A DNA stretch of 64,000 nucleotides, from NCBI GenBank assembly GCA_945878845.1, contig CAMCUB010000007.1:48725-112724 (forward strand), in the 5' to 3' direction. How positions within the stretch are numbered: the first letter of the stretch is position 1; every line of letters starts with the position of its first letter. This stretch comes from Erythrobacter sanguineus (GTDB lineage Bacteria > Pseudomonadota > Alphaproteobacteria > Sphingomonadales > Sphingomonadaceae). A program made the translations under genes and the position numbers. This document shows, piece after piece, positions 1-64,000 of the stretch. Under the pieces are notes generated by a model. That model did not search any database. It saw only the letters and a list, made by a program, of their open reading frames with translations, and was not told where the DNA came from.

Positions 1-500
1 TCGGTCGCGACCATGATCCGCTGCGCCGGGCGGTGGAACCAGCGGATATAGGGCCAGAAGGCGCTCGCGGGCAGGCCGGTGCGGCGCGCGAGGTAATCGG
101 GGAACTGGGTGTGGTAGGCGGTGGTGAAAGGCACCTTGCGCCGCAGACAGTAACGCCGCGCGGCGAAGCCCAGCGGGCCCTCGGTGGCGATATGCACCGC
201 CTCGGGCTTGATCTTGGCGAGCTGCCGCCCGACCGCGCCCGGGGCGGTCAGCGCGAGGCGAATCTCGGGATAGGTCGGCGCAGGGATCGAGGGGTAGCCC
301 TCGGGGCTGATCACGGTGACCTCGTGCCCCCAGCCGCGCAGCACTTCGCAGGTGGTCGAGAGCGTGCGCACCACCCCGTTGGTCTGGGGGTGCCAAGCAT
401 CGGTGACGATCGCGATCGACGCAGGCACGGGCCCCGAGGGCGCGATCGCAGCCGGGGCGGGAGAGGCGCTGTCGGTCGGGATCGTCGTCAGCCGGTTCAC
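1..500 (-). CDS. Glycosyltransferase (GT4/family 1-like), 3' part cut by window edge
   Basis: Reverse-strand translation from a GTG at 500 reads VNRLTTIPTDS...IAIVTDAWHPQTNGVVRTLSTTCEVLRGWGHEVTVISPEGYPSIPAPTYPEIRLAL..., typical of a GT4 N-terminus; start overlaps the stop of the upstream metallophosphoesterase gene. Confidence 0.8.
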   Translation of the reverse strand, partial: MNRLTTIPTDSASPAPAAIAPSGPVPASIAIVTDAWHPQTNGVVRTLSTTCEVLRGWGHEVTVISPEGYPSIPAPTYPEIRLALTAPGAVGRQLAKIKPEAVHIATEGPLGFAARRYCLRRKVPFTTAYHTQFPDYLARRTGLPASAFWPYIRWFHRPAQRIMVAT

Positions 501-1414
501 GCCGCCTCGCGCGCCGGATCCGTCGCGGGCGCTCCGGCGTCGGCCGGTGCTGCCTCACCTTCGACGCGGCGCTTCATCTCTTCGGGCCAGTGGAGGATTT
601 CCATGCGTCCGTCGTGATGCTCGACCAAGGCGTTGCAGCCTTCGACCCAGTCGCCGTCGTTCCAGTATTCGACCGGCTTGCCATTGTGCTCGAACATGCG
701 GAATTCGGCGGTGTGGATGTGCCCGCAGACCACCCCGTCCACGCCGCGCTCGCCAGCGGCGCGGGCGACGACTTCCTCGTACTTGCCGATGAACTCGACC
801 GCGTTCTTGACCTTGTGCTTGGCAGCCTTGCTGAGCGACCAGTAGGGCTTGCCCATCCAGCGCCGCACGGTGTTCACTGCCACGTTGCACTTCATCATCA
901 TATGATAGGCATGATCGCCCACGAAAGCGAGCCAGCGGTGCGAGAGCATCACCGCGTCGAACTCGTCACCGTGGAGCACCATCAGACGGCGGCCGTCGGC
1001 GGTGTCGTGGAAGGCCGCACGGCGGATCTCGATCCCGCCGAAATTGAGGCCGGTGAACTGGCGGAACATCTCGTCATGGTTGCCCGGGATGTAGACCACC
1101 CGGGTGCCGCGCCGGGCGCGCTTCATGATGCGCCACACGATGTCGTTGTGCGCCGAGGGCCAGTAGAACTTCTTCTTGAGCCGCCAGCCATCGATGATGT
1201 CGCCGACGAGATACATGGTCTCGCTGTCGACATTGTCGAGGAAGTCTATCAGCAGCTCGGCATTGCAGCCCTTGGTGCCGAGGTGGACGTCGCTGATCCA
1301 TACCGTGCGGTAGGAGCGGCGGGCGTTGCCCTCAGGCTCGGGGATGCGCGGCGTTGCCGACGGGAAGCTGGCAATGTTGTCGCTGATCAGGTCGGAGAGG
1401 TCGGCACTGGTCAT
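497..1414 (-). CDS. UDP-2,3-diacylglucosamine diphosphatase-like metallophosphoesterase
   Basis: 305 aa ORF with VWISDVHLGTKGCNAELL, YLVGDIIDGWRL, YIPGNHDE and VCGHIHTAE metallophosphoesterase motifs. Confidence 0.85.
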   Translation of the reverse strand: MTSADLSDLISDNIASFPSATPRIPEPEGNARRSYRTVWISDVHLGTKGCNAELLIDFLDNVDSETMYLVGDIIDGWRLKKKFYWPSAHNDIVWRIMKRARRGTRVVYIPGNHDEMFRQFTGLNFGGIEIRRAAFHDTADGRRLMVLHGDEFDAVMLSHRWLAFVGDHAYHMMMKCNVAVNTVRRWMGKPYWSLSKAAKHKVKNAVEFIGKYEEVVARAAGERGVDGVVCGHIHTAEFRMFEHNGKPVEYWNDGDWVEGCNALVEHHDGRMEILHWPEEMKRRVEGEAAPADAGAPATDPAREAA

Positions 1415-1628
1415 GAGTAACCCTTGAGTGTCATGGCTCGTCCGACCCCCATGACAGCCAATTGTTACAGCCGACTCACAGGCAAATGACGGTTTCGCGT
1501 CATTTTGCGAAAGGTGAACGAGTCAATCGTGACTCATGCAGGGCAATGTTTGACTGGAAAATGACTGCCGCGCGACAATTCAAGTGGTCGCGCAGCTGTC
1601 CCGTCGCTGTCCGCCGCCGCCGGGCGGG

Positions 1629-2258
1629 TCAGTCCATCGGGACAAAGCCGGGGAGCGCCTCGACCCGTGCGATCCACGCCTGCACGTGGGCGTAATCACC
1701 GAGGCCGAAGCCGCCCTCTTCGGCGACGTGGGTGTAAGGGAACAGAGCAATGTCGGCGAGCGTCGGGGCGTCGCCGCAGAAGAAGGCGTGGGTCGCAAGG
1801 TGCCGGTTCATCAGCTCCAGCGCCGCGCAGCCCGCCATGCGCTTGGCCATGATCTGCGCGCGCTGCTCGGCCGAGAGGTTCGCCTCGCCCACGAAGCGCA
1901 GCCAGAACCGGAGCGTCGCGACATTGGGTTCATGGTTGTATTGCTCGAAGAACATCCAGCGCAGGCAGTCGGCCTCGCCGAAACGGTCCGCCGGGATCAG
2001 CGCGCTGCCATGAGCGATATACCAGCAGGCGGCGTTGCTTTCTGGCAAGAAGCGCGCGTCTGCGCCCTCCCCGATCTGGAGCACCGGAATGCGGCCATTG
2101 GCGTTGACCGCCCTGAGGAACTCGGGCGTGCGGGTCTCGCCCTTCATGATGTCGTAGCCGCGCAGCGCCAGCGGCAGGCCGAGCAGCGCCGCGGTCAACC
2201 GGATCTTGTAGCAATTCCCGCTACGCGGATCTTCGTGGAGGGTGAGCGCCTCAGCCAT
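1629..2258 (-). CDS. Glutathione S-transferase family protein
   Basis: 209 aa; N-terminal thioredoxin-like (SGNCYKIRLTAALLG), FLPESNAACWYIA and C-terminal GDAPTLADIALFPY motif. Confidence 0.85.
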   Translation of the reverse strand: MAEALTLHEDPRSGNCYKIRLTAALLGLPLALRGYDIMKGETRTPEFLRAVNANGRIPVLQIGEGADARFLPESNAACWYIAHGSALIPADRFGEADCLRWMFFEQYNHEPNVATLRFWLRFVGEANLSAEQRAQIMAKRMAGCAALELMNRHLATHAFFCGDAPTLADIALFPYTHVAEEGGFGLGDYAHVQAWIARVEALPGFVPMD

Positions 2259-3249
2259 TGCCGCCTTCCTTGGCGACCTCGAGCACGATCTTGCCGATAT
2301 GCTCGCCCGCTTCCATCCGCGCGTGGGCGGCGGCGGCTTCGGCGAGGGGGAAGCTCATGTCCATCACCGGCGCGATCTCGCCCTCGGCGAACAGCGGCCA
2401 GGCATTGTCGGTGATCTCGTCGGCGAGCGCGGATTTGAACGCGTCAGAGCGCGGGCGCAGGGTCGATCCGGTCAGCGTCAGCCGGCGCATCATCACCTGC
2501 GCCATATTGATTTCGGCCCGCGTGCCGCCCAGCACCGCGATGGTGACGTGGCGGCCATCCTCGGCGAGGCACTTGAGGTTCTTGGCGACATAATCGCCCG
2601 AGACCATGTCGAGCACGATGTCGACGCCCTTGCTTGCCGTGTGCGCCATCACCGCGTCGACGAAATCAGTCTCGCGGTAGTTGATCGCAAGGTCCGCACC
2701 GATTCGGGTCGCGGCCGCGCATTTGGCCGCATCGCCGCAGGTCACGATCACCTCCATGTCGAAGGCCTTGGCAAGGCTGATCGCCATGGTGCCGATTCCA
2801 GAGGTGCCGCCATGGACCAGCACGCGCTCGCCATCGCGGGCGAGGCCGCGTTCGAACAGGTTGTGCCACACGGTGAACAGGGTCTCAGGGATCGCAGCGG
2901 CCTCGGACAGCAACATCCCCGAGGGCACCGGCAGGCAGTGCTGCCAATGCGCGGCGCAATGTTCGGCATAGCCGCCGCCCGGCGTAAGTGCCGCGACATG
3001 CTGGCCGATCATCTCGCGCGGGACTTCGGTGCCGACCGCAACGATCTCGCCCGAAACCTCGAGCCCCAGCAAGGGCGAGGCGCCCGGCGGGGCGGGGTAG
3101 AGCCCGGCGCGCTGGAGGCAATCGGGGCGGTTGACCCCGGCATAGGCGACGCGGATCAGCACGTCGTCGGGCCGCAGCCGCGGGACCGGCGACGTCTGGA
3201 TGCACAGCACCTCGGGCCCGCCGGGCGCGTCGAACCCAATCGATTGCAT
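2251..3249 (-). CDS. NAD(P)H quinone oxidoreductase / zinc-type alcohol dehydrogenase family (PIG3-like)
   Basis: MQSIGFDAPGGPEVL..., GVNRPDCLQRAGLYPAPPGASPLLGLEVSGE and VHGGTSGIGTMAI; ORF opens upstream at 3285. Confidence 0.85.
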   Translation of the reverse strand: MQSIGFDAPGGPEVLCIQTSPVPRLRPDDVLIRVAYAGVNRPDCLQRAGLYPAPPGASPLLGLEVSGEIVAVGTEVPREMIGQHVAALTPGGGYAEHCAAHWQHCLPVPSGMLLSEAAAIPETLFTVWHNLFERGLARDGERVLVHGGTSGIGTMAISLAKAFDMEVIVTCGDAAKCAAATRIGADLAINYRETDFVDAVMAHTASKGVDIVLDMVSGDYVAKNLKCLAEDGRHVTIAVLGGTRAEINMAQVMMRRLTLTGSTLRPRSDAFKSALADEITDNAWPLFAEGEIAPVMDMSFPLAEAAAAHARMEAGEHIGKIVLEVAKEGGNG

Positions 3250-3384
3250 GGTCTCCGGTAGACCCAGACCGCCACTCACCCCCATTACTGTCGTCCCCGC
3301 ACCCGCAAATTAACCATAGTTCACCTCGCGAATAACCGTCTCGCCGATTGACAGCAAGCCGCTTGGGGCGGATGCTGCGAGGCA

Positions 3385-3588
3385 ATGGAAGAACCCGATC
3401 GCCCCCGGCCTGTCGGAGACGCCGCCTCGAGCCTCGCTGCCGAGGACCTTGCCCCCTACTCGCAAGCCGAACTGGACGAACGCATCGCCCTGCTCGAGGC
3501 TGAAATTGCCCGCGTTTCCGCACATCGCGCCAAGGCCGCCGCCCACCGCGCCGCTGCCGACGCGCTGTTCGGGAGAGACGGTGGATGA
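3385..3588 (+). CDS. DUF1192 family protein
   Basis: 67 aa: SLAAEDLAPYSQAELDERIALLEAEIARVSAHRAKAAAHRAAADALF, typical DUF1192. Confidence 0.75.
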   Translation: MEEPDRPRPVGDAASSLAAEDLAPYSQAELDERIALLEAEIARVSAHRAKAAAHRAAADALFGRDGG

Positions 3589-3717
3589 TTTTCCCGTCCT
3601 GCCCCGTTCTTATCCTGCCACGGGATTCGCAATTCCTGCACCCCGACCCATATAGTCGAAATCTGGCCTCTCCCGCCCCCTCGCCATGGGCATCCACCCG
3701 CTGAAAAGGCCTCTCCC

Positions 3718-6081
3718 ATGCCCAGCTTCGCCCAGAACCTCGAACGCACGCTGCACAACGCGCTCGGCAATGCTTCGGAACGGCGGCACGAATATGCCAC
3801 GCTCGAACACCTGCTCCTGGCGCTGATCGATGATGAGGACGCCGCCGCCGTGATGGCCGCCTGCGGGGTCGACCTGGCCGAGCTTGGCGAGGTGGTGAAG
3901 CAGTATCTCGATCAGGAATACCAGAGCCTCAAGACCGAGGACGGCGCCGATCCGCAGCCCACTGCCGGCTTCCAGCGGGTGATCCAGCGCGCGATCCTGC
4001 ATGTCCAGTCCTCCGGCAAGGACACCGTCACCGGCGCCAACGTGCTGGTCGCGCTGTTCTCCGAGCGCGATTCCTATGCGGTCTATTTCCTCCAGCAGCA
4101 GGATATGAGCCGGCTGGATGCGGTGAGCTATATCAGCCACGGCATCGGCAAGGGCGGGCGCCAGATCGAGCCCAAGAGCCCGCAGGGCACCGACAAGGCC
4201 GAGGAATCGACGCAGCAAAGCAAGGAGAGCGGCGGCAACAAGAAGGAAACCGCGCTCGACCAGTTCACCGTCAACCTCAACGCCAAGGCCGAAGCCGGCA
4301 AGATCGACCCGCTGATCGGCCGCGGGCCGGAGGTTGACCGGACGATCCAGATCCTGTGCCGCCGGTCGAAGAACAACCCGCTCTATGTCGGCGATCCCGG
4401 CGTCGGCAAGACCGCGATTGCCGAAGGTCTGGCGCGCAAGATCGTCGAGGGCGATGTGCCCGAGGTACTGGCCGAGGCGGTGATCTATTCGCTCGACATG
4501 GGCGCGCTGCTCGCGGGCACGCGCTATCGCGGCGACTTCGAAGAGCGGCTCAAGCAGGTCGTCAACGAGCTTGAGGCCATGCCGCACGCGGTGCTGTTCA
4601 TCGACGAGATCCACACCGTGATCGGCGCGGGCGCAACCAGCGGCGGGGCGATGGACGCCTCGAACCTGTTGAAGCCCGCCCTGTCGAGCGGCGCGATCCG
4701 CTGCATCGGTTCGACCACCTACAAGGAATTCCGCAACCACTTCGAAAAGGACCGCGCCCTGCTGCGCCGGTTCCAGAAGATCGACGTGAACGAGCCGACC
4801 ATCGAGGACACGATCAAGATCCTCAAGGGTCTGCGCACCGCCTTCGAGGATCACCACAAGGTCAAGTACACGCCCGATGCGATCAAGACCGCGGTGGAAC
4901 TCTCGGCGCGCTACATCAATGACCGCAAGCTGCCCGACAAGGCGATCGACGTGATCGACGAAGTCGGCGCGATGCAGATGCTGGTGCCGCCAAGCCGCCG
5001 CAAGAAGACCATCACCGCGCGCGAAATCGAAATGGTGATCGCGACGATGGCGCGCATTCCTCCGAAGTCGGTCAGCAAGGACGACAAGAAGGCGCTCGAG
5101 AACCTTGAGCGCGATCTCAAGCACGTGGTGTTTGGGCAGGACGATGCGATTGTCCGGCTTGCGACCGCGATGAAGCTCAGCCGCGCAGGCTTGCGCGATC
5201 CGGACAAGCCGATTGGCTCGTTCCTGTTCAGCGGCCCCACCGGCGTCGGCAAGACCGAAGTCGCGCGCCAGCTTGCCACGATCATGGGAATCGAGCTCAA
5301 GCGCTTCGACATGTCCGAATATATGGAGCGCCACAGCGTCTCCCGCCTGATCGGCGCGCCTCCGGGCTATGTCGGCTATGATCAGGGCGGCCTCCTCACC
5401 GATGCCGTCGACCAGAACCCGCATTGCGTGCTGCTGCTCGACGAGATCGAGAAGGCCCACCCCGACCTGTTCAACATCCTGTTGCAGGTGATGGATAACG
5501 GGCGCCTGACCGATCACCACGGCAAGACGGTCGATTTCCGCAATGTGGTCCTGATCATGACCACCAATGCGGGCGCGGCCGACATGGCGCGGCAGGGCAT
5601 CGGCTTCGGTGACGTGTCGAAGGAAGACGCGGGCGACGAGGCGGTGAAGAAGATGTTCACCCCCGAATTCCGCAACCGTCTCGATGCGATCGTGCCCTTC
5701 GCCTATCTCGGCAAGAGCATCGTTGCCCGCGTGGTCGACAAGTTCATCCTCCAGCTGGAACTCCAGCTGGCCGAACAGAACGTCCACATCCAGTTCGACA
5801 CCGACGCGCGTGCGTGGCTGGCGGACAAGGGCTATGACAAGCTCTACGGCGCCCGTCCGATGAGCCGCCTGATCCAGGAAAAGATCAAGCAGCCGCTCGC
5901 CGAGGAACTGCTGTTCGGCAAGCTGGCCGAGGGCGGCGAGGTGCATGTCAGCATCAAGGACAACAAGCCGAGCTTCGAGATGACCCCGGCCCCGCCCAAG
6001 GTGAAGCCGGCCAAGAAGGTCTCGATGAAGAAGAAGGGCGCGCCGGCAAAGAAGCCCGCGACCGAATCCGACGAGGGCTGA
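3718..6081 (+). CDS. clpA: ATP-dependent Clp protease ATP-binding subunit ClpA
   Basis: 787 aa with two AAA+ modules ([32 protein letters not shown]), Clp N-domain and [24 protein letters not shown]. Confidence 0.97.
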
Positions 6082-6590
6082 TGCGCTTCGGATTGACGAC
6101 ACTGGCGGCGGCGGGGGTGCTGATGGGCACCTCCGCCGTCGCTGCGCAGGATGACAAGGGCCTCGCCGCCGCCTCAGCCGAGCGGCTCGCCAAATCCGGC
6201 AGTTGGCGCATGAGCGCCACCGCGAAGGGCCCGGACGGCAAGCCCGAATGCACCGAAATCTGGCACTTCAAACCCGATGGAACCGGCTTGGTCGAGAGCG
6301 GCGACGAGCGGATCGAAAACACATGGCGCACCGAGCGGAAGGAGGGCGACACCTGGCTCTATACCCGCTCGATGGCGTCCAATGGCGCTCCCGATTGTCT
6401 GGGCAAGCGCCGGGATCCCGCCAGCTTCCCTCGCAATCTGAGCGGGGTGCTGCTGATCTTCTTCAACAGTGGCGACGCGATCCTGTGCCAGCCGACCTAC
6501 AGCCGGAACGCCGACGGCAGCCTCACCCCCACGAATATGTTCAGCGAGGAAAACTGCTGGGGTCGGCTCGCTCCTTTGTCGGGCGATTGA
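6081..6590 (+). CDS. Hypothetical secreted protein
   Basis: 169 aa with N-terminal signal-like sequence [26 protein letters not shown] overlaps the clpA TGA. Confidence 0.7.
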   Translation: MRFGLTTLAAAGVLMGTSAVAAQDDKGLAAASAERLAKSGSWRMSATAKGPDGKPECTEIWHFKPDGTGLVESGDERIENTWRTERKEGDTWLYTRSMASNGAPDCLGKRRDPASFPRNLSGVLLIFFNSGDAILCQPTYSRNADGSLTPTNMFSEENCWGRLAPLSGD

Positions 6591-6630
6591 TCGCCGGAAC
6601 ACCGGCACCTGTTCGGGGGTTCATGCAGGC

Positions 6631-7638
6631 ATGACCGCCCCGCCCTTCTCCTGGATCCGGCCCGAGCCGTGGGGCATCCATATCCTCCCCGCCGACGCCT
6701 GGGTCGATCCCTCGCGCGCCGTGCCTCGGGCGCTGGTGACACATGGCCATGCTGACCATGCGCGCGGCGGGCACGGGGTCACTATCGCCACGCCCGCGAC
6801 GCTCGCCATCATGGAGCTGCGCTACCAGACGCGCGAGGGCGCCTCTCCGGTGGAATATGGCGAGACGGTGAGCATCGGCGGCGGCGTGACGGCGACCTAC
6901 CTTCCGGCCGGCCACGTCCTCGGCAGCGCACAAATCCTGCTCGAGCACGCAGGCGAGCGGGTGATCATCACCGGCGACTACAAGCGCGCCCCCGATCCGA
7001 CCTGCGCGCCCTTCGCCGTCACCCCCTGCGACATCTTCATCACCGAGGCGACCTTCGGCCTGCCGGTCTTCACGCACCCACCGATCACCGAGGAAATCGG
7101 GAAGCTGCTCGATGCGCGCGCGGAAAACCCGGAAAGCTGCATCCTCGTCGGCGCATATGCGCTGGGCAAGGCGCAGCGGGTGATCGCGGAGCTGCGCGCC
7201 GCCGGACATCACGAGACGATCTGGCTCCACGGCGCGATGGAGGCAATGTGTCGGTTGTATGAGGAACACGGCGTTGTGCTGGGCGATCTGCGGCTCGTCA
7301 GCGATGCGACCAAGGATCAGATGCGCGGGAGCATCGTGATGGCCCCGCCCTCGGCGCTCAATGATCGCTGGAGCCGCCGCCTGCCCGAACCCGTCACCGC
7401 GATGGCGTCAGGCTGGATGCGCGTCCGCCAGCGCGCCCGCCAGCGCGGGGTCGAGCTACCGCTGGTCATCTCCGACCATGCCGACTGGAACGAACTCACC
7501 CGCACGATTGCGCAAGTGAACCCCGCCGAGACGTGGATCACCCACGGCCGCGAGGAAGCGCTGCTGCGCTGGTGCGAGCTGAACCAGCGCCGCGCCCGTG
7601 CGCTGGCGCTGGTGGGCTACGAGGACGAGGATGATTGA
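6631..7638 (+). CDS. Ligase-associated DNA exonuclease (MBL-fold)
   Basis: MTAPPFSWIRPEPWGIHILPADAWVDPSRAVPRALVTHGHADHARGGHG; THGHADHA metallo-beta-lactamase motif; internal ATG at 6631 preferred over the ORF start 6469. Confidence 0.85.
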   Translation: MTAPPFSWIRPEPWGIHILPADAWVDPSRAVPRALVTHGHADHARGGHGVTIATPATLAIMELRYQTREGASPVEYGETVSIGGGVTATYLPAGHVLGSAQILLEHAGERVIITGDYKRAPDPTCAPFAVTPCDIFITEATFGLPVFTHPPITEEIGKLLDARAENPESCILVGAYALGKAQRVIAELRAAGHHETIWLHGAMEAMCRLYEEHGVVLGDLRLVSDATKDQMRGSIVMAPPSALNDRWSRRLPEPVTAMASGWMRVRQRARQRGVELPLVISDHADWNELTRTIAQVNPAETWITHGREEALLRWCELNQRRARALALVGYEDEDD

Positions 7639-7651
7639 GGCGAGAGCAACG

Positions 7652-7789
7652 CCCCCCCTCCTCTTGAGAGGAGGGGCGCGAGACTTGCGAGCTTGCTCGC
7701 TAGTCGCAGCGGGGTGGTGCCTTGCGGCACGCGCGGCCCTTCGGCCCGCGCCACCACCCCCTACCCCCTCCTCTGAAGAGGAGGGGGAG
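7652..7789. repeat. Compound intergenic inverted repeat (REP-like)
   Basis: ccccctcctctt ... aagaggaggggg outer arms with internal hairpins cccctcctcttgagaggagggg, gcgcggcccttcggcccgcgc and ggggtggtg/caccacccc. Confidence 0.7.
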
Positions 7790-7795
7790 TTCGCA

Positions 7796-8110
7796 TCACT
7801 TGATCGCGGCCAGCTCGGCAGCGATCTTGGCCAGCATTTCTTCGGTGATCAGGCCTTGCGAGAAGGGCTGCAGGGCCTTGAGGCTGAGGCCCTTGAACTG
7901 CTCGTAAGCGGGGTGCTGCGACAGGTCCTGCCCGGCGAAGTTCGCGGCCAGCACGGCCTTGGCGCGCTCGTCGGCCATCAGGGTTTCGATCGGGGTTTCG
8001 ATGGTGAAGGCCGCTGCGGTGGTGGCGGTGGTCGCCATTTCATCGGCAAAAGCGGGGGCGGCGATGGCGGTCACGGCAAGAGCGACGGCGGCAAGAGGCG
8101 CAAACTTCAT
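7796..8110 (-). CDS. Hypothetical secreted protein
   Basis: 104 aa; signal peptide-like MKFAPLAAVALAVTAIAAPAFADE. Confidence 0.7.
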   Translation of the reverse strand: MKFAPLAAVALAVTAIAAPAFADEMATTATTAAAFTIETPIETLMADERAKAVLAANFAGQDLSQHPAYEQFKGLSLKALQPFSQGLITEEMLAKIAAELAAIK

Positions 8111-8220
8111 GGAGCGGTTTCCTTGTTGGGCAAAGGGCTGGAATCTGGGCTGACGGTGATGTCAGCATCGCGCTCTAGCGAATTTATGTGGCCGCGCAAT
8201 GAACGGGTGGGCGGCCGCTG

Positions 8221-9819
8221 ATGGAGGAATTCGCCGCCCTGCTCGATGCGCTGGTCTACACCACCAGCCGCAACCGCAAGCTCGCGCTGATCGCGGCCTA
8301 CTTGCGCGCCGCGCCCGACCCCGACCGCGGCTGGGCGCTTGCCGCGCTGACCGACGGGGTGGATTTCCCGGCGGTGAAGTCCTCGACGATCCGCAATCTG
8401 ATGATGGAGCGGGTCGATCCGGTGCTGTGGGCGCTGAGCCGCGATTTCGTGGGCGATACGGCGGAGACTGCGAGCCTGCTGTGGCCCGAGCCCGAAGATG
8501 GTGCGCCGTTGCCCGACCTGTCGCTGGCCGAGGTGGTCGAGCGCCTCTCATCCCTCACCCGCGCCACCGCCCCGAAAGAACTTCCCGCGCTGTTCGACCG
8601 GCTCGACGCCAAGGGCCGCTATGCGCTGATCAAGCTCGCCACCGGGGGGATGCGGGTGGGGGTATCGGCGCGGCTCGCCAAGACCGCCTTTGCGCAGGCC
8701 TTCGAAGTCGCGGTCGAGGAGGTCGAGGAATATTGGCACGCCCTCAGCCCGCCCTACACTGAACTGTTCGCCTGGGGCGCGGGCGGCGGCCCCATGCCAG
8801 ACCTCGCCCACACCCCGCGCTTCCGGCCCTTCATGCTCGCCCACCCGTTCGAGGACGGGGTGGTCGACCTCGCCGACTACGCCGCCGAGTGGAAATGGGA
8901 CGGGATCCGGGTGCAGCTGGTCCGCGCGGGCGGCGAGACGCGGGTCTATTCGCGCTCGGGCGACGATATTTCCGCAACTTTTCCGGAGCTGCTCGACATT
9001 CTGCCGATCGATGCGGTGCTCGATGGCGAGCTGCTGGTGCGCGGCTCGGCGCAGGGCGGCGAGGCCGGGGGTGCGGCGAGTTTCAATGCGCTCCAGCAGC
9101 GGCTCGGGCGAAAGACCGTCTCCAAGGTGATGCTGCGCGATTACCCCGCTTTCGTGCGGCTCTATGATGTGCTGTTGCTGGAGGGCCGCGACTGGCGCGA
9201 GGCCCCGTGGAAGTCGCGCCGCGCGACTCTCGAAGCCCTGATGCCGCGCCTGCCGGAGAGCCACTTCGACCTCTCGCAGCTGGTCGAGGCCCCGGACTTC
9301 GCCGCCCTCGCCGCCATCCGCGACACCGCGCGCGACGAGGCGATCGAGGGCCTGATGCTCAAGCACCGCGAGAGCCCCTACGTCGCGGGGCGCAAGGTCG
9401 CCCTGTGGTACAAGTGGAAGCGCGATCCGCTGCTGATCGATTGCGTGGTGATGTACGCCCAGCGCGGCAGCGGCAAGCGCTCCAGTTTCCATTCGGACTA
9501 CACCTTCGGCTGCTGGGACGGTGATCCCGATGCCGGGGCGGAGCTGCTCCCGGTCGGCAAGGCCTATTCGGGCTTCACCGACGCGGAGCTGAAGAGGCTC
9601 GACGCCTTCGTGCGCCAGAACACGTTGAACAAGTTCGGACCTGTCCGCGAGGTGAAGCGCGCGCTGGTGTTCGAGGTGGCGTTCGATTCGGTCCACACCT
9701 CCAAGCGCCACAAGTCTGGCCTCGCCATGCGCTTCCCCCGCATCCACCGCATCCGCTGGGACAAGCCCGCTCACGAGGCGGATCGGATTGAGGGGTTGCG
9801 GGCGCTGATCAAGGATTAG
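8221..9819 (+). CDS. ATP-dependent DNA ligase (bacterial LigB/C-type)
   Basis: 532 aa; nucleotidyltransferase motif EWKWDGIRVQL(V), VYSRSGDDIS, LDGELLVRG, EGLMLKHRESPYVAGRKVALWYKWKRDPL. Confidence 0.95.
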   Translation: MEEFAALLDALVYTTSRNRKLALIAAYLRAAPDPDRGWALAALTDGVDFPAVKSSTIRNLMMERVDPVLWALSRDFVGDTAETASLLWPEPEDGAPLPDLSLAEVVERLSSLTRATAPKELPALFDRLDAKGRYALIKLATGGMRVGVSARLAKTAFAQAFEVAVEEVEEYWHALSPPYTELFAWGAGGGPMPDLAHTPRFRPFMLAHPFEDGVVDLADYAAEWKWDGIRVQLVRAGGETRVYSRSGDDISATFPELLDILPIDAVLDGELLVRGSAQGGEAGGAASFNALQQRLGRKTVSKVMLRDYPAFVRLYDVLLLEGRDWREAPWKSRRATLEALMPRLPESHFDLSQLVEAPDFAALAAIRDTARDEAIEGLMLKHRESPYVAGRKVALWYKWKRDPLLIDCVVMYAQRGSGKRSSFHSDYTFGCWDGDPDAGAELLPVGKAYSGFTDAELKRLDAFVRQNTLNKFGPVREVKRALVFEVAFDSVHTSKRHKSGLAMRFPRIHRIRWDKPAHEADRIEGLRALIKD

Positions 9820-9827
9820 TCCCACGC

Positions 9828-9899
9828 CCCTCGTCATTGCGAGCGAAGCGAAGCAACCCATGGATTGCCGCGCGGCTGCGCCGCTCGCAATGACGAGGG
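9828..9899. repeat. Intergenic palindromic repeat (cattgcgagcgaagcgaagcaa type)
   Basis: ccctcgtcattgcgagcg ... cgctcgcaatgacgaggg 18-bp inverted arms. Confidence 0.8.
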
Positions 9900-9973
9900 A
9901 GGGTTCGCCAAGCCTTGACGCTTGCCCCCACATGCCGCAAATAAGTTGCAAATCGCAACCGGAGAGAGAAGCC

Positions 9974-10486
9974 ATGTCCTACGCCACCGCCGCCCTTGCC
10001 ACCTATGCCAACATGCTCGGCACGCTCGACACCCTCGTCGCCAGGGCCGAGGGCCACGCGAAGGGCGAGGCGCTGCTCGCGTCGCGGCTGGCCGAGGACA
10101 TGTTCCCGCTCGCCACGCAGCTGCGGTTCGTGTGCAACATGCCGGGCGAGACCCTCGCGCGGATGACGGGGCTGGACTTCGTCTCGAGCGACACCGATCC
10201 TGCAACCCTCGCCGAAGCGCGCGAACGGATCGCGGCCGCCAAAGCGCTGATCGCGGCGAGCGATCCCGCCACCTGGCCTGCCAGCGACGCAGCGGTCGAC
10301 TTCACTCTCCCCAACGGCATGAGCTTCGCGATGCAGGCGCACGAATATTGCCGCGACTGGGCGATCCCGCAGCTCTATTTCCACATGACCGCCGCCTATG
10401 CGATCCTGCGGATGGAGGGGCTTCCCATCGGCAAAGCGGAATTTGTCGGATACATGTTCAAGTACATCAAACAGCCCGCCGCCTGA
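9974..10486 (+). CDS. DUF1993 family protein
   Basis: MSYATAALATYANMLGTLDTLVARAEGHAKGEALLASRLAEDMFPLATQLRF; C-terminal QLYFHMTAAYAILRMEGLPIGKAEFVGYMF; RBS ggagagag upstream. Confidence 0.8.
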   Translation: MSYATAALATYANMLGTLDTLVARAEGHAKGEALLASRLAEDMFPLATQLRFVCNMPGETLARMTGLDFVSSDTDPATLAEARERIAAAKALIAASDPATWPASDAAVDFTLPNGMSFAMQAHEYCRDWAIPQLYFHMTAAYAILRMEGLPIGKAEFVGYMFKYIKQPAA

Positions 10487-10501
10487 GGACACCGCCCGAC
10501 A

Positions 10502-11134
10502 ATGCACCGCTACGACCCCGCGCGCCAACGCCTCGCGCTCGGCCTTGCCGGGCTGGCGGGGCTGGTGGATGCGACCGGGTTCGTGGTGGCAGGGGGCTAT
10601 TTCACCTCCTTCATGTCGGGCAACACGACGCGGATGGGTGTGGAGCTGGTCCATTCCCCCGCTCTCGCGCTTGCCCCGCTGGCGCTGATCGGTGCGTTTC
10701 TGACTGGAGTGACCGGCGGCGCGATGGTCGGGCGGCGCTTTGCGGGACGGCACAAGCGGGTGCTGCTCGGATTGGTCGCGCTGCTGCTGTCGGCGGGAGC
10801 GGGATTGCTGGCGGCGGGGCTGCCGGTGCCCTTCCTCGGGCTTTCGGCCATGGCGATGGGCCTCGCCAATAATGTCTTCGTCCGCGATGGCGAGGTGACG
10901 GTCGGCGTCACCTACATGACCGGCGCGCTGGTGCGCTTCGGGCAGGGGATCGCGGCGAGGCTGGCGGGCGCGCCGCTCGAATCGACCCGAGGTTACGGGT
11001 TGTTGTGGAGCGCGCTTGCACTGGGCGCGGCCACCGGCGGCGCGCTGTGCCTGATCGCGCCGCTGTGGGCCGCGGGGCTGGCCGCGCTCGCCGCACTGGC
11101 GCTGTGGGGCTTTGCCTTCGCGGTCGAGCGCTAG
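10502..11134 (+). CDS. DUF1275 (YoaK-like) family membrane protein
   Basis: 210 aa; LAGLAGLVDATGFVVAGGYFTSFMSGNTTRMGV is diagnostic of DUF1275. Confidence 0.85.
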   Translation: MHRYDPARQRLALGLAGLAGLVDATGFVVAGGYFTSFMSGNTTRMGVELVHSPALALAPLALIGAFLTGVTGGAMVGRRFAGRHKRVLLGLVALLLSAGAGLLAAGLPVPFLGLSAMAMGLANNVFVRDGEVTVGVTYMTGALVRFGQGIAARLAGAPLESTRGYGLLWSALALGAATGGALCLIAPLWAAGLAALAALALWGFAFAVER

Positions 11135-11412
11135 AGCTCCACCACCAAAATCTTTTCCCGAGAAGTCGCGCCGCGCAACAAGCTCACCCGCGAGGGCGCT
11201 AGCCTGAGCGCCCGCGCCACCACAGCAAGCACCGCCGCATTGGCCGCACCCTTGTCGGCAGGTGCGCGCACCTTCACCAGCACCGCATCGGGGGTGAGCG
11301 TCACGCTTTCCTCGCGCGCGCCCGCCGTCACCCTGACCGCGAGCCGCCCGTCAGCGCCAATCCGCCCGCGCAACGCATCCGCATCCGGCAAGAGCGCCGG
11401 AGGCCACGCCAT
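11131..11412 (-). CDS. DUF167 (YggU) family protein
   Basis: MAWPPALLPDADALRG...RVTAGAREESVTLTPDAVLVKVRAPADKGAANAAVLAVVARAL; start at 11412 overlaps the preceding gene's stop. Confidence 0.85.
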   Translation of the reverse strand: MAWPPALLPDADALRGRIGADGRLAVRVTAGAREESVTLTPDAVLVKVRAPADKGAANAAVLAVVARALRLAPSRVSLLRGATSREKILVVEL

Positions 11413-11987
11413 TACTTGAGCGCCGCCGCCACCGCTTCGGCGTGGTGCTTGGCGTTCTCGGCATAATGCGCCGTCCCGATCCGCATCCCCATGATCGCAG
11501 CGTCGTCGAGATCGCGCATCTTGCGCGCCGGACGCCCGCCCCACAACTCGCGCGGCTCCATCACCTTGCCCTCGGTAAGCATCGCACCCGCCGCGAGCAT
11601 CGCGTCGCTGCCGATTACCGCCTTGTTCATCACAATCGCCCCCAACCCCACGAAACCGCGGTCGTGGATGATGCAGCCATGAACCATCGCCATGTGGCCG
11701 ATCAGCACATCATCGCCGATGATCAGCGGCGAGCCCTCGGGATCGCCCGGGCGCGGCGGGTCGCAGTGGAGCACGCTCCCGTCCTGCACATTGGTTCGCG
11801 CCCCGATGCGGATCGAGAACACGTCGGCGCGCAGCACGCAATTGTACCAGATCGAGGAGCCCTCGCCGATCTCGACATCGCCGATGATCATGCAGCCGGG
11901 GGCGATGAAGGCGGTTTCGTGGATGCGCGGCGTCTTGCCGTGGATCGGGATGATGTTGACGCCGGGACGTGCGGGCGTTTCGGGCAT
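11412..11987 (-). CDS. Gamma carbonic anhydrase family protein (LbetaH hexapeptide repeats)
   Basis: 191 aa; FIAPGCMIIGDVEIGEGSSIWYNCVLRADV and DDVLIGHMAMVHGCIIHDRGFVGLGAIVMNKAVIGSDAMLAAGAMLTEGK. Confidence 0.93.
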   Translation of the reverse strand: MPETPARPGVNIIPIHGKTPRIHETAFIAPGCMIIGDVEIGEGSSIWYNCVLRADVFSIRIGARTNVQDGSVLHCDPPRPGDPEGSPLIIGDDVLIGHMAMVHGCIIHDRGFVGLGAIVMNKAVIGSDAMLAAGAMLTEGKVMEPRELWGGRPARKMRDLDDAAIMGMRIGTAHYAENAKHHAEAVAAALK

Positions 11988-11998
11988 TGCGGTTCCCC

Positions 11999-14236
11999 TC
12001 AGTGGAAATTCTTCCAGATCAGATGCGGCAGGATCGAGGCATAGTCGTCACGCCACACCTCGGCCGCGGGCGGTGCGAGCGGGCGCCACTTGCCGTCGGC
12101 GGTCAGTGCCTTCAATTGCGCCGGATCGCGCGACATGGCCACCCAGGTCGATCCGGTCAGGCCCTGACCCGAGGGGTTGTCGATCCGCACCGCCGAGGCC
12201 AGCTTGCCCTCCTTCGCCAGCGCCGCCAGCACCGGCTCCAATCGGATGAAGCGGTTGGAGATATGCATCAGCAGCAGGCCATTGGGCGCCAGCGTGCGGA
12301 AATAGCCCTCCTGCGCCTCCTTGGTCATCAGGTGGAGCGGGATCGCATCGGAGGAGAAGGCGTCGACCACCAGAATGTGGAAGCTCCCCGCCGGCAGTTT
12401 CTCGAGCTGCAAACGCGCGTCGCCGATGATCGTCGGCGCTTCCGGAGCGCAGGATTGCATGAAGGTGAACTGCCCGCGGGTCGAATAGGCGAGCACCGCC
12501 GGGTCGATCTCGAAGAAGGTCCAGGTCTGGCCCGGCTGCTTGTAGCAGGCGAGCGTGCCGACGCCGAGGCCGACCACCCCGACGCGGGCCTTGTCGCCGA
12601 ACATCGCCGGAGCCTTGGTCAGCGCCAGACCCACCCCGGCCTCGCGCCCGTAATAGGTGGTCGGCTCGAGAATGCCGTCCTCGAGGCGCTGCACCCCGTG
12701 GAGCGTGGTGCCGTGGATCAGCTGCCTGAGGCCGTCGGTCCCGTCACGCACGGTGTAGATCCCGAAATAGCTCCGGCTGCGCAGGCCCGCAAAACTGGTC
12801 TGCGCCTGCACCATCGCGCCCAATGCCGCGATCAGCGCGGCACAGGCGGCGACGAAGGCCCAGCGCCGCGCGGCGAGCAGCACCGCGGCGACGATCAGCG
12901 CGGCGAAAATCGCCACGTCGATGATGCCCCATTCGTCGCTCAGCATCGACCGATCGAACAGCCGCAGCGCGCCGATGAACAGCGCGAACAGCAGCGCGAT
13001 GATGCCGAGCCGCGCGCCCTGCTCGCTCGGGAACAGCTTGGCGAGGAAGCCCGACCACGTGCCCAGCGGCAACAGCGCGGCCGCCGCAAGGATCAGCAGC
13101 GGGTGCTCCCAGGTCCAGTCGAACACCAGCGGCGCAATCAGCGCGGTGAACAGCCCGCCGAGCACGCCGCCCGCCGACATCACCAGATAGAACTGGGTGA
13201 GGCGCGCAGGCTCGGGCCGGTCCTCGTACAGCCGCGCGTGGAGCGCGACCGCAACCACGAACAGCAGCGTCAGGCTCGCCGCGACCGCGAGCAGGCTCGG
13301 GCGCGAGGAGCCGAGCATTGCGAGCGCTCCGGCGGCGGCGATCACCACCGGGGCGATCACGGTCATCACCCGCGCAAGGCCCCGCTTCTCGGCAAAGGCA
13401 AGGCTGAAGGACAGCAGATACAGCCCCAATGGGATCACCCACAGCAGCGGCATCGCGAAGATGTCGGTGGTGAGGTGGGTGGTGGTCGAGAGCATCAGCC
13501 CCGAAGGCACCGCCGACAGCGCCAGCCACAGGGCGATGCGCTTGGCGGAGGGCGCGGCCTCGGTCTCGGACGCCGCGGCGATCACCGCCGGGGCAGGCGC
13601 GGTGCGGCGGGCGAGCGCGACCAGCGCCACCAGCACCACCAGCGCGCCATAGCCGAACGCCCAGTAGCGGCTCTGCTCGCCGAGCGGCAGCACCGGCTCG
13701 ACCAGCAGCGGATAGGCGAGCAGCCCGGCAAAGCTCCCGAGGTTGGAGGCGGCATAGAGCGGATAGGGATCGCCCGCCTTGGGATGCGCGGCGAACCATT
13801 GCTGCATCAAGGGGGCCTGCGCCGAGACGACGAAGAACACCGGGCCAATGGTCAGCAGGAACAGGTAAGGCACCCACAGCGCTTCCTGCCCCGCTTCAGG
13901 GGGCGCAATCGCGGGGAGCGCGATCGGCAGGGTGAAGGCCGCCGCAACCAGCAGCGCCAGATGGATCAGCGCCTGCCGCCCGACCGCGAGGCGCGACAGC
14001 GCATGGGCATAGGCATAACCGCCCAAGAGCAGCGCCTGATAGACCAGCATCGCGCTGTTCCAGACGTTCGGCGCACCCCCAAGGCGCGGCAGCGCGAGGC
14101 GCGCGACCAAGGGTTGGACGAGGAACAGCAGGAAGCTCCCGGTGAGGATCGTCACCGCAAACAGCCAGCGGCGCGGGCCAAGGCCGGGTGCGCCGGGCGC
14201 GGCAGAAATGTCGTCAGTCAAGGCTTTGGTCCCCAT
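11999..14236 (-). CDS. Fused multi-TM / spermidine synthase-like protein
   Basis: 745 aa; multiple hydrophobic segments then GVVGLGVGTLACYKQPGQTWTFFEIDPAV and ILVVDAFSSDAIPLHLMTKEA. Confidence 0.85.
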   Translation of the reverse strand: MGTKALTDDISAAPGAPGLGPRRWLFAVTILTGSFLLFLVQPLVARLALPRLGGAPNVWNSAMLVYQALLLGGYAYAHALSRLAVGRQALIHLALLVAAAFTLPIALPAIAPPEAGQEALWVPYLFLLTIGPVFFVVSAQAPLMQQWFAAHPKAGDPYPLYAASNLGSFAGLLAYPLLVEPVLPLGEQSRYWAFGYGALVVLVALVALARRTAPAPAVIAAASETEAAPSAKRIALWLALSAVPSGLMLSTTTHLTTDIFAMPLLWVIPLGLYLLSFSLAFAEKRGLARVMTVIAPVVIAAAGALAMLGSSRPSLLAVAASLTLLFVVAVALHARLYEDRPEPARLTQFYLVMSAGGVLGGLFTALIAPLVFDWTWEHPLLILAAAALLPLGTWSGFLAKLFPSEQGARLGIIALLFALFIGALRLFDRSMLSDEWGIIDVAIFAALIVAAVLLAARRWAFVAACAALIAALGAMVQAQTSFAGLRSRSYFGIYTVRDGTDGLRQLIHGTTLHGVQRLEDGILEPTTYYGREAGVGLALTKAPAMFGDKARVGVVGLGVGTLACYKQPGQTWTFFEIDPAVLAYSTRGQFTFMQSCAPEAPTIIGDARLQLEKLPAGSFHILVVDAFSSDAIPLHLMTKEAQEGYFRTLAPNGLLLMHISNRFIRLEPVLAALAKEGKLASAVRIDNPSGQGLTGSTWVAMSRDPAQLKALTADGKWRPLAPPAAEVWRDDYASILPHLIWKNFH

Positions 14237-14775
14237 TGCCCCAGCGATATCGCATATTGGATCGCCGGGTTATACGCGGGTGACATTGCCGGATCGTTGA
14301 AATCAAGCTCGGGCCGGCGTTCCATGCCCAGTTTCTCCATCAGCCGCCAGCTGCCGGTGTTGTTTTGGACGGTGATGGCGACGATCCGGGGCGCGGCAAA
14401 GGCGGTGAACCCCCAGTCGATCACCGCCCGCATCGCCTCGAAGGCGTAGCCGCGCCGCCAACGATCCTCGCGCACCAGCCAGCCGATCTCGAAATCCTCA
14501 GGGTTGGGCGCGAGCGGGTGGGCGACATGGCGCAACCCGCAATGCCCGACCATTTCTCCGGTCGCGCGCTCCTCCATGATCATGAAGCCATAGCCCCTTG
14601 TGGCGAACCCTTCGCGTGAGGCTTCCTGCTTGGCGGCGATGACGTCGCGCGGCTGCACCCCGCCGAGATATTGCATCACCGCAGGCGTGTTGAGCAGCGC
14701 CATGTGCGGATCGAGGTCGTCCGCGCCGATCTGGCGCAGGATCAGCCGCTCGGTGATGAGCACGGGTGCCGTCAC
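14218..14775 (-). CDS. GNAT family N-acetyltransferase
   Basis: MTAPVLITERLILRQIGADDLDPHM...EIGWLVREDRWRRGYAFEAMRAVIDWGF; RimJ/RimL-like. Confidence 0.88.
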   Translation of the reverse strand: MTAPVLITERLILRQIGADDLDPHMALLNTPAVMQYLGGVQPRDVIAAKQEASREGFATRGYGFMIMEERATGEMVGHCGLRHVAHPLAPNPEDFEIGWLVREDRWRRGYAFEAMRAVIDWGFTAFAAPRIVAITVQNNTGSWRLMEKLGMERRPELDFNDPAMSPAYNPAIQYAISLGQWGPKP

Positions 14776-15323
14776 GCCGCCTCCCAGCCTGCGCGCGCGA
14801 TGGCATAGGCGATGATGCGGGGGTTCTCGGCGTCAAAATCGGCGCTGGCGAAATCGAGATCCTCGCGCCGCGCCATGCCGAGGCGCTCCATCAGCCCCCA
14901 ACTGGCGGTGTTGCGCGCCACCGTCAGCGCGACCACCTCGTCCGCCCCGAAGCGATCGAAGGCGAGCGCCAGCGAGGCCGCGGCGGCCTCCCTGGCATAG
15001 CCCTTCCCCCAGGCATCCTCGCGCAAGCGCCAGCCGACCTCCATCATGCCCTGCGGCCCGCCCGGCTGGTTGGAACGCTTCAATCCGCAGAAACCGAGCA
15101 GCGCGCTGTCCTCGCGGCGTTCGACCACCCAGAAGGTGTGGCCGTGGTCGGCGAGATAGGACTCGATCCGTCCCCGCAGCGCCGCTTGCCCGCCCGCGTC
15201 CATCAGCCCGCCGAGCCAGCGCATCACCGCGGGCGTGTTGGTGACGCGCCAGAACTCGGGCCAGTCCTCTCCGCGCCAGTCGCGCAGAGTCAGGCGGGCG
15301 GTGTCGTGGCGGAACCCGGTCAT
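14772..15323 (-). CDS. GNAT family N-acetyltransferase
   Basis: MTGFRHDTARLTLRDWRGEDWPEFWR...MMEVGWRLREDAWGKGYAREAAAASLALAF; ORF opens at 15344. Confidence 0.88.
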   Translation of the reverse strand: MTGFRHDTARLTLRDWRGEDWPEFWRVTNTPAVMRWLGGLMDAGGQAALRGRIESYLADHGHTFWVVERREDSALLGFCGLKRSNQPGGPQGMMEVGWRLREDAWGKGYAREAAAASLALAFDRFGADEVVALTVARNTASWGLMERLGMARREDLDFASADFDAENPRIIAYAIARAGWEAA

Positions 15324-15886
15324 GCAGGGGCGTCCAGAGACCACACCGTCGTCGGGTTATCCTCGGGCGGATAGTCGGGATCGACATAGCCAAGCTCGGG
15401 CCGGAAGGTAAAGCCGAGGCGGTGCATCATCCGGGTCGAACCGAGGTTGGATGTGCTCGTCTGCGCATAGAGGCAGGGCACGCCGAGAGACCCGAAGGCG
15501 AAGCCGAGGGCCCCCGTGGCCGCCTCGGTCGCATAGCCCTTGCCCCAATGGGCTTGCGCGAAAGTCCAGCCGATCTCGCGCTGGCCCTGCAAGGCCGGCG
15601 GCGCGGCGCGCGAGCGGACGTGGAACAGGCCGACGCGGCCAACACGGGTTTCGCCCCGATCACCCCCGGCGTCACGCAGCCACACCGTCCAGCGGCAGTG
15701 GCCGTCGGGCGCGGTAAAGGCGGCGATGTCGGCGGCAAGGCCCTCCTCCACCTCCTGCGCGCTGCGCACCCCGGCGAGGTGGCGCATCACAGGTTCGGTG
15801 TTCATGGCGGCGAGCAGCCACGGCAGATCCTCCGCCACCGGGGGACGCAGGATCAGGCGCTCGGTTACGAGGACCCCCTCACCCAT
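15320..15886 (-). CDS. GNAT family N-acetyltransferase
   Basis: VLVTERLILRPPVAEDLPWLLAAMNTEPVMRHLAG...EIGWTFAQAHWGKGYATEAATGALGFAF. Confidence 0.88.
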   Translation of the reverse strand: MGEGVLVTERLILRPPVAEDLPWLLAAMNTEPVMRHLAGVRSAQEVEEGLAADIAAFTAPDGHCRWTVWLRDAGGDRGETRVGRVGLFHVRSRAAPPALQGQREIGWTFAQAHWGKGYATEAATGALGFAFGSLGVPCLYAQTSTSNLGSTRMMHRLGFTFRPELGYVDPDYPPEDNPTTVWSLDAPA

Positions 15887-16874
15887 TCAGGAGGCGGGCG
15901 GCGTGGGCGGCGTGGTAGGTGAGGACACCGCTGCACCCGGCGCGCTTGAACGCCAGCAGCGTCTCGAGCACCAGCGCGTCGCGATCCCCCGCGCCCGCCG
16001 CCGCAGCGGCCTCGATCATCGCGTATTCGCCGCTCACCTGATAGGCGAAGACCGGCACGCCGAACTCCGCCTTCACCCGCGCGGCGATGTCGAGATAGGC
16101 GAGCCCCGGCTTGACCATCACCGAATCCGCGCCCTCGGCAATGTCCATCGCCACTTCGCGCAGGGCCTCGTCGCCATTCGCCGGGTCCATCTGGTAGGTC
16201 TTCTTGTCGCCCTTGAGCAGCCCGCCGCTGCCCACTGCATCGCGGAACGGGCCGTAGAAGGCGCTCGCATATTTGGCGGCGTAGCTCATGATCTGGACGT
16301 TGGGATGCCCGTTCATTTCGAGCGCGCGGCGGATCGCGCCGATGCGGCCGTCCATCATGTCGGAGGGCGCGATGATGTCCGCGCCCGCATTGGCCTGATT
16401 GACCGCCTGATCGACCAGCGCGGAGACGGTCTCGTCATTGACGACATAGCCCGCACCATCGACCAGCCCGTCCTGCCCGTGCGAGGTATAGGGGTCGAGC
16501 GCCACGTCGGTCAGCACGCCGATGCTATCCCCGCAGGCCTGCTTGATGGCGCGGATCGCCTGGCACATCAGATTGTCGGGATTATGCGCTTCGCCCCCGT
16601 CATCGGAGCGCAGCTCGCGCGGGGTGTTGGGGAACAGCGCGATCACCGGGATGCCGAGTTCCACCGCCTCCTTCGCGCGGGCGACGATTCCATCGACCGA
16701 CCAGCGCGAGACGCCCGGGAGCGTGGCAATCGGCTCCTCGACGCCCGTTCCGGAGGTCACGAACAGCGGCCAGATCAGGTCCGCAGGCGTGAGAATGGTC
16801 TCGCGGTGCAGCGCGCGGCTCCACGCCGTGGCGCGGGTGCGGCGCAGGCGGGTGTTGGGATAATGTCCAGTCAT
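15879..16874 (-). CDS. hemB: Porphobilinogen synthase (delta-aminolevulinic acid dehydratase)
   Basis: LRRTRATAWSRALHRETILTPADLIWPLFVTSG, DVALDPYTSHGQDG, DIIAPSDMMDGRIGAIR, VMVKPGLAYLDI. Confidence 0.96.
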   Translation of the reverse strand: MTGHYPNTRLRRTRATAWSRALHRETILTPADLIWPLFVTSGTGVEEPIATLPGVSRWSVDGIVARAKEAVELGIPVIALFPNTPRELRSDDGGEAHNPDNLMCQAIRAIKQACGDSIGVLTDVALDPYTSHGQDGLVDGAGYVVNDETVSALVDQAVNQANAGADIIAPSDMMDGRIGAIRRALEMNGHPNVQIMSYAAKYASAFYGPFRDAVGSGGLLKGDKKTYQMDPANGDEALREVAMDIAEGADSVMVKPGLAYLDIAARVKAEFGVPVFAYQVSGEYAMIEAAAAAGAGDRDALVLETLLAFKRAGCSGVLTYHAAHAARLLNG

Positions 16875-16919
16875 GGAGGCGAGACTTACGCCCAATCCGC
16901 GCCCGACGACAAGCGCTGC

Positions 16920-18680
16920 TTACGGCTTCTTCGGAGTGGGAGTGGGCCCCGCCACCTTCTCGATCTCGCGCACCGGCGCCTTCACCTCGCCCGCGGCCGG
17001 GGCGAGATCCTTGAGCGCGGCGCCGACCTCGATCTCCTTCAGCTTGATCAGCTGGCGGCGGAAATCGATCAGCTCGGTGCCCGAAAGCAGCGCGCGGCTG
17101 ACGAACTGGACGCTCGCCGGATTGATCACCCGCCCGCCGCGATACATCTCGTAGTGGAGGTGCGCGCCGGTCGAGAGGCCGGTCGAGCCGACATAGCCGA
17201 TCACCTGCCCGCGCCGCACGTTCATGCCGGGGGCAACCGCCATGCGGCTCATGTGGCAATAGCGGGTCGACAGGCCGCCGCCGTGTTCGAGCTTCACCGC
17301 GATCCCGCAACCGCCCGAGCGGCCCGCGCTGATGGCGCGGCCATCGCTGACCGCGACGATCGGCGTGCCGTAGCTCGCCTTGAAGTCGATCCCGGCGTGC
17401 ATCCGGGTGTAGCCGAGGATCGGGTGGCGGCGCATCCCGAAGTTGGAGGTGACCGCTCCCGGCACCGGCGCCAGCAGCCCGCGGCGCTGTTCGCCCACGC
17501 CCGAGGCTTCGTAGAAGCGCCCCTCGGTCCCCCAGCGCATCAGCTGGGTGCGGGGCACGCCGCTGCGCTCGACCCCGGCATAGAGCAATTGCCCCGCCAT
17601 GCGCTCGCCAGTTGCGGCGCGGCGATAGGCGAGGATAACGTCGAATTCGTCGGTCGGACGGACCTCGCGCTCCATGTCGATCTGCGCGTCGAGGGCCTTG
17701 AGATATTCCTGCACCGCGCTCGCGGGCACACCGGCGGCGCGCATCGAGCGGTAGAGGCTCGAGCCGACCACGCCGCGCACCCGCAGCGGAGTCTCGTCGA
17801 CGCGGATCACGTTGCGCTGGAGCGCGAGCGGGCCGGCGGGGGTCACCGGGGTGCCGTCGGGATTGACCTCGCCCACCCCCGGGCGGGTCAGCGCCAGCTC
17901 GAGATCGAAACGCGCGCGGAATGACAGGCTGTCGAGCGGGCGCGGCTGGCCCGGCGCGGTGCGGCGGCCGAGGATCAGGTCCATCTGCGTGCCCGGCTGG
18001 ATATCACCCACCGCCATCGCTTGGCCGACCAGCACCGCGGCGCGGTCGATATCCTCGCCCGCCACGCCTGCGCGGCGCAGCATCGAGGCAAAGCTGTCAC
18101 CCGGAGCAAGGGTCACCACCATCTGGATCTGCGGCCGCTCGGGCGCGCTCTTCAAGGGGATCACCGCCTGCGTCGGCCCCATGCGGCGGCCAGAATCGGC
18201 ACCCAGCGCGAGCGGCAGGATCATCTGGCTGCGCATCTCGCTGTCGACCGCCTCGCCGCGCGGCATGGCGGGGCGGGCTTCCAATGGGGTGAGATCGGGC
18301 CAGCACGCCAGCGCCACCGCGCCGAGCCCGACCATCGTGCCGAGCCCGCGCAGCCAGCGGCGGCTGCCGATATCCTCGGCAAGATCGGGGGCGAGATCGA
18401 GCCGGTCGAACCATTGCGAGGCGTCAAGACGCCACGCCTCGTAAGCTTCCGCCCGCGCGGCCCAGCGCTTCGCGAGCTTGCGCCGCATCCGCTGGCTGCG
18501 CGTCGGCAGAGCGAGCTTTTCGGCGTTGCGCAGATAGGGGAGCAGTTCGCGCGCCTGCGACGGGTCGATCGGCTGCGGAATGACCGCCAGCGCGCGGCTT
18601 TCTTCCTCGCCCGGAGTGTCCCCGGCGTCCTCCGGGCCTTCTGCCGGATCGGTCAGTTTGCGCGCGTGATCCAACATCAT
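16920..18680 (-). CDS. M23 family metallopeptidase (LysM/OapA-like N-terminal region)
   Basis: GAVTSNFGMRRHPILGYTRMHAGIDFKASYGTPIVAVSDG...GLSTGAHLHYEMYRGG; start placed at MMLDHARKL (18680) because the longer ORF would overlap the divergent helicase gene. Confidence 0.88.
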   Translation of the reverse strand: MMLDHARKLTDPAEGPEDAGDTPGEEESRALAVIPQPIDPSQARELLPYLRNAEKLALPTRSQRMRRKLAKRWAARAEAYEAWRLDASQWFDRLDLAPDLAEDIGSRRWLRGLGTMVGLGAVALACWPDLTPLEARPAMPRGEAVDSEMRSQMILPLALGADSGRRMGPTQAVIPLKSAPERPQIQMVVTLAPGDSFASMLRRAGVAGEDIDRAAVLVGQAMAVGDIQPGTQMDLILGRRTAPGQPRPLDSLSFRARFDLELALTRPGVGEVNPDGTPVTPAGPLALQRNVIRVDETPLRVRGVVGSSLYRSMRAAGVPASAVQEYLKALDAQIDMEREVRPTDEFDVILAYRRAATGERMAGQLLYAGVERSGVPRTQLMRWGTEGRFYEASGVGEQRRGLLAPVPGAVTSNFGMRRHPILGYTRMHAGIDFKASYGTPIVAVSDGRAISAGRSGGCGIAVKLEHGGGLSTRYCHMSRMAVAPGMNVRRGQVIGYVGSTGLSTGAHLHYEMYRGGRVINPASVQFVSRALLSGTELIDFRRQLIKLKEIEVGAALKDLAPAAGEVKAPVREIEKVAGPTPTPKKP

Positions 18681-18813
18681 GCCCCGAAGCGGTGCCCTTG
18701 CGGGGCGAGCTTTGCGCCACCCTCGGGCGGAGCCTTGTCGCATTTTTCTCCCACAACATAGTAAAACTGGCGTTAACCAGCGACCAGTTGGGGCCTTAGT
18801 GCGATAAGGTGTT

Positions 18814-21720
18814 GTGCGTATTGCCGCGCGGGTCTCGCCCATGGCCTTGCCGGGGTGCGGCAAGCCTGCGATGACCGCAGCCGTCGTGCCCCAGTCCCTC
18901 ACCCCCCGTCCTGCCGAGGACGCTTATGTGCGCGCCGTGCTCGGGCCGACCAACACCGGCAAGACGCACCTCGCCATCGAGCGGATGTGCGGGCATTCGA
19001 GCGGCATGATGGGCTTCCCGCTGCGCCTGCTGGCGCGCGAGGTCTATGACCGGGTGCGCGCGATCAAGGGCGACAAGCAGGTCGCGCTGATCACCGGCGA
19101 GGAACGGATCGAGCCTCCGCAGGCGCGCTATTTCCTCTGCACCGCCGAGGCGATGCCGCGCACCGCCGGGCAGCACGCCTTCGTTGCGCTCGACGAGGCG
19201 CAATTGGGCGCGGACCCCGAGCGCGGGCACATCTTCACTGACCGCCTGATGCACATGCGTGGGCGCGAGGAGACGATGATCCTCGGCAGCGCCACGCTCG
19301 AACCCATGGTCAAGGCGCTGATCCCCAAAGCCGAGATCACCAGCCGCCCGCGTTTCTCGACTCTCAGCCATGCGGGGGTGTGCAAGCTGTCGCGCCTGCC
19401 GAAGCGGAGCGCCGTGGTCGCCTTCAGCGTGGAACAGGTTTACGCCATGGCCGAGGCCCTGCGGCGGTTCCGCGGCGGCGCGGCGGTGGTGATGGGCGCG
19501 CTTTCGCCCGAGACCCGCAACAAGCAGGTCGCGATGTTCCAGGCGGGCGAGGTCGACTACATCGTCGCCACCGACGCGATCGGGATGGGGCTCAACCTCG
19601 ATCTCGATCACGTCGCCTTTGCGGCGCTCAGCAAATTCGACGGGCGCCGGAAGCGCCGCCTCACCCCTTCGGAAATGGCGCAGATCGCCGGGCGCGCCGG
19701 GCGGCACCAGCGCGACGGCACCTTCGGAACCCTCTCAGGCACCGGCAAGGGCGACGGCGAGCCGCTCCAGTTCACCGACGAGGAAGTCTACGCGATCGAG
19801 GAGCACAAGTTCGCGCCCCTCACCCACCTGTTCTGGCGCGAGGCCGATCCGCGGTTCGATTCGCTCGGCACGCTAATCGCCGATCTCGAAGCGCGGCCCG
19901 ACAATGCGGTGCTCAAGGCCGCGCCCGAAGCGATCGACATGGCGGTGCTGCGCCGCCTCGCCTCCGACCCCATCGCCGACACGGTGCGCGGCGCGGGATC
20001 GGTGCGGCGCTTCTGGGAGGCCTGCACCCTCCCCGACTTCCGCAATCTCGGGGTCGAGCAGCACGCGCGGTTCGTGGCGCGCCTGTGGGACGACCTGCGC
20101 GGCGGATACATCGGCGCGGATTTCGTCGCCGCGCGCATCGCCGAGCTTGACCGGATGCAGGGCGACATCGACACGCTCCAGGGCCGCATCGCTGCGATTC
20201 GCAGTTGGGCCTACATCTGCCAGCGCCCCGATTGGGTGCTGGCGCGCGACGAAATGGCTGCGCGGGCGCGTGCGGTCGAGGCGAAGCTCTCGGATGCGCT
20301 GCACGCGCGGCTGACCGAGCGGTTCGTGAACCGAAGGACGACTCTCTTGATGAAATCGCTGGGGCAGGACGGAGCCGCATTGCCCGTCACCCTCGAACCT
20401 GACGGGCACCTCAATGTGGAGGGCGAGAGCATCGGCCGGCTCGAGGGCTTCCGCTTCCATGTCGATCCCTCGGCAGGGGTCGCCGACCGGCGAATGCTGC
20501 TAGCGGCGGGCGAGAAGGCGCTGCCGGCGCTGCTGGAGAAGCGCGCCGAGTGGCTGCTCTCGGAAGGCATCGCCGAGCTGGAGATCAGCGGCGGCGCGAT
20601 CCGCTGGCAGGGCCGCGCGCTCGCCGAGATCGCCTTCCCCGGCCATCCCGGTTCGGGCAATTTCGGCACGCCCCGACTTGCGCTGACCCGGGATGTCGCG
20701 CTGCTGCCCGATACGGCCAAGGCGAAGCTCGAGGCGGGCCTTGCCGCGTGGCTCGAAGCGCAACTCGAACCGCTCGCCCCCTTGCGCAAGCTCGCCGAGG
20801 CCGCGCGCGATCCCGCCGCCGGGTCGCAGGCGCGCGCGTTGGTGATCACCCTGATCGAGGCGCGCGGCGTGATCAGCCGCGAGGAAGCCGGTCTGGAAAA
20901 CCTGCCCAAGGAGATGCGGCCCTATCTGCGCAAGCTCGGCATCACCTTCGGCGCGCTCGACATCTTCGACGCGCCGCTCTTGAAGCCCGCCCCGCGCCGC
21001 CTGCTCCACGCGCTGGGGCTCGACACCCGCGCGGTGCAGGAGGCGATGAACCCTGTGCTGGCCGAGGGGAGCTGGGCCAGGGGCCGCCTGCCCGCAGGCT
21101 ATCGCTATGCCGGTAACCAGGCGATCCGGGTCGATCTGGCCGAGAAAATCTTCCGCGCTGCCTTCGACGCACGGGCCAAGGTGGTCGCGGCGTATCCCAA
21201 GGAGCGGAACCGTCCGTTCCGGGTCGATCTGGCGCTCAGCGTCTCGGTCGGGCTCGAGGCCGAGAACGCCCGCCGCTTGCTCGGCAGCGCAGGCTTCCGG
21301 GTGGAACGCGCCCGCGCCCTGCCCGAAGGCGCGCAAGGGGCCCCCGCGCCCGACCGCTGGTACTGGCGCCCGCGCCGCCCCGAGGAGCGCGACGCGCGCC
21401 GCGAGGCAAAGGGGGCCGAGCGCCCCCGGCACCGCAAACCGGCCTCCGGCGACGGGCGCAAGGACACGCGCAAGGACACCGGCCCCACAGAGGGCCAGCC
21501 ACCCCGCGAAGCCAAGCCGCACCACAAGGGCAAGCCGCAGGGCGACAGGCGCGGCGATCGTCCCGAAGGCGAGCGGCGTGACGGGCCGCGTGGCAAACCA
21601 GGCGGCAAACCCGGCGGAAAGCCGCCTCGTGACAACCGTCCGCCCCTGCCCAAGCCCGACACCGGCCCGGCGCGCGCCGGGGGGGCCTTCGACAAGCTGG
21701 CGGACCTGCTCAAGGGATGA
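18814..21720 (+). CDS. Suv3-like DEAD/DExH helicase with basic disordered C-terminal tail
   Basis: VLGPTNTGKTHLAIERM (Walker A of Suv3/MgpS type), ALDEAQLGADPERGHIFTDRL, ATDAIGMGLNLDLDHVAF, QIAGRAGRH; start could be 18814, 18841 or 18871. Confidence 0.9.
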   Translation: MRIAARVSPMALPGCGKPAMTAAVVPQSLTPRPAEDAYVRAVLGPTNTGKTHLAIERMCGHSSGMMGFPLRLLAREVYDRVRAIKGDKQVALITGEERIEPPQARYFLCTAEAMPRTAGQHAFVALDEAQLGADPERGHIFTDRLMHMRGREETMILGSATLEPMVKALIPKAEITSRPRFSTLSHAGVCKLSRLPKRSAVVAFSVEQVYAMAEALRRFRGGAAVVMGALSPETRNKQVAMFQAGEVDYIVATDAIGMGLNLDLDHVAFAALSKFDGRRKRRLTPSEMAQIAGRAGRHQRDGTFGTLSGTGKGDGEPLQFTDEEVYAIEEHKFAPLTHLFWREADPRFDSLGTLIADLEARPDNAVLKAAPEAIDMAVLRRLASDPIADTVRGAGSVRRFWEACTLPDFRNLGVEQHARFVARLWDDLRGGYIGADFVAARIAELDRMQGDIDTLQGRIAAIRSWAYICQRPDWVLARDEMAARARAVEAKLSDALHARLTERFVNRRTTLLMKSLGQDGAALPVTLEPDGHLNVEGESIGRLEGFRFHVDPSAGVADRRMLLAAGEKALPALLEKRAEWLLSEGIAELEISGGAIRWQGRALAEIAFPGHPGSGNFGTPRLALTRDVALLPDTAKAKLEAGLAAWLEAQLEPLAPLRKLAEAARDPAAGSQARALVITLIEARGVISREEAGLENLPKEMRPYLRKLGITFGALDIFDAPLLKPAPRRLLHALGLDTRAVQEAMNPVLAEGSWARGRLPAGYRYAGNQAIRVDLAEKIFRAAFDARAKVVAAYPKERNRPFRVDLALSVSVGLEAENARRLLGSAGFRVERARALPEGAQGAPAPDRWYWRPRRPEERDARREAKGAERPRHRKPASGDGRKDTRKDTGPTEGQPPREAKPHHKGKPQGDRRGDRPEGERRDGPRGKPGGKPGGKPPRDNRPPLPKPDTGPARAGGAFDKLADLLKG

Positions 21721-22109
21721 AGGCAGGCGGGGATTCGGCAAGCACGGGGTCGATCCGGATCGACCGCCTGTTGGTGTATCTCCGCTTCGCCCGCACCCGC
21801 TCCGCCGCCCAGACGCTGATCGATACCCATGCTTTGCGCCGCAACAGAAAGCATGTGCTGCGCGGCTCGGAACAGGCCCGTATCGGTGACGTGCTGACCC
21901 TTGCGACGGGCGGCGGCGTCAGGGTGGTCGAGCTCCTCGCCCTGCCCGACCGCCGCGGCTCGCCCGCACAGGCGGCATCGCATTATCGTGAGGTTGATGC
22001 TTTTAGTGAGATTGACGGGGGCGGTCTTGACCGTAAAGGGCAAATGACCATAGCAGCGTCGCCTCCGATGGCGGATCCCCCGCCCGACGATCCCGAAGAC
22101 TTCTCGTGA
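21717..22109 (+). CDS. RNA-binding S4 domain protein (Hsp15-like)
   Basis: [72 protein letters not shown]; overlaps helicase stop. Confidence 0.85.
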
Positions 22110-22119
22110 AAGAGCCGCA

Positions 22120-22458
22120 ATGACTTACGTCGTCACCGAAGACTGCATCAAGTGCAAGTACACCGACTGCGTGGAAGTGTGCCCGGTCGACTGTTTCTAC
22201 GAAGGCGAGAACATGCTGGTGATCAACCCCAGCGAATGCATCGATTGCGGCGTGTGCGAGCCGGAATGCCCGGCCGAAGCGATTCTCCCGGACACGGAAG
22301 ATGGCCTCGAAAAGTGGCTCGAGCTGAACACCCAGTTCTCGGCCGTGTGGCCCAACATCACCAGCCAGAAGGCCCCGCCCGAGGATGCCGACGCCTTCAA
22401 GGGCGAAAAGGGCAAGTTCGAGAAGTACTTCACCGACGCGCCGGGCGACGGGGACTGA
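22120..22458 (+). CDS. fdxA: Ferredoxin FdxA (7Fe-8S type)
   Basis: [55 protein letters not shown]. Confidence 0.97.
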
Positions 22459-22725
22459 TTTCAAACGGTTTTTGGGCTATCTGCAAAGCTAGGCAGGTGC
22501 CCGCAAACGCCGACTCGCAATTTTGTTGCAGGCGTGCTATATGACACCGGACCGCGCAGGACCCCGGGTCCGCGCAGGCGTCCAGTAACCAGGAAGGCCC
22601 GACACCAGCAACCCCCTACCCGGATGATCCGCACCCGGCGCTCGCCCCGTGAGGGGTTGGGTCGCGCCGCCGGGTCAGTCGTCTCTCTCTCCGTTGCGAA
22701 TGTCGGCCGATTGAAAGGAACGTGC

Positions 22726-23259
22726 ATGGCGAGCACCGCGAACGCATTCACCGTCGGCGATTATGTTGTCTACCCGAAGCATGGGGTGGGCCGGGTGATC
22801 GAACTCCAGAAGGAGGAGATCGCCGGGATGCAGCTCGAACTCTACGTGCTGCGGTTCGAGAAGGAGCGCATGACGCTCCGCGTGCCGACGAACAAGGTCG
22901 AAGCGATCGGGATGCGCAAGCTTTCGTCGGACAAGACGCTGCGTCAGGCGATGGAAACGCTCAAGGGCAAGCCCAAGGTCAAGCGCACCATGTGGTCGCG
23001 CCGTGCGCAGGAATATGAAGCCAAGATCAACTCGGGCGACCTCGTGTCGATCGCCGAAGTGACCCGCGACCTGTTCCGCCCCGAAGACCAGCCCGAGCAG
23101 AGCTACTCGGAACGCCAGATCTTCGAAGCGGCCTCGAGCCGTCTCGCCCGCGAACTTGCGGCGATGGAAGAGACCGACGAGCCCACCGCGCTCGGCAAGA
23201 TCCTCGACGTGCTGCGCGAGCATGCGCCGCAATATTACGACACCGCCGATGAAGCGTAA
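22726..23259 (+). CDS. carD: CarD family transcriptional regulator
   Basis: FTVGDYVVYPKHGVGRVIELQKEEIAGMQLELYVLRFEKERMTLRVPTNK; ATG at 22726 with aaagga RBS. Confidence 0.95.
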   Translation: MASTANAFTVGDYVVYPKHGVGRVIELQKEEIAGMQLELYVLRFEKERMTLRVPTNKVEAIGMRKLSSDKTLRQAMETLKGKPKVKRTMWSRRAQEYEAKINSGDLVSIAEVTRDLFRPEDQPEQSYSERQIFEAASSRLARELAAMEETDEPTALGKILDVLREHAPQYYDTADEA

Positions 23260-23284
23260 GCTTCTCGAGGCTAGTGCGAACATG

Positions 23285-23316
23285 AAAGGGCCGTCCTTCG
23301 GGGCGGCCCTTTTCGT
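23285..23316 (+). terminator. Rho-independent terminator after carD
   Basis: aaagggccgtccttcggggcggcccttttcgttt hairpin with T-rich tail. Confidence 0.85.
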
Positions 23317-23394
23317 TTGGGCGTCGGCGTGGGCCCCCTTGCACCCCGCCCCGTGGTGTATTACATCAGCAATACGCTAACGGGAGAGAGACAC

Positions 23395-24189
23395 ATGATC
23401 CACGCACGCCTTGCGCTGCTGCTTGCCGGCACCGCCGCCCTTGCCGCCTGCGACGGCGCCGATGTCGAGATCAACGGCCAGAAGGGCGTGCCCCTCTCCG
23501 AGATCGAGATCGCCGGCGAGGCGCCCCCCAAGGTCTTCCTCGCTTCGGGCGACAATGTGATCGTCACCGAGGGCGAGACCTTCGCGATCAAGGTCGAAGG
23601 CAGCGACACCGACAGCTTGCGCTTCGTGCGCGACAAGGAGGTGATCGGCATCACCCGCGTCGAGGGCTGGAACGGCAACTCCACCGCCACCATCCGCATC
23701 ACCATGCCCGCCCCCACGGAAATCATCATCGGCGGGGCCGGGACGGTCAAGGCGCAGGGCCTCGCCAGCGAAGCCGCCATCAATATCGGCGGCAGCGGCA
23801 CGGTCGAATTCGAGAAGTTCAACGGCCAGACGCTCGGCATCAATATCGGCGGCAGCGGCACGGTGCGCGGCGCGGGCACGGCGAAGGAACTCAACGTGCT
23901 GATCGGCGGCGCGGGCGAGGTCGAGATGCCCGGGTTGAAGGCCGATCAAGCCGAGGTCACCATCGGCGGCTCGGGCGATGTCGCCTTCGCCTCGGACGGG
24001 ACGGTGGAGGCCACCATCGGCGGAGCGGGCGACATCAAGGTCTCAGGGACCGCCAAGTGCACCGTCAACGCCTTCGGCTCGGGCACGCTGACCTGCTCGC
24101 CCGGCGGCGGCAGCGGCGCGAGCGGCGCGATCCCGGCTCCGCCCGCCGCACCGGCCGCACCTGCAGCCCCGGCGAAGCCCGCGGAATAG
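23395..24189 (+). CDS. DUF2807 (GIN domain) lipoprotein-like protein
   Basis: MIHARLALLLAGTAALAACDGADV lipobox; repeated IGGSGTVEF/IGGSGTVRG/IGGAGEVEM/IGGSGDVAF/IGGAGDIKV strands; RBS gggagag. Confidence 0.85.
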   Translation: MIHARLALLLAGTAALAACDGADVEINGQKGVPLSEIEIAGEAPPKVFLASGDNVIVTEGETFAIKVEGSDTDSLRFVRDKEVIGITRVEGWNGNSTATIRITMPAPTEIIIGGAGTVKAQGLASEAAINIGGSGTVEFEKFNGQTLGINIGGSGTVRGAGTAKELNVLIGGAGEVEMPGLKADQAEVTIGGSGDVAFASDGTVEATIGGAGDIKVSGTAKCTVNAFGSGTLTCSPGGGSGASGAIPAPPAAPAAPAAPAKPAE

Positions 24190-24230
24190 GGTTTGCCAGA
24201 TCGTAACCCGTGAGCGAGACTGTGCGGGTC

Positions 24231-24563
24231 ATGTCCCCGCTCCGACTCATCGCAATCAGCTGCGCCGCGCTAGCCCTTCAGGGATGCCTCGCCAAGGCCG
24301 CCGTCGGCGTGGTCACCGCGCCGGTGCGTGTGGTGAGCAAGGGCGTCGACCTCGCCACCACCAGCCAGTCCGAAGCCGACGAGAAGCGCGGCCGCGACAT
24401 CCGCCAGCGCGAAGAGCGAATGGGCGAACTCGACCGCGCCTACGCCAAGGCCATGGACCGCTGCGGCGAGGGCGATGACGAGGCGTGTGACCGCGCCCAG
24501 GCGATCCGTGCCGAGATGAAGGCGCTGGCGCCGGGGATACCGGTGGAGCCGGTAGAGGACTAA
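24231..24563 (+). CDS. Hypothetical lipoprotein
   Basis: MSPLRLIAISCAALALQGCLAKAAVG lipobox; ORF opens at 24210. Confidence 0.65.
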   Translation: MSPLRLIAISCAALALQGCLAKAAVGVVTAPVRVVSKGVDLATTSQSEADEKRGRDIRQREERMGELDRAYAKAMDRCGEGDDEACDRAQAIRAEMKALAPGIPVEPVED

Positions 24564-25477
24564 GCCGCCGCCCGCCGCAGCCGGTCGTTGATCGCGCGGC
24601 CCACGCCTTCGTCCGGCACCGTGGCCACCGCGATGCGCGGGTGCGGGGCGCGGGCGGCTTCGTGCAGGGCTGCGTAGAGGCGGGATGCCGCTTCGCCGAG
24701 GTCGTCGCTTGCGGACAAAGTGCAATCCCCCGCCACCGCCCCGAAGCCGATCAGAAACTCGCCCGCCTCCGCCGCCAGCGCGTTCAACCGCAAGGGCTTG
24801 CCGGGCGCATAGTGGCTCGCGAGTTGACCCGGAGCCTCGATCCCCAAGCTCCCCCCCCGCGTGCCGAGCTGGATCGGGCCGGGGCGCAATTCTTCCACGC
24901 TGCCATCCGCGCGCACCGCGACGATGGTCGATTCCACCCCCGCGCTCGTCGGCCCCGCGTCGAGCACCATTTCGATCCGCCCCTCGAGCGAGGCGAGCAC
25001 GTGCTCGGCCGAGGTCGGGCTGATGAAGCCGCTGCGGTTGGCGGAAGGGGCTGCGAGCGGGAAGTCGAGCCGCTCCAGCAGCGCCTGCATCACTGGATGC
25101 GCGGGCGCGCGCAGAGCGATGGTGGGGAGGCCCGCGGTCACCGCCTCGGCCAGCGCGGCATCGGCGCGGCGTGGCAGCACGAGCGTTAGAGGCCCCGGCC
25201 AATGCGCCTCGGCCAGCGCGCGGGCCTCGGGGGAGAACTCGGCATACTCAGCCGCCTGCTCCACCCCCGCGACATGCACGATCAGCGGATTGAAATCCGG
25301 CCGGCCCTTCGCAGCATAGATCCGCGCCACCGCCTCGGCGCTGTCGGCGCGCGCGGCGAGGCCGTAGACCGTCTCGGTCGGCACCGCCACCAGCCCGCCC
25401 GATTCGAGGATTCGCGCCGCTTTCGCGATCCCCTCGGCGTCCGCCAGCCGCACTTCCGTAACGTTCTTGCCGCTCAT
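24560..25477 (-). CDS. L-threonylcarbamoyladenylate synthase (Sua5/TsaC family)
   Basis: LESGGLVAVPTETVYGLAARADSAEAVARIYAAKGRPDFNPLIVHV and FPLAAPSANRSGFISPTSAEHV. Confidence 0.95.
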   Translation of the reverse strand: MSGKNVTEVRLADAEGIAKAARILESGGLVAVPTETVYGLAARADSAEAVARIYAAKGRPDFNPLIVHVAGVEQAAEYAEFSPEARALAEAHWPGPLTLVLPRRADAALAEAVTAGLPTIALRAPAHPVMQALLERLDFPLAAPSANRSGFISPTSAEHVLASLEGRIEMVLDAGPTSAGVESTIVAVRADGSVEELRPGPIQLGTRGGSLGIEAPGQLASHYAPGKPLRLNALAAEAGEFLIGFGAVAGDCTLSASDDLGEAASRLYAALHEAARAPHPRIAVATVPDEGVGRAINDRLRRAAA

Positions 25478-25549
25478 GCCCCGGCGCTATATTCGTTTGC
25501 CCGCCCTGCCAAGAGCGCAGCCCCCGAACACCCAAAGGATGCCCCCCAA

Positions 25550-27292
25550 GTGACCCCCTTCACCCCGCCGACCGCCGACCAGCTGCTCGCCATCCGCGTC
25601 AATGCCGGGATCGGCGAATTGGCCGAGACCGAACGCTTCGCCCACGCCGAAGCCGACCTTGTCGAAGCCATCGTCGCAGGTGTGGGCCAGTTCGCAGCGG
25701 GCGAATTCGCGCCATTGAACCGCAAGGGCGATCTGGAGGGCGCGAAGCTCGAAAACGGCGTGGTCCGCCTGCCCGAGGGCTTCGAGGCCGCCTATCACGC
25801 CTATGTCGAGCAGGGCTGGAACGCGATTGCCTCGCCCGCAGCCCACGGCGGTCAGGGCCTGCCCTTCACGCTGGCCTGCAACGTGCTCGAGAATCTCGGC
25901 GCGGCGAACATGGCCTTCACCCTGCTGCCGATGCTGAGCGTCGGCGCGGTCGAGGCGCTCGAACACCACGGCTCCCCCGCCCAGCAGGCGATGTATCTGC
26001 CCAAGCTGGTGAGCGGCGAATGGTCGGGCACCATGAACCTCACCGAGCCTGCCGCGGGAAGCGATGTCGGCGCGCTGCGCTCGACCGCCGAGCCCATCGA
26101 GGAAGGCGAGCACGCTGGCAAATTCAGGATCACCGGCCAGAAAATCTACATCACCTGGGGCGAGCATGACCTCGCCAAGAACATCATCCACCTCGTGCTG
26201 GCCCGCCTCCCCGGCGCGCCCGAGGGATCGCGCGGGATCTCGCTGTTCGTGGTGCCCAAATATCATGTGAACGCCGACGGCTCGCTCGGCCCGAGGAACG
26301 ACCTCCGCTGCGTCAGCCTCGAACACAAGCTCGGCATCAACGCCTCGCCCACCTGCGTCATGTCTTATGGCGACAATGGCGAGTGCATCGGCGAGCTGGT
26401 CGGCGCGCCCAACAAGGGGCTCGCGGCGATGTTCACGATGATGAACAATGCGCGGATCAATGTCGGCAATCAGGGCGCGCAGATCGCTGAGCGGGCGACC
26501 CAGCAGGCGCTCGCCTATGCCCGCGACCGGGTCCAGTCGGCGCGCGCGGGCTCGCCCGACAAGACCCCGGTGGCGATCATCGAGCACCCCGACGTGCGCC
26601 GCATGATCCTGCGCATGAAAGCGCTGACGGAGGGCGTGCGCGCGCTGCTCTACTATTGCGCCGGGCAGATCGATCGCGGCAATCTCGGGGATGAAGCCGC
26701 CAAGACCCGGGGCGAGATCATCGTGCCGCTCTTGAAGGCATGGGGCACCGATGTCGGCGTCGAGGTCTCCGGCCTCGGCATCCAGATCCACGGGGGCATG
26801 GGCTTCGTCGAGGAGACCGGCGCCGCTCAGCACTGGCGCGATTCGCGCATTGCGCCGATCTACGAAGGCACCAACGGCATTCAGGCGGCGGACCTTGTGA
26901 CCCGCAAGCTGGGGCTCGACGGGGGCGAGGCGCTGGTCGCGCTGTTCGAAGAGATCGCGCGCGAGGCGGCGGAGGAATATGCCCTCGCCGCGCTCGCCCG
27001 CGACTGCGCCAATGTCGCGCAGTGGATGCGGGACGATGCGAGTCTCGATGACAGGCTGGCGGGCAGCGTGCCGTTCTGCACCATGGCGGCAGTGTGCGTC
27101 GCCGGGTGGCAGCTGATGAAGCAGGCGCAGGCGGTCGCGGCGGGCGCGGCGCCGGAGCTGGCGGCGACCAAGCAGGTGACGGTGCGCTTCTTCCTCGACC
27201 GGATCGTGCCCGAGGCCGCCGGGCTCAAGGCCGGCGCGGTGGCGGGGGCGGACCTGCTCTACGCGCTCTCCGCCGAAGCGCTGGTCGCCTGA
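25550..27292 (+). CDS. Acyl-CoA dehydrogenase (C-terminal domain-containing, ~580 aa class)
   Basis: GTG start VTPFTPPTADQLL; GTMNLTEPAAGSDVGALRSTAEP, YITWGEHDLA, NNARINVGNQGAQIAERATQQALAYARDRVQ, GGMGFVEETGAAQHWRDSRIAPIYEGTNGIQAADLVTRKL. Confidence 0.93.
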   Translation: MTPFTPPTADQLLAIRVNAGIGELAETERFAHAEADLVEAIVAGVGQFAAGEFAPLNRKGDLEGAKLENGVVRLPEGFEAAYHAYVEQGWNAIASPAAHGGQGLPFTLACNVLENLGAANMAFTLLPMLSVGAVEALEHHGSPAQQAMYLPKLVSGEWSGTMNLTEPAAGSDVGALRSTAEPIEEGEHAGKFRITGQKIYITWGEHDLAKNIIHLVLARLPGAPEGSRGISLFVVPKYHVNADGSLGPRNDLRCVSLEHKLGINASPTCVMSYGDNGECIGELVGAPNKGLAAMFTMMNNARINVGNQGAQIAERATQQALAYARDRVQSARAGSPDKTPVAIIEHPDVRRMILRMKALTEGVRALLYYCAGQIDRGNLGDEAAKTRGEIIVPLLKAWGTDVGVEVSGLGIQIHGGMGFVEETGAAQHWRDSRIAPIYEGTNGIQAADLVTRKLGLDGGEALVALFEEIAREAAEEYALAALARDCANVAQWMRDDASLDDRLAGSVPFCTMAAVCVAGWQLMKQAQAVAAGAAPELAATKQVTVRFFLDRIVPEAAGLKAGAVAGADLLYALSAEALVA

Positions 27293-27293
27293 T

Positions 27294-28106
27294 ATGTCAG
27301 AGAGCGCGCTGGAGCGGATCGCCGCCGCGCTCGAACGCCTTGCGCCTCCGCCTCTGGCTCCGACCGACTGGCTGAGCGCGCCCGCCTATGTCTGGGAGGG
27401 CGAGCGGGCGCGCACGGTGCCGGTGCTTGATGCTCTGCCCTTGGGCGCCCTCCACGGGATCGACGCCCAAAAAGCTGCCTTGCGCGGCCTTTGCGCCCGC
27501 CTCGCTTCGGGCGCGGCGGCGCATGACGCGCTGCTGTGGGGCGCGCGGGGGATGGGCAAATCGGCGCTGGTGCGCGCCTGTGTCGCCGATGTGCAGAAGG
27601 AGACGAACGCCCTCGCCCTTGTCCAGATCGCCCCCGGCACGCTCCCCACCTTCCCCGCACTGATCGCCGAGCTTGCCGAGGTGAAGCGCGCCTTCCTCCT
27701 GTTCATCGACGATCTCGGCTTCGGCACCGAGGCGCGGGCGGAGATGCTCGCGCTCAGGAGCCTGCTCGAAGGCGGCATTGCGCCACGCCCCGCGCATATC
27801 CGCCTCGTCGTCACCGCCAACCGCCGCAGCATCGTCGAGCGCGAGGACACCTCGGGCGCGCTCCACGAACGCGACGAGCGCGACGATGCGCTGGCGCTGG
27901 CCGACCGCTTCGGGCTGACGCTGGGCTTCCACCCGGCGGACAAGGACACCTATCTCGCGATCCTCGAGGGCTACACCGCCCCGCTCGGCCTCGCCTTCGA
28001 TCCCGAGGAGGCGATGGCCTTCGCGATCCAGCGCGGCAACCGGTCAGGCCGCACCGCGCTGCAATTCGCCACGGAACTTGCCGGGCGCGCGGGGAAAACC
28101 CTCTAG
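27294..28106 (+). CDS. DUF815 family ATPase
   Basis: DALLWGARGMGKSALVRACVADVQ Walker A, FLLFIDDLGFG Walker B, VTANRRSIVEREDTSGALHERDERDDALALADRFGL. Confidence 0.88.
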   Translation: MSESALERIAAALERLAPPPLAPTDWLSAPAYVWEGERARTVPVLDALPLGALHGIDAQKAALRGLCARLASGAAAHDALLWGARGMGKSALVRACVADVQKETNALALVQIAPGTLPTFPALIAELAEVKRAFLLFIDDLGFGTEARAEMLALRSLLEGGIAPRPAHIRLVVTANRRSIVEREDTSGALHERDERDDALALADRFGLTLGFHPADKDTYLAILEGYTAPLGLAFDPEEAMAFAIQRGNRSGRTALQFATELAGRAGKTL

Positions 28107-29581
28107 TTGATCTTCTGCCCGGCCTGCTGGCGCAGGTAATCGGCCTCGAAGGCGGCGCGCGGGTCGGTCAGCTCCTTCGGGGGGAGCGGCTTGCCCACCA
28201 GCTGCGCGATCGCGGGAGCAGGCGCGGCGCTCGGCGAGCGGACGCGCCAAATAATCCCGGCGGTATCGTCCGACACCAGCAGCGAGCCGTCGGGCCCCCA
28301 CGTCACCCAGGTCGGCCGCCCGTGAGTCTTGCCGTCGCCGGTGAGGAAGCCGGTCAGCACCGGCTTGGGCTTGCCGACCGGATTGCCGCGCTCGTCGAAG
28401 TCGACGAACACCACGTCATAGCCCGAGGGCGGCTTGCGGTTCCACGAACCGTGCCGCGCGATGAAGGCCCCGCCGGCGAAGCCTGCGCCCATCCGGTCGC
28501 CCTCCTTGGAAAACACCAGCCCCAGCGCCGCCACGTGCGGCCCGAGCGCATATTCGGGCTTCCTCACATATTCCATCAGGAAACGCGGCATCGGCGCGTC
28601 GACACGGCGGTCGCGGTTGGTCCGGTAATAGACCCAGGGCCAGCCATATTGCGCGCCGACCGGCACATTGGTGAGGTAATCGGGGACCAGATCGCTGCCG
28701 AGCATGTCTCGCTCGTTCACAGTGGTCCACAGCTCGCCGCTCCAGGGCGAGAAATCGAGCCCGTTGGGATTGCGCAGGCCCGCTGCGAACTGGCGCTGGC
28801 GCTTGGTCGCGAAATCATACTCCCAGATCAGCGCGCGGCCTTCCTCGAGCTTCATGCCCGATTCGCCGATATTGCTGACCGAGCCGACCGCGACATAGAG
28901 CTGCTTGCCATCAGGCGAGAGCTTCAAGTTGCGCATCCAGTGCCCGCCGCCCGGCGCGAGGTCCATGACCTTGGTGCCCTTGCCGCTTACCGCGTCCGCC
29001 CCCAGCGCATAGGGGAAGGCCATCACGGCATTGTGGTTGCCGACATAAAGCGTGCCATCGGTCCAGGCGAGGCCCGAGGGCGAATCGAGGCCTTCGGCAG
29101 CGATCACCTTGCGGACCTCGGCCGTGCCATTGCCGTCGGCATCGCGCAGCAGCACGATCTGGTTGGGGGAGGCGCCGGTCGCCCCGGCCTGGGTCAACAG
29201 GCGCTCGGCGATCCAGCCCTTGATCGCGTCCATCACCCCGCCGCCGGCATTGTCGACTTGCGGCGCGCGGGTCAGGCTGACCAGCACATCGCCATTGGGC
29301 AGGGTGTAGAGCGTGCGCGGGTGCTCGAGCCCCTCGGCAAAGCGCACGACTTCCAGCCCCTCGGCGGGCGTCGGCGCTTCGCCTGCGGCCCAGCCCACGG
29401 GTTCGGCGACCTGCACCGTCGGGAAGGTCTGGGCGTCGGCCTCCTGCAGCACCGGGTCCTTGCCTGCGACCTCCTCGACGCTGAGGTCGGCGGTGTCGCC
29501 GCGGCTCACGAACCAGAGCCCGGCCCCGGTCACGACGATGAAGACAGCGAGAGCGATTGCGATTTTGCGGAAGAATGCCAT
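28103..29581 (-). CDS. PQQ-type sorbosone/glucose dehydrogenase-like protein
   Basis: MAFFRKIAIALAVFIVVTGAGLWFV signal anchor; GLRNPNGLDFSPWSGELWTTVNERDMLGSDLVPDYLT and GAFIARHGSWNRKPPSGYDVVFV. Confidence 0.88.
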   Translation of the reverse strand: MAFFRKIAIALAVFIVVTGAGLWFVSRGDTADLSVEEVAGKDPVLQEADAQTFPTVQVAEPVGWAAGEAPTPAEGLEVVRFAEGLEHPRTLYTLPNGDVLVSLTRAPQVDNAGGGVMDAIKGWIAERLLTQAGATGASPNQIVLLRDADGNGTAEVRKVIAAEGLDSPSGLAWTDGTLYVGNHNAVMAFPYALGADAVSGKGTKVMDLAPGGGHWMRNLKLSPDGKQLYVAVGSVSNIGESGMKLEEGRALIWEYDFATKRQRQFAAGLRNPNGLDFSPWSGELWTTVNERDMLGSDLVPDYLTNVPVGAQYGWPWVYYRTNRDRRVDAPMPRFLMEYVRKPEYALGPHVAALGLVFSKEGDRMGAGFAGGAFIARHGSWNRKPPSGYDVVFVDFDERGNPVGKPKPVLTGFLTGDGKTHGRPTWVTWGPDGSLLVSDDTAGIIWRVRSPSAAPAPAIAQLVGKPLPPKELTDPRAAFEADYLRQQAGQKIN

Positions 29582-29639
29582 GTGGCACGGGATAAAGCCG
29601 CGCCGCGCTGGCGGCAAGCGACGAAAGACCAGACCTGCG

Positions 29640-30140
29640 ATGTACGATTTCAAGCCCGACACCCCGCTCCCCGCGGACGAACTCTACCGCGAGCTCCTCG
29701 CCGCCGCCGGGGCACTGACCGAGGGCGAGCCCGATGCGGTCGCCAACATGGCCAATGTCGCGGCGCTCCTGTGGGAGTTCCTGCCCGATCTCAACTGGGC
29801 GGGGTTCTACCGGGTGGCACCGGCGAAGGGCGGCGGCGCGGAGGAACTGGTGCTCGGGCCGTTTGTGGGCCGCCCGGCCTGCATCCGCATCCCCTTCGGC
29901 AGCGGCGTGTGCGGGGCGGCGGCGCAAAGTCGCGCGACGCAACTTGTCGCGGACGTCCACGCCTTCCCCGGCCACATCGCCTGCGACGCCGCCAGCGCGA
30001 GCGAGCTGGTCGTGCCGGTGCTGCGCGACGGCGCGGTGATCGCGGTGATCGATCTCGACAGCCCCACCCCCGCCCGCTTCACCGAGGCCGATGCCAAGGG
30101 GATCGAGGCGCTCGCCGCGCTGCTCTCGGCCCGGATCTGA
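29640..30140 (+). CDS. GAF domain protein, free methionine-(R)-sulfoxide reductase-like
   Basis: MYDFKPDTPLPADELYRELL...NWAGFYRV...GPFVGRPACIRIPFGSGVCGAAAQSRATQLVADVHAFPGHIACDAASASELVVPV. Confidence 0.9.
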   Translation: MYDFKPDTPLPADELYRELLAAAGALTEGEPDAVANMANVAALLWEFLPDLNWAGFYRVAPAKGGGAEELVLGPFVGRPACIRIPFGSGVCGAAAQSRATQLVADVHAFPGHIACDAASASELVVPVLRDGAVIAVIDLDSPTPARFTEADAKGIEALAALLSARI

Positions 30141-30262
30141 CGGGCGGCGCCGATCCATCCCGAAACGGGACAGGAGTCACACCCCGCTTGGGCGCAGCGG
30201 CCTGACAGTGTTAGTCTTTTGCTAACCATCAGCTGACCTGGCTGATTCAGGGGGATTCGCCC

Positions 30263-31165
30263 ATGTCCAAGTCTGTCTCTACCCTTCCGCTCGCCGCGCT
30301 GGCGCTGCTGGCCGTCCCTGCTGCCGTGCAGGCGCAGAATTTCAGCGACCTGCCGCCGCTCGCCCCGATGGGCCAGAACGAACTGCGCGAACTGCCCGCC
30401 GACTTGCGCAGCGCGCCCACCCCTGCGCCGGTGACGGCGATCCGCCCAACCGAGACGGTGACGATTATCGACGGGGTCGAGACCATCACCCGCACCCGTT
30501 ACATCTCCGCGCCCGGCGCGCGGCCCCCGGCGCCGCAGGGCTATGCGCCGCAATATTTCCCTGGCCAGGGCTACGCCCCGCAGGGCCATGGCTACGGCTA
30601 TGCCGCCGCTGCTCCGGCCGTGTTCGAGCGCGAGCAGTGGATCGACGAATGCCGCCGTCGCACCCGCGGGCAGAATCGCGACCGCACCGGCCTCATCATC
30701 GGCGGCCTGCTCGGCGCGATCGGCGGCGGGATTGCCGGCTACGAGATCGCCGGCGCGGGTGACCGTGTGCTCGGCACCGTGCTCGGCGTGGGCGGCGGCG
30801 GGTTGATCGGCGGCCTCATCGGCAGCCTGTTCGACGGCGACAAGAAGAAGAACCTCTACGACTGCGAAGCCGCGCTCGACAGCTACCTGTCGGCCTATGG
30901 CGCTCCCGGTCCGCGTGTCGCCAGCCGCGAGATCGCCTATCCGGGCTACGGCTATGGCTATGGCTACCCGCAGGCCTATTCCTACGGCTACACCTATGCC
31001 CCGCCGGCGCAGGTGGTGATCGTGCCGGTGCGCACCGAGGTGCAGCAGCAGGTCGTCGTGCGCGAGATCGTGCGCGAGGAGCGCTACACCGTCCCCGGCG
31101 CAACGCGGATCATCGATCCCGCCCCGCGTCCGCGCCCGAGCAAGAAGATGCTGCGCCAGCGCTGA
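30263..31165 (+). CDS. Glycine-zipper 2TM domain protein with Tyr/Gly-rich segment
   Basis: LIIGGLLGAIGGGIAGYEIAGAGDRVLGTVLGVGGGGLIGGLIGSLFD; low-complexity YPGYGYGYGYPQAYSYGYTYAPP. Confidence 0.8.
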   Translation: MSKSVSTLPLAALALLAVPAAVQAQNFSDLPPLAPMGQNELRELPADLRSAPTPAPVTAIRPTETVTIIDGVETITRTRYISAPGARPPAPQGYAPQYFPGQGYAPQGHGYGYAAAAPAVFEREQWIDECRRRTRGQNRDRTGLIIGGLLGAIGGGIAGYEIAGAGDRVLGTVLGVGGGGLIGGLIGSLFDGDKKKNLYDCEAALDSYLSAYGAPGPRVASREIAYPGYGYGYGYPQAYSYGYTYAPPAQVVIVPVRTEVQQQVVVREIVREERYTVPGATRIIDPAPRPRPSKKMLRQR

Positions 31166-31167
31166 GT

Positions 31168-31183
31168 TTTTTCACGTGGAACG
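31168..31183. other. Degenerate parS-like site (low confidence)
   Basis: tttttcacgtggaacg, three mismatches to TGTTTCACGTGAAACA. Confidence 0.3.
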
Positions 31184-31204
31184 CCCCCGTTTGGGGGCGC
31201 AAGA

Positions 31205-31248
31205 GAAAAGCCCCGCAAGCTCAGGCGAACTTGCGGGGCTTTTTCGTG
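31205..31248. terminator. Bidirectional intrinsic terminator between convergent genes
   Basis: aaaagccccgcaagctcaggcgaacttgcggggcttttt. Confidence 0.88.
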
Positions 31249-31264
31249 CCCGGACGCGCGTTTC

Positions 31265-32239
31265 TTAAATCTCTCCGCCCGTCAGCCGCTGGCACAGCAA
31301 ATCGAGCTGGTCGAGCGTCGTATAGCGGATCGTGATCGTGCCCTTGCGCGGGTCGCTTTCGGGCTTGATCTTGACCGTCAGGCCGAGAAATTCCTCGAGA
31401 TGCTGCTGCACCGCGACGATATCGGCGTTCTCGGTGCTGAGATAGGCGGGCTCGGCAGCGCGCTCCGGGCGCTTGGCCGGCTTGCGGGTGAGCGTCTCGA
31501 TATCGCGCACCGACAGCCCCTCGGCCACCGCGATCGCGGCCAGTTCGCGCGCGTCATCGCGGCCGATCAGCGCGCGGGCGTGGCCCATGGTCAGCTTGCC
31601 CTCCTGGATCAGGTCGAGCACATCATCCGGCAGCGTCACCAGCCGCATCATGTTGGCGACATGGCTGCGCGACTTTTCGACCATCTTTGCGATGTCGACC
31701 TGGATCAGCCCCTCTTCCTCGGCGAGGCGGTGATAGGCGCGCGCTTCCTCGACCGGATTGAGGTCCTCGCGCTGCAGGTTCTCGATCAGCGCGAGCGCCA
31801 TGACCTCGCGGTCTGACAGGGCGCGCACCAGCGCCGGGATCTCGTGCAGCCGCGCCTTCTGCGCCGCGCGCCAGCGGCGCTCGCCCGCGACCAGCTGGTA
31901 GCCGTCACCGGCGGGATTCGGGCGGACGATGATGGGTTGGATCACGCCCCTTGTCGCGATCGACGCGGCCAGCTCCTCGAGCGCGGCCTCATCGAAATAT
32001 TTGCGCGGGTTGCCGGGGAGCGGCTTGATGCTCGCCAGCGGCAGCATGCGCAGCGGCGAGGCACCGGGCTGCGGAGCCTCGGCCGCCGCAGTGGCAATCT
32101 CCTCGCGGCGCACCAGGGGCTCTTCGCGGCGGGTCTCGCCCAGCAAGGCGCCCAGCCCCTTGCCAAGGCGGCGCGGCTTGTCCGTTCCGGCGCGTGAAAT
32201 TGCCGTGATTTCAGCGGTTTGGTCAGTATTATCGGTCAT
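31265..32239 (-). CDS. parB: Chromosome partitioning protein ParB
   Basis: KPRRLGKGLGALLGE; KPLPGNPRKYFDEAALEELAASIATRGVIQPIIVRP; YQLVAGERRWRAAQKARLHEIPAL (CTPase motif GERRWRA). Confidence 0.97.
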   Translation of the reverse strand: MTDNTDQTAEITAISRAGTDKPRRLGKGLGALLGETRREEPLVRREEIATAAAEAPQPGASPLRMLPLASIKPLPGNPRKYFDEAALEELAASIATRGVIQPIIVRPNPAGDGYQLVAGERRWRAAQKARLHEIPALVRALSDREVMALALIENLQREDLNPVEEARAYHRLAEEEGLIQVDIAKMVEKSRSHVANMMRLVTLPDDVLDLIQEGKLTMGHARALIGRDDARELAAIAVAEGLSVRDIETLTRKPAKRPERAAEPAYLSTENADIVAVQQHLEEFLGLTVKIKPESDPRKGTITIRYTTLDQLDLLCQRLTGGEI

Positions 32240-33012
32240 GCCGCTTGTCTTTCTGCGGGAAAGCGCCCGATCAGTTCGCGTGCCAGCGCCATATAGGCGC
32301 GGCTGCCGGTGCAATGCTGGTCATAGATCAGCGCAGGCAGGCCGTGGCTCGGCGCCTCGGACAGGCGGACGTTGCGCGGGATCACCGTCTCGAACACCAG
32401 CTTGCCGAGGCAATCGCGCACGTCGTCCGACACCTGGTCGGTCAGCCGGTTGCGCCGGTCATACATGGTGAGCGCGACACCGATGATGCCGAGCTCGGGA
32501 TTGAAGCGCTGCTGCACCTGATCGACCGTCTGGAGCAGCTGGCTGAGGCCTTCCAGCGCGAAGAACTCGCATTGCAGCGGCACCAGCAGTGTGTTGGCGG
32601 CGCAGAGCGCGTTGAGCGTCAGCAGGCCGAGCGAGGGCGGGCAGTCGATGAAGCAGATGTCGTGCCCGGTATAGCCGGCCAGCGCGCGGTGGAGCCGGTG
32701 GGTGCGACCCTCGACCGCGACCAGCTCGACCTCGGCGCCCGACAGATCGACCGTCGCCGGGATGATGTCGAGCCGGGGGATCGCAGTCGGGACGATGGCT
32801 GATGCCAGCGCCACCTCGTCGACCAGCAGGTCATAGCTCGACACTTCGCGGTCGGCCGCGTGCACGCCCAGACCGGTCGAGGCATTGCCCTGCGGATCGA
32901 GGTCGATCAGCAGCGTGCGCCAGCCGGTCGCGGCCATCGCGGTGGCGATGTTGATCGCGGTGGTGGTCTTGCCCACTCCGCCCTTCTGATTAGCAATCGC
33001 GATGGTCAGCAT
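32236..33012 (-). CDS. parA: Chromosome partitioning ATPase ParA
   Basis: MLTIAIANQKGGVGKTTTAINIATAMA deviant Walker A; LLIDLDPQGNASTGLG. Confidence 0.97.
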   Translation of the reverse strand: MLTIAIANQKGGVGKTTTAINIATAMAATGWRTLLIDLDPQGNASTGLGVHAADREVSSYDLLVDEVALASAIVPTAIPRLDIIPATVDLSGAEVELVAVEGRTHRLHRALAGYTGHDICFIDCPPSLGLLTLNALCAANTLLVPLQCEFFALEGLSQLLQTVDQVQQRFNPELGIIGVALTMYDRRNRLTDQVSDDVRDCLGKLVFETVIPRNVRLSEAPSHGLPALIYDQHCTGSRAYMALARELIGRFPAERQAA

Positions 33013-33068
33013 GGTTTTCCTGTCCTTCCGCGCGCCGATTCATGGTGAATCCGCACAGGTTTCGCGCC

Positions 33069-33695
33069 TTAGACCTTCACGATGATCCCCGCCTCGGGAT
33101 CGGTCAAGGAATGTTTCACGTGAAACATTGCCCGAATCGAAGGCTTGAGCGCCTCCAATTCCTGCGCCGCAGAGCGCCCCTTGGGCAACACGTAAGCCGT
33201 GGCCCTTGTGGAGAAGGGTGCGGATAGATCGAGAAGTTTGGGGAGAGGTGCGAAGGCACGTGCCGAAATGGCGCGGGCGGGGAAAGGCGCGACGCGTTCG
33301 AGGCGTTGGCCTTCGACGCGGCATTTCGAGAGTTTCAGGGTGTCGATGACCCGCTGGAGGAACTCCACCCGCCGCGCGCGTGATTCGACCAGCACCACGG
33401 GCATGTTGGGGTTGAGTGCGGCGATCACCAGTCCGGGGAAGCCGGGGCCGCTGCCGAGATCGAGCCAGGGCCCACCCGCATTCGCGCCCAATGTTTCACG
33501 TGAAACATTTTCGATGAGCTGCGCCGAGTCGGCCATATGCCGCTGCCACAGGTGTGGCTCGGTCGCTTTGGCGATGAGGTTCTGGCGCTGGTTCTCCTCC
33601 AGCACCAGCGCGGCGAAGGCCTCAAGCCGCGCCATGCCCGCCGCGTCGGTCAGCCCGGCAACATAGGCGCGGGCTTCTTCCTCGGTGGTAATCAT
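33069..33695 (-). CDS. rsmG: 16S rRNA (guanine527-N7)-methyltransferase RsmG
   Basis: [40 protein letters not shown]; contains two translated parS sites. Confidence 0.95.
33112..33127. other. parS site (perfect 16-bp palindrome), inside rsmG
   Basis: tgtttcacgtgaaaca. Confidence 0.95.
33492..33507. other. parS site (perfect), inside rsmG
   Basis: tgtttcacgtgaaaca. Confidence 0.95.
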
Positions 33696-35542
33696 GCCGC
33701 GAGCCTGCGCCGCGCATGGACCAGCAGCGCCGAGAGTGCCGCCGGCGTCACCCCCGGCACACGGCCCGCCGCCGCCAGCGTCCCCGGCGCGGCCTTAGTC
33801 AGGCGCTCGATCATCTCGTTGGAGAGGCCCGGCACCTCGACATAGGGGAAGTCCGATGGCAGCGGCAGCGCCTCGCTCGCGCGCAGATCGCGCAGCTCGG
33901 AGTCCTGCCGCGCGAGGTAGGGCGCATAGGCGGCATCCTCGGCCATTTCCTCGGCCAGCAGCGGGTCGAGCGCGGTGATCTCGCCCAGCCACGGGGCGAG
34001 CGCCTCGGGGGTGACGCCGTCATAGCGCAACCATTCGGCGAGCGGCTTCTCGCCGTGGTCGCGCCGCACCGGCAGGCCGAGACCGGCAAGTTCGCTGGCG
34101 TGGACCTTCTCGGAATGTTTCACGTGAAACATTTTGCGGGTCTCCTCGCGGCGCTCCCACCACATGCGGCGCTCCTCGCCGATGCAGCCCGCCTCGATGC
34201 CGAGGACCGTCAGGCGCGACGCGGCATTGTTGGCGCGCAGCCGCAGGCGGTATTCGGCGCGGGCGGTGAGCATGCGGTAGGGCTCGGAGACGCCCTGCAG
34301 GGTGAGGTCGTCGACCATCACCGCGATGTAGCTGTTCGCGCGGTCGAGGCTAGGCGCCGCCTTGCCCAAAGCCGCCGCAGCCGCCTCCAGCCCCGCAACC
34401 AGCCCCTGTGCGGCCGCCTCCTCGTAGCCGGTCGTACCGTTGATCTGCCCCGCGCAATAGAGCCCCGGGATCGCCCGCACCTGCAGGTCGGGCGTCAGCG
34501 CGCGCGGGTCGATATGATCATACTCCACAGCATAGCCCGGCTGCACGATCTCGGCGCGCGCGCAGCCCGGCATCGTCCGCACCACCAGCTCCTGCACGTC
34601 CACAGGCAGCGAGGTGCTGATGCCGTTGGGATAGACCATATGCGTGTCCAGCCCCTCGGGCTCGAGGAACACCTGATGCCCCTCGCGGTCGCCGAAGCGG
34701 TGGATCTTGTCCTCGATTGAGGGGCAATAGCGCGGCCCCGCCGCCGCAATCGCGCCCGAGAACAGCGGCGAGCGGTGGAGATTGGCGCGGATCGCGTCAT
34801 GGCCCGCCTGCGTCGTGCGGGTGATCGCGCAGAACACCTGCGGGTTGATGCGACGCTCGGTGAGCGGGGACATGGTCCAGGCCTCCCCATCGGAGGGTTG
34901 CTCCTCGAGCACCGCCCAGTCGATGGTCCGGCCATCCAGACGCGGCGGGGTGCCGGTCTTGAGGCGTGCCATCGGGAGGTCGGCCCCGCGCAGCTGCTGC
35001 GCGAGGCGATGCGCGGCATTCTCGCCAATGCGCCCGCCCTCGAAGCGCTCCTCGCCGCGGAACAGGATGCCGCCGAGGAAGGTGCCGGTGCACAGCACCA
35101 CGCGCGGGGCTTCGAGGATGGTGCCGTCCGCCAGCTCCAGCCCGGCGACCGCCCCACCCTTCAACACCAGCGCGGCGGCCTCGCCCTGCACCAGCGTGAG
35201 GCCCGGTTGCCCGCGCACCGCCGCCTGCACCGCCGCCTTGAACCGCACCCGGTCGGCCTGCACGCGCGGGCCCCACACGGCGCTGCCCTTGGAGCGGTTG
35301 AGCATCCGGTAGTGGATCGCCCCCGCATCCGCCGCGCGGCCCAGCACCCCGTCGAGCGCATCGACCTCGCGCACCAGGTGCCCCTTGCCGAGACCGCCGA
35401 TGGCCGGATTGCAGCTCATCGCGCCGACGGCGGCGAGGTCAAAGCTCACCAACGCCGTGCGCGCGCCCATCCGCGCCGCCGCGCAGGCAGCCTCCACCCC
35501 GGCGTGACCGCCGCCGATGACGAGGACGTCGAAGGATTGCAT
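33692..35542 (-). CDS. mnmG: tRNA uridine-5-carboxymethylaminomethyl modification enzyme MnmG (GidA)
   Basis: [65 protein letters not shown]. Confidence 0.97.
34116..34131. other. parS site (perfect), inside mnmG
   Basis: tgtttcacgtgaaaca. Confidence 0.95.
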
Positions 35543-35612
35543 GGGCGGGCAGATAGGGTGCGGGGGGCGAATCGTCAAAGATGATTCGTGGCTGAGCTAG
35601 GGCGCTCAGGAA

Positions 35613-35628
35613 TGTTTCACGTGAAACA
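35613..35628. other. parS site (perfect), mnmE-mnmG intergenic
   Basis: tgtttcacgtgaaaca. Confidence 0.96.
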
Positions 35629-35662
35629 TTGGGGGCAGGGTTTGAGCATGGATGAGGCAAAA

Positions 35663-35678
35663 TGTTTCACGTGAAACA
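35663..35678. other. parS site (perfect), mnmE-mnmG intergenic
   Basis: tgtttcacgtgaaaca. Confidence 0.96.
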
Positions 35679-35711
35679 TTTGGGTGGGGTCGGAGAAGCG
35701 TGAGCCGCCAA

Positions 35712-35727
35712 TGTTTCACGTAAAACA
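35712..35727. other. parS-like site, one mismatch, mnmE-mnmG intergenic
   Basis: tgtttcacgtaaaaca. Confidence 0.8.
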
Positions 35728-35746
35728 TTCAGCGCCGGCGCCCCAC

Positions 35747-37033
35747 TCACTTCCCGATGCAGAACCGCCCAAACAGGGTGTCGAGCATATCCTCGGTCGT
35801 CGCGCGCCCGATCAGCCGGTCGAAGGCGAGGCGCGCGCGGCGCAGTTCCTCCGCGACCAAGAGCGGATCGGACAGGGCCTTCGATGAGCGCAAGGCTTCC
35901 TCCGCTTCCGCAAGCCGGGCGTGCTGGCGGGCATTCAAAGCCGCCTCGCCTGGCTTGGGGAGCGCCGCACGCGCCGCTTCGACCAGCGCGGTCTTGAGCG
36001 CCGCAACCCCCTCGCCCGTCACCGCGGAGAGCGTGAAGCGGGCACCCGGCCTCGCCGCGAAGTCCGGGTGATCGGCCTGCGCAGCGATCTCCCAGGCGCC
36101 TTCCGGCCCCTCGCCCTCGCCCCCCAGCCAAAGCACCGCGTCGGCGCGAGCCAGCGCGCCGCGCGCGCGGTCGATGCCAATCGCCTCGATGGGGTCGGCG
36201 GCCTCACCTTCCCGCAGCCCCGCCGTGTCGACGAAGGTGAAAGGCACGCCGCCGATTGCCACTGCCCGCTCGATCAAGTCGCGCGTCGTTCCCGCGATGG
36301 GCGAGGTGATCGCCGCCTCGCTCTCGACCAGTGCGTTGAACAGGGTCGACTTGCCCGCATTGGGCGGCCCGGCGAGCACCACCCGGACCCCCTCCCCCAG
36401 CCGCTCGGAGCGCGGGCGGGCGAGCCATTCGGCCAGCTCCTCGGCCAGCGCGCCAATGTTCCACGTGAAACATTCGGGGAGATCGGCGGAGTCCTCCTCG
36501 TCCGAGAAATCGAGCACGCCCTCCACCTCGGCCGACAGCACCAGCGCCCGCTCGCGCCACCCTTCAACCTGCCGCGAAAGCGCCCCGCCCGCATTGGCGA
36601 GCGCGGCGGCGCGCTGCAATTCGGTCTCGGCGGAGAGAAGATCGGCCAGCCCTTCGGCCTCGGCGAGGTCGATCCGGCCATTGGCAAAGGCGCGGCGGGT
36701 GAATTCCCCTGGTTCCGCGCGACGTATCCCGCGAAGCGCAGCGAGCGCCCCCTCCACCGCCGCAATCACCGCGCGGCCCCCGTGACAGTGAAATTCAGCG
36801 AGATCCTCACCCGTCGCGGTCGCTGGTCCCGGGAACCACAGCACCAGCGCCTCGTCGAGCAGCGCCCCGTCCGTATCGCGCAACTTGGCCAGCGAGGCCC
36901 GGCGCGGTTCAGGCACCCTCCCCGCCAGCGCCAGCAACGCCTCCCGCGCCGCCGGGCCCGAGACGCGGATCACGCCCACGCCCGCAGGCGGCGCGCCGCT
37001 CGATACCGCGAAGATCGTCTCGGCGGTACTCAC
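35747..37033 (-). CDS. mnmE: tRNA modification GTPase MnmE
   Basis: GTG start VSTAETIFAVSSGAPPAGVGVIRVSGPAAREALLAL; VVLAGPPNAGKSTLFNALVESEAAITSPIAGTTRDLIE; C-terminal FCIGK. Confidence 0.97.
   Translation of the reverse strand: MSTAETIFAVSSGAPPAGVGVIRVSGPAAREALLALAGRVPEPRRASLAKLRDTDGALLDEALVLWFPGPATATGEDLAEFHCHGGRAVIAAVEGALAALRGIRRAEPGEFTRRAFANGRIDLAEAEGLADLLSAETELQRAAALANAGGALSRQVEGWRERALVLSAEVEGVLDFSDEEDSADLPECFTWNIGALAEELAEWLARPRSERLGEGVRVVLAGPPNAGKSTLFNALVESEAAITSPIAGTTRDLIERAVAIGGVPFTFVDTAGLREGEAADPIEAIGIDRARGALARADAVLWLGGEGEGPEGAWEIAAQADHPDFAARPGARFTLSAVTGEGVAALKTALVEAARAALPKPGEAALNARQHARLAEAEEALRSSKALSDPLLVAEELRRARLAFDRLIGRATTEDMLDTLFGRFCIGK
36457..36472. other. parS-like site, one mismatch, inside mnmE
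   Basis: tgttccacgtgaaaca. Confidence 0.8.
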
Positions 37034-37037
37034 AGGC

Positions 37038-37310
37038 TCAGTCGGAGGACTTCTTCTTCGACGCCCCAGGAACGCCACCGGCCGCCGCCTTCATCGAGCC
37101 TTCGACAAAGTTCTGGAACAGCTTCATCCCCATCTGCCCCATCGGCGCCAACGCGCTCGCATATTGCTGGAGCTGGTCGGGGTTCGAGACGCCCTGCATC
37201 GCCTTGGTCATGTTCTCGACATAGACATTATTCGCCGCGCTCACATCCGGCAGGCCCATGAAGTTGCGCGCCTCTTCGGGGGTGCAGTCGATTTCGATGG
37301 TGATCTTCAC
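37038..37310 (-). CDS. Conserved hypothetical (DUF6489-like) small protein
   Basis: GTG start VKITIEIDCTPEEARNFMGLPDVSAANNVYVENMTKAMQG...GMKLFQNFVEGSMKAAA. Confidence 0.7.
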   Translation of the reverse strand: MKITIEIDCTPEEARNFMGLPDVSAANNVYVENMTKAMQGVSNPDQLQQYASALAPMGQMGMKLFQNFVEGSMKAAAGGVPGASKKKSSD

Positions 37311-37404
37311 GGGCGCTGGTCTCCTCTCCTGCGTCTCCCCCCTCATTTGCGCTTGGCACGCCCGCAAGGCAAGGGATAGACCTAGGGCCAAAGGAGAGAC
37401 CCCC

Positions 37405-38103
37405 GTGAGCCTCAATGAAACCATCCCCCCGCTTGAAGGTGACGCGAGCTTCGCCGCCTATGTCGCCAAGCCCGCAGGGAGCCCGCGCGGTGCAATCATC
37501 GTCATCCAGGAGATCTTCGGGGTGAACCCCGGCATCCGCCAGAAGTGCGACAAGCTGGCGGCCGAGGGCTACCTCGCCGTCGCGCCCGATCTGTTCTGGC
37601 GGATCGAACCGGGCATCGAGCTCGATCCCGATGTCGAGCCCGAATTCCAGCGCGCGCTTGGCCTGTTCGGGGAGTTCGACCAGGACGCCGGAATCCGCGA
37701 TATCGAGGCGACCATCCACCACATCCGCCGCACCCTCGGCGTCGAGAAGGTCGGCTGCGTCGGCTACTGCCTTGGCGGGCGGCTCGCCTATATGACCGCT
37801 GCGCGCACCGATATTGATGCGAGCGTCGGCTATTACGGCGTCGGCATCGACGGGCTGCTCCACGAGAAGCACGCGATTGCGCATCCGCTAATGCTCCACA
37901 TCCCGACGAACGACGGCTTTGTTCCACGTGAAACACAGGCGGCGATGCATGAGGGGCTTGGCGATCACCCCAAGGTGACGCTGCACGACTACGAAGGGCT
38001 CGACCACGGCTTCGCCACCGAGCACGGCAAGCGCCGCCACGAGGAGGCAGCCAACCTCGCCGACGGGCGCACCGCCGCATTCTTCGCGCAAGCTCTCGGG
38101 TGA
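37405..38103 (+). CDS. Dienelactone hydrolase family protein
   Basis: GTG start; GAIIVIQEIFGVNPGIRQKCDKLAAEGYLAVAPDLFWR; VGCVGYCLGGRLAYM; HGF motif GLDHGFA. Confidence 0.92.
   Translation: MSLNETIPPLEGDASFAAYVAKPAGSPRGAIIVIQEIFGVNPGIRQKCDKLAAEGYLAVAPDLFWRIEPGIELDPDVEPEFQRALGLFGEFDQDAGIRDIEATIHHIRRTLGVEKVGCVGYCLGGRLAYMTAARTDIDASVGYYGVGIDGLLHEKHAIAHPLMLHIPTNDGFVPRETQAAMHEGLGDHPKVTLHDYEGLDHGFATEHGKRRHEEAANLADGRTAAFFAQALG
37920..37935. other. parS-like site, one mismatch, inside dienelactone hydrolase gene
   Basis: tgttccacgtgaaaca. Confidence 0.75.
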
Positions 38104-38726
38104 TGCGTCCCCGCGCCGCCCTCTTCGTGCTCGCACTGGTCGCAGCACCGGTGGCCGCGCAGGTCGGGCCGCCGCAGTCCGACCTTGCCGAAGGCGAGAC
38201 GGTCGAGGTCGAATACAATGCCGACTTCAATGGCGATGGCCATTGGGATGTCGCCTATGTCGTGCGGGCCGAAGACCGGCGGGAATTGCGGGTCGCGACG
38301 ACAATCATCACCGAGGTCGAAATCGGCGAGAACCCGCCGCAGGTGCTCGCGCTCGATCCCGACCCGCTCGGCGATGCGGTGCTCAAGCTCAAGGGCAATG
38401 TGCTGGTGCTGGAAGAACTGACAGGCGGCACCACGGCGACCTTCAGCACCCACCGCTTCCGCTGGGACGCCAAGCTGCAAGCGATGCGGCTGATCGGGCT
38501 CGACGCGACGCTCTACAGCCGTACCTTCGCGCATGACGGGATGAAGGCGAGCTGGAACCTGCTCACCGGCGACTTCACCAGCCACACGCTGAAGCTGCGG
38601 GGCGGTGACAGCGACATCGCCTATGACGAGGTCGACAAGAGGCGCAAAAAGAAGCGCAGCGCGCCAGTGCGGCTCGAACAATCCCCGACCGGGGATGACT
38701 TGCTCGGGTGGCCGGGCGGATCTTGA
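38103..38726 (+). CDS. Hypothetical secreted protein
   Basis: MRPRAALFVLALVAAPVAAQVG signal peptide-like N-terminus; ATG overlaps upstream stop. Confidence 0.7.
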   Translation: MRPRAALFVLALVAAPVAAQVGPPQSDLAEGETVEVEYNADFNGDGHWDVAYVVRAEDRRELRVATTIITEVEIGENPPQVLALDPDPLGDAVLKLKGNVLVLEELTGGTTATFSTHRFRWDAKLQAMRLIGLDATLYSRTFAHDGMKASWNLLTGDFTSHTLKLRGGDSDIAYDEVDKRRKKKRSAPVRLEQSPTGDDLLGWPGGS

Positions 38727-38733
38727 GGGGAGG

Positions 38734-39141
38734 ATGGAAATGACCACTGCACACGCAGGCCTTGCCAAGTGGCACGCCTATATGGAGCACGGCAGCGATC
38801 CTGCGCTGCTCGCCGAGCTGCTGGCAGAGGATGCGGTGTTCCACTCGCCGGTGGTGCACACCCCGCAGGCCGGCAAGGCGATCGTCATGGCCTATCTCGT
38901 CGCCGCGGCCCATGTGCTCGGCAACGACTCGTTCCGCTATGTCCGCGAGTTGGTGGACGGGGACAACATGATGCTCGAATTCGTCACCGAGCTTGACGGG
39001 ATCGCCATCAACGGCGTCGACATCATCCGGTTCAATGAAGACGGAAAGATCATTGATTTCAAGGTAATGGTGCGGCCCTTGAAGGCGATCAACAAAGTCT
39101 GGGAGATGATGGGCGCGCAACTCCAGAAGGCGAAAGGCTGA
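38734..39141 (+). CDS. Nuclear transport factor 2 (SnoaL-like) family protein
   Basis: MEMTTAHAGLAKWHAYMEHGSDPALLAELLAEDAVFHSPVVHTPQAGKAIVMAYLVAAAHVL; C-terminal FNEDGKIIDFKVMVRPLKAI. Confidence 0.8.
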   Translation: MEMTTAHAGLAKWHAYMEHGSDPALLAELLAEDAVFHSPVVHTPQAGKAIVMAYLVAAAHVLGNDSFRYVRELVDGDNMMLEFVTELDGIAINGVDIIRFNEDGKIIDFKVMVRPLKAINKVWEMMGAQLQKAKG

Positions 39142-39550
39142 TCGTATCGTGCGCGGTGAAACCCGCGACGAAGAAATCGCGAACGGTTTCCCCGATCAAC
39201 CGCGACAGCGGGGTCGGAGGCGCCTCGTCAAGCAGGGCCATCGCCTTGCCAATGGTCCGCTCGTTGAAATAGCGCATCGCCCATTGCGGGAAGCTCGCCG
39301 CGGCGATCGAACGCTCGTCGATGATCTCGAGCCCGGTGTGGCGTGGGTCGCACCGGATCTTCTCCAACACCGAGAACAGTCTCCACGTCGGCCCTTCGAG
39401 AACCTGGAGCAGTCGGTTGTCCGATTGCAGCAGGACGCCCGAAAGCCCGTGCCTTTCGTTTGCCGCGCGGGCGTGAAACAGCAGTCGGAACAGCTCGGCT
39501 TGATCCAGCTCCGGCGCTGCAAGGCTGCGATAGATGATACGGCGCAAGAC
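39089..39550 (-). CDS. BLUF domain photoreceptor protein
   Basis: LRRIIYRSLAAPELDQAELFRLLFHARAANERHGLSGVLLQSDNRLLQVLEGPTWRLFSVLEKIRCDPRHTGLEI; BLUF Tyr, Asn and Gln positions present. ORF opens at 39583; 3' end overlaps the convergent NTF2-like gene. Confidence 0.82.
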   Translation of the reverse strand, partial: VLRRIIYRSLAAPELDQAELFRLLFHARAANERHGLSGVLLQSDNRLLQVLEGPTWRLFSVLEKIRCDPRHTGLEIIDERSIAAASFPQWAMRYFNERTIGKAMALLDEAPPTPLSRLIGETVRDFFVAGFTAHDTISLSPSGVARPSSPRLC

Positions 39551-39635
39551 GGTGCCCTCCTTTCCAAGAAGGGCAGGATACAAGAGCAGCCACCAGAAGA
39601 GCTTTAGCCCTTCCCGCAGGGTTTTCCCCTAGGGC

Positions 39636-40028
39636 TCAGTTCAGCACCGCGAAATTGACGATCATCTTGCGCACCTCGGGGTCGAGTCCGGACGGCAGAT
39701 CGCGCTCGAGCATGTCGCGGCGGGACTCGATGCTTTCGGCGATCAGCACGCGCTTCATCGCCCAATCGGGGCAGGCGCGCGCTTGGATGCCGCGGCGGTC
39801 GAGCACCGAGACGCCCGCGTGGCGCGGGTCGGCGGTGATGGTCTCCATCAGCGCGGCGACCTCTCTCTCCTCGCCTTCCAGCAATTGCAGGAAGTTGCGG
39901 CCGTTGAACAGCAGCAGCCCGGTGATCCCGCGCACCGGATTGTTGCGCGCGCTGGCGGCGAGGATGGCGTCGACCTCCTCGCGCAGCAGGGTCGGCGCGG
40001 TGCTGATGTAGAGATACTGGCTGAGCAC
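39636..40028 (-). CDS. BLUF domain photoreceptor protein
   Basis: MLSQYLYISTAPTLLREEVDAILAASARNNPVRGITGLLLFNGRNFLQLLEGEEREVAALMETITADPRHAGVSVL; BLUF Tyr, Asn-Asn and Gln motifs present. Confidence 0.87.
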   Translation of the reverse strand: MLSQYLYISTAPTLLREEVDAILAASARNNPVRGITGLLLFNGRNFLQLLEGEEREVAALMETITADPRHAGVSVLDRRGIQARACPDWAMKRVLIAESIESRRDMLERDLPSGLDPEVRKMIVNFAVLN

Positions 40029-40073
40029 GTATTCCCGTCCGTCCGTTGGCGGCCCGACCCCTCCGCCCTTTGC

Positions 40074-41339
40074 TTACTGGTTCATCGTCGCGAAGAAATC
40101 TTCGTTGGTCTTGGAATCCTTCATCTTGTCGAGCAAGAATTCCATCGCGTCCACGGTGCCCATCTGCATCAGGATGCGGCGCAGCACCCACATCTTGCTG
40201 AGATTGTCCTTGGCGACCAGCAGCTCTTCCTTGCGGGTGCCGGACTTGCCGACATCCAGCGCGGGGAAGATGCGCTTGTCGGAAACCTTGCGGTCGAGCA
40301 CGATTTCCGAGTTACCGGTGCCCTTGAACTCTTCGAAGATAACCTCGTCCATGCGGCTGCCGGTGTCGATCAGCGCGGTGGCGATGATGGAGAGCGAGCC
40401 GCCTTCCTCGATATTGCGCGCCGCGCCGAAGAAGCGCTTGGGGCGCTGGAGCGCGTTGGCATCCACACCGCCGGTCAGCACCTTGCCCGAGGATGGCACC
40501 ACGGTGTTGTAGGCGCGGCCCAGACGGGTGATCGAATCGAGCAGGATGACGACGTCACGCTTGTGCTCGACGAGGCGCTTGGCCTTCTCGATCACCATCT
40601 CGGCGACCTGCACGTGGCGGCCGGCGGGCTCGTCAAAGGTCGAGGAGATCACCTCGCCCTTCACCGAGCGCTGCATGTCGGTGACTTCCTCGGGGCGCTC
40701 GTCGACCAGCAGGACGATCAGGAACACCTCGGGGTGGTTGTCGGTGATCGCCTTGGCGATGTTCTGCAGCAGCACGGTCTTACCGGTGCGCGGCGGGGCG
40801 ACGATCAGCGCGCGCTGGCCCTTGCCCTGCGGGGCGATGATGTCGATCACCCGCGCGCTCTTGTCCTTGACCGTCGGGTCGAGCGTATCGAGGCTCAGCT
40901 TCTGGTCGGGATAGAGCGGGGTGAGATTGTCGAAATTGGTGCGCAGGCGAACCGCGTCGGGATCGTCGAAATTAACCTTGGCGAGGCTGGTCAGCGCGAA
41001 GTAGCGCTCGCCATCGCGGGGGGCGCGGATCTCGCCTTCGACGGTGTCACCGGTGCGCAGGCCCCAGCGGCGGACCTGATTGGGCGAAAGGTAGATGTCG
41101 TCCGGGCCGGCGAGGTAGTTGGCCTCGGGCGAGCGCAGGAAGCCGAAGCCATCCTGCAGCACCTCGATGGTGCCGATGCCCATGATCTTTTCTTCGTATT
41201 CCTCGTCCTCGGCGAGCTCGCGCAGGATCGAGAACAGCAGATCCTGCCGCCGCATGGTCGAGGCGCCCTCGACGCCCAGCTCTTCCGCCATCGCGACCAG
41301 TTCGGCCGGGGTCTTTCGCTTGAGGTCTTTCAAATGCAT
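40074..41339 (-). CDS. rho: Transcription termination factor Rho
   Basis: [81 protein letters not shown]. Confidence 0.98.
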
Positions 41340-41538
41340 TTTTGTGGTGTTCCGAAAGTCTTGAAGTGGCCGGTGGGTCAGTGCCGCCCTTGGCAGGCGG
41401 TGCCCCTTATGGACGGGGCTGGGCTTGGAGAAAGCAGACCATGCGGGAGCGGTTTGGCGCTCCGGTACCGGATAGGTTGTCAGGAAATAGGGGCGCGGCC
41501 GCGCAAGGTCAATCGGCGATTGCGCGCGGCCCCCCCGG

Positions 41539-41982
41539 TCAGAAGGGCTTGAGGTAGACCAGCAAGACGATGAGGATCAGCAGCACGCCCGGCACCTCGC
41601 CGATCATCCGCAGCGTCTTTTCGCTCAGCGGCCGCTCGCCGCGCGCCATCTTCTTGGTCTGGCCGACCAGCCAGCCGTGATAGGCGGTCAGCCCCAGCAC
41701 CAGCGTCAGCTTGGCATGGAGCCAGCCCGAGGCGAACCAGCCGCCGCTATAGGCCATCGAGAGCCCCAGCACCCAGACGATGATCATCGCAGGCGTGAGG
41801 ATGATCTTGCGGAGTTTCCCCATCCGCTCGGCCCACTTGGCCTCGCCCGGCGAGCCGGGTTCGTGGTCGAGCATGTAGATGCACTGGCGAGGGAGCATGA
41901 ACAGGCCCGCCAGCCAGAACACCATGAAGATCACATGCCCCGACTTGAGGAACAGGTAGATCGAGGAGAGCAGTTCCTGCAT
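41539..41982 (-). CDS. hemJ: Protoporphyrinogen oxidase HemJ / CopD family membrane protein
   Basis: [76 protein letters not shown]. Confidence 0.9.
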
Positions 41983-41986
41983 CAGA

Positions 41987-43003
41987 TCAACCTCTTAGGG
42001 CCGCGAGCAATTCCTCGACATGCGAAATCGGCGTGAACTGCCCGATCCCGTGGCCGAGGTTGAAGACATGCGGGCGATCCTCGAAGGCATCGATGATGGT
42101 CTTGACCCGCGCCGCCACCGCCGGACCGCCAGCCTCGAGCAGCAGCGGATCGAAATTGCCCTGCACCGGCATGCCTTCGGGCAGGCTCTGGTGCGCCCAG
42201 ACCGGATCGAGCGTCTCGTCGAGCCCGACCGCGTCCACCCCGGTCTCGCGCGCATAGGCCGGGAGCTTGGCGCCCGCGCCCTTGGGGAAGCCGATCACGG
42301 GGGTATCGGGGTGCGATTGCTTGAGCTTGGCGGTGATCGCGGCATTGGGCGCAATCACCCACTTCTCGAACTGGTCGGGGGCAAGGCTGCCCGCCCACGA
42401 GTCGAACAACTGCACCGCTTCCGCTCCCGCATCGATCTGGCCGCGCAGATAGGTGACCGAGACCTCGACGATCGCATCGATGATCGCCTGCATCCGCGCC
42501 GGATCGCGATAGGCGAGCAGCCGCGCCGGGCCGTGATCCTTGGAGCCTTCGCCCGCGATCATGTAGGTGGCGACCGTCCAGGGGCTCCCCGCAAAGCCTA
42601 GCATCGTCACATCCGGGCCGATCATGCCGCGGGTCAGGCGCACGGTCTCGTAAACCGGCTCGAACCGCTCGAAGGCGGGGGTGAACGAGTCCAGCTCCAC
42701 CTCGAGCAGCGTCGGCGTAAGGTGCGGGCCCTCGCCAGCGGCAAAGGTCAGACCCTGCCCCATGGCGTGCGGCACGATCAGGATGTCGGAGAACAGGATC
42801 GCACCATCAAACCCGAACCGCCGGATCGGCTGCACGGTGATCTCGGCTGCGGCCTCGCTGTCGTAAACCAGCTCGAGGAAGCCGCCCTTGTCGGCCCGAA
42901 GTTCCCGATATTCAGGCAGATAGCGCCCAGCTTGGCGCATTAGCCAGACGGGAGCGACGTCCTGGCGGACACCTTTGAGCGTTTCGAGAAGCGGACCGGG
43001 CAT
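41987..43003 (-). CDS. hemE: Uroporphyrinogen decarboxylase
   Basis: VRQDVAPVWLMRQAGRYLPEYRELRADKGGFLELVYDSEAAAEITVQPIRRFGFDGAILFSDILIVPHAMG. Confidence 0.97.
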   Translation of the reverse strand: MPGPLLETLKGVRQDVAPVWLMRQAGRYLPEYRELRADKGGFLELVYDSEAAAEITVQPIRRFGFDGAILFSDILIVPHAMGQGLTFAAGEGPHLTPTLLEVELDSFTPAFERFEPVYETVRLTRGMIGPDVTMLGFAGSPWTVATYMIAGEGSKDHGPARLLAYRDPARMQAIIDAIVEVSVTYLRGQIDAGAEAVQLFDSWAGSLAPDQFEKWVIAPNAAITAKLKQSHPDTPVIGFPKGAGAKLPAYARETGVDAVGLDETLDPVWAHQSLPEGMPVQGNFDPLLLEAGGPAVAARVKTIIDAFEDRPHVFNLGHGIGQFTPISHVEELLAALRG

Positions 43004-43318
43004 AGGACTCCTTAGAACAATTATATTCAATTTATAAAGAGGATGATGGAGTATGTTGGCCCTGTGGAAAGCGGGAATTACCGGTTCCTGCCCGGTTACC
43101 CCCGTTCAAACCCCTAGTCCCTGCCCCCATCGAATCCGCATGGATTGGACGTCAAGCGAGCTTTATCCCCACTCTTCCCAGCCTGTCGACAAAACTTGTC
43201 CCGTGTGCGCAAATAGGCTTGCCGAAAGCTTGCGAGCGGGCATGAAAATCCCTCCCCAGCTTGTCCGCTTGCCCCTCCCGTGGTTTATGCGGCGATCTGT
43301 CCACAGGGCTCCGATGGC
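43004..43318. other. oriC: Predicted chromosomal replication origin (oriC) region
   Basis: hemE / ppsR (RP001-type, DUF299) intergenic interval as in Caulobacter; AT-rich patch aacaattatattcaatttataaagagg at ~43,016-43,042; DnaA-box-like ttatcccca (43163-43171), ctgtccaca (43297-43305) and the reverse-oriented tgtggaaag (43063-43071); gene orientation switches here. Confidence 0.75.
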
Positions 43319-44164
43319 ATGAACCGACTCAATCTCCACCTCGTTTCGGATTCGACCGGCGAGACGCTGGAAATGATCGCCAAGGCGGCGCTGGCGCAGT
43401 TCGACAACCCGGCCGTCAACCGCCATTTCTGGCCGATGGTCCGATCGTTGCAGCACATGGATCGCATCGTCCCCGATCTCGCCGCGCATCCCGGCCTGGT
43501 GCTCTACACGCTGGTGAACCCCGAGACGAGGAAGCGCCTCGAGGAGCATTGCCGCCACTTGGGCCTGCCCGCCGTGCCGGTGCTCGATCAGGTGACCGCG
43601 GCGCTCGAAAGCCAGCTCGGCCAGGAAGCGCATGGCCGCCCGGGCCGCCAGCACATGATGGACGAGAGCTACTTCAAGCGCGTCGATGCGATCCAGTACA
43701 CCATCGCGCATGACGATGGCTTGGCGCATGAGGAGTGGGAGCAGGCCGATATCGTGCTGGTCGGCGTGTCGCGCTCCTCGAAGACGCCAACCTCGATCTA
43801 CCTCGCCAACCGCGGCTACAAGGTCGCCAACATTCCGTTGGTGGTCGAGAGCCCCCCGCCCGCGACGCTCTACCGGCTGCGGCATCCACTGGTGGTGGGG
43901 CTGACGACCTCGCCCGAACGCCTGATCCAGATCCGCCGCAACCGGCTGCTCTCGCTCAACGAGGCGACCGAGACGGCGTACGTGGACAACGACAAGGTCA
44001 AGGCCGAGCTGCAATTTGCCCGGCGGATGTTCGGCGATAATGGCTGGCCGGTGATCGACGTCACCCGCCGCTCGATCGAGGAAACCGCGGCGGCGATCAT
44101 CCGGCTGGCGCAGGAACGGGGCCGCAAGCCCGCAAGCGAGGGCGGGACGGGGACGCCGATATGA
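43319..44164 (+). CDS. Pyruvate, water dikinase / PPDK regulatory protein (DUF299, RP001-type)
   Basis: MNRLNLHLVSDSTGETLEMIAKAALAQFDNPAVNRHFWPMVRS; DIVLVGVSRSSKTPTSIYLANRGYKVANIPLV. Confidence 0.96.
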   Translation: MNRLNLHLVSDSTGETLEMIAKAALAQFDNPAVNRHFWPMVRSLQHMDRIVPDLAAHPGLVLYTLVNPETRKRLEEHCRHLGLPAVPVLDQVTAALESQLGQEAHGRPGRQHMMDESYFKRVDAIQYTIAHDDGLAHEEWEQADIVLVGVSRSSKTPTSIYLANRGYKVANIPLVVESPPPATLYRLRHPLVVGLTTSPERLIQIRRNRLLSLNEATETAYVDNDKVKAELQFARRMFGDNGWPVIDVTRRSIEETAAAIIRLAQERGRKPASEGGTGTPI

Positions 44165-44748
44165 CTCTGATTCTGGCGAGCAAGAGCGCCTCGCGCCGGG
44201 CGATGCTCGATGCCGCGGGGGTGGCTTATAAGTCGGTGCCTGCCGATATCGACGAGCGCGCGGTCGAGGCGGGCCTCGCGGGCGCCGCGCCGCCCGAGGT
44301 CGCCGAGGCGCTGGCGGTGGCCAAGGCGGCGGCAGTGGCGATGCTCCACCCGGGGGCGCTGGTACTGGGGAGCGACTCGCTGGTGGTTTGCAATGGCCGC
44401 CGCTTCGACAAGCCGGGGAGCCGCGAGGAAGCGGGCGAGCACCTGCGGTTTTTCTCGGCGAAGGTGATGGAACTCCACTCCGCCGCTGCGCTGGTGCGCG
44501 ATGGCGGGTGCGAGTGGTCGCACGCCAGCATCGCCCGGCTGCATGTGCGCGAACTGTCCGAGGACTTCATCGCTGCCTATCTGGATAGGGAATGGCCCGC
44601 CATCGGCCACACTGTCGGCGCGTTCCGGATCGAGGGGCCGGGGGTGCAGCTGTTCTCCGAGATAGAGGGCGACCAGTTCACCGTGCTCGGGATGCCGCTG
44701 CTGCCCTTGCTCGCCGCGTTGCGGGAGGAAGGGGTGCTGCTGGCATGA
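44161..44748 (+). CDS. maf: Maf family nucleotide pyrophosphatase
   Basis: MTLILASKSASRRAMLDAAGVAYKSVPADIDERAVE; LVLGSDSLVVCNGRRFDKP. Confidence 0.95.
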   Translation: MTLILASKSASRRAMLDAAGVAYKSVPADIDERAVEAGLAGAAPPEVAEALAVAKAAAVAMLHPGALVLGSDSLVVCNGRRFDKPGSREEAGEHLRFFSAKVMELHSAAALVRDGGCEWSHASIARLHVRELSEDFIAAYLDREWPAIGHTVGAFRIEGPGVQLFSEIEGDQFTVLGMPLLPLLAALREEGVLLA

Positions 44749-45602
44749 CGCGCCCTTACGCCGAGGTGATCGGCGATCCTATCGCGCAGTCCAAATCGCC
44801 GAAAATCCACGGGTTCTGGCTCGGGAAGCTCGGCATCGAAGCGGACTACCGCGCCTGCCACGTGACCCCCGAGGCGCTGGCTGATTACCTCGCCCAACGG
44901 CGGGAGGATCCCCTCTGGCGCGGGTGCAATGTCACCATGCCGCACAAGCAGGTGGTTATGCCGTTGCTGACCCGCATCGACTCCCCCGCCGACGCCATCG
45001 GCGCGGTCAACACCATTCTGCCGCTCGGCGAAGGCGCGCTGGCCGGCACCAACACCGATGCCGCCGGGTTCCTCGAGCCGCTGGCGAAGGACCTCGCCGA
45101 GACCCACTATTTCCGCATGGCCCGCATCATCGGCACCGGCGGCGCGGCGCGGGCAATTATCTCGGCGCTCGCTACGCACGGCTTCACCCTGGTCGTGGCG
45201 GGGCGTGATCCGGCCAAGGCGCGCGCGCTGCTCGACGAGCTTGCGCCGGGGGGCGAACACCATGCCATCGACCTTGCGCACTTCGCAGACCCCACCACCT
45301 TCGCCTTCGACGCGCGCGAAGGGTGTCTCGATCTGGTGGTGAACGCCTCGAGCCTCGGGATGCAGGGCCAGCCCCCGCTCGCCTTCGACTGGAGCCACGC
45401 TCCCCCGGGCGCAATCGCCTACGACATCGTCACCGCGCCGCTCGATACCCCCCTCCTGCAGACCGCCCGCGCCAGCGGCCACCGCACCATCGACGGGCTT
45501 TCGATGCTGATCGGCCAGGCGGCGGTCGCCTTCGAGAAATTCTTCGGCGCACCCCCGCCGCGCGAGCATGACGCCGAACTCCGGAAGCTCCTGACCCAAT
45601 GA
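44745..45602 (+). CDS. aroE: Shikimate dehydrogenase
   Basis: MTRPYAEVIGDPIAQSKSPKIHGFWLGKLGIEADYRACHV; NVTMPHKQVVMPLL; GTNTDAAGF. Confidence 0.96.
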   Translation: MTRPYAEVIGDPIAQSKSPKIHGFWLGKLGIEADYRACHVTPEALADYLAQRREDPLWRGCNVTMPHKQVVMPLLTRIDSPADAIGAVNTILPLGEGALAGTNTDAAGFLEPLAKDLAETHYFRMARIIGTGGAARAIISALATHGFTLVVAGRDPAKARALLDELAPGGEHHAIDLAHFADPTTFAFDAREGCLDLVVNASSLGMQGQPPLAFDWSHAPPGAIAYDIVTAPLDTPLLQTARASGHRTIDGLSMLIGQAAVAFEKFFGAPPPREHDAELRKLLTQ

Positions 45603-46183
45603 CAAAGCCAAAAATCATCGGCCTTACCGGAAGCATCGGCATGGGCAAATCGACCGTCGCCGCGATGTTCGCCGAAGCGGGGATTCCGGTGTTCGACGCC
45701 GATGCCGAGGTGCGCGCGATGCAGGGCGCGGGCGGCGAACTTATCGCGCCTATCGAGGAAGCCTTCCCCGGATCGACTGGCCCCCAAGGCGTCGACCGCG
45801 ACCGGCTCGGCCATCAGGTGTTTGCCGACAAGGCCGCCCTCCAAAGACTCGAAGCCATCGTCCACCCCGCCGTCGCCGCCCGGCGCGCCGCCTTCCTCGA
45901 AGCCAACAGCGACAAACGCGCGGTGGTGTTCGACATTCCGCTCCTGTTCGAGAAGGGCGGGCACCAGAGCGTCGACCTCGTCGTCGTCGTCTCCGCTCCG
46001 GAAGCAGTCCAGCGCGCCCGCGTGCTCGCCCGCCCGGGGATGACGCCCGAAAAATTCGACCACATCTTCGGCCTGCAACTCCACGACACCGAGAAACGCG
46101 CGCGCGCCGATCACGTCATCGACACCGGCACCAGCATCGCGGAAACCCGCGCTCAGGTCACCGCGCTGATTGCTTCACTTTGA
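45599..46183 (+). CDS. coaE: Dephospho-CoA kinase
   Basis: MTKPKIIGLTGSIGMGKSTVAAMFAEAGIPVFDADAEVRAM; VFDIPLLFEKG. Confidence 0.96.
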   Translation: MTKPKIIGLTGSIGMGKSTVAAMFAEAGIPVFDADAEVRAMQGAGGELIAPIEEAFPGSTGPQGVDRDRLGHQVFADKAALQRLEAIVHPAVAARRAAFLEANSDKRAVVFDIPLLFEKGGHQSVDLVVVVSAPEAVQRARVLARPGMTPEKFDHIFGLQLHDTEKRARADHVIDTGTSIAETRAQVTALIASL

Positions 46184-46232
46184 CGACAAAGGCCGCTTGC
46201 AAGTCCCCGAAGATGGGAGGATAGTCCCCCAA

Positions 46233-46949
46233 ATGGCGTTCGAAATCCGCGAAATCATCTTCGACACCGAAACCACGGGGCTCGACCCCAAGACCGGGGA
46301 CCGGATGGTGGAAATCGGCTGCGTCGAGATGGTCGGCCGGGTCGAGACGGGGCGCAGTTTCCACGCCTATTTCAACCCCGATCGCGACATGCCGGTCGAG
46401 GCCGAGCGGGTCCACGGCCTCAGCGCCGCCTTCCTCGCTACCAAGCCGCGGTTCGCTGAAACGGCGGACGAGCTGCTCGAATTCCTCGGCGACTCCAACC
46501 TCGTCGCCCACAATGCCGGGTTCGATTTCGGCTTCCTCAACAATGAGCTGGAATTGGCGGGCCGCGCCCCGATCAGTTACGACCGGATGGTCGACACCGT
46601 CGCCCTTGCGCGGAAAAAACACCCCGGCGCCAAGCTCAGCCTTGATGCGCTGTGCACCCGCTATGGGATCGACCGCAGCCACCGGGTCAAGCACGGCGCG
46701 CTGCTCGACGCCGAGCTTCTCGCGCAGGTCTATGTCGAGCTGACCGGCGGGCGCCAGATCGGACTCGGCCTTGTCGATGCCCCGGCGGACAGCCCTGCTC
46801 TCACAGAACTCACCCCCAATGCGCCCTGGCACAGTCCGTCTGCGGACAAGCCCCGGCGCGAACCCCGCCTTTATATGGCCAGCCAGGAGGAGCTGGAACG
46901 GCACCGCGCGTTCGTCGCGGAGATCAAGAGCGCGATCTGGGTTAGTTAA
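46233..46949 (+). CDS. dnaQ: DNA polymerase III subunit epsilon
   Basis: MAFEIREIIFDTETTGLDPKTGDRMVEIGCVEMVGRVETGRSFHAYFNPDRDMPVEAERVHGLS; HNAGFDFGFLNNEL. Confidence 0.96.
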   Translation: MAFEIREIIFDTETTGLDPKTGDRMVEIGCVEMVGRVETGRSFHAYFNPDRDMPVEAERVHGLSAAFLATKPRFAETADELLEFLGDSNLVAHNAGFDFGFLNNELELAGRAPISYDRMVDTVALARKKHPGAKLSLDALCTRYGIDRSHRVKHGALLDAELLAQVYVELTGGRQIGLGLVDAPADSPALTELTPNAPWHSPSADKPRREPRLYMASQEELERHRAFVAEIKSAIWVS

Positions 46950-47025
46950 GACCTGACGCGCTGCGGGTATCACTCGGCCCGCTATCCCATTGGGATCCTC
47001 ACTCTTGGACGGAGGACTACGCTTC

Positions 47026-47592
47026 ATGGACATTCGGATTTCAGGCCACCAGCTGGACACTGGCAGCGCGCTTCAGACGCACGCGTCAGACCGGCTCGGC
47101 GCGATCGTCGACAAGTATTTCGACCGCGCGATCTCGAGCCACGTGACCTTCGGCAAGGCCCCTGCGGGCGCCTTCTCCTGCGATATCGTCACCCATGTGA
47201 TGCAGGGCCTGATCCTCAAGGCGCAAGGCAACGCGCATGACGTGCATGTCGCCTTCGACGATGCGGCGGGCAAGATCGAGAAGCAGCTGCGCCGCTACAA
47301 GCGCCGCCTGACCGACCGCCACGAACAGGCCGATCACGCGCGCGGCGAGGAAGAGGCTGCCTACACCATCTTCATGGTCGAGGAAGACGAGGAGAAAGAG
47401 GTCACCGCCGATGCGCCGCTGGTGATCGCTGAAACCCGTGTCGACATCCCCACCGCCAGCGTCGCGGACGCGGTGATGATGATGGACCTCAGGAACACCG
47501 GGGCGCTGTTTTTCAAAAACGCTGGCACCGGACGGCATAATATGGTCTACAGACGCGCCGATGGCTCGATCGGATGGGTTGAGCCGAGATAG
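47026..47592 (+). CDS. hpf: Ribosome hibernation-promoting factor, long form (HPF/RaiA)
   Basis: MDIRISGHQLDTGSALQTHASDRLGAIVDKYFDRAISSHVTFGK; C-terminal DAVMMMDLRNTGALFFKNAGTGRHNMVYRRADGSIGWVEP. Confidence 0.94.
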   Translation: MDIRISGHQLDTGSALQTHASDRLGAIVDKYFDRAISSHVTFGKAPAGAFSCDIVTHVMQGLILKAQGNAHDVHVAFDDAAGKIEKQLRRYKRRLTDRHEQADHARGEEEAAYTIFMVEEDEEKEVTADAPLVIAETRVDIPTASVADAVMMMDLRNTGALFFKNAGTGRHNMVYRRADGSIGWVEPR

Positions 47593-47750
47593 GGCCAGTC
47601 GCCCGCCTTGCCGTTACGGCAGGGCCCGCTTTCGAAGGTCCAGGCGGTCGCAGGAGGGGGCACCGCCCCGGCCCGTCAATGTCCCGTTCGGGCTTGATCG
47701 GACCGGACCTTCGCCGGGTTAGGCGCACAGTTTTCGGGATCATTGGTACC

Positions 47751-48212
47751 ATGGACGTCAACCTCGCTCTTTCTCCTCAGGCGATCGCTTTCGCCAAGCT
47801 CGACACCAAGCCGAAGATCCTCGCCCGCACCGCCCAGCTGCTGAGCGCGGCCTATGGTCTTGACGAAAGCGAAGTGCTCGAGAACCTTGAGGCGCGCGAG
47901 GCGCTGGGCAGCACCGGCTTCGGGCGCGGGGTGGCGATCCCGCATTGCCGATCAAAAGATGTCCGCCGCCCCAGCCTCGCGCTGATCCGGCTCGAAACCC
48001 CGATCGATTTCGGCGCGGTCGATGCGCGGCCTGTGACACTGGTGTGCGGCCTGGTCTCGCCCGAGAATGCCGGGGCGACGCACCTGCACGCGCTCGCCGC
48101 GATCTCGCGCCTGACGCGCGAAGAGACGACGCTGCAGATGCTCGCCGACGCGCCCGATACCGAGGCGGTCTATGCGCTGCTGACCAACCAGTTCATGCGC
48201 GACGCGGCCTGA
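47751..48212 (+). CDS. ptsN: PTS IIA-like nitrogen regulatory protein PtsN
   Basis: ENLEAREALGSTGFGRGVAIPHCRSKDVRRPSLALIRLETPIDFGAVDARPVTLVCGLVSPE. Confidence 0.9.
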   Translation: MDVNLALSPQAIAFAKLDTKPKILARTAQLLSAAYGLDESEVLENLEAREALGSTGFGRGVAIPHCRSKDVRRPSLALIRLETPIDFGAVDARPVTLVCGLVSPENAGATHLHALAAISRLTREETTLQMLADAPDTEAVYALLTNQFMRDAA

Positions 48213-48228
48213 TCTTCCGGCGAACCCC

Positions 48229-48717
48229 ATGCCCGCGCGTGACGAACCCCTGCCCGCGAGCGGTGCCGAGCAGCATTACCGCGCGTTGGAGCGGCTCTAT
48301 GCCTCGGCTCCGGTCAACGCCAAGTTTGCCAGCAAACTGCACATCCCGGGCGAGGGCCGCGCGCAGCTCACCTTCACCGTCACGCCCGAAGATTACCACG
48401 CGGCCGGCGCGGCGCACGGGACGATCTATTTCAAGATGCTTGACGATGCGGCCTTCTATGCCGCCAATTCGCTGGTGACCGACCGCTTCCTGCTCACCAC
48501 CGGCTTCAACCTGTTCTTCTCCAAGCCCGTGCGCGCCGGACAGGTCACCGCCGAGGGCCGCTGGGCGAGCGGCCGCCGCCGCGTGTTCGTCGCCGAGGCG
48601 CGGCTGGTGGACGAAGAGGGCGACGAGATCGGCCGCGGCACTGGCACCTTCATGAAGAGCCGCATGGCCCTCTCCAGCCTGCCGGGCTATGCTGCGGGCG
48701 GCCCCTCGGGGCTCTGA
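48229..48717 (+). CDS. PaaI-type thioesterase
   Basis: 162 aa; AAHGTIYFKMLDDAAFYAANSLVTDRFLLTTGFNLFFSKPVRAGQVTAEGRW hotdog-fold motif. Confidence 0.85.
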   Translation: MPARDEPLPASGAEQHYRALERLYASAPVNAKFASKLHIPGEGRAQLTFTVTPEDYHAAGAAHGTIYFKMLDDAAFYAANSLVTDRFLLTTGFNLFFSKPVRAGQVTAEGRWASGRRRVFVAEARLVDEEGDEIGRGTGTFMKSRMALSSLPGYAAGGPSGL

Positions 48718-48721
48718 GCGC

Positions 48722-49063
48722 ATGTCCGACCGCCTCCCCGCCCATCTCGAAGCCGGGGCGATCATGCGCCTTGCGGAGAGCGAGGGGGGATTCGCAACCG
48801 TGCTGGCCAAGGGCGAGCGCGACGCCGGCACCATCCTCATCGTAACCCTGTGTCGCGGAAGGGATGGCATTCTTTTCGAAAGGATGCCGCAGCTTGATGG
48901 ATCGCGCAAATTTCTTGCGGTGAAACGAGAAGACCCTGAGATTACTCAGGAATTTTCAGAATATTTGGCGCGCCGACGGCGTCAGGACCAAGATATGTGG
49001 CTAATCGAGGTGGATATCGCGGATCGGGAACGGTTCGTCGTGCGTATCGCCGAATTGAGTTGA
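48722..49063 (+). CDS. DUF1491 family protein
   Basis: MSDRLPAHLEAGAIMRLAESEGGFATVLAKGERDAGTILIVTLCRGRDGILFERMPQLDGSRKF. Confidence 0.82.
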   Translation: MSDRLPAHLEAGAIMRLAESEGGFATVLAKGERDAGTILIVTLCRGRDGILFERMPQLDGSRKFLAVKREDPEITQEFSEYLARRRRQDQDMWLIEVDIADRERFVVRIAELS

Positions 49064-49254
49064 CGTTAACAGCAGCCGGGCTAGGCGCGCCCAACTTCCT
49101 GAGCGCAGGCTGGCAGGGCGGCAATTCGGCCCCACCCTCCGGCACGCAGACGGGGAGCGGCCGGCAGGCTTCTTCGAACCTCCCACATCGGTAACGGTCT
49201 GGATCACGGTTCCCGCCTGCGTCTGGCGCGCTCACCGCCGAATTAGTTGATACA

Positions 49255-49905
49255 ATGAGTCGCAAGACTGCCACGATTGCTGCGATTGCGGGCCTCGCAA
49301 TCGCAACCACGATGTTCCCGAGTGGCCACGATGCCGCCGCGCTGGCGCAAGCCGCAACCGAACAGCTCACCGCTCCCGCCCCGGTCGAAGCGCCCGAGCT
49401 GGTTCCCCAGACAATCGAATTTGTCGCGCAGGAAGTGGTGCAGCCCCTGCCCACCCCCGCTCCCGCGACTCCTGCCCTCACCGAGGCCGGTTCGCTGCAC
49501 GAGCTGGTCGGCCTGATCGACACTGCCGCGCCGATGTCCGAACAGATGCGCTGCCTTGCCGGCGCGGTCTATTTCGAGGCGCGCGGTGAGCCGCTCGCAG
49601 GCCAGCTTGCGGTCGCGCAGGTGATCATCAACCGCACCGAAGACGGGCGCTTCCCGCGCTCCTATTGCGGCGTTGTCTCCCAGCCCGGCCAGTTCTCCTT
49701 CATGCGCGGCAAGCGGATGCCCGCTGTGCGCGAAGGCTCGGCCGCATGGGAGCGCGCGGTCGCGGTCGCTCACATCGCCGACAAGGGCCTGTGGGAAAGC
49801 GAAGCGGGCCGCGCGGTGTTCTTCCACGCGCGCTACGTCAAGCCGGGCTGGACCCGCACCAAGACGCGCCTCGCTCAGATCGACACGCATATTTTTTATC
49901 GCTGA
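49255..49905 (+). CDS. Cell wall hydrolase (SleB-like)
   Basis: CLAGAVYFEARGEPLAGQLAVAQVIINRTEDGRFPRSYCGVVSQPGQFSFMRGKRMP. Confidence 0.9.
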   Translation: MSRKTATIAAIAGLAIATTMFPSGHDAAALAQAATEQLTAPAPVEAPELVPQTIEFVAQEVVQPLPTPAPATPALTEAGSLHELVGLIDTAAPMSEQMRCLAGAVYFEARGEPLAGQLAVAQVIINRTEDGRFPRSYCGVVSQPGQFSFMRGKRMPAVREGSAAWERAVAVAHIADKGLWESEAGRAVFFHARYVKPGWTRTKTRLAQIDTHIFYR

Positions 49906-50008
49906 TCGCTGATCCTCGCCGCTGTTTCGCCCTTACGGGCGAGCGGCTGCGGGCGCCCCTTTGGGCTTGCGGCGCTGCGGGCCGGTCACCGCCATCAGGC
50001 GGCGTGGG

Positions 50009-50803
50009 TTAGGCTAACAGCCTGACCCAGACCGGCGTATGGTCGCTGGCCTTCTCGCGGCCGCGGAATTCCTTGTCCACGCCGCATGACTCGAGGCGAT
50101 CCGCACACTCCGGCGAGAGCAGGATGTGGTCGATCCGGAACCCGTGATCGCGCTGCCAGGCGCCCGCCTGATAGTCCCAATAGGTCCATACCCCCCCGCG
50201 CGGGTTGTGGGTGCGGATCGCGTCGGTCCAGCCATCGGCGAGGAGGCGCGCATAGGCGGCGCGGCTCTCGGGCTGCATCAGCGCGTCGTCCTGCATCACC
50301 TTCACCGACCACACGTCGTCATCATGCGGGATGACGTTGAAATCGCCGAGCACCACCGCAGGCACTTCCTCGGCCCAGATCGCCGCCATCCGCTCGCGCA
50401 GCTTTGCCATCCAGGCGAGCTTGTAGGTGAACTTCGGCCCCGGATGCGGGTTGCCGTTGGGGAGGTAGAGGCAGGCAATGCGGACGCCGTTTACATCGGC
50501 TTCAAGGTAACGCGCCTGTTCGTCATCGCCCTCGTTCGGCCCGGGGATGCCGAGCCCGCGCTGCACCTCGGTCAGCGTATATCCTGCGCGGGTGTCGGCG
50601 AGGATCGCCACACCATTGAAACTCTTCTGCCCGTGCCAGATCGCGGAGTAGCCGATCGCTTCGAAGTCCGCGGCGGGAAACCCCTCATCCTGCGTCTTGA
50701 TCTCCTGCAGGCAGGCGATGGCCGGACGTGTCTCTTCGAGCCATTCGATCAGACGCGGCCCGCGCGCCTTGATGCCGTTGATGTTGAAGGTGGCGATTTT
50801 CAT
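50009..50803 (-). CDS. xth: Exodeoxyribonuclease III
   Basis: MKIATFNINGIKARGPRLIEWLEETRPAIACLQEIKTQDEGFP; LGDFNVIPHDDDV; DHTPVWV. Confidence 0.95.
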   Translation of the reverse strand: MKIATFNINGIKARGPRLIEWLEETRPAIACLQEIKTQDEGFPAADFEAIGYSAIWHGQKSFNGVAILADTRAGYTLTEVQRGLGIPGPNEGDDEQARYLEADVNGVRIACLYLPNGNPHPGPKFTYKLAWMAKLRERMAAIWAEEVPAVVLGDFNVIPHDDDVWSVKVMQDDALMQPESRAAYARLLADGWTDAIRTHNPRGGVWTYWDYQAGAWQRDHGFRIDHILLSPECADRLESCGVDKEFRGREKASDHTPVWVRLLA

Positions 50804-50840
50804 GGGGCTCTGATGCCCCAAACCGCCGCGCGGGTCTAAC

Positions 50841-51173
50841 CTAAATCCCGAAGCTCGCCCCGCAGCCGCAGCCGGCGGCGGCCTGCGGGTTTTCGACCTT
50901 GAAGGCCGCCCCGCCCAGCGATTCGACGAAATCCACCGTGCTGCCTGCGATCAGATCAAGGCTCATGGGGTCGACCACAAGCTTCACGCCGTCGGTCTCG
51001 GACACCGAGTCGTCCGCATCGGGCGCGTCGGCAAGATCGAACTTGTACTGGAAGCCCGAGCACCCCCCGCCCTCGACCGCCAGTCGCAGGATCGCCGGGC
51101 GCGCCTGCTTCGAAGCAATCAAGGCGACCCGCTTGGCGGCAGATGGGGTGAGGATCAGGGGCGCTACGCTCAT
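50841..51173 (-). CDS. erpA: Iron-sulfur cluster insertion protein ErpA (A-type carrier)
   Basis: ILRLAVEGGGCSGFQYKFDLAD and C-terminal NPQAAAGCGCGASFGI. Confidence 0.95.
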   Translation of the reverse strand: MSVAPLILTPSAAKRVALIASKQARPAILRLAVEGGGCSGFQYKFDLADAPDADDSVSETDGVKLVVDPMSLDLIAGSTVDFVESLGGAAFKVENPQAAAGCGCGASFGI

Positions 51174-51212
51174 GGTTCCAATCTAGGGGGCCTGCTGCCG
51201 GTTCTCAAGCGG

Positions 51213-51644
51213 TCACGCCGCGGTGATGTAGTTCCGCAGCGCCTCGGCCTCGCCCTGCACCTCGTCCATCTTGTGCTTCACGAGGTCGCCGATCGAGATG
51301 AAGGCGATCAGCTGCCCGTCCTCGACCACCGGGAAGTGGCGGAAGCGGCGGCGGGTCATCATGCCCAGCGCCTCGTCGATGGTGGTGGCGGGCTCGACCG
51401 TGACTGCGGGCGAGGTCATGATCTCCTCGACCGCGACGTCGAGGCATTCCTTGCCCCGGTCGGCGAGGCGGTAGATCACGTCGCGCTCGGACACGATGCC
51501 GACGACGCGCCCCTCGCGCAGCACCGGCAGCGCGCCGATGCGTTTGCTGGCGAGGGTCTGCACCACCTCGGCAACCGGGGTGGTGCAATCGCAGGCGATG
51601 ATGTCGCTGGATGTGCGTTGGGCGATGATGCGGGCAATTGTCAT
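51213..51644 (-). CDS. CBS domain-containing protein
   Basis: Two CBS motifs: KRIGALPVLREGRVVGIVSERDVIYRL and MMTRRRFRHFPVVEDGQLIAFISIGDLVKHK. Confidence 0.93.
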   Translation of the reverse strand: MTIARIIAQRTSSDIIACDCTTPVAEVVQTLASKRIGALPVLREGRVVGIVSERDVIYRLADRGKECLDVAVEEIMTSPAVTVEPATTIDEALGMMTRRRFRHFPVVEDGQLIAFISIGDLVKHKMDEVQGEAEALRNYITAA

Positions 51645-51779
51645 AACGACTCCCTCTCTCTCAGGTCATGAAAGTGCCATGTCGGTTGAGAAAAAGCGAA
51701 TCCGGTGTTGCGCCGCCCGCGCGGGGCCTTGCAGCTTTCGCGCGTTGCAATGCGGCAAGGCGCGGGCCATGTCGGGCGC

Positions 51780-52091
51780 ATGACCCGCAAGTCCCCGCTC
51801 GACGATCCTGTGAACGCCGCCCACGCTTGGGCGCGCTACCGCCAGATCATGAAATGGCTGCTCGCCGCGACTACGTTGACCGTGGCATTGGCGATGGGGC
51901 TGCTATTTGCCTATAACGGCATGATTTCGGTACATTTTTATATCGCGGTGGCGCTGGGGATCAGCTTCACCATGCTGCTCGGCGGAGGGCTGATGGGGCT
52001 GGTGTTCCTGTCCAACGGCACCGGTCACGACGAATCGGTCGACAACCAGCTCCCGGGCCGGGACGAGTTCTGGTCGCCCAAGGACGATTAG
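51780..52091 (+). CDS. Hypothetical two-TM membrane protein
   Basis: [47 protein letters not shown]...[25 protein letters not shown]. Confidence 0.75.
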
Positions 52092-52498
52092 GCCGGAATC
52101 AGCCGGTAATCCTCGACCGGCACGCCTTCAATCAGGTGTTCCTGAATGATCCGCTCGAGCACTTCGGGCGAGCACGAGTGGTACCACACGCCGTCGGGCC
52201 ACACGACCGCGACCGGGCCCGCGGCGCAGATCTGCAGGCAATCGGCCTTGGTGCGCTGCACCCCGCCACCCTTGCCGCGGTTGCTCTCGTCCGTCCGCAC
52301 CGGCCCGACCAGCCCCAGCTCCTTGAGCCGCGACTTCAGGAAGCCCCATGCCTCCTCCCCCGCCTCGCGCGAGCAGCATTTCTGCTTCTCGGACAGCGCG
52401 CACAGCATGATGTGGCGCGTGATCGCGGTGCCCTGCTCGGGATCGCCGAAATGCTTGGCGAGCGAATGGCGCGCGGATTCGAGTTCCTTGCGGCTCAT
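52088..52498 (-). CDS. (2Fe-2S) thioredoxin-like ferredoxin domain protein
   Basis: [40 protein letters not shown]...[41 protein letters not shown]. Confidence 0.88.
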
Positions 52499-54699
52499 TT
52501 CGGCGCGCTCTGGCCCAGCCAGCGGTCCAGCCACCCGAACACCGTCTGGTGCCATTGCAGCGAGTTCTTCGCGCCCAGCACCCAGTGGTTCTCGTCAGGG
52601 AAGACCAGCAGCTGCGCGGGGATGCCGCGTTCCTGCAGCGCTGTGAAGCTCATCAGGCCCTGCGAATAGGGGACGCGGTAATCCTTCTGCCCGGTGACGA
52701 CCAGCATCGGGGTCTTCCACTTGTCGACGTGGTTGGCGGGGTTCCACTTCTCGTAGATAGCGCGGGCTTGTTCATAGGTGCCGCCATGGTCCCAGCGCGG
52801 GAACCACAATTCCTCGGTCGAATAATACATGGAGCGGTTGTCGAAGATGCCGTCGTGCTGGACGATGCACTTGAAGCGGTCGGGCCACTGGCCGGCGATC
52901 CAGTTCACCATGTAGCCGCCGTAGCTGGCGCCCATCGCGCAGGCGTTGGCACCGTCGATCTGGGTGTCGAGCGCGATGCCGGCTTCAAAGCCCTTCTGCA
53001 GGTCCTCGAGCGGCCATCCGCCCCAGTTCTGGTTGATCGCGTCGGTGAAGGCCTGTCCGTAGCCGGTCGACCCGTGGAAATCGACCGAGATCACCGCATA
53101 GCCTTGGCTGGCGAGGACGCGCGGGTTCCAGCGGTTCGACCAGCTGTCGTTGAAGCTCCCCTGCGGGCCGCCGTGGATGTAGAGGATCGCGGGGATCGGC
53201 CCGGTCTGATCGGCGAGGCGGGTGAGCTGGCCCCACACCGTGTCGCCATTCGCGCCGGTGAAGCTGAAGCGGCGGGTGACGATGCTCGCCATCGCCCCCA
53301 TGCGGGTGGTGGCGACATCGGTTAGCGGGCGAGCCTGCCCCATGCCGTCGGACAGGAACAGCTCGGCCGGTTGCCCCAGCGAATCGCGGGTGAACAGCGC
53401 GCCGCCCTTGGGCAGGGGCACGAGATTGGCGATATGCGCCTCGTTCCCGGCCATCAGGTTCAATTCGGTGACCTTGCCGCTGGCGATGTCGATGCGGAAG
53501 GCCGGGGTGTCGAGCACCTTTTGCGCGGTGGCGATCAGGCTCTTGCTGTCGGCGCTCCATGCGAGGCTGCCGAAGGAGAGGTCGGTGTCCTTGGTCAGGT
53601 TGCGCACCTCCCCGGACTTCACATCCATCAGCTGCACCGCCTGCCTGTCCGCCTCGTAGGTCGGACGCTCCATGGCGAGCCAGGCGAGCCACCGGCCATC
53701 GGGCGAGACGGTGGGGGCGAGGTCCATCGCCGTGTTGGCGGCGGTCAGCAGCTTGGGGGCCGCGCCGGTGAGGTCGGAGGCGTAGATGTCGAGATTGGTC
53801 GAGGAGGGCTCGTCTGCGTTCGAAAGGCGCGCGGTGAAGTAGAGCGCCTTGCCGTCGGGCGAGAAGGCGAGTTCCTCGGCTCCGCCAAAGGGCATGGTCG
53901 GCGTGTCGGCGGTGATGCCGGTGGCGGGGTCCTTGCCGTCGACCGGCTGGCCCTCACCCGTGACGACGCCGCCGGTCAGCGGGTAGACGAAAATGCGGTT
54001 GTGGAGGCCCGGGGTCGCCCAACGGTCCCAATGGCGCACGAAGCCGTCCTTGGCGTCATAGAGTCGCCCGGTGCCGGGGCCGGGGGTGTAGGGCGTGGCG
54101 GCGTCGGCGCAGCCGAAGCTCGGGCAGTCGCGCGGCACTTCGCCCCACACTGCGATGCTCGCGCCATTGGGGGCGAGCTTGAAACCGGCGATGTCGCGCT
54201 CGGTTGAGGGGGTGACGAGCTGCGGGGTGCCTGCGGTGCCATCCTTGGCGAGGGTCACGCGCCACACGCGCGACAGGGTGGGCGGCTGCTTGTCGAGGTG
54301 AATTGCGTTCTTCTCGTCGATCTCGCTGCTCAGGAAATAGAGCGCACCGTCCGCACCAAAAGCAAGGTCCGAGGCTTTGAGCCCGAGATCGAGCGCCACC
54401 GGCGCGTTACCCGGCCTGGCGAGGTCGATCAGGTAATGCGTCGGTGAGCGCTTCAGGCGCGCCGGATCGGTGATGGTGACGCTGTAGACCGCCAGCGTCC
54501 CCTCGCGGTTCACCGCCGGGGCGCCGAGGCGCGGGAGGGTGACGAGATCCTCGGCGGTCATCGGCGGAGCGGCAACGCCGGGGACGACCGATGCGGCTTG
54601 CGCGCGGGCGGGCAGGTCCTCGGCCGCGAGCGGCGCGGAGAAAGCGAAAGCGGCGAACGTGACTGGAATCAGGGCGCCGAAAGCAGTTAAGCGATGCAT
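52495..54699 (-). CDS. S9 family peptidase (acylaminoacyl peptidase-like)
   Basis: [85 protein letters not shown]. Confidence 0.93.
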
Positions 54700-54751
54700 G
54701 GCCGGAGGCGTTAGACCTCCCGGACGCCCCGCGCTAGCCCCGCGGTTACCC

Positions 54752-55252
54752 TCAGCGGCGCTTGCCGACGATCCGGGCGATTTCCGCCTGCACGAGGCTC
54801 TCGACCATCGCGGGCAGGTTTGCCTCGAGCCATTCGGCGAGCATCGGGCGCAGCAGCTCGCGGGTCAGGCCTTCCAATGAGGTCTCGCCCGAACGGACGA
54901 TCTGCGGGCGCGCGGGCGGCTCGGCCAGCATGGCTAGCGCGGCGAGGTTTTCCTGCATTGCATCACGCACTTGATCCGCGATCAGCGGGGTTTCGTCGGC
55001 GTGCTCCATCGGCATGACCGGCTTGCGGGCCGGTTCGTCGGGCGCGACGTCCATTTCGGCCAGATCGAGCACTTCCTCGGCATCGCGCACCTTGTGGGTG
55101 CGGGCGAGCGGGGCGGGCTGGGCCGAATCGTCTTCCGAAACGAGCATCCGCCGCCGCCGCGCCTCGAGCGCGCCGACGCGGTTGTCACGGGCGATCACTT
55201 TCTTGATCGACTCGAGGATTTCCTCGACCGACGCTTCGCTTTCCTGGCCCAT
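54752..55252 (-). CDS. DUF2497 / PopZ-like polar organizing protein
   Basis: N-terminal MGQESEASVEEILESIKKVIARDN and C-terminal LEGLTRELLRPMLAEWLEANLPAMVESLVQAEIARIVGKRR, the PopZ/DUF2497 layout. Confidence 0.85.
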   Translation of the reverse strand: MGQESEASVEEILESIKKVIARDNRVGALEARRRRMLVSEDDSAQPAPLARTHKVRDAEEVLDLAEMDVAPDEPARKPVMPMEHADETPLIADQVRDAMQENLAALAMLAEPPARPQIVRSGETSLEGLTRELLRPMLAEWLEANLPAMVESLVQAEIARIVGKRR

Positions 55253-55297
55253 GCTTCGCCCCGTCTGATCCACCCTGCGCGTCCCGAATCGGGACGA

Positions 55298-56770
55298 TCA
55301 ACGCTCGCCGGGCAGCAATTGCGGGCCGAATGTCGCCGTGGCGGGGGGAATGTCAACGGTTCTGGTCGAATCCGGCGCAGGTTCGGGATCGCGGTCCCAA
55401 TCGTTCATCTTGCTGCTGACCCGGTCGGCATTGACTGTCGGGTCATAGAGCGGCCCGCCGGTGTCGAGGTTGAGATCGCGCGCTTCGGCCTTGCCCATCA
55501 GCGCGAGCAGGTTGAAGCCGGCGACATAGGCATTGCGCCGCGCGGTCACCAGCTGGGCGCGGGCGCTGACCAGTTCCTGCTCGGCGTTGAGCACGTCGAG
55601 GATCTGGCGGTTGCCGATCGAGTTCTCGGCGCGCACGCCTTCGAGGCTGAGTTCGGCCGCTTCCACTGCGGCTTGCGCGCTTTTGATCACCCCGTTCGAT
55701 GCCTGCCAGTTGGCATAGGTCGAACGGATGTCGGCAATCACCTGGCGTTCGGTGGCGATGACGTTCTCCAGCGCCGCGGATTCGCGCGCACCCGCCTGAC
55801 GCTGGCGCGCAGCGGGCAAGCCGCCCTGGAAGATCGGGATGGTGAAGCGGACCCCGACGCTCGCGGTCGTCTCGGTCTGGAAGAAGCGCGGATCGCCTGC
55901 CTGCAGCGTGCCGAAATAGTCCGAATAATCGACGCCGGCGAACAGGGCGAGCGTCGGCAGGCGGCCGGCGCCCGCCACCTCGGTATCGAACCCGGCGGCC
56001 TTGGCGCGCTGCTTGGCGGCGATCAGGCTGGCGTTACTTTCGAGGCCCGTGACGATCGCCTGCCCCACCGTGTCCGGCAGTCCGGGCAGCGGCGGCGGTG
56101 CTTCGAGCTGGCCCGGGGCCTGCCCTACAAGACGGATATAGGTCTCGCGCGCGGCAATCAGGTTGGCCTCGGCGGATTGCAGATCGCCCTCGGCAAGCGC
56201 GAGGCGCGAGCGCGACTGGGCGACGTCGGTGATGGTCAGATCGCCGATCTGGAAGCGGTCGCTGGTCGCCTCGAGATTGGTGCGCAGAACCTGCACGTTG
56301 TTGGTCGCAAGCCCCACCAGCGCTTCGGTGCGCAGCACGTCCATGTAGGCGGCGACGACCTGCGTGAAGAGGCTGCTCTCGTTCAGGCGGAGGTCGGCCT
56401 GCCCTGCGGCGACACGTTCCTGCGCGGCATTGATGCCGTTGCGCACCGCGCCGCCCGAATAGATCGGCACGACCAGATCGGGACCGACGGTGAAGATCCG
56501 CTCGGTCGGGGCGAAGGCGTTGGGGGAGGGCTTGACGAATTCGACATACTGCCCCGTCGCGTTGACCGAGGGCAGGCCCTGCGCGCGCTGGATCGGCACG
56601 TCTTCGTCGGTGGCGCGCTGGGAGTCGCGTGCGCCTTCGAGCGTGGGGTTGGTGTTATAGGCCGCCGCAAGCGCCTCGCGCAGGGTGTCGGCCTGCGCGG
56701 GCGCAGCGCTGGCGAGCGCCAAGAGGCTCGCTGCCCCAGCGAGGCGCAATGCGGCCGGGCGGCGGATCAC
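55298..56770 (-). CDS. TolC family outer membrane protein
   Basis: QADTLREALAAAYNTNPTLEGARDSQRATDEDVPIQRAQGLPSV; repeated DVAQSRSRLALAEGDLQSAEANLIAARETY. Confidence 0.92.
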   Translation of the reverse strand: MIRRPAALRLAGAASLLALASAAPAQADTLREALAAAYNTNPTLEGARDSQRATDEDVPIQRAQGLPSVNATGQYVEFVKPSPNAFAPTERIFTVGPDLVVPIYSGGAVRNGINAAQERVAAGQADLRLNESSLFTQVVAAYMDVLRTEALVGLATNNVQVLRTNLEATSDRFQIGDLTITDVAQSRSRLALAEGDLQSAEANLIAARETYIRLVGQAPGQLEAPPPLPGLPDTVGQAIVTGLESNASLIAAKQRAKAAGFDTEVAGAGRLPTLALFAGVDYSDYFGTLQAGDPRFFQTETTASVGVRFTIPIFQGGLPAARQRQAGARESAALENVIATERQVIADIRSTYANWQASNGVIKSAQAAVEAAELSLEGVRAENSIGNRQILDVLNAEQELVSARAQLVTARRNAYVAGFNLLALMGKAEARDLNLDTGGPLYDPTVNADRVSSKMNDWDRDPEPAPDSTRTVDIPPATATFGPQLLPGER

Positions 56771-57369
56771 GCGAAGGTCCAGCGCTTGGGCGCGGCGAAA
56801 GCGGTAAGGATGGGGATGCCGAGATCCTCGAGCGGCTGGAGGCTGACGCTGCCGGCGATCCGGCCGCCGCTGGCAAGGCGGGTGACCTGGCGCAGCACCA
56901 GACCGGTGACGATCCGGCCATGATCCGCCAGCGCGGCGGCGAGCCCCTCGGGCAGCTGCTCGATCGCGCCGTCGATGACGATGAGATCATATTCGCCCGC
57001 GCCTTGCAGCGCTGCGGCTTCGGTGGCGGTCACTTCGGTGACGCTGCCTGCGAGCGGCGCGATCAGCGCGGCGAGGTAGCTTGTGCCGCCGCTCACCACC
57101 AGCACGCGCGCCTCGGAGGTGGGCGCGGCCTCGAGCAGCAGCTTGCCGTAGAACAGCGGGGCGGCGAGGTGGCCGCCCTCTCCAAGCATCACCGCGCGGT
57201 CGGTATAGGCCTGCGCGGCCTTCTTGGCGGGGAGGAAATCCTCGCGCGGGACGGCGAGCATCCGGGCGAGCACATATTCCTCGTTCACCCCGCTGGTGCG
57301 CAGCTGGCTGTCGATCATCGCGCGGCGGGCGGTTTTCGTGTCGGGAAGGGTCGTGGTCATGGTGCTCAT
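56767..57369 (-). CDS. Protein-L-isoaspartate O-methyltransferase family protein
   Basis: ARRAMIDSQLRTSGVNEEYVLARMLAVPREDFLPAKKAAQAYTDRAVMLGEGGHL; start MSTMTTT at 57369. Confidence 0.88.
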   Translation of the reverse strand: MSTMTTTLPDTKTARRAMIDSQLRTSGVNEEYVLARMLAVPREDFLPAKKAAQAYTDRAVMLGEGGHLAAPLFYGKLLLEAAPTSEARVLVVSGGTSYLAALIAPLAGSVTEVTATEAAALQGAGEYDLIVIDGAIEQLPEGLAAALADHGRIVTGLVLRQVTRLASGGRIAGSVSLQPLEDLGIPILTAFAAPKRWTFA

Positions 57370-57520
57370 CGTTTCTCGGGTTACTGTATTAGGATCGCAA
57401 TACAGCCGGTCAACCCTCTCCTTAAACGTGCTGCCGCGCGCTTCCAAGGCTTTTGCCCCCAAACACCGCCACCGCGCACTCGCGATTTTACGCCTTTGAC
57501 CAAACCGCGCGCCGGTGCGT

Positions 57521-57786
57521 GACCCTGTTTCAGCCGGGTGGAAGCATTGGCACGGAGCCGATTTTGGCTCAGCGCCAGAAGCGAGGAGGGAGCGATGCTT
57601 GCCCATCTTGACCGACGAGCGACGCAGCGCTGGGCCAAAATCGGCCCGCCCCTCGGGGGTCGCGTCAGGAAGCCCGCTGGCTTCGTCGCGGCACTTGCAG
57701 GGGCAACCAGCCCCTGCTGCGCACCACTCCTATCCAGCGGGCTTCCTGACACGATGCGAATACTTCCACCCAGCTGAAACAGGGTC
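57521..57786. repeat. 266-bp imperfect palindromic structured element, copy 1
   Basis: Terminal arms gaccctgtttcagccgggtggaag / cttccacccagctgaaacagggtc; internal arms agccgattttggctcagcgc / gcgctgggccaaaatcggcc and caggaagcccgctgg / ccagcgggcttcctg; gcaggggcaaccagcccctgc hairpin; collinear and gap-free with copy 2. Confidence 0.9.
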
Positions 57787-57833
57787 TAGGGGAAGCGCCG
57801 AACCTTATGGGGCGCAAATCGACTTAGAGAGGG

Positions 57834-59258
57834 ATGGCTTCGATGAGTGACATGACGGCAGCAAGCGGTGACGTGCGGATCGAGACCGATTCGCTGGGCG
57901 AAGTGGCGGTTCCGGCGGGCATGCACTGGGGCGCGCAGACGCAGCGCTCGATCGTCAACTTCCCGATCGGCGGCGAGACCATGCCCCCCGCGCTGGTGCG
58001 GGCGCTGGGCGTGCAGAAGCTCTCGGCCGCGCGCGCGAACATGAAGCTGGGCGTGCTCGATGCCGGAATCGGCGAGGCGATCGTGCAGGCCGCGCGTGAG
58101 GTGATCGACGGGACGCTCGCCGACCAGTTCCCGCTGGTGGTGTGGCAGACCGGCTCCGGCACCCAGTCGAACATGAACGCCAACGAGGTGATCGCGAGCC
58201 GCGCCAACGAGATTCTCACCGGCAAGAAGGGCGGCAAGACCCCGGTCCACCCCAATGACCACTGCAATATGGGCCAGTCGTCGAACGACACTTTCCCCAC
58301 CGCGATGCACATCGCCGCGGCGGTCGAGGCGATGGATCACCTGATCCCTGCGCTCAGGAAGCTCCACGGCGCGCTCGATGCCAAGGCGAAGGAATTCGCC
58401 GACATCGTCAAGATCGGCCGCACCCACTTGCAGGACGCGACCCCGATGACGCTGGGGCAGGAGTTCTCGGGCTACGCTAAGCAGATCGAATACGGCATCC
58501 TTCGGGTCGAGGCGGCGCTGCCGCGCGTGCTGGAGCTGGCGCAAGGCGGCACCGCGGTCGGCACCGGGATCAACGCCAAGGTCGGCTTCGATGTCGCCTT
58601 CGCCGCCGAAGTCGCTGCCGAGACCGGCCACGCCTTCGTCACCGCGCCCAACAAGTTCGAAGCGCTCGCCGCGCATGACGCGATGGTCGAGATTTCGGGG
58701 GCGCTCAATGTGCTCGCAGTCAGCCTGATGAAGATCGCCAACGATATCCGCCTGCTGGGCTCCGGCCCCCGCAGCGGCCTCGGCGAGCTGTCGCTCCCCG
58801 CCAACGAGCCGGGCTCCTCGATCATGCCGGGCAAGGTCAACCCGACCCAATGCGAGGCTATGACCATGGTCTGCGCGCAGGTGATGGGCAATCACATGAC
58901 GGTGACGGTCGCCGGATCGCACGGGCATCTGGAGCTCAACGTGTTCAAGCCGGTGATCATCTACAACGTGCTCCAGTCGATGAAGCTGATCGGCGATGCG
59001 AGCCACGCCTTCACCGACAATTGCGTCGTGGGGATCGAGGCGAACACCACCCGCATCACCCAGCTGCTCAACGAGAGCCTGATGCTGGTGACCGCACTCA
59101 ACCCGCACATCGGCTACGACAATGCCGCCAAGATTGCCAAGAAGGCCCACGCCGAGGGGACGACTTTGAAGGAGTCCGCGCTGGCCCTCGGCCTGCTGAC
59201 GGAAGAGCAGTTCGCGGCCTGGGTGGTGCCCTCCGACATGATCCGCCCGCGGGATTAA
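57834..59258 (+). CDS. fumC: Class II fumarate hydratase
   Basis: [68 protein letters not shown]; start may be 57834, 57843 or 57852. Confidence 0.97.
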
Positions 59259-59377
59259 GTGACGTTGGTCGATCCTGAACATCCGTTCATCATTCGACCA
59301 ATACGCGAGTCCGCCCGACGACATGCGCCCTGCCCGGTAGCCATCGCCGGGCAGGCGCGGTATCGCTGCTCGGCATA

Positions 59378-60643
59378 ATGGCAACAAACCCGCTAAGCGA
59401 TACCGCCCCTGCCGAGCCCGCCGCCACCGTGTCGTTCCGCACGGTGCTGTTCTCGATGGTCGTCCTGTGGGCGACCTATTTCGCGCTCACCACCTTCCGC
59501 TCGAGTCTGGTGCTCGACCTCTCGTTGCAGCTGGAGCTGGGCTGGCGGCGGCTGGTGATCACCGCGCTCGGCATCGGGCTGACGATCGTGCTTTGGCTGC
59601 TGCTGCGGCTGTTCGATGCCAAGCCCCTGTGGCTCAAGATCTCCGCCGCGATCGCGCTGGCCTTTCCGATCGCGCTCGCCATCGGGCAGATCAACCAGTG
59701 GATCTTCAAGGACATGGAGCTGGCGCAAGAGCAGATCTACGCCAAGAAATACAACATCAACCTGCGCCGTGACGAGAGCGGCAACCTGCTGGTCGATGTC
59801 CCCGTGCGCCGCGTCACCCCGGCCGGGCAGCCGCCGGCGGAGGACAGCGACGTGGTCGATTCGCAGGCGGTGATGATTGCGCCGGCCGAGACCTATTCCG
59901 ATTTCTGGCGCAAGCTGCTCGATGTCGCGCTCGGGCGCTATTTCCTGCTGCTGGCCTGGGCCTCGACCTATTTCGCGCTGCTCGCCGGGGTGCAGGCGAG
60001 GAGTGCGCAGCGCCGCGAGGAGCAGTTCCGCTCCGCCGCCAAGGCCGCCGAATTGCGGTCGCTGCGTTATCAGGTGAACCCGCATTTCCTGTTCAACACG
60101 CTGAATTCGCTCTCCGCGCTGGTGATGACCAATAAGGCTGAGAGCGCGGAACGGATGATCCAGACGATCAGCCGCTTCTACCGCCACAGCCTCGCCACCG
60201 AGCCGACCGCGGATGTATCTTTGCGCGACGAGTTCGACCTCCAGAAGCTCTACCTCGATATCGAGACGGTGCGCTTTCCCACCCGGCTGGTCATGCAGTT
60301 CGACCTGCCCGCCGATCTCGAGGAATGCCGCGTGCCGGGGATGATCCTGCAGCCGCTGGTCGAGAACTCGGTGAAATACGCCGTCTCCCCCGTCTCGCGC
60401 CCGGTGACGATCACGGTGGCGGCGCGCGAGGAGTTTGACCGGCTGGTGATCACCGTCGGCGACGATGGCCCGGGCGTGCCGCAGGGCACCACCCATGGCT
60501 TCGGCATTGGGCTGGCAAATGTCCGCGACCGGCTCGAGGCGCGCTTCGGCCCCGATATCGGCTTCTCTTCCGCCCCCACGCCGGGCGGCTTTTGCACCGA
60601 AATCCGCATTCCCCTTTCGAGGCCCGCAACCCGTCATGCCTGA
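59378..60643 (+). CDS. LytS/YehU-type sensor histidine kinase
   Basis: AELRSLRYQVNPHFLFNTLNSLSALVMTNKAESAERMIQTISRFYRHSL; LQPLVENSVKYAV; N-terminal TM segments. Confidence 0.93.
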   Translation: MATNPLSDTAPAEPAATVSFRTVLFSMVVLWATYFALTTFRSSLVLDLSLQLELGWRRLVITALGIGLTIVLWLLLRLFDAKPLWLKISAAIALAFPIALAIGQINQWIFKDMELAQEQIYAKKYNINLRRDESGNLLVDVPVRRVTPAGQPPAEDSDVVDSQAVMIAPAETYSDFWRKLLDVALGRYFLLLAWASTYFALLAGVQARSAQRREEQFRSAAKAAELRSLRYQVNPHFLFNTLNSLSALVMTNKAESAERMIQTISRFYRHSLATEPTADVSLRDEFDLQKLYLDIETVRFPTRLVMQFDLPADLEECRVPGMILQPLVENSVKYAVSPVSRPVTITVAAREEFDRLVITVGDDGPGVPQGTTHGFGIGLANVRDRLEARFGPDIGFSSAPTPGGFCTEIRIPLSRPATRHA

Positions 60644-61391
60644 GACCGAAACCGAAAACACCGCCCTCAGAACCCTGATCGTCGACGACGAGCCGCTCGC
60701 GGTCGAACGTGTGCAGGTGATCTGCGCCGAGATCCCCGCCGTGCGCGTGGTCGGCACCGCCAGCGACGGCGCTGCCGCGCTGCGCCTTGCCGAGAAGCTC
60801 GAACCGGATCTGGTGCTGCTCGACATGACCATGCCCGAATTGGACGGGTTAGGCGTGGCGCGCCACTTCGCCGCGCAGCCGCAGGCGCCGGTGGTGATTT
60901 TCGTGACGGCGCATGACCATTTCGCGGTCGAGGCCTTCGATCTTGAAGCGGTCGACTATGTGTTGAAGCCCGTCTCGGCCGACCGGCTGGAGCGCGCGAT
61001 CGAGCGTGCCGTCGCCCGCCGCGGCCAGCGCCGCCAAAAGGCGGGGCGCCATCTCGACGAGCTGTGGGTGCCGCATCGCTCCGAGCTGCTGCGGATCGCG
61101 GTGAGCGAGGTCCACCAGATCGACGCCGAACGCGATTATGTGCGCCTCCATGTCGGGAGCGCCGACAATGCGCGCTCCTACCTGCTGCTGCAGACGATCG
61201 CGGGGCTGGAAGAGCGGCTCGACCCCGAACAGTTCATCCGCATCCACCGCTCGACGATCCTGCGCCGCGATCACATTCGCGGCCTCAGGCATGATGGCTT
61301 GGGCGTGTGGTCGGCGGAGCTGGTCAACGGCGAGGCGCTGCGGATCGGCCGGACCTATCTGGCGCGCGTCAAGGCGATGGCCGGGCGCTGA
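60636..61391 (+). CDS. LytTR-family response regulator
   Basis: LRTLIVDDEPLAVERVQVICAEIPAVRVVGTASDGAAAL; LytTR domain IDAERDYVRLHVGSADNARSYLLLQTIAGLEERLDPEQFIRIHRSTILRRDHI. Confidence 0.94.
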   Translation: MPETETENTALRTLIVDDEPLAVERVQVICAEIPAVRVVGTASDGAAALRLAEKLEPDLVLLDMTMPELDGLGVARHFAAQPQAPVVIFVTAHDHFAVEAFDLEAVDYVLKPVSADRLERAIERAVARRGQRRQKAGRHLDELWVPHRSELLRIAVSEVHQIDAERDYVRLHVGSADNARSYLLLQTIAGLEERLDPEQFIRIHRSTILRRDHIRGLRHDGLGVWSAELVNGEALRIGRTYLARVKAMAGR

Positions 61392-61403
61392 TTAGCGCCA
61401 ATC

Positions 61404-61491
61404 GCTGACCTTCCGCCTCGCCTCCCCACCCGGCCACCTGACATAGTGGTACTATTGGTGGCCGGGTGGGGAGGCGGGGCGGGAGGTCAGC
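61404..61491. repeat. Long near-perfect hairpin (35-bp arms)
   Basis: gctgaccttccgcctcgcctccccacccggccacc - tgacatagtggtactatt - ggtggccgggtggggaggcggggcgggaggtcagc; two G-U type mismatches in the arms; loop itself contains atagt/actat. Confidence 0.88.
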
Positions 61492-61521
61492 GCCACCGAA
61501 GGTGGCACGCAAACAAGAACC

Positions 61522-61571
61522 CAAACAAAAAACGGCCCGAACCCCAGGGACTGTGAGGGTTCGGGCCGTAT
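61522..61571 (-). terminator. Rho-independent terminator for the UrcA-family gene
   Basis: Minus strand: tacggcccgaaccctcacagtccctggggttcgggccgttttttgtttgg. Confidence 0.85.
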
Positions 61572-61613
61572 GCCTCACGCGCGCCGGGGTGCGCGGGGCA
61601 AACTCGCCGGCGA

Positions 61614-61952
61614 TCAACCGCCGCGCTGGGTGTCGGTCTTGAGGGCCGCGACCTGGCTCTTGGCTTCGGCGCGGGCGTGGGTTTTGCAGTCCTGCGCGCT
61701 CTGATCCATGATCCGCGTGCCGGTCTTGGCGCTGACCGAGCGGCACACCTGACGGATCGCGCTTTCGACGCGGGCATCGAGCGTGCGCTGGCCGGCAGCG
61801 GTGCCGAGGTCGAGATCGGCGATGCGGACCTCAGCGGTGCGGCGCGGGGCGTTGTCCTCGAACGGGTTGCCGGCGAAGGCCGGGGCGACGAGCGAGGCCG
61901 AAAGGCCGGCTGCGGCAAGGGAATGGGTGAACATTTTCGCAAGGGTATTCAT
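61614..61952 (-). CDS. UrcA family protein
   Basis: MNTLAKMFTHSLAAAGLSASLVAPAFAGNPFEDNAPRRTAEVRIADLDLGTAAGQRTLDARVESAIRQVC; UrcA DLDL...G...L..R...A...C pattern. Confidence 0.87.
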   Translation of the reverse strand: MNTLAKMFTHSLAAAGLSASLVAPAFAGNPFEDNAPRRTAEVRIADLDLGTAAGQRTLDARVESAIRQVCRSVSAKTGTRIMDQSAQDCKTHARAEAKSQVAALKTDTQRGG

Positions 61953-62176
61953 AGGGGTATCCTCCATCTCTCGCAGGGCCTGAGATCGGGCGGGGGTCCG
62001 ATCGGGGGGGGCAGGCTTCCTGCTGAACCCTTGATACGCCCCGCCCCGGCGAGTCGCACGGGCCGGTCGATCAACCCCGGTCAGCCGCTCGACCGGCGCG
62101 GCAGCGACATGACCAATGGCATCGCCGGAGCGACAAATGGCGGTTTCCAATCGACGGGCGCAGCGCCATATTCCGT

Positions 62177-62442
62177 GAGCCTGCCCTGCCGGGGTGAAGG
62201 CATTTACACGGAGCCGGTTTTGGCCCGGCGCGAGGAAAGAGGAGGGAGCAATGCTGAAGCATCGTGACCGACGATTGATGTGGCGGTGGGCCAAAAACGG
62301 CCCGCCCCTTCGGGGTCGCATCAGGAAGTCCGCTGGCTGCGTCGCGGCACTGGCAGGGGCAACCAGCCCCTGCTGCGCACCACTCCTGTCCAGCGGACTT
62401 CCTGATGCGATGAAAACGCCTTCACCCCGGCAGGGCAGGCTC
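62177..62442. repeat. 266-bp imperfect palindromic structured element, copy 2
   Basis: Perfect 25-bp terminal arms gagcctgccctgccggggtgaaggc / gccttcaccccggcagggcaggctc; caggaagtccgctgg / ccagcggacttcctg; gcaggggcaaccagcccctgc hairpin shared with copy 1. Confidence 0.9.
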
Positions 62443-62447
62443 TGACC

Positions 62448-62720
62448 ATGTCGTCTGCGACCGCGATCATCTTCCTCATGGGCATCGCCAACTTCGCGAT
62501 CTTCGGCGCGGTATTCGCGCGCGGGCACCCGCTGTTCGCGCGCCTGCCGGCGGCAAGCCAGACCTTCGGCCGCCGCGCCGCGATGCTGAGCGAGTTCGCG
62601 GTGCTGTTCTTCGCGCTGCTGCTGTCGGTGAAAGGCTGGCCGGGCTTCGCCTGGGCCTATGCGGTCTACTCGGCGGTCAATGCCGGCGCGGCATGGCTTA
62701 TTTTGAGCGGTCGGATATAG
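62448..62720 (+). CDS. Hypothetical small membrane protein
   Basis: 90 aa; MSSATAIIFLMGIANFAIFGAVFARGHPLFARLP...FAVLFFALLLSV...YAVYSAVNAGAAWLIL. Confidence 0.7.
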   Translation: MSSATAIIFLMGIANFAIFGAVFARGHPLFARLPAASQTFGRRAAMLSEFAVLFFALLLSVKGWPGFAWAYAVYSAVNAGAAWLILSGRI

Positions 62721-62728
62721 AGCCGCGC

Positions 62729-63499
62729 ATGCCGACCCGCCTGTTCCATATCAGCGATGTCCATTTCGGCGTCGAGGACCGCGCCGCGCTCATCGCAGTG
62801 GCCGAGGCGGTCGCGCGCGAAAAGCCCGATGCGGTGGTGTGCACCGGCGATCTCACCCAGCGCGCCAAGCATTCGGAATATGCCGCGGCGCAGGAGTGGT
62901 TCGCGAGCCTCGGCGTGCCGGTGGTGCTCGAGCCGGGCAATCACGACATGCCCTATTACAACCCGTGGGAGCGCTTCACCGATCCCTTCCGCCGCTACAA
63001 TCGGCTGCGGGCGGCGGTGGCGGACGGGTTTGCGAGCGCCGAGGTGGTGCTGGTGCCGCTGCGCACGACGGTGCGCGCGCAGACCCGCTTTCCGTGGAGC
63101 GACGGCGTGGTCAAGCCCGCCGCGCTGCGCGAGACGCTGGGTGCGGTCGGCGCGCTCAAGGCGGCCGGAGACCCGCGCACGGTGATCGTCATCGCCCACC
63201 ACCCGCTGCTGGGTGACGCGGGTAAGCCGCACAACCCCACCATCGGCGGCGATGCCGCCTTTGCGCGGCTCGCCGCGGCGGGCGTGGATGCGGTGATCTC
63301 GGGTCATGTCCACGTGCCCTTCGACCAGCGCCGCGAGAAGGGCGGGCACGCGATGCGGATGATCGGCACCGGCACGCTCTCGACCCGGCTGCGGCACGAG
63401 ACCCCGGCCTGCTGGCGGGTGATCGAATGCGAGGCGGGCGGGGTGATCGACACGCATCTGAGGCTGATCGGCGCAGGGGTCGAGCCCGCGGTCAGGTAA
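62729..63499 (+). CDS. Metallophosphoesterase (3',5'-cAMP phosphodiesterase CpdA-like)
   Basis: MPTRLFHISDVHFGVEDRAAL; VVCTGDLTQRAKHSEYAAA; VVLEPGNHDMPYYN; ISGHVHVPF. Confidence 0.9.
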   Translation: MPTRLFHISDVHFGVEDRAALIAVAEAVAREKPDAVVCTGDLTQRAKHSEYAAAQEWFASLGVPVVLEPGNHDMPYYNPWERFTDPFRRYNRLRAAVADGFASAEVVLVPLRTTVRAQTRFPWSDGVVKPAALRETLGAVGALKAAGDPRTVIVIAHHPLLGDAGKPHNPTIGGDAAFARLAAAGVDAVISGHVHVPFDQRREKGGHAMRMIGTGTLSTRLRHETPACWRVIECEAGGVIDTHLRLIGAGVEPAVR

Positions 63500-63666
63500 A
63501 CATACGGGGATCGGCCTTAACCTTTCCTCTATCGCCCGCGTTAGGACTTTGTTGGTGATATGGCCCGGCAGGCACGCGGGGACGGCATGCACCCGATTGC
63601 CGTTCACGCGTGCCTGCACCGCACAATCAGCGCCGCCAAACCGGGGCGCGGTTCACGGGAAAGGCG

Positions 63667-63861
63667 ATGGGCATGATCAAATCGGTGATCTTCGGCGCAA
63701 TCGTTTCGGCGGTGATTGCGGTCGTGATCGGATCGCAGGGCACCAGCGCGGGGCCTCTGGCGATCCACATGGTGTCGCTGGGCGACGTGCGGATGTTCTG
63801 GTCGTGGCCGCTGTTCCTGTCGGGCACTGGACTGTTCTTCGCGCTGTCGCTGCTGGTCTGA
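63667..63861 (+). CDS. Hypothetical small membrane protein
   Basis: MGMIKSVIFGAIVSAVIAVVIGSQGTSAGPLAIHMVSLGDVRMFWSWPLFLSGTGLFFALSLLV. Confidence 0.6.
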   Translation: MGMIKSVIFGAIVSAVIAVVIGSQGTSAGPLAIHMVSLGDVRMFWSWPLFLSGTGLFFALSLLV

Positions 63862-64000
63862 GCCCGTAGATTTCCTCCAGGTTTGAGTAGAGTCCGGCCC
63901 ATGAAGGAGTCGGATGGATATGAAGCGGAGCAGGTTCAGCGAGGAGCAGATCATCGCGGTGTTGAAGGAGCAGGAGGCCGGCATGGCGACGGCGGATGTG
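63862..64000 (+). mobile_element. Left end of an IS3-family insertion sequence, cut by window edge (left boundary approximate)
   Basis: OrfA from ~63914/63920 reads MKRSRFSEEQIIAVLKEQEAGMATADV, typical of IS3-family OrfA (HTH). Confidence 0.85.
63914..64000 (+). CDS. IS3-family transposase OrfA, partial
   Basis: MDMKRSRFSEEQIIAVLKEQEAGMATADV...; continues past window. Confidence 0.85.
   Translation, partial: MDMKRSRFSEEQIIAVLKEQEAGMATADV

Follow-up and report, generated by a model that had tools for sequence, protein, structure and literature searches.

The divergent gap between hemE and ppsR at positions 43004-43318 of the 64-kb stretch of DNA analysed here (hereinafter the window) raises the question of whether it houses the chromosomal replication origin (oriC), as the original prediction had proposed mainly on synteny. 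The window is part of a 112,724-bp contig (C7) in a 57-contig draft genome of 3.22 Mb that is 99.99% complete, and its nearest relatives by sequence are Erythrobacter and Porphyrobacter. We conclude with high confidence that 43004-43318 is the oriC of this Erythrobacter/Porphyrobacter-like sphingomonad; the proposal is now supported by the neighbouring parAB/parS cluster, a local peak of DnaA boxes, retention of the gap across the family, perfect boxes and trios in its distant members, and the GC skew of two relatives. An origin fixed in this way also fixes the replication arms and gene dosage for the draft genome, and the case shows that a family-wide comparison of one gap can confirm an origin predicted from synteny despite its poor boxes.

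The gap measures 315 bp and lies between two divergent genes, whose starts are 43003 (minus strand) and 43319 (plus strand).

41987-43003, minus strand: hemE, uroporphyrinogen decarboxylase (PF01208, E=2e-108)
43004-43318, unstranded: candidate oriC, the divergent hemE/ppsR intergenic gap, delimited by the gene starts and 286-493 bp long in 90 of 90 family genomes
43319-44164, plus strand: ppsR, RP001-type (DUF299) kinase-pyrophosphorylase (PF03618, E=3e-96)

The coding strand changes across the gap, with rho-hemJ-hemE running leftward and ppsR-maf-aroE-coaE-dnaQ rightward. Pfam matches on the rho side are to Rho, UPF0093 (hemJ) and URO-D (hemE), in the stated order, and those on the ppsR side are to Kinase-PPPase (the ppsR/DUF299/RP001 family), Maf, the shikimate dehydrogenase N-domain (aroE), CoaE and an RNase_T exonuclease (dnaQ-type). 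Together with the gene starts, these matches bear out the gene order and the leftward-to-rightward switch on which the original prediction relied. An Rfam search of the gap for RNA elements returned no match at E<=1.

The AT-rich stretch first noticed in the gap from the sequence proves to be the AT maximum of the whole 64 kb. The 50 bp at 43008-43057 are 72% AT, compared with 62% for the next best in the window, and the AT-richest 24 bp of the window, also within the gap, reach 88% (next best, 75%). Four DnaA-box-like sequences accompany this stretch.

43013-43041, unstranded: AT-rich stretch, candidate duplex-unwinding element, marked by the AT-richest 24-mer and 50-mer of the window; relatives are likewise AT-rich on the hemE side
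43063-43071, minus strand: DnaA-box-like CTTTCCACA (plus-strand reading TGTGGAAAG), two mismatches to TTATCCACA
43163-43171, plus strand: DnaA-box-like TTATCCCCA, one mismatch to TTATCCACA, containing the W-box TCCCCA
43184-43192, minus strand: weak DnaA-box-like TTGTCGACA, two mismatches to TTATCCACA
43297-43305, plus strand: DnaA-box-like CTGTCCACA, two mismatches to TTATCCACA, near the site of TTATCCACA in distant relatives

Judged from its composition, the stretch at 43013-43041 is probably the duplex-unwinding element (DUE), and the hemE promoter may also lie within it. When up to two mismatches are allowed, the 315 bp contain four boxes, versus 0.67 in dinucleotide shuffles (P=0.004). 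Three of them, at 43163, 43297 and 43063, are the 9-mers already singled out from the sequence, and the fourth, at 43184, is weaker. Their earlier description as degenerate and few is apt for this genome: perfect TTATCCACA is absent from 43004-43318, and only TTATCCCCA comes within one mismatch of it. The boxes at 43063 and 43297 belong to an inverted repeat whose 13-nt copies, GCCCTGTGGAAAG and CTGTCCACAGGGC, match at 12 of 13 positions; in this repeat (43059-43071 and 43297-43309), GGGC extends the outer boxes past the 9-mer. Across the genome, TTATCC(A/C)CA occurs at 10 sites versus 22 for a reversed control pattern, at spacings never below ~6.9 kb, and the dispersal of these 10 sites in a 99.99%-complete assembly indicates that there is no rival cluster of strong boxes.

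The modest boxes of the window gain weight from the same gap in other genomes. The divergent hemE/ppsR arrangement is kept in every one of the 90 family genomes that were analysed closely, and their gaps contain on average 4.41 boxes with at most two mismatches versus 0.72 after shuffling, each of the 90 exceeding its own shuffle mean. When box density was profiled over ~+/-10 kb around 61 such loci, the gap bin reached 4.92 per 500 bp (two mismatches at most) and every other bin stayed at or below 1.85. Exact 10-mer counts recover the boxes in just 36-39 of 107 gaps and understate their conservation because single bases vary, for which reason the column view of the alignment is the better one. 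Distant family members carry, in the same gap, an AT-rich stretch, trios of the TAGTAGTAG (TAGTAG) type and a TGGGGATAA box, and several have a perfect TTATCCACA box close to ppsR. The gap is best described as an ordinary, family-typical origin whose DnaA sites are unusually weak yet conserved. Seven of 151 family genomes lack a ppsR match (G021, G022, G075, G106, G138, G140 and G147), six of them small (2.1-2.4 Mb).

Conservation within the gap is concentrated in a few blocks.

43043-43083, unstranded: strongly conserved core adjoining the AT-rich stretch, GATGATGGAGTATGTTGGCCCTGTGGAAAGCGGGAATTACC, recognized by per-base identity
43132-43136, unstranded: GANTC site (GAATC), candidate CcrM methylation site from sequence
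43261-43289, plus strand: putative ppsR promoter, TTGTCC, 17 nt, TTTATG, recognized by motif conservation and the block at 43274-43288

Mean per-base identity among 105 relatives is 0.87-0.89 over the part of the core that holds the first box (43049-43078) and 0.64 over the whole gap; a second block, 43274-43288, is 91% identical in the alignment of the relatives' gaps. The gap-wide average is equal to or modestly above that of hemE 4-fold sites, which places the constraint on the blocks and not on the gap as a whole. A same-strand GAATC is found in 90 of 107 gaps, mostly within a conserved GCGAATCCGC block, and the copy at 43132-43136 is a possible CcrM methylation site. TTGTC-N17..19-TTTATG occurs in 77 of 107 gaps and CCGTGGTTTATG in 87 of 107. 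We read the second block as probably the ppsR promoter TTGTCC-N17-TTTATG, an assignment of our own that is unlisted by a strict sigma-70 scan; such scans for promoters and terminators returned none in the gap.

On the hemE side, the gap is flanked by a chromosome-partitioning locus.

31265-33012, minus strand: parA-parB, with ParA AAA_31/CbiA, ParB_N and HTH_ParB domains
33112-37935, unstranded: eight parS, exact at 33112, 33492, 34116, 35613 and 35663 and with one mismatch at 35712, 36457 and 37920

A whole-genome search with the parS pattern TGTTTCACGTGAAACA yields 18 sites with at most two mismatches, and eight of them fall within these 5 kb. The parA-parB pair shares 31.3-37.1 kb with rsmG, mnmG and mnmE (the latter three named by sequence); the parS cluster lies 5-10 kb from the gap, and parAB and all of these parS are within ~12 kb of it. 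Lone exact parS sites are also present on contigs C1, C5, C14, C31 and C37, away from the origin cluster.

GC skew of the 64-kb window alone is uninformative. We therefore rely on sampled stretches of three closed or nearly closed relatives (G039, G031 and G014) for chromosome-scale skew, with the contig representing the draft itself. In G031, the samples are uniformly negative before the gap and uniformly positive beyond it as far as ~1.8 Mb. For G039, where the gap is at 1,147,840, a switch at 1,135,000-1,145,000 fits best. The sign of the skew accordingly changes within ~13 kb of the gap in both genomes. G014 gives local support only: its chromosome skew is noisy, and the lowest point in the 445-kb stretch read there, which includes the gap, lies 9.3 kb off. 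Cumulative minima fall at 52,582 (own contig), 497,403 (G014), 1,134,551 (G039) and 340,574 (G031), in four of four sequences displaced from the gap toward ppsR, by 9.3 kb (own contig and G014), ~13 kb (G039) and ~8-9 kb (G031). This 8-13 kb offset limits the skew evidence to a resolution of ~10 kb. Coding composition may cause the offset, and the gene content of that stretch is probably shared among the genomes. The data support an origin that anatomy locates inside the gap and that skew locates with a precision of ~10 kb.

In the main alternative, the gap would be only the conserved divergent hemE/ppsR promoter region and replication would start elsewhere nearby, for instance 8-13 kb away on the ppsR side, where the skew minimum falls. 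The conserved TTGTCC-N17-TTTATG before ppsR does account for one of the two best-conserved blocks, and the shift is to that same side in all four sequences; however, no box excess comparable to that of the gap was found on the ppsR side up to ~9.5 kb among the 61 loci, and a pure promoter would leave unexplained the TTATCCACA boxes and TAG trios beside the AT-rich stretch in distant relatives. We consider this alternative very unlikely. Its most specific form, an origin at the own-contig minimum at ~52.6 kb, was rejected since that position is inside the coding region of minus-strand genes and the ppsR side has no box excess.

Origins linked to dnaA are common in bacteria, and the original prediction had pointed to a skew minimum at dnaA or at a parAB-distal locus as the outcome that would speak against it. 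Applied to the relatives, this check left the prediction standing. An origin at dnaA, with the hemE gap a relic, is barely conceivable. In the draft, dnaA (L001) is on contig C21, separate from that of the gap; in G039 and G031 it is 420 and 330 kb distant, respectively, and the skew to its left and right has the same sign, which rejects it as the origin in those two genomes. The parS cluster adjoins hemE, and Sphingomonadales are reported not to conserve dnaA near ori, parAB being the recommended ori anchor (PMC8116508).

With oriC assigned to the hemE/ppsR gap, the window can be compared with known origins. It shares the features of the hemE-linked alphaproteobacterial type (Caulobacter/Rickettsia/Sphingomonadaceae), namely a divergent gap, a box cluster, an AT-rich element, parAB/parS and, in relatives, a skew change. 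According to PMC4741004, published in 2016, the oriC of Sphingopyxis granuli TFA is predicted close to hemE (DoriC / Ori-Finder), DoriC has hemE-linked predictions of oriC for the majority of Sphingomonadaceae, and the conserved gene cluster is credited to Brassinga et al. 2001. The origin of the window is therefore a further case of a known type; a literature search turned up no publication that names an oriC in Erythrobacter or Porphyrobacter. The Sphingopyxis granuli TFA and other Sphingomonadaceae origins resemble that of the window in their position at hemE, their gene surroundings and their intergenic putative DnaA boxes and DUE, whereas the boxes of the window are weaker and perfect TTATCCACA is absent.

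Caulobacter crescentus Cori combines weak sites, G-boxes TGATCCACA, W-boxes TCCCCA and CtrA sites TTAA-N7-TTAA (PMC4285127, PMC4468827). The gap of the window is similar in its hemE/RP001 position, its weak DnaA sites and the TCCCCA W-box sequence. No G-box TGATCCACA is among its sites within one mismatch of TTATCCACA, and 43004-43318 contains no CtrA site TTAA-N7-TTAA and indeed no TTAA anywhere. Given a W-box-like TCCCCA and neither a G-box nor TTAA, the origin appears to work like a weak-box origin that lacks the CtrA sites defining Cori. Cori also has parAB/parS nearby, as in the window.

The box-spacer-DnaA-trio rules of the basal unwinding system (PMC8287927) provide another comparison; they call for at least three trios with a middle A, at most 16 bp from a DnaA box. 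Distant family members match this system, having TGGGGATAA beside TAGTAGTAG and the AT-rich stretch. The trios of the window itself are degenerate, making its own match insecure: visual inspection gives AAA-GAG-GAT-GAT, with its end 15 nt from TGTGGAAAG, a run for which the clade consensus shifts frame and the AT-rich DNA makes chance high.

These elements suggest how the origin might operate if replication fires here. DnaA would bind the weak boxes, CTTTCCACA by the AT-rich stretch, TTATCCCCA and the lesser sites in mid-gap, and CTGTCCACA near ppsR, and its assembly would run from the box at 43063 toward 43013-43041. Opening of this AT-rich segment would then allow the DnaB helicase to be loaded and two forks to leave in opposite directions, after which ParB, bound to the parS sites 5-10 kb from the gap, could segregate the new origins. 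The promoters of hemE and ppsR, directed away from each other, would share the gap with this machinery.

The unusual weakness of the boxes raises the further question of whether DnaA changed along with them. Using E. coli residue numbers transferred through alignment to 1J1V, the DnaA of this genome has Y422 and S435 in domain IV, as in 56 of 90 family genomes, and most others have L422 and T435; both positions lie in the DNA-contacting helices. At its third base, the terminal box carries G or C in 35 of the 45 genomes with S435, compared with A or T in 23 of the 28 with T435. On a hemE+ppsR tree, S435 changed ~2 times, leaving only 1-2 independent pairs, which makes the association inseparable from shared descent. 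That the clade's DnaA (Y422/S435) and its boxes changed together, from TT[A/T]TCCACA to the weaker [T/C]T[G/C]TCCACA with almost no consensus boxes left, is a doubtful proposition and no more than a lead, and we reject the co-change as an established link, the association in the raw table resting on those 1-2 pairs; base composition could be an alternative cause of the box drift. The gap comparison nevertheless offers a usable case in which to study possible joint change of DnaA and its sites, and five genomes (G042, G086, G040, G092 and G143) depart from the trend in combining S435 with a perfect box.
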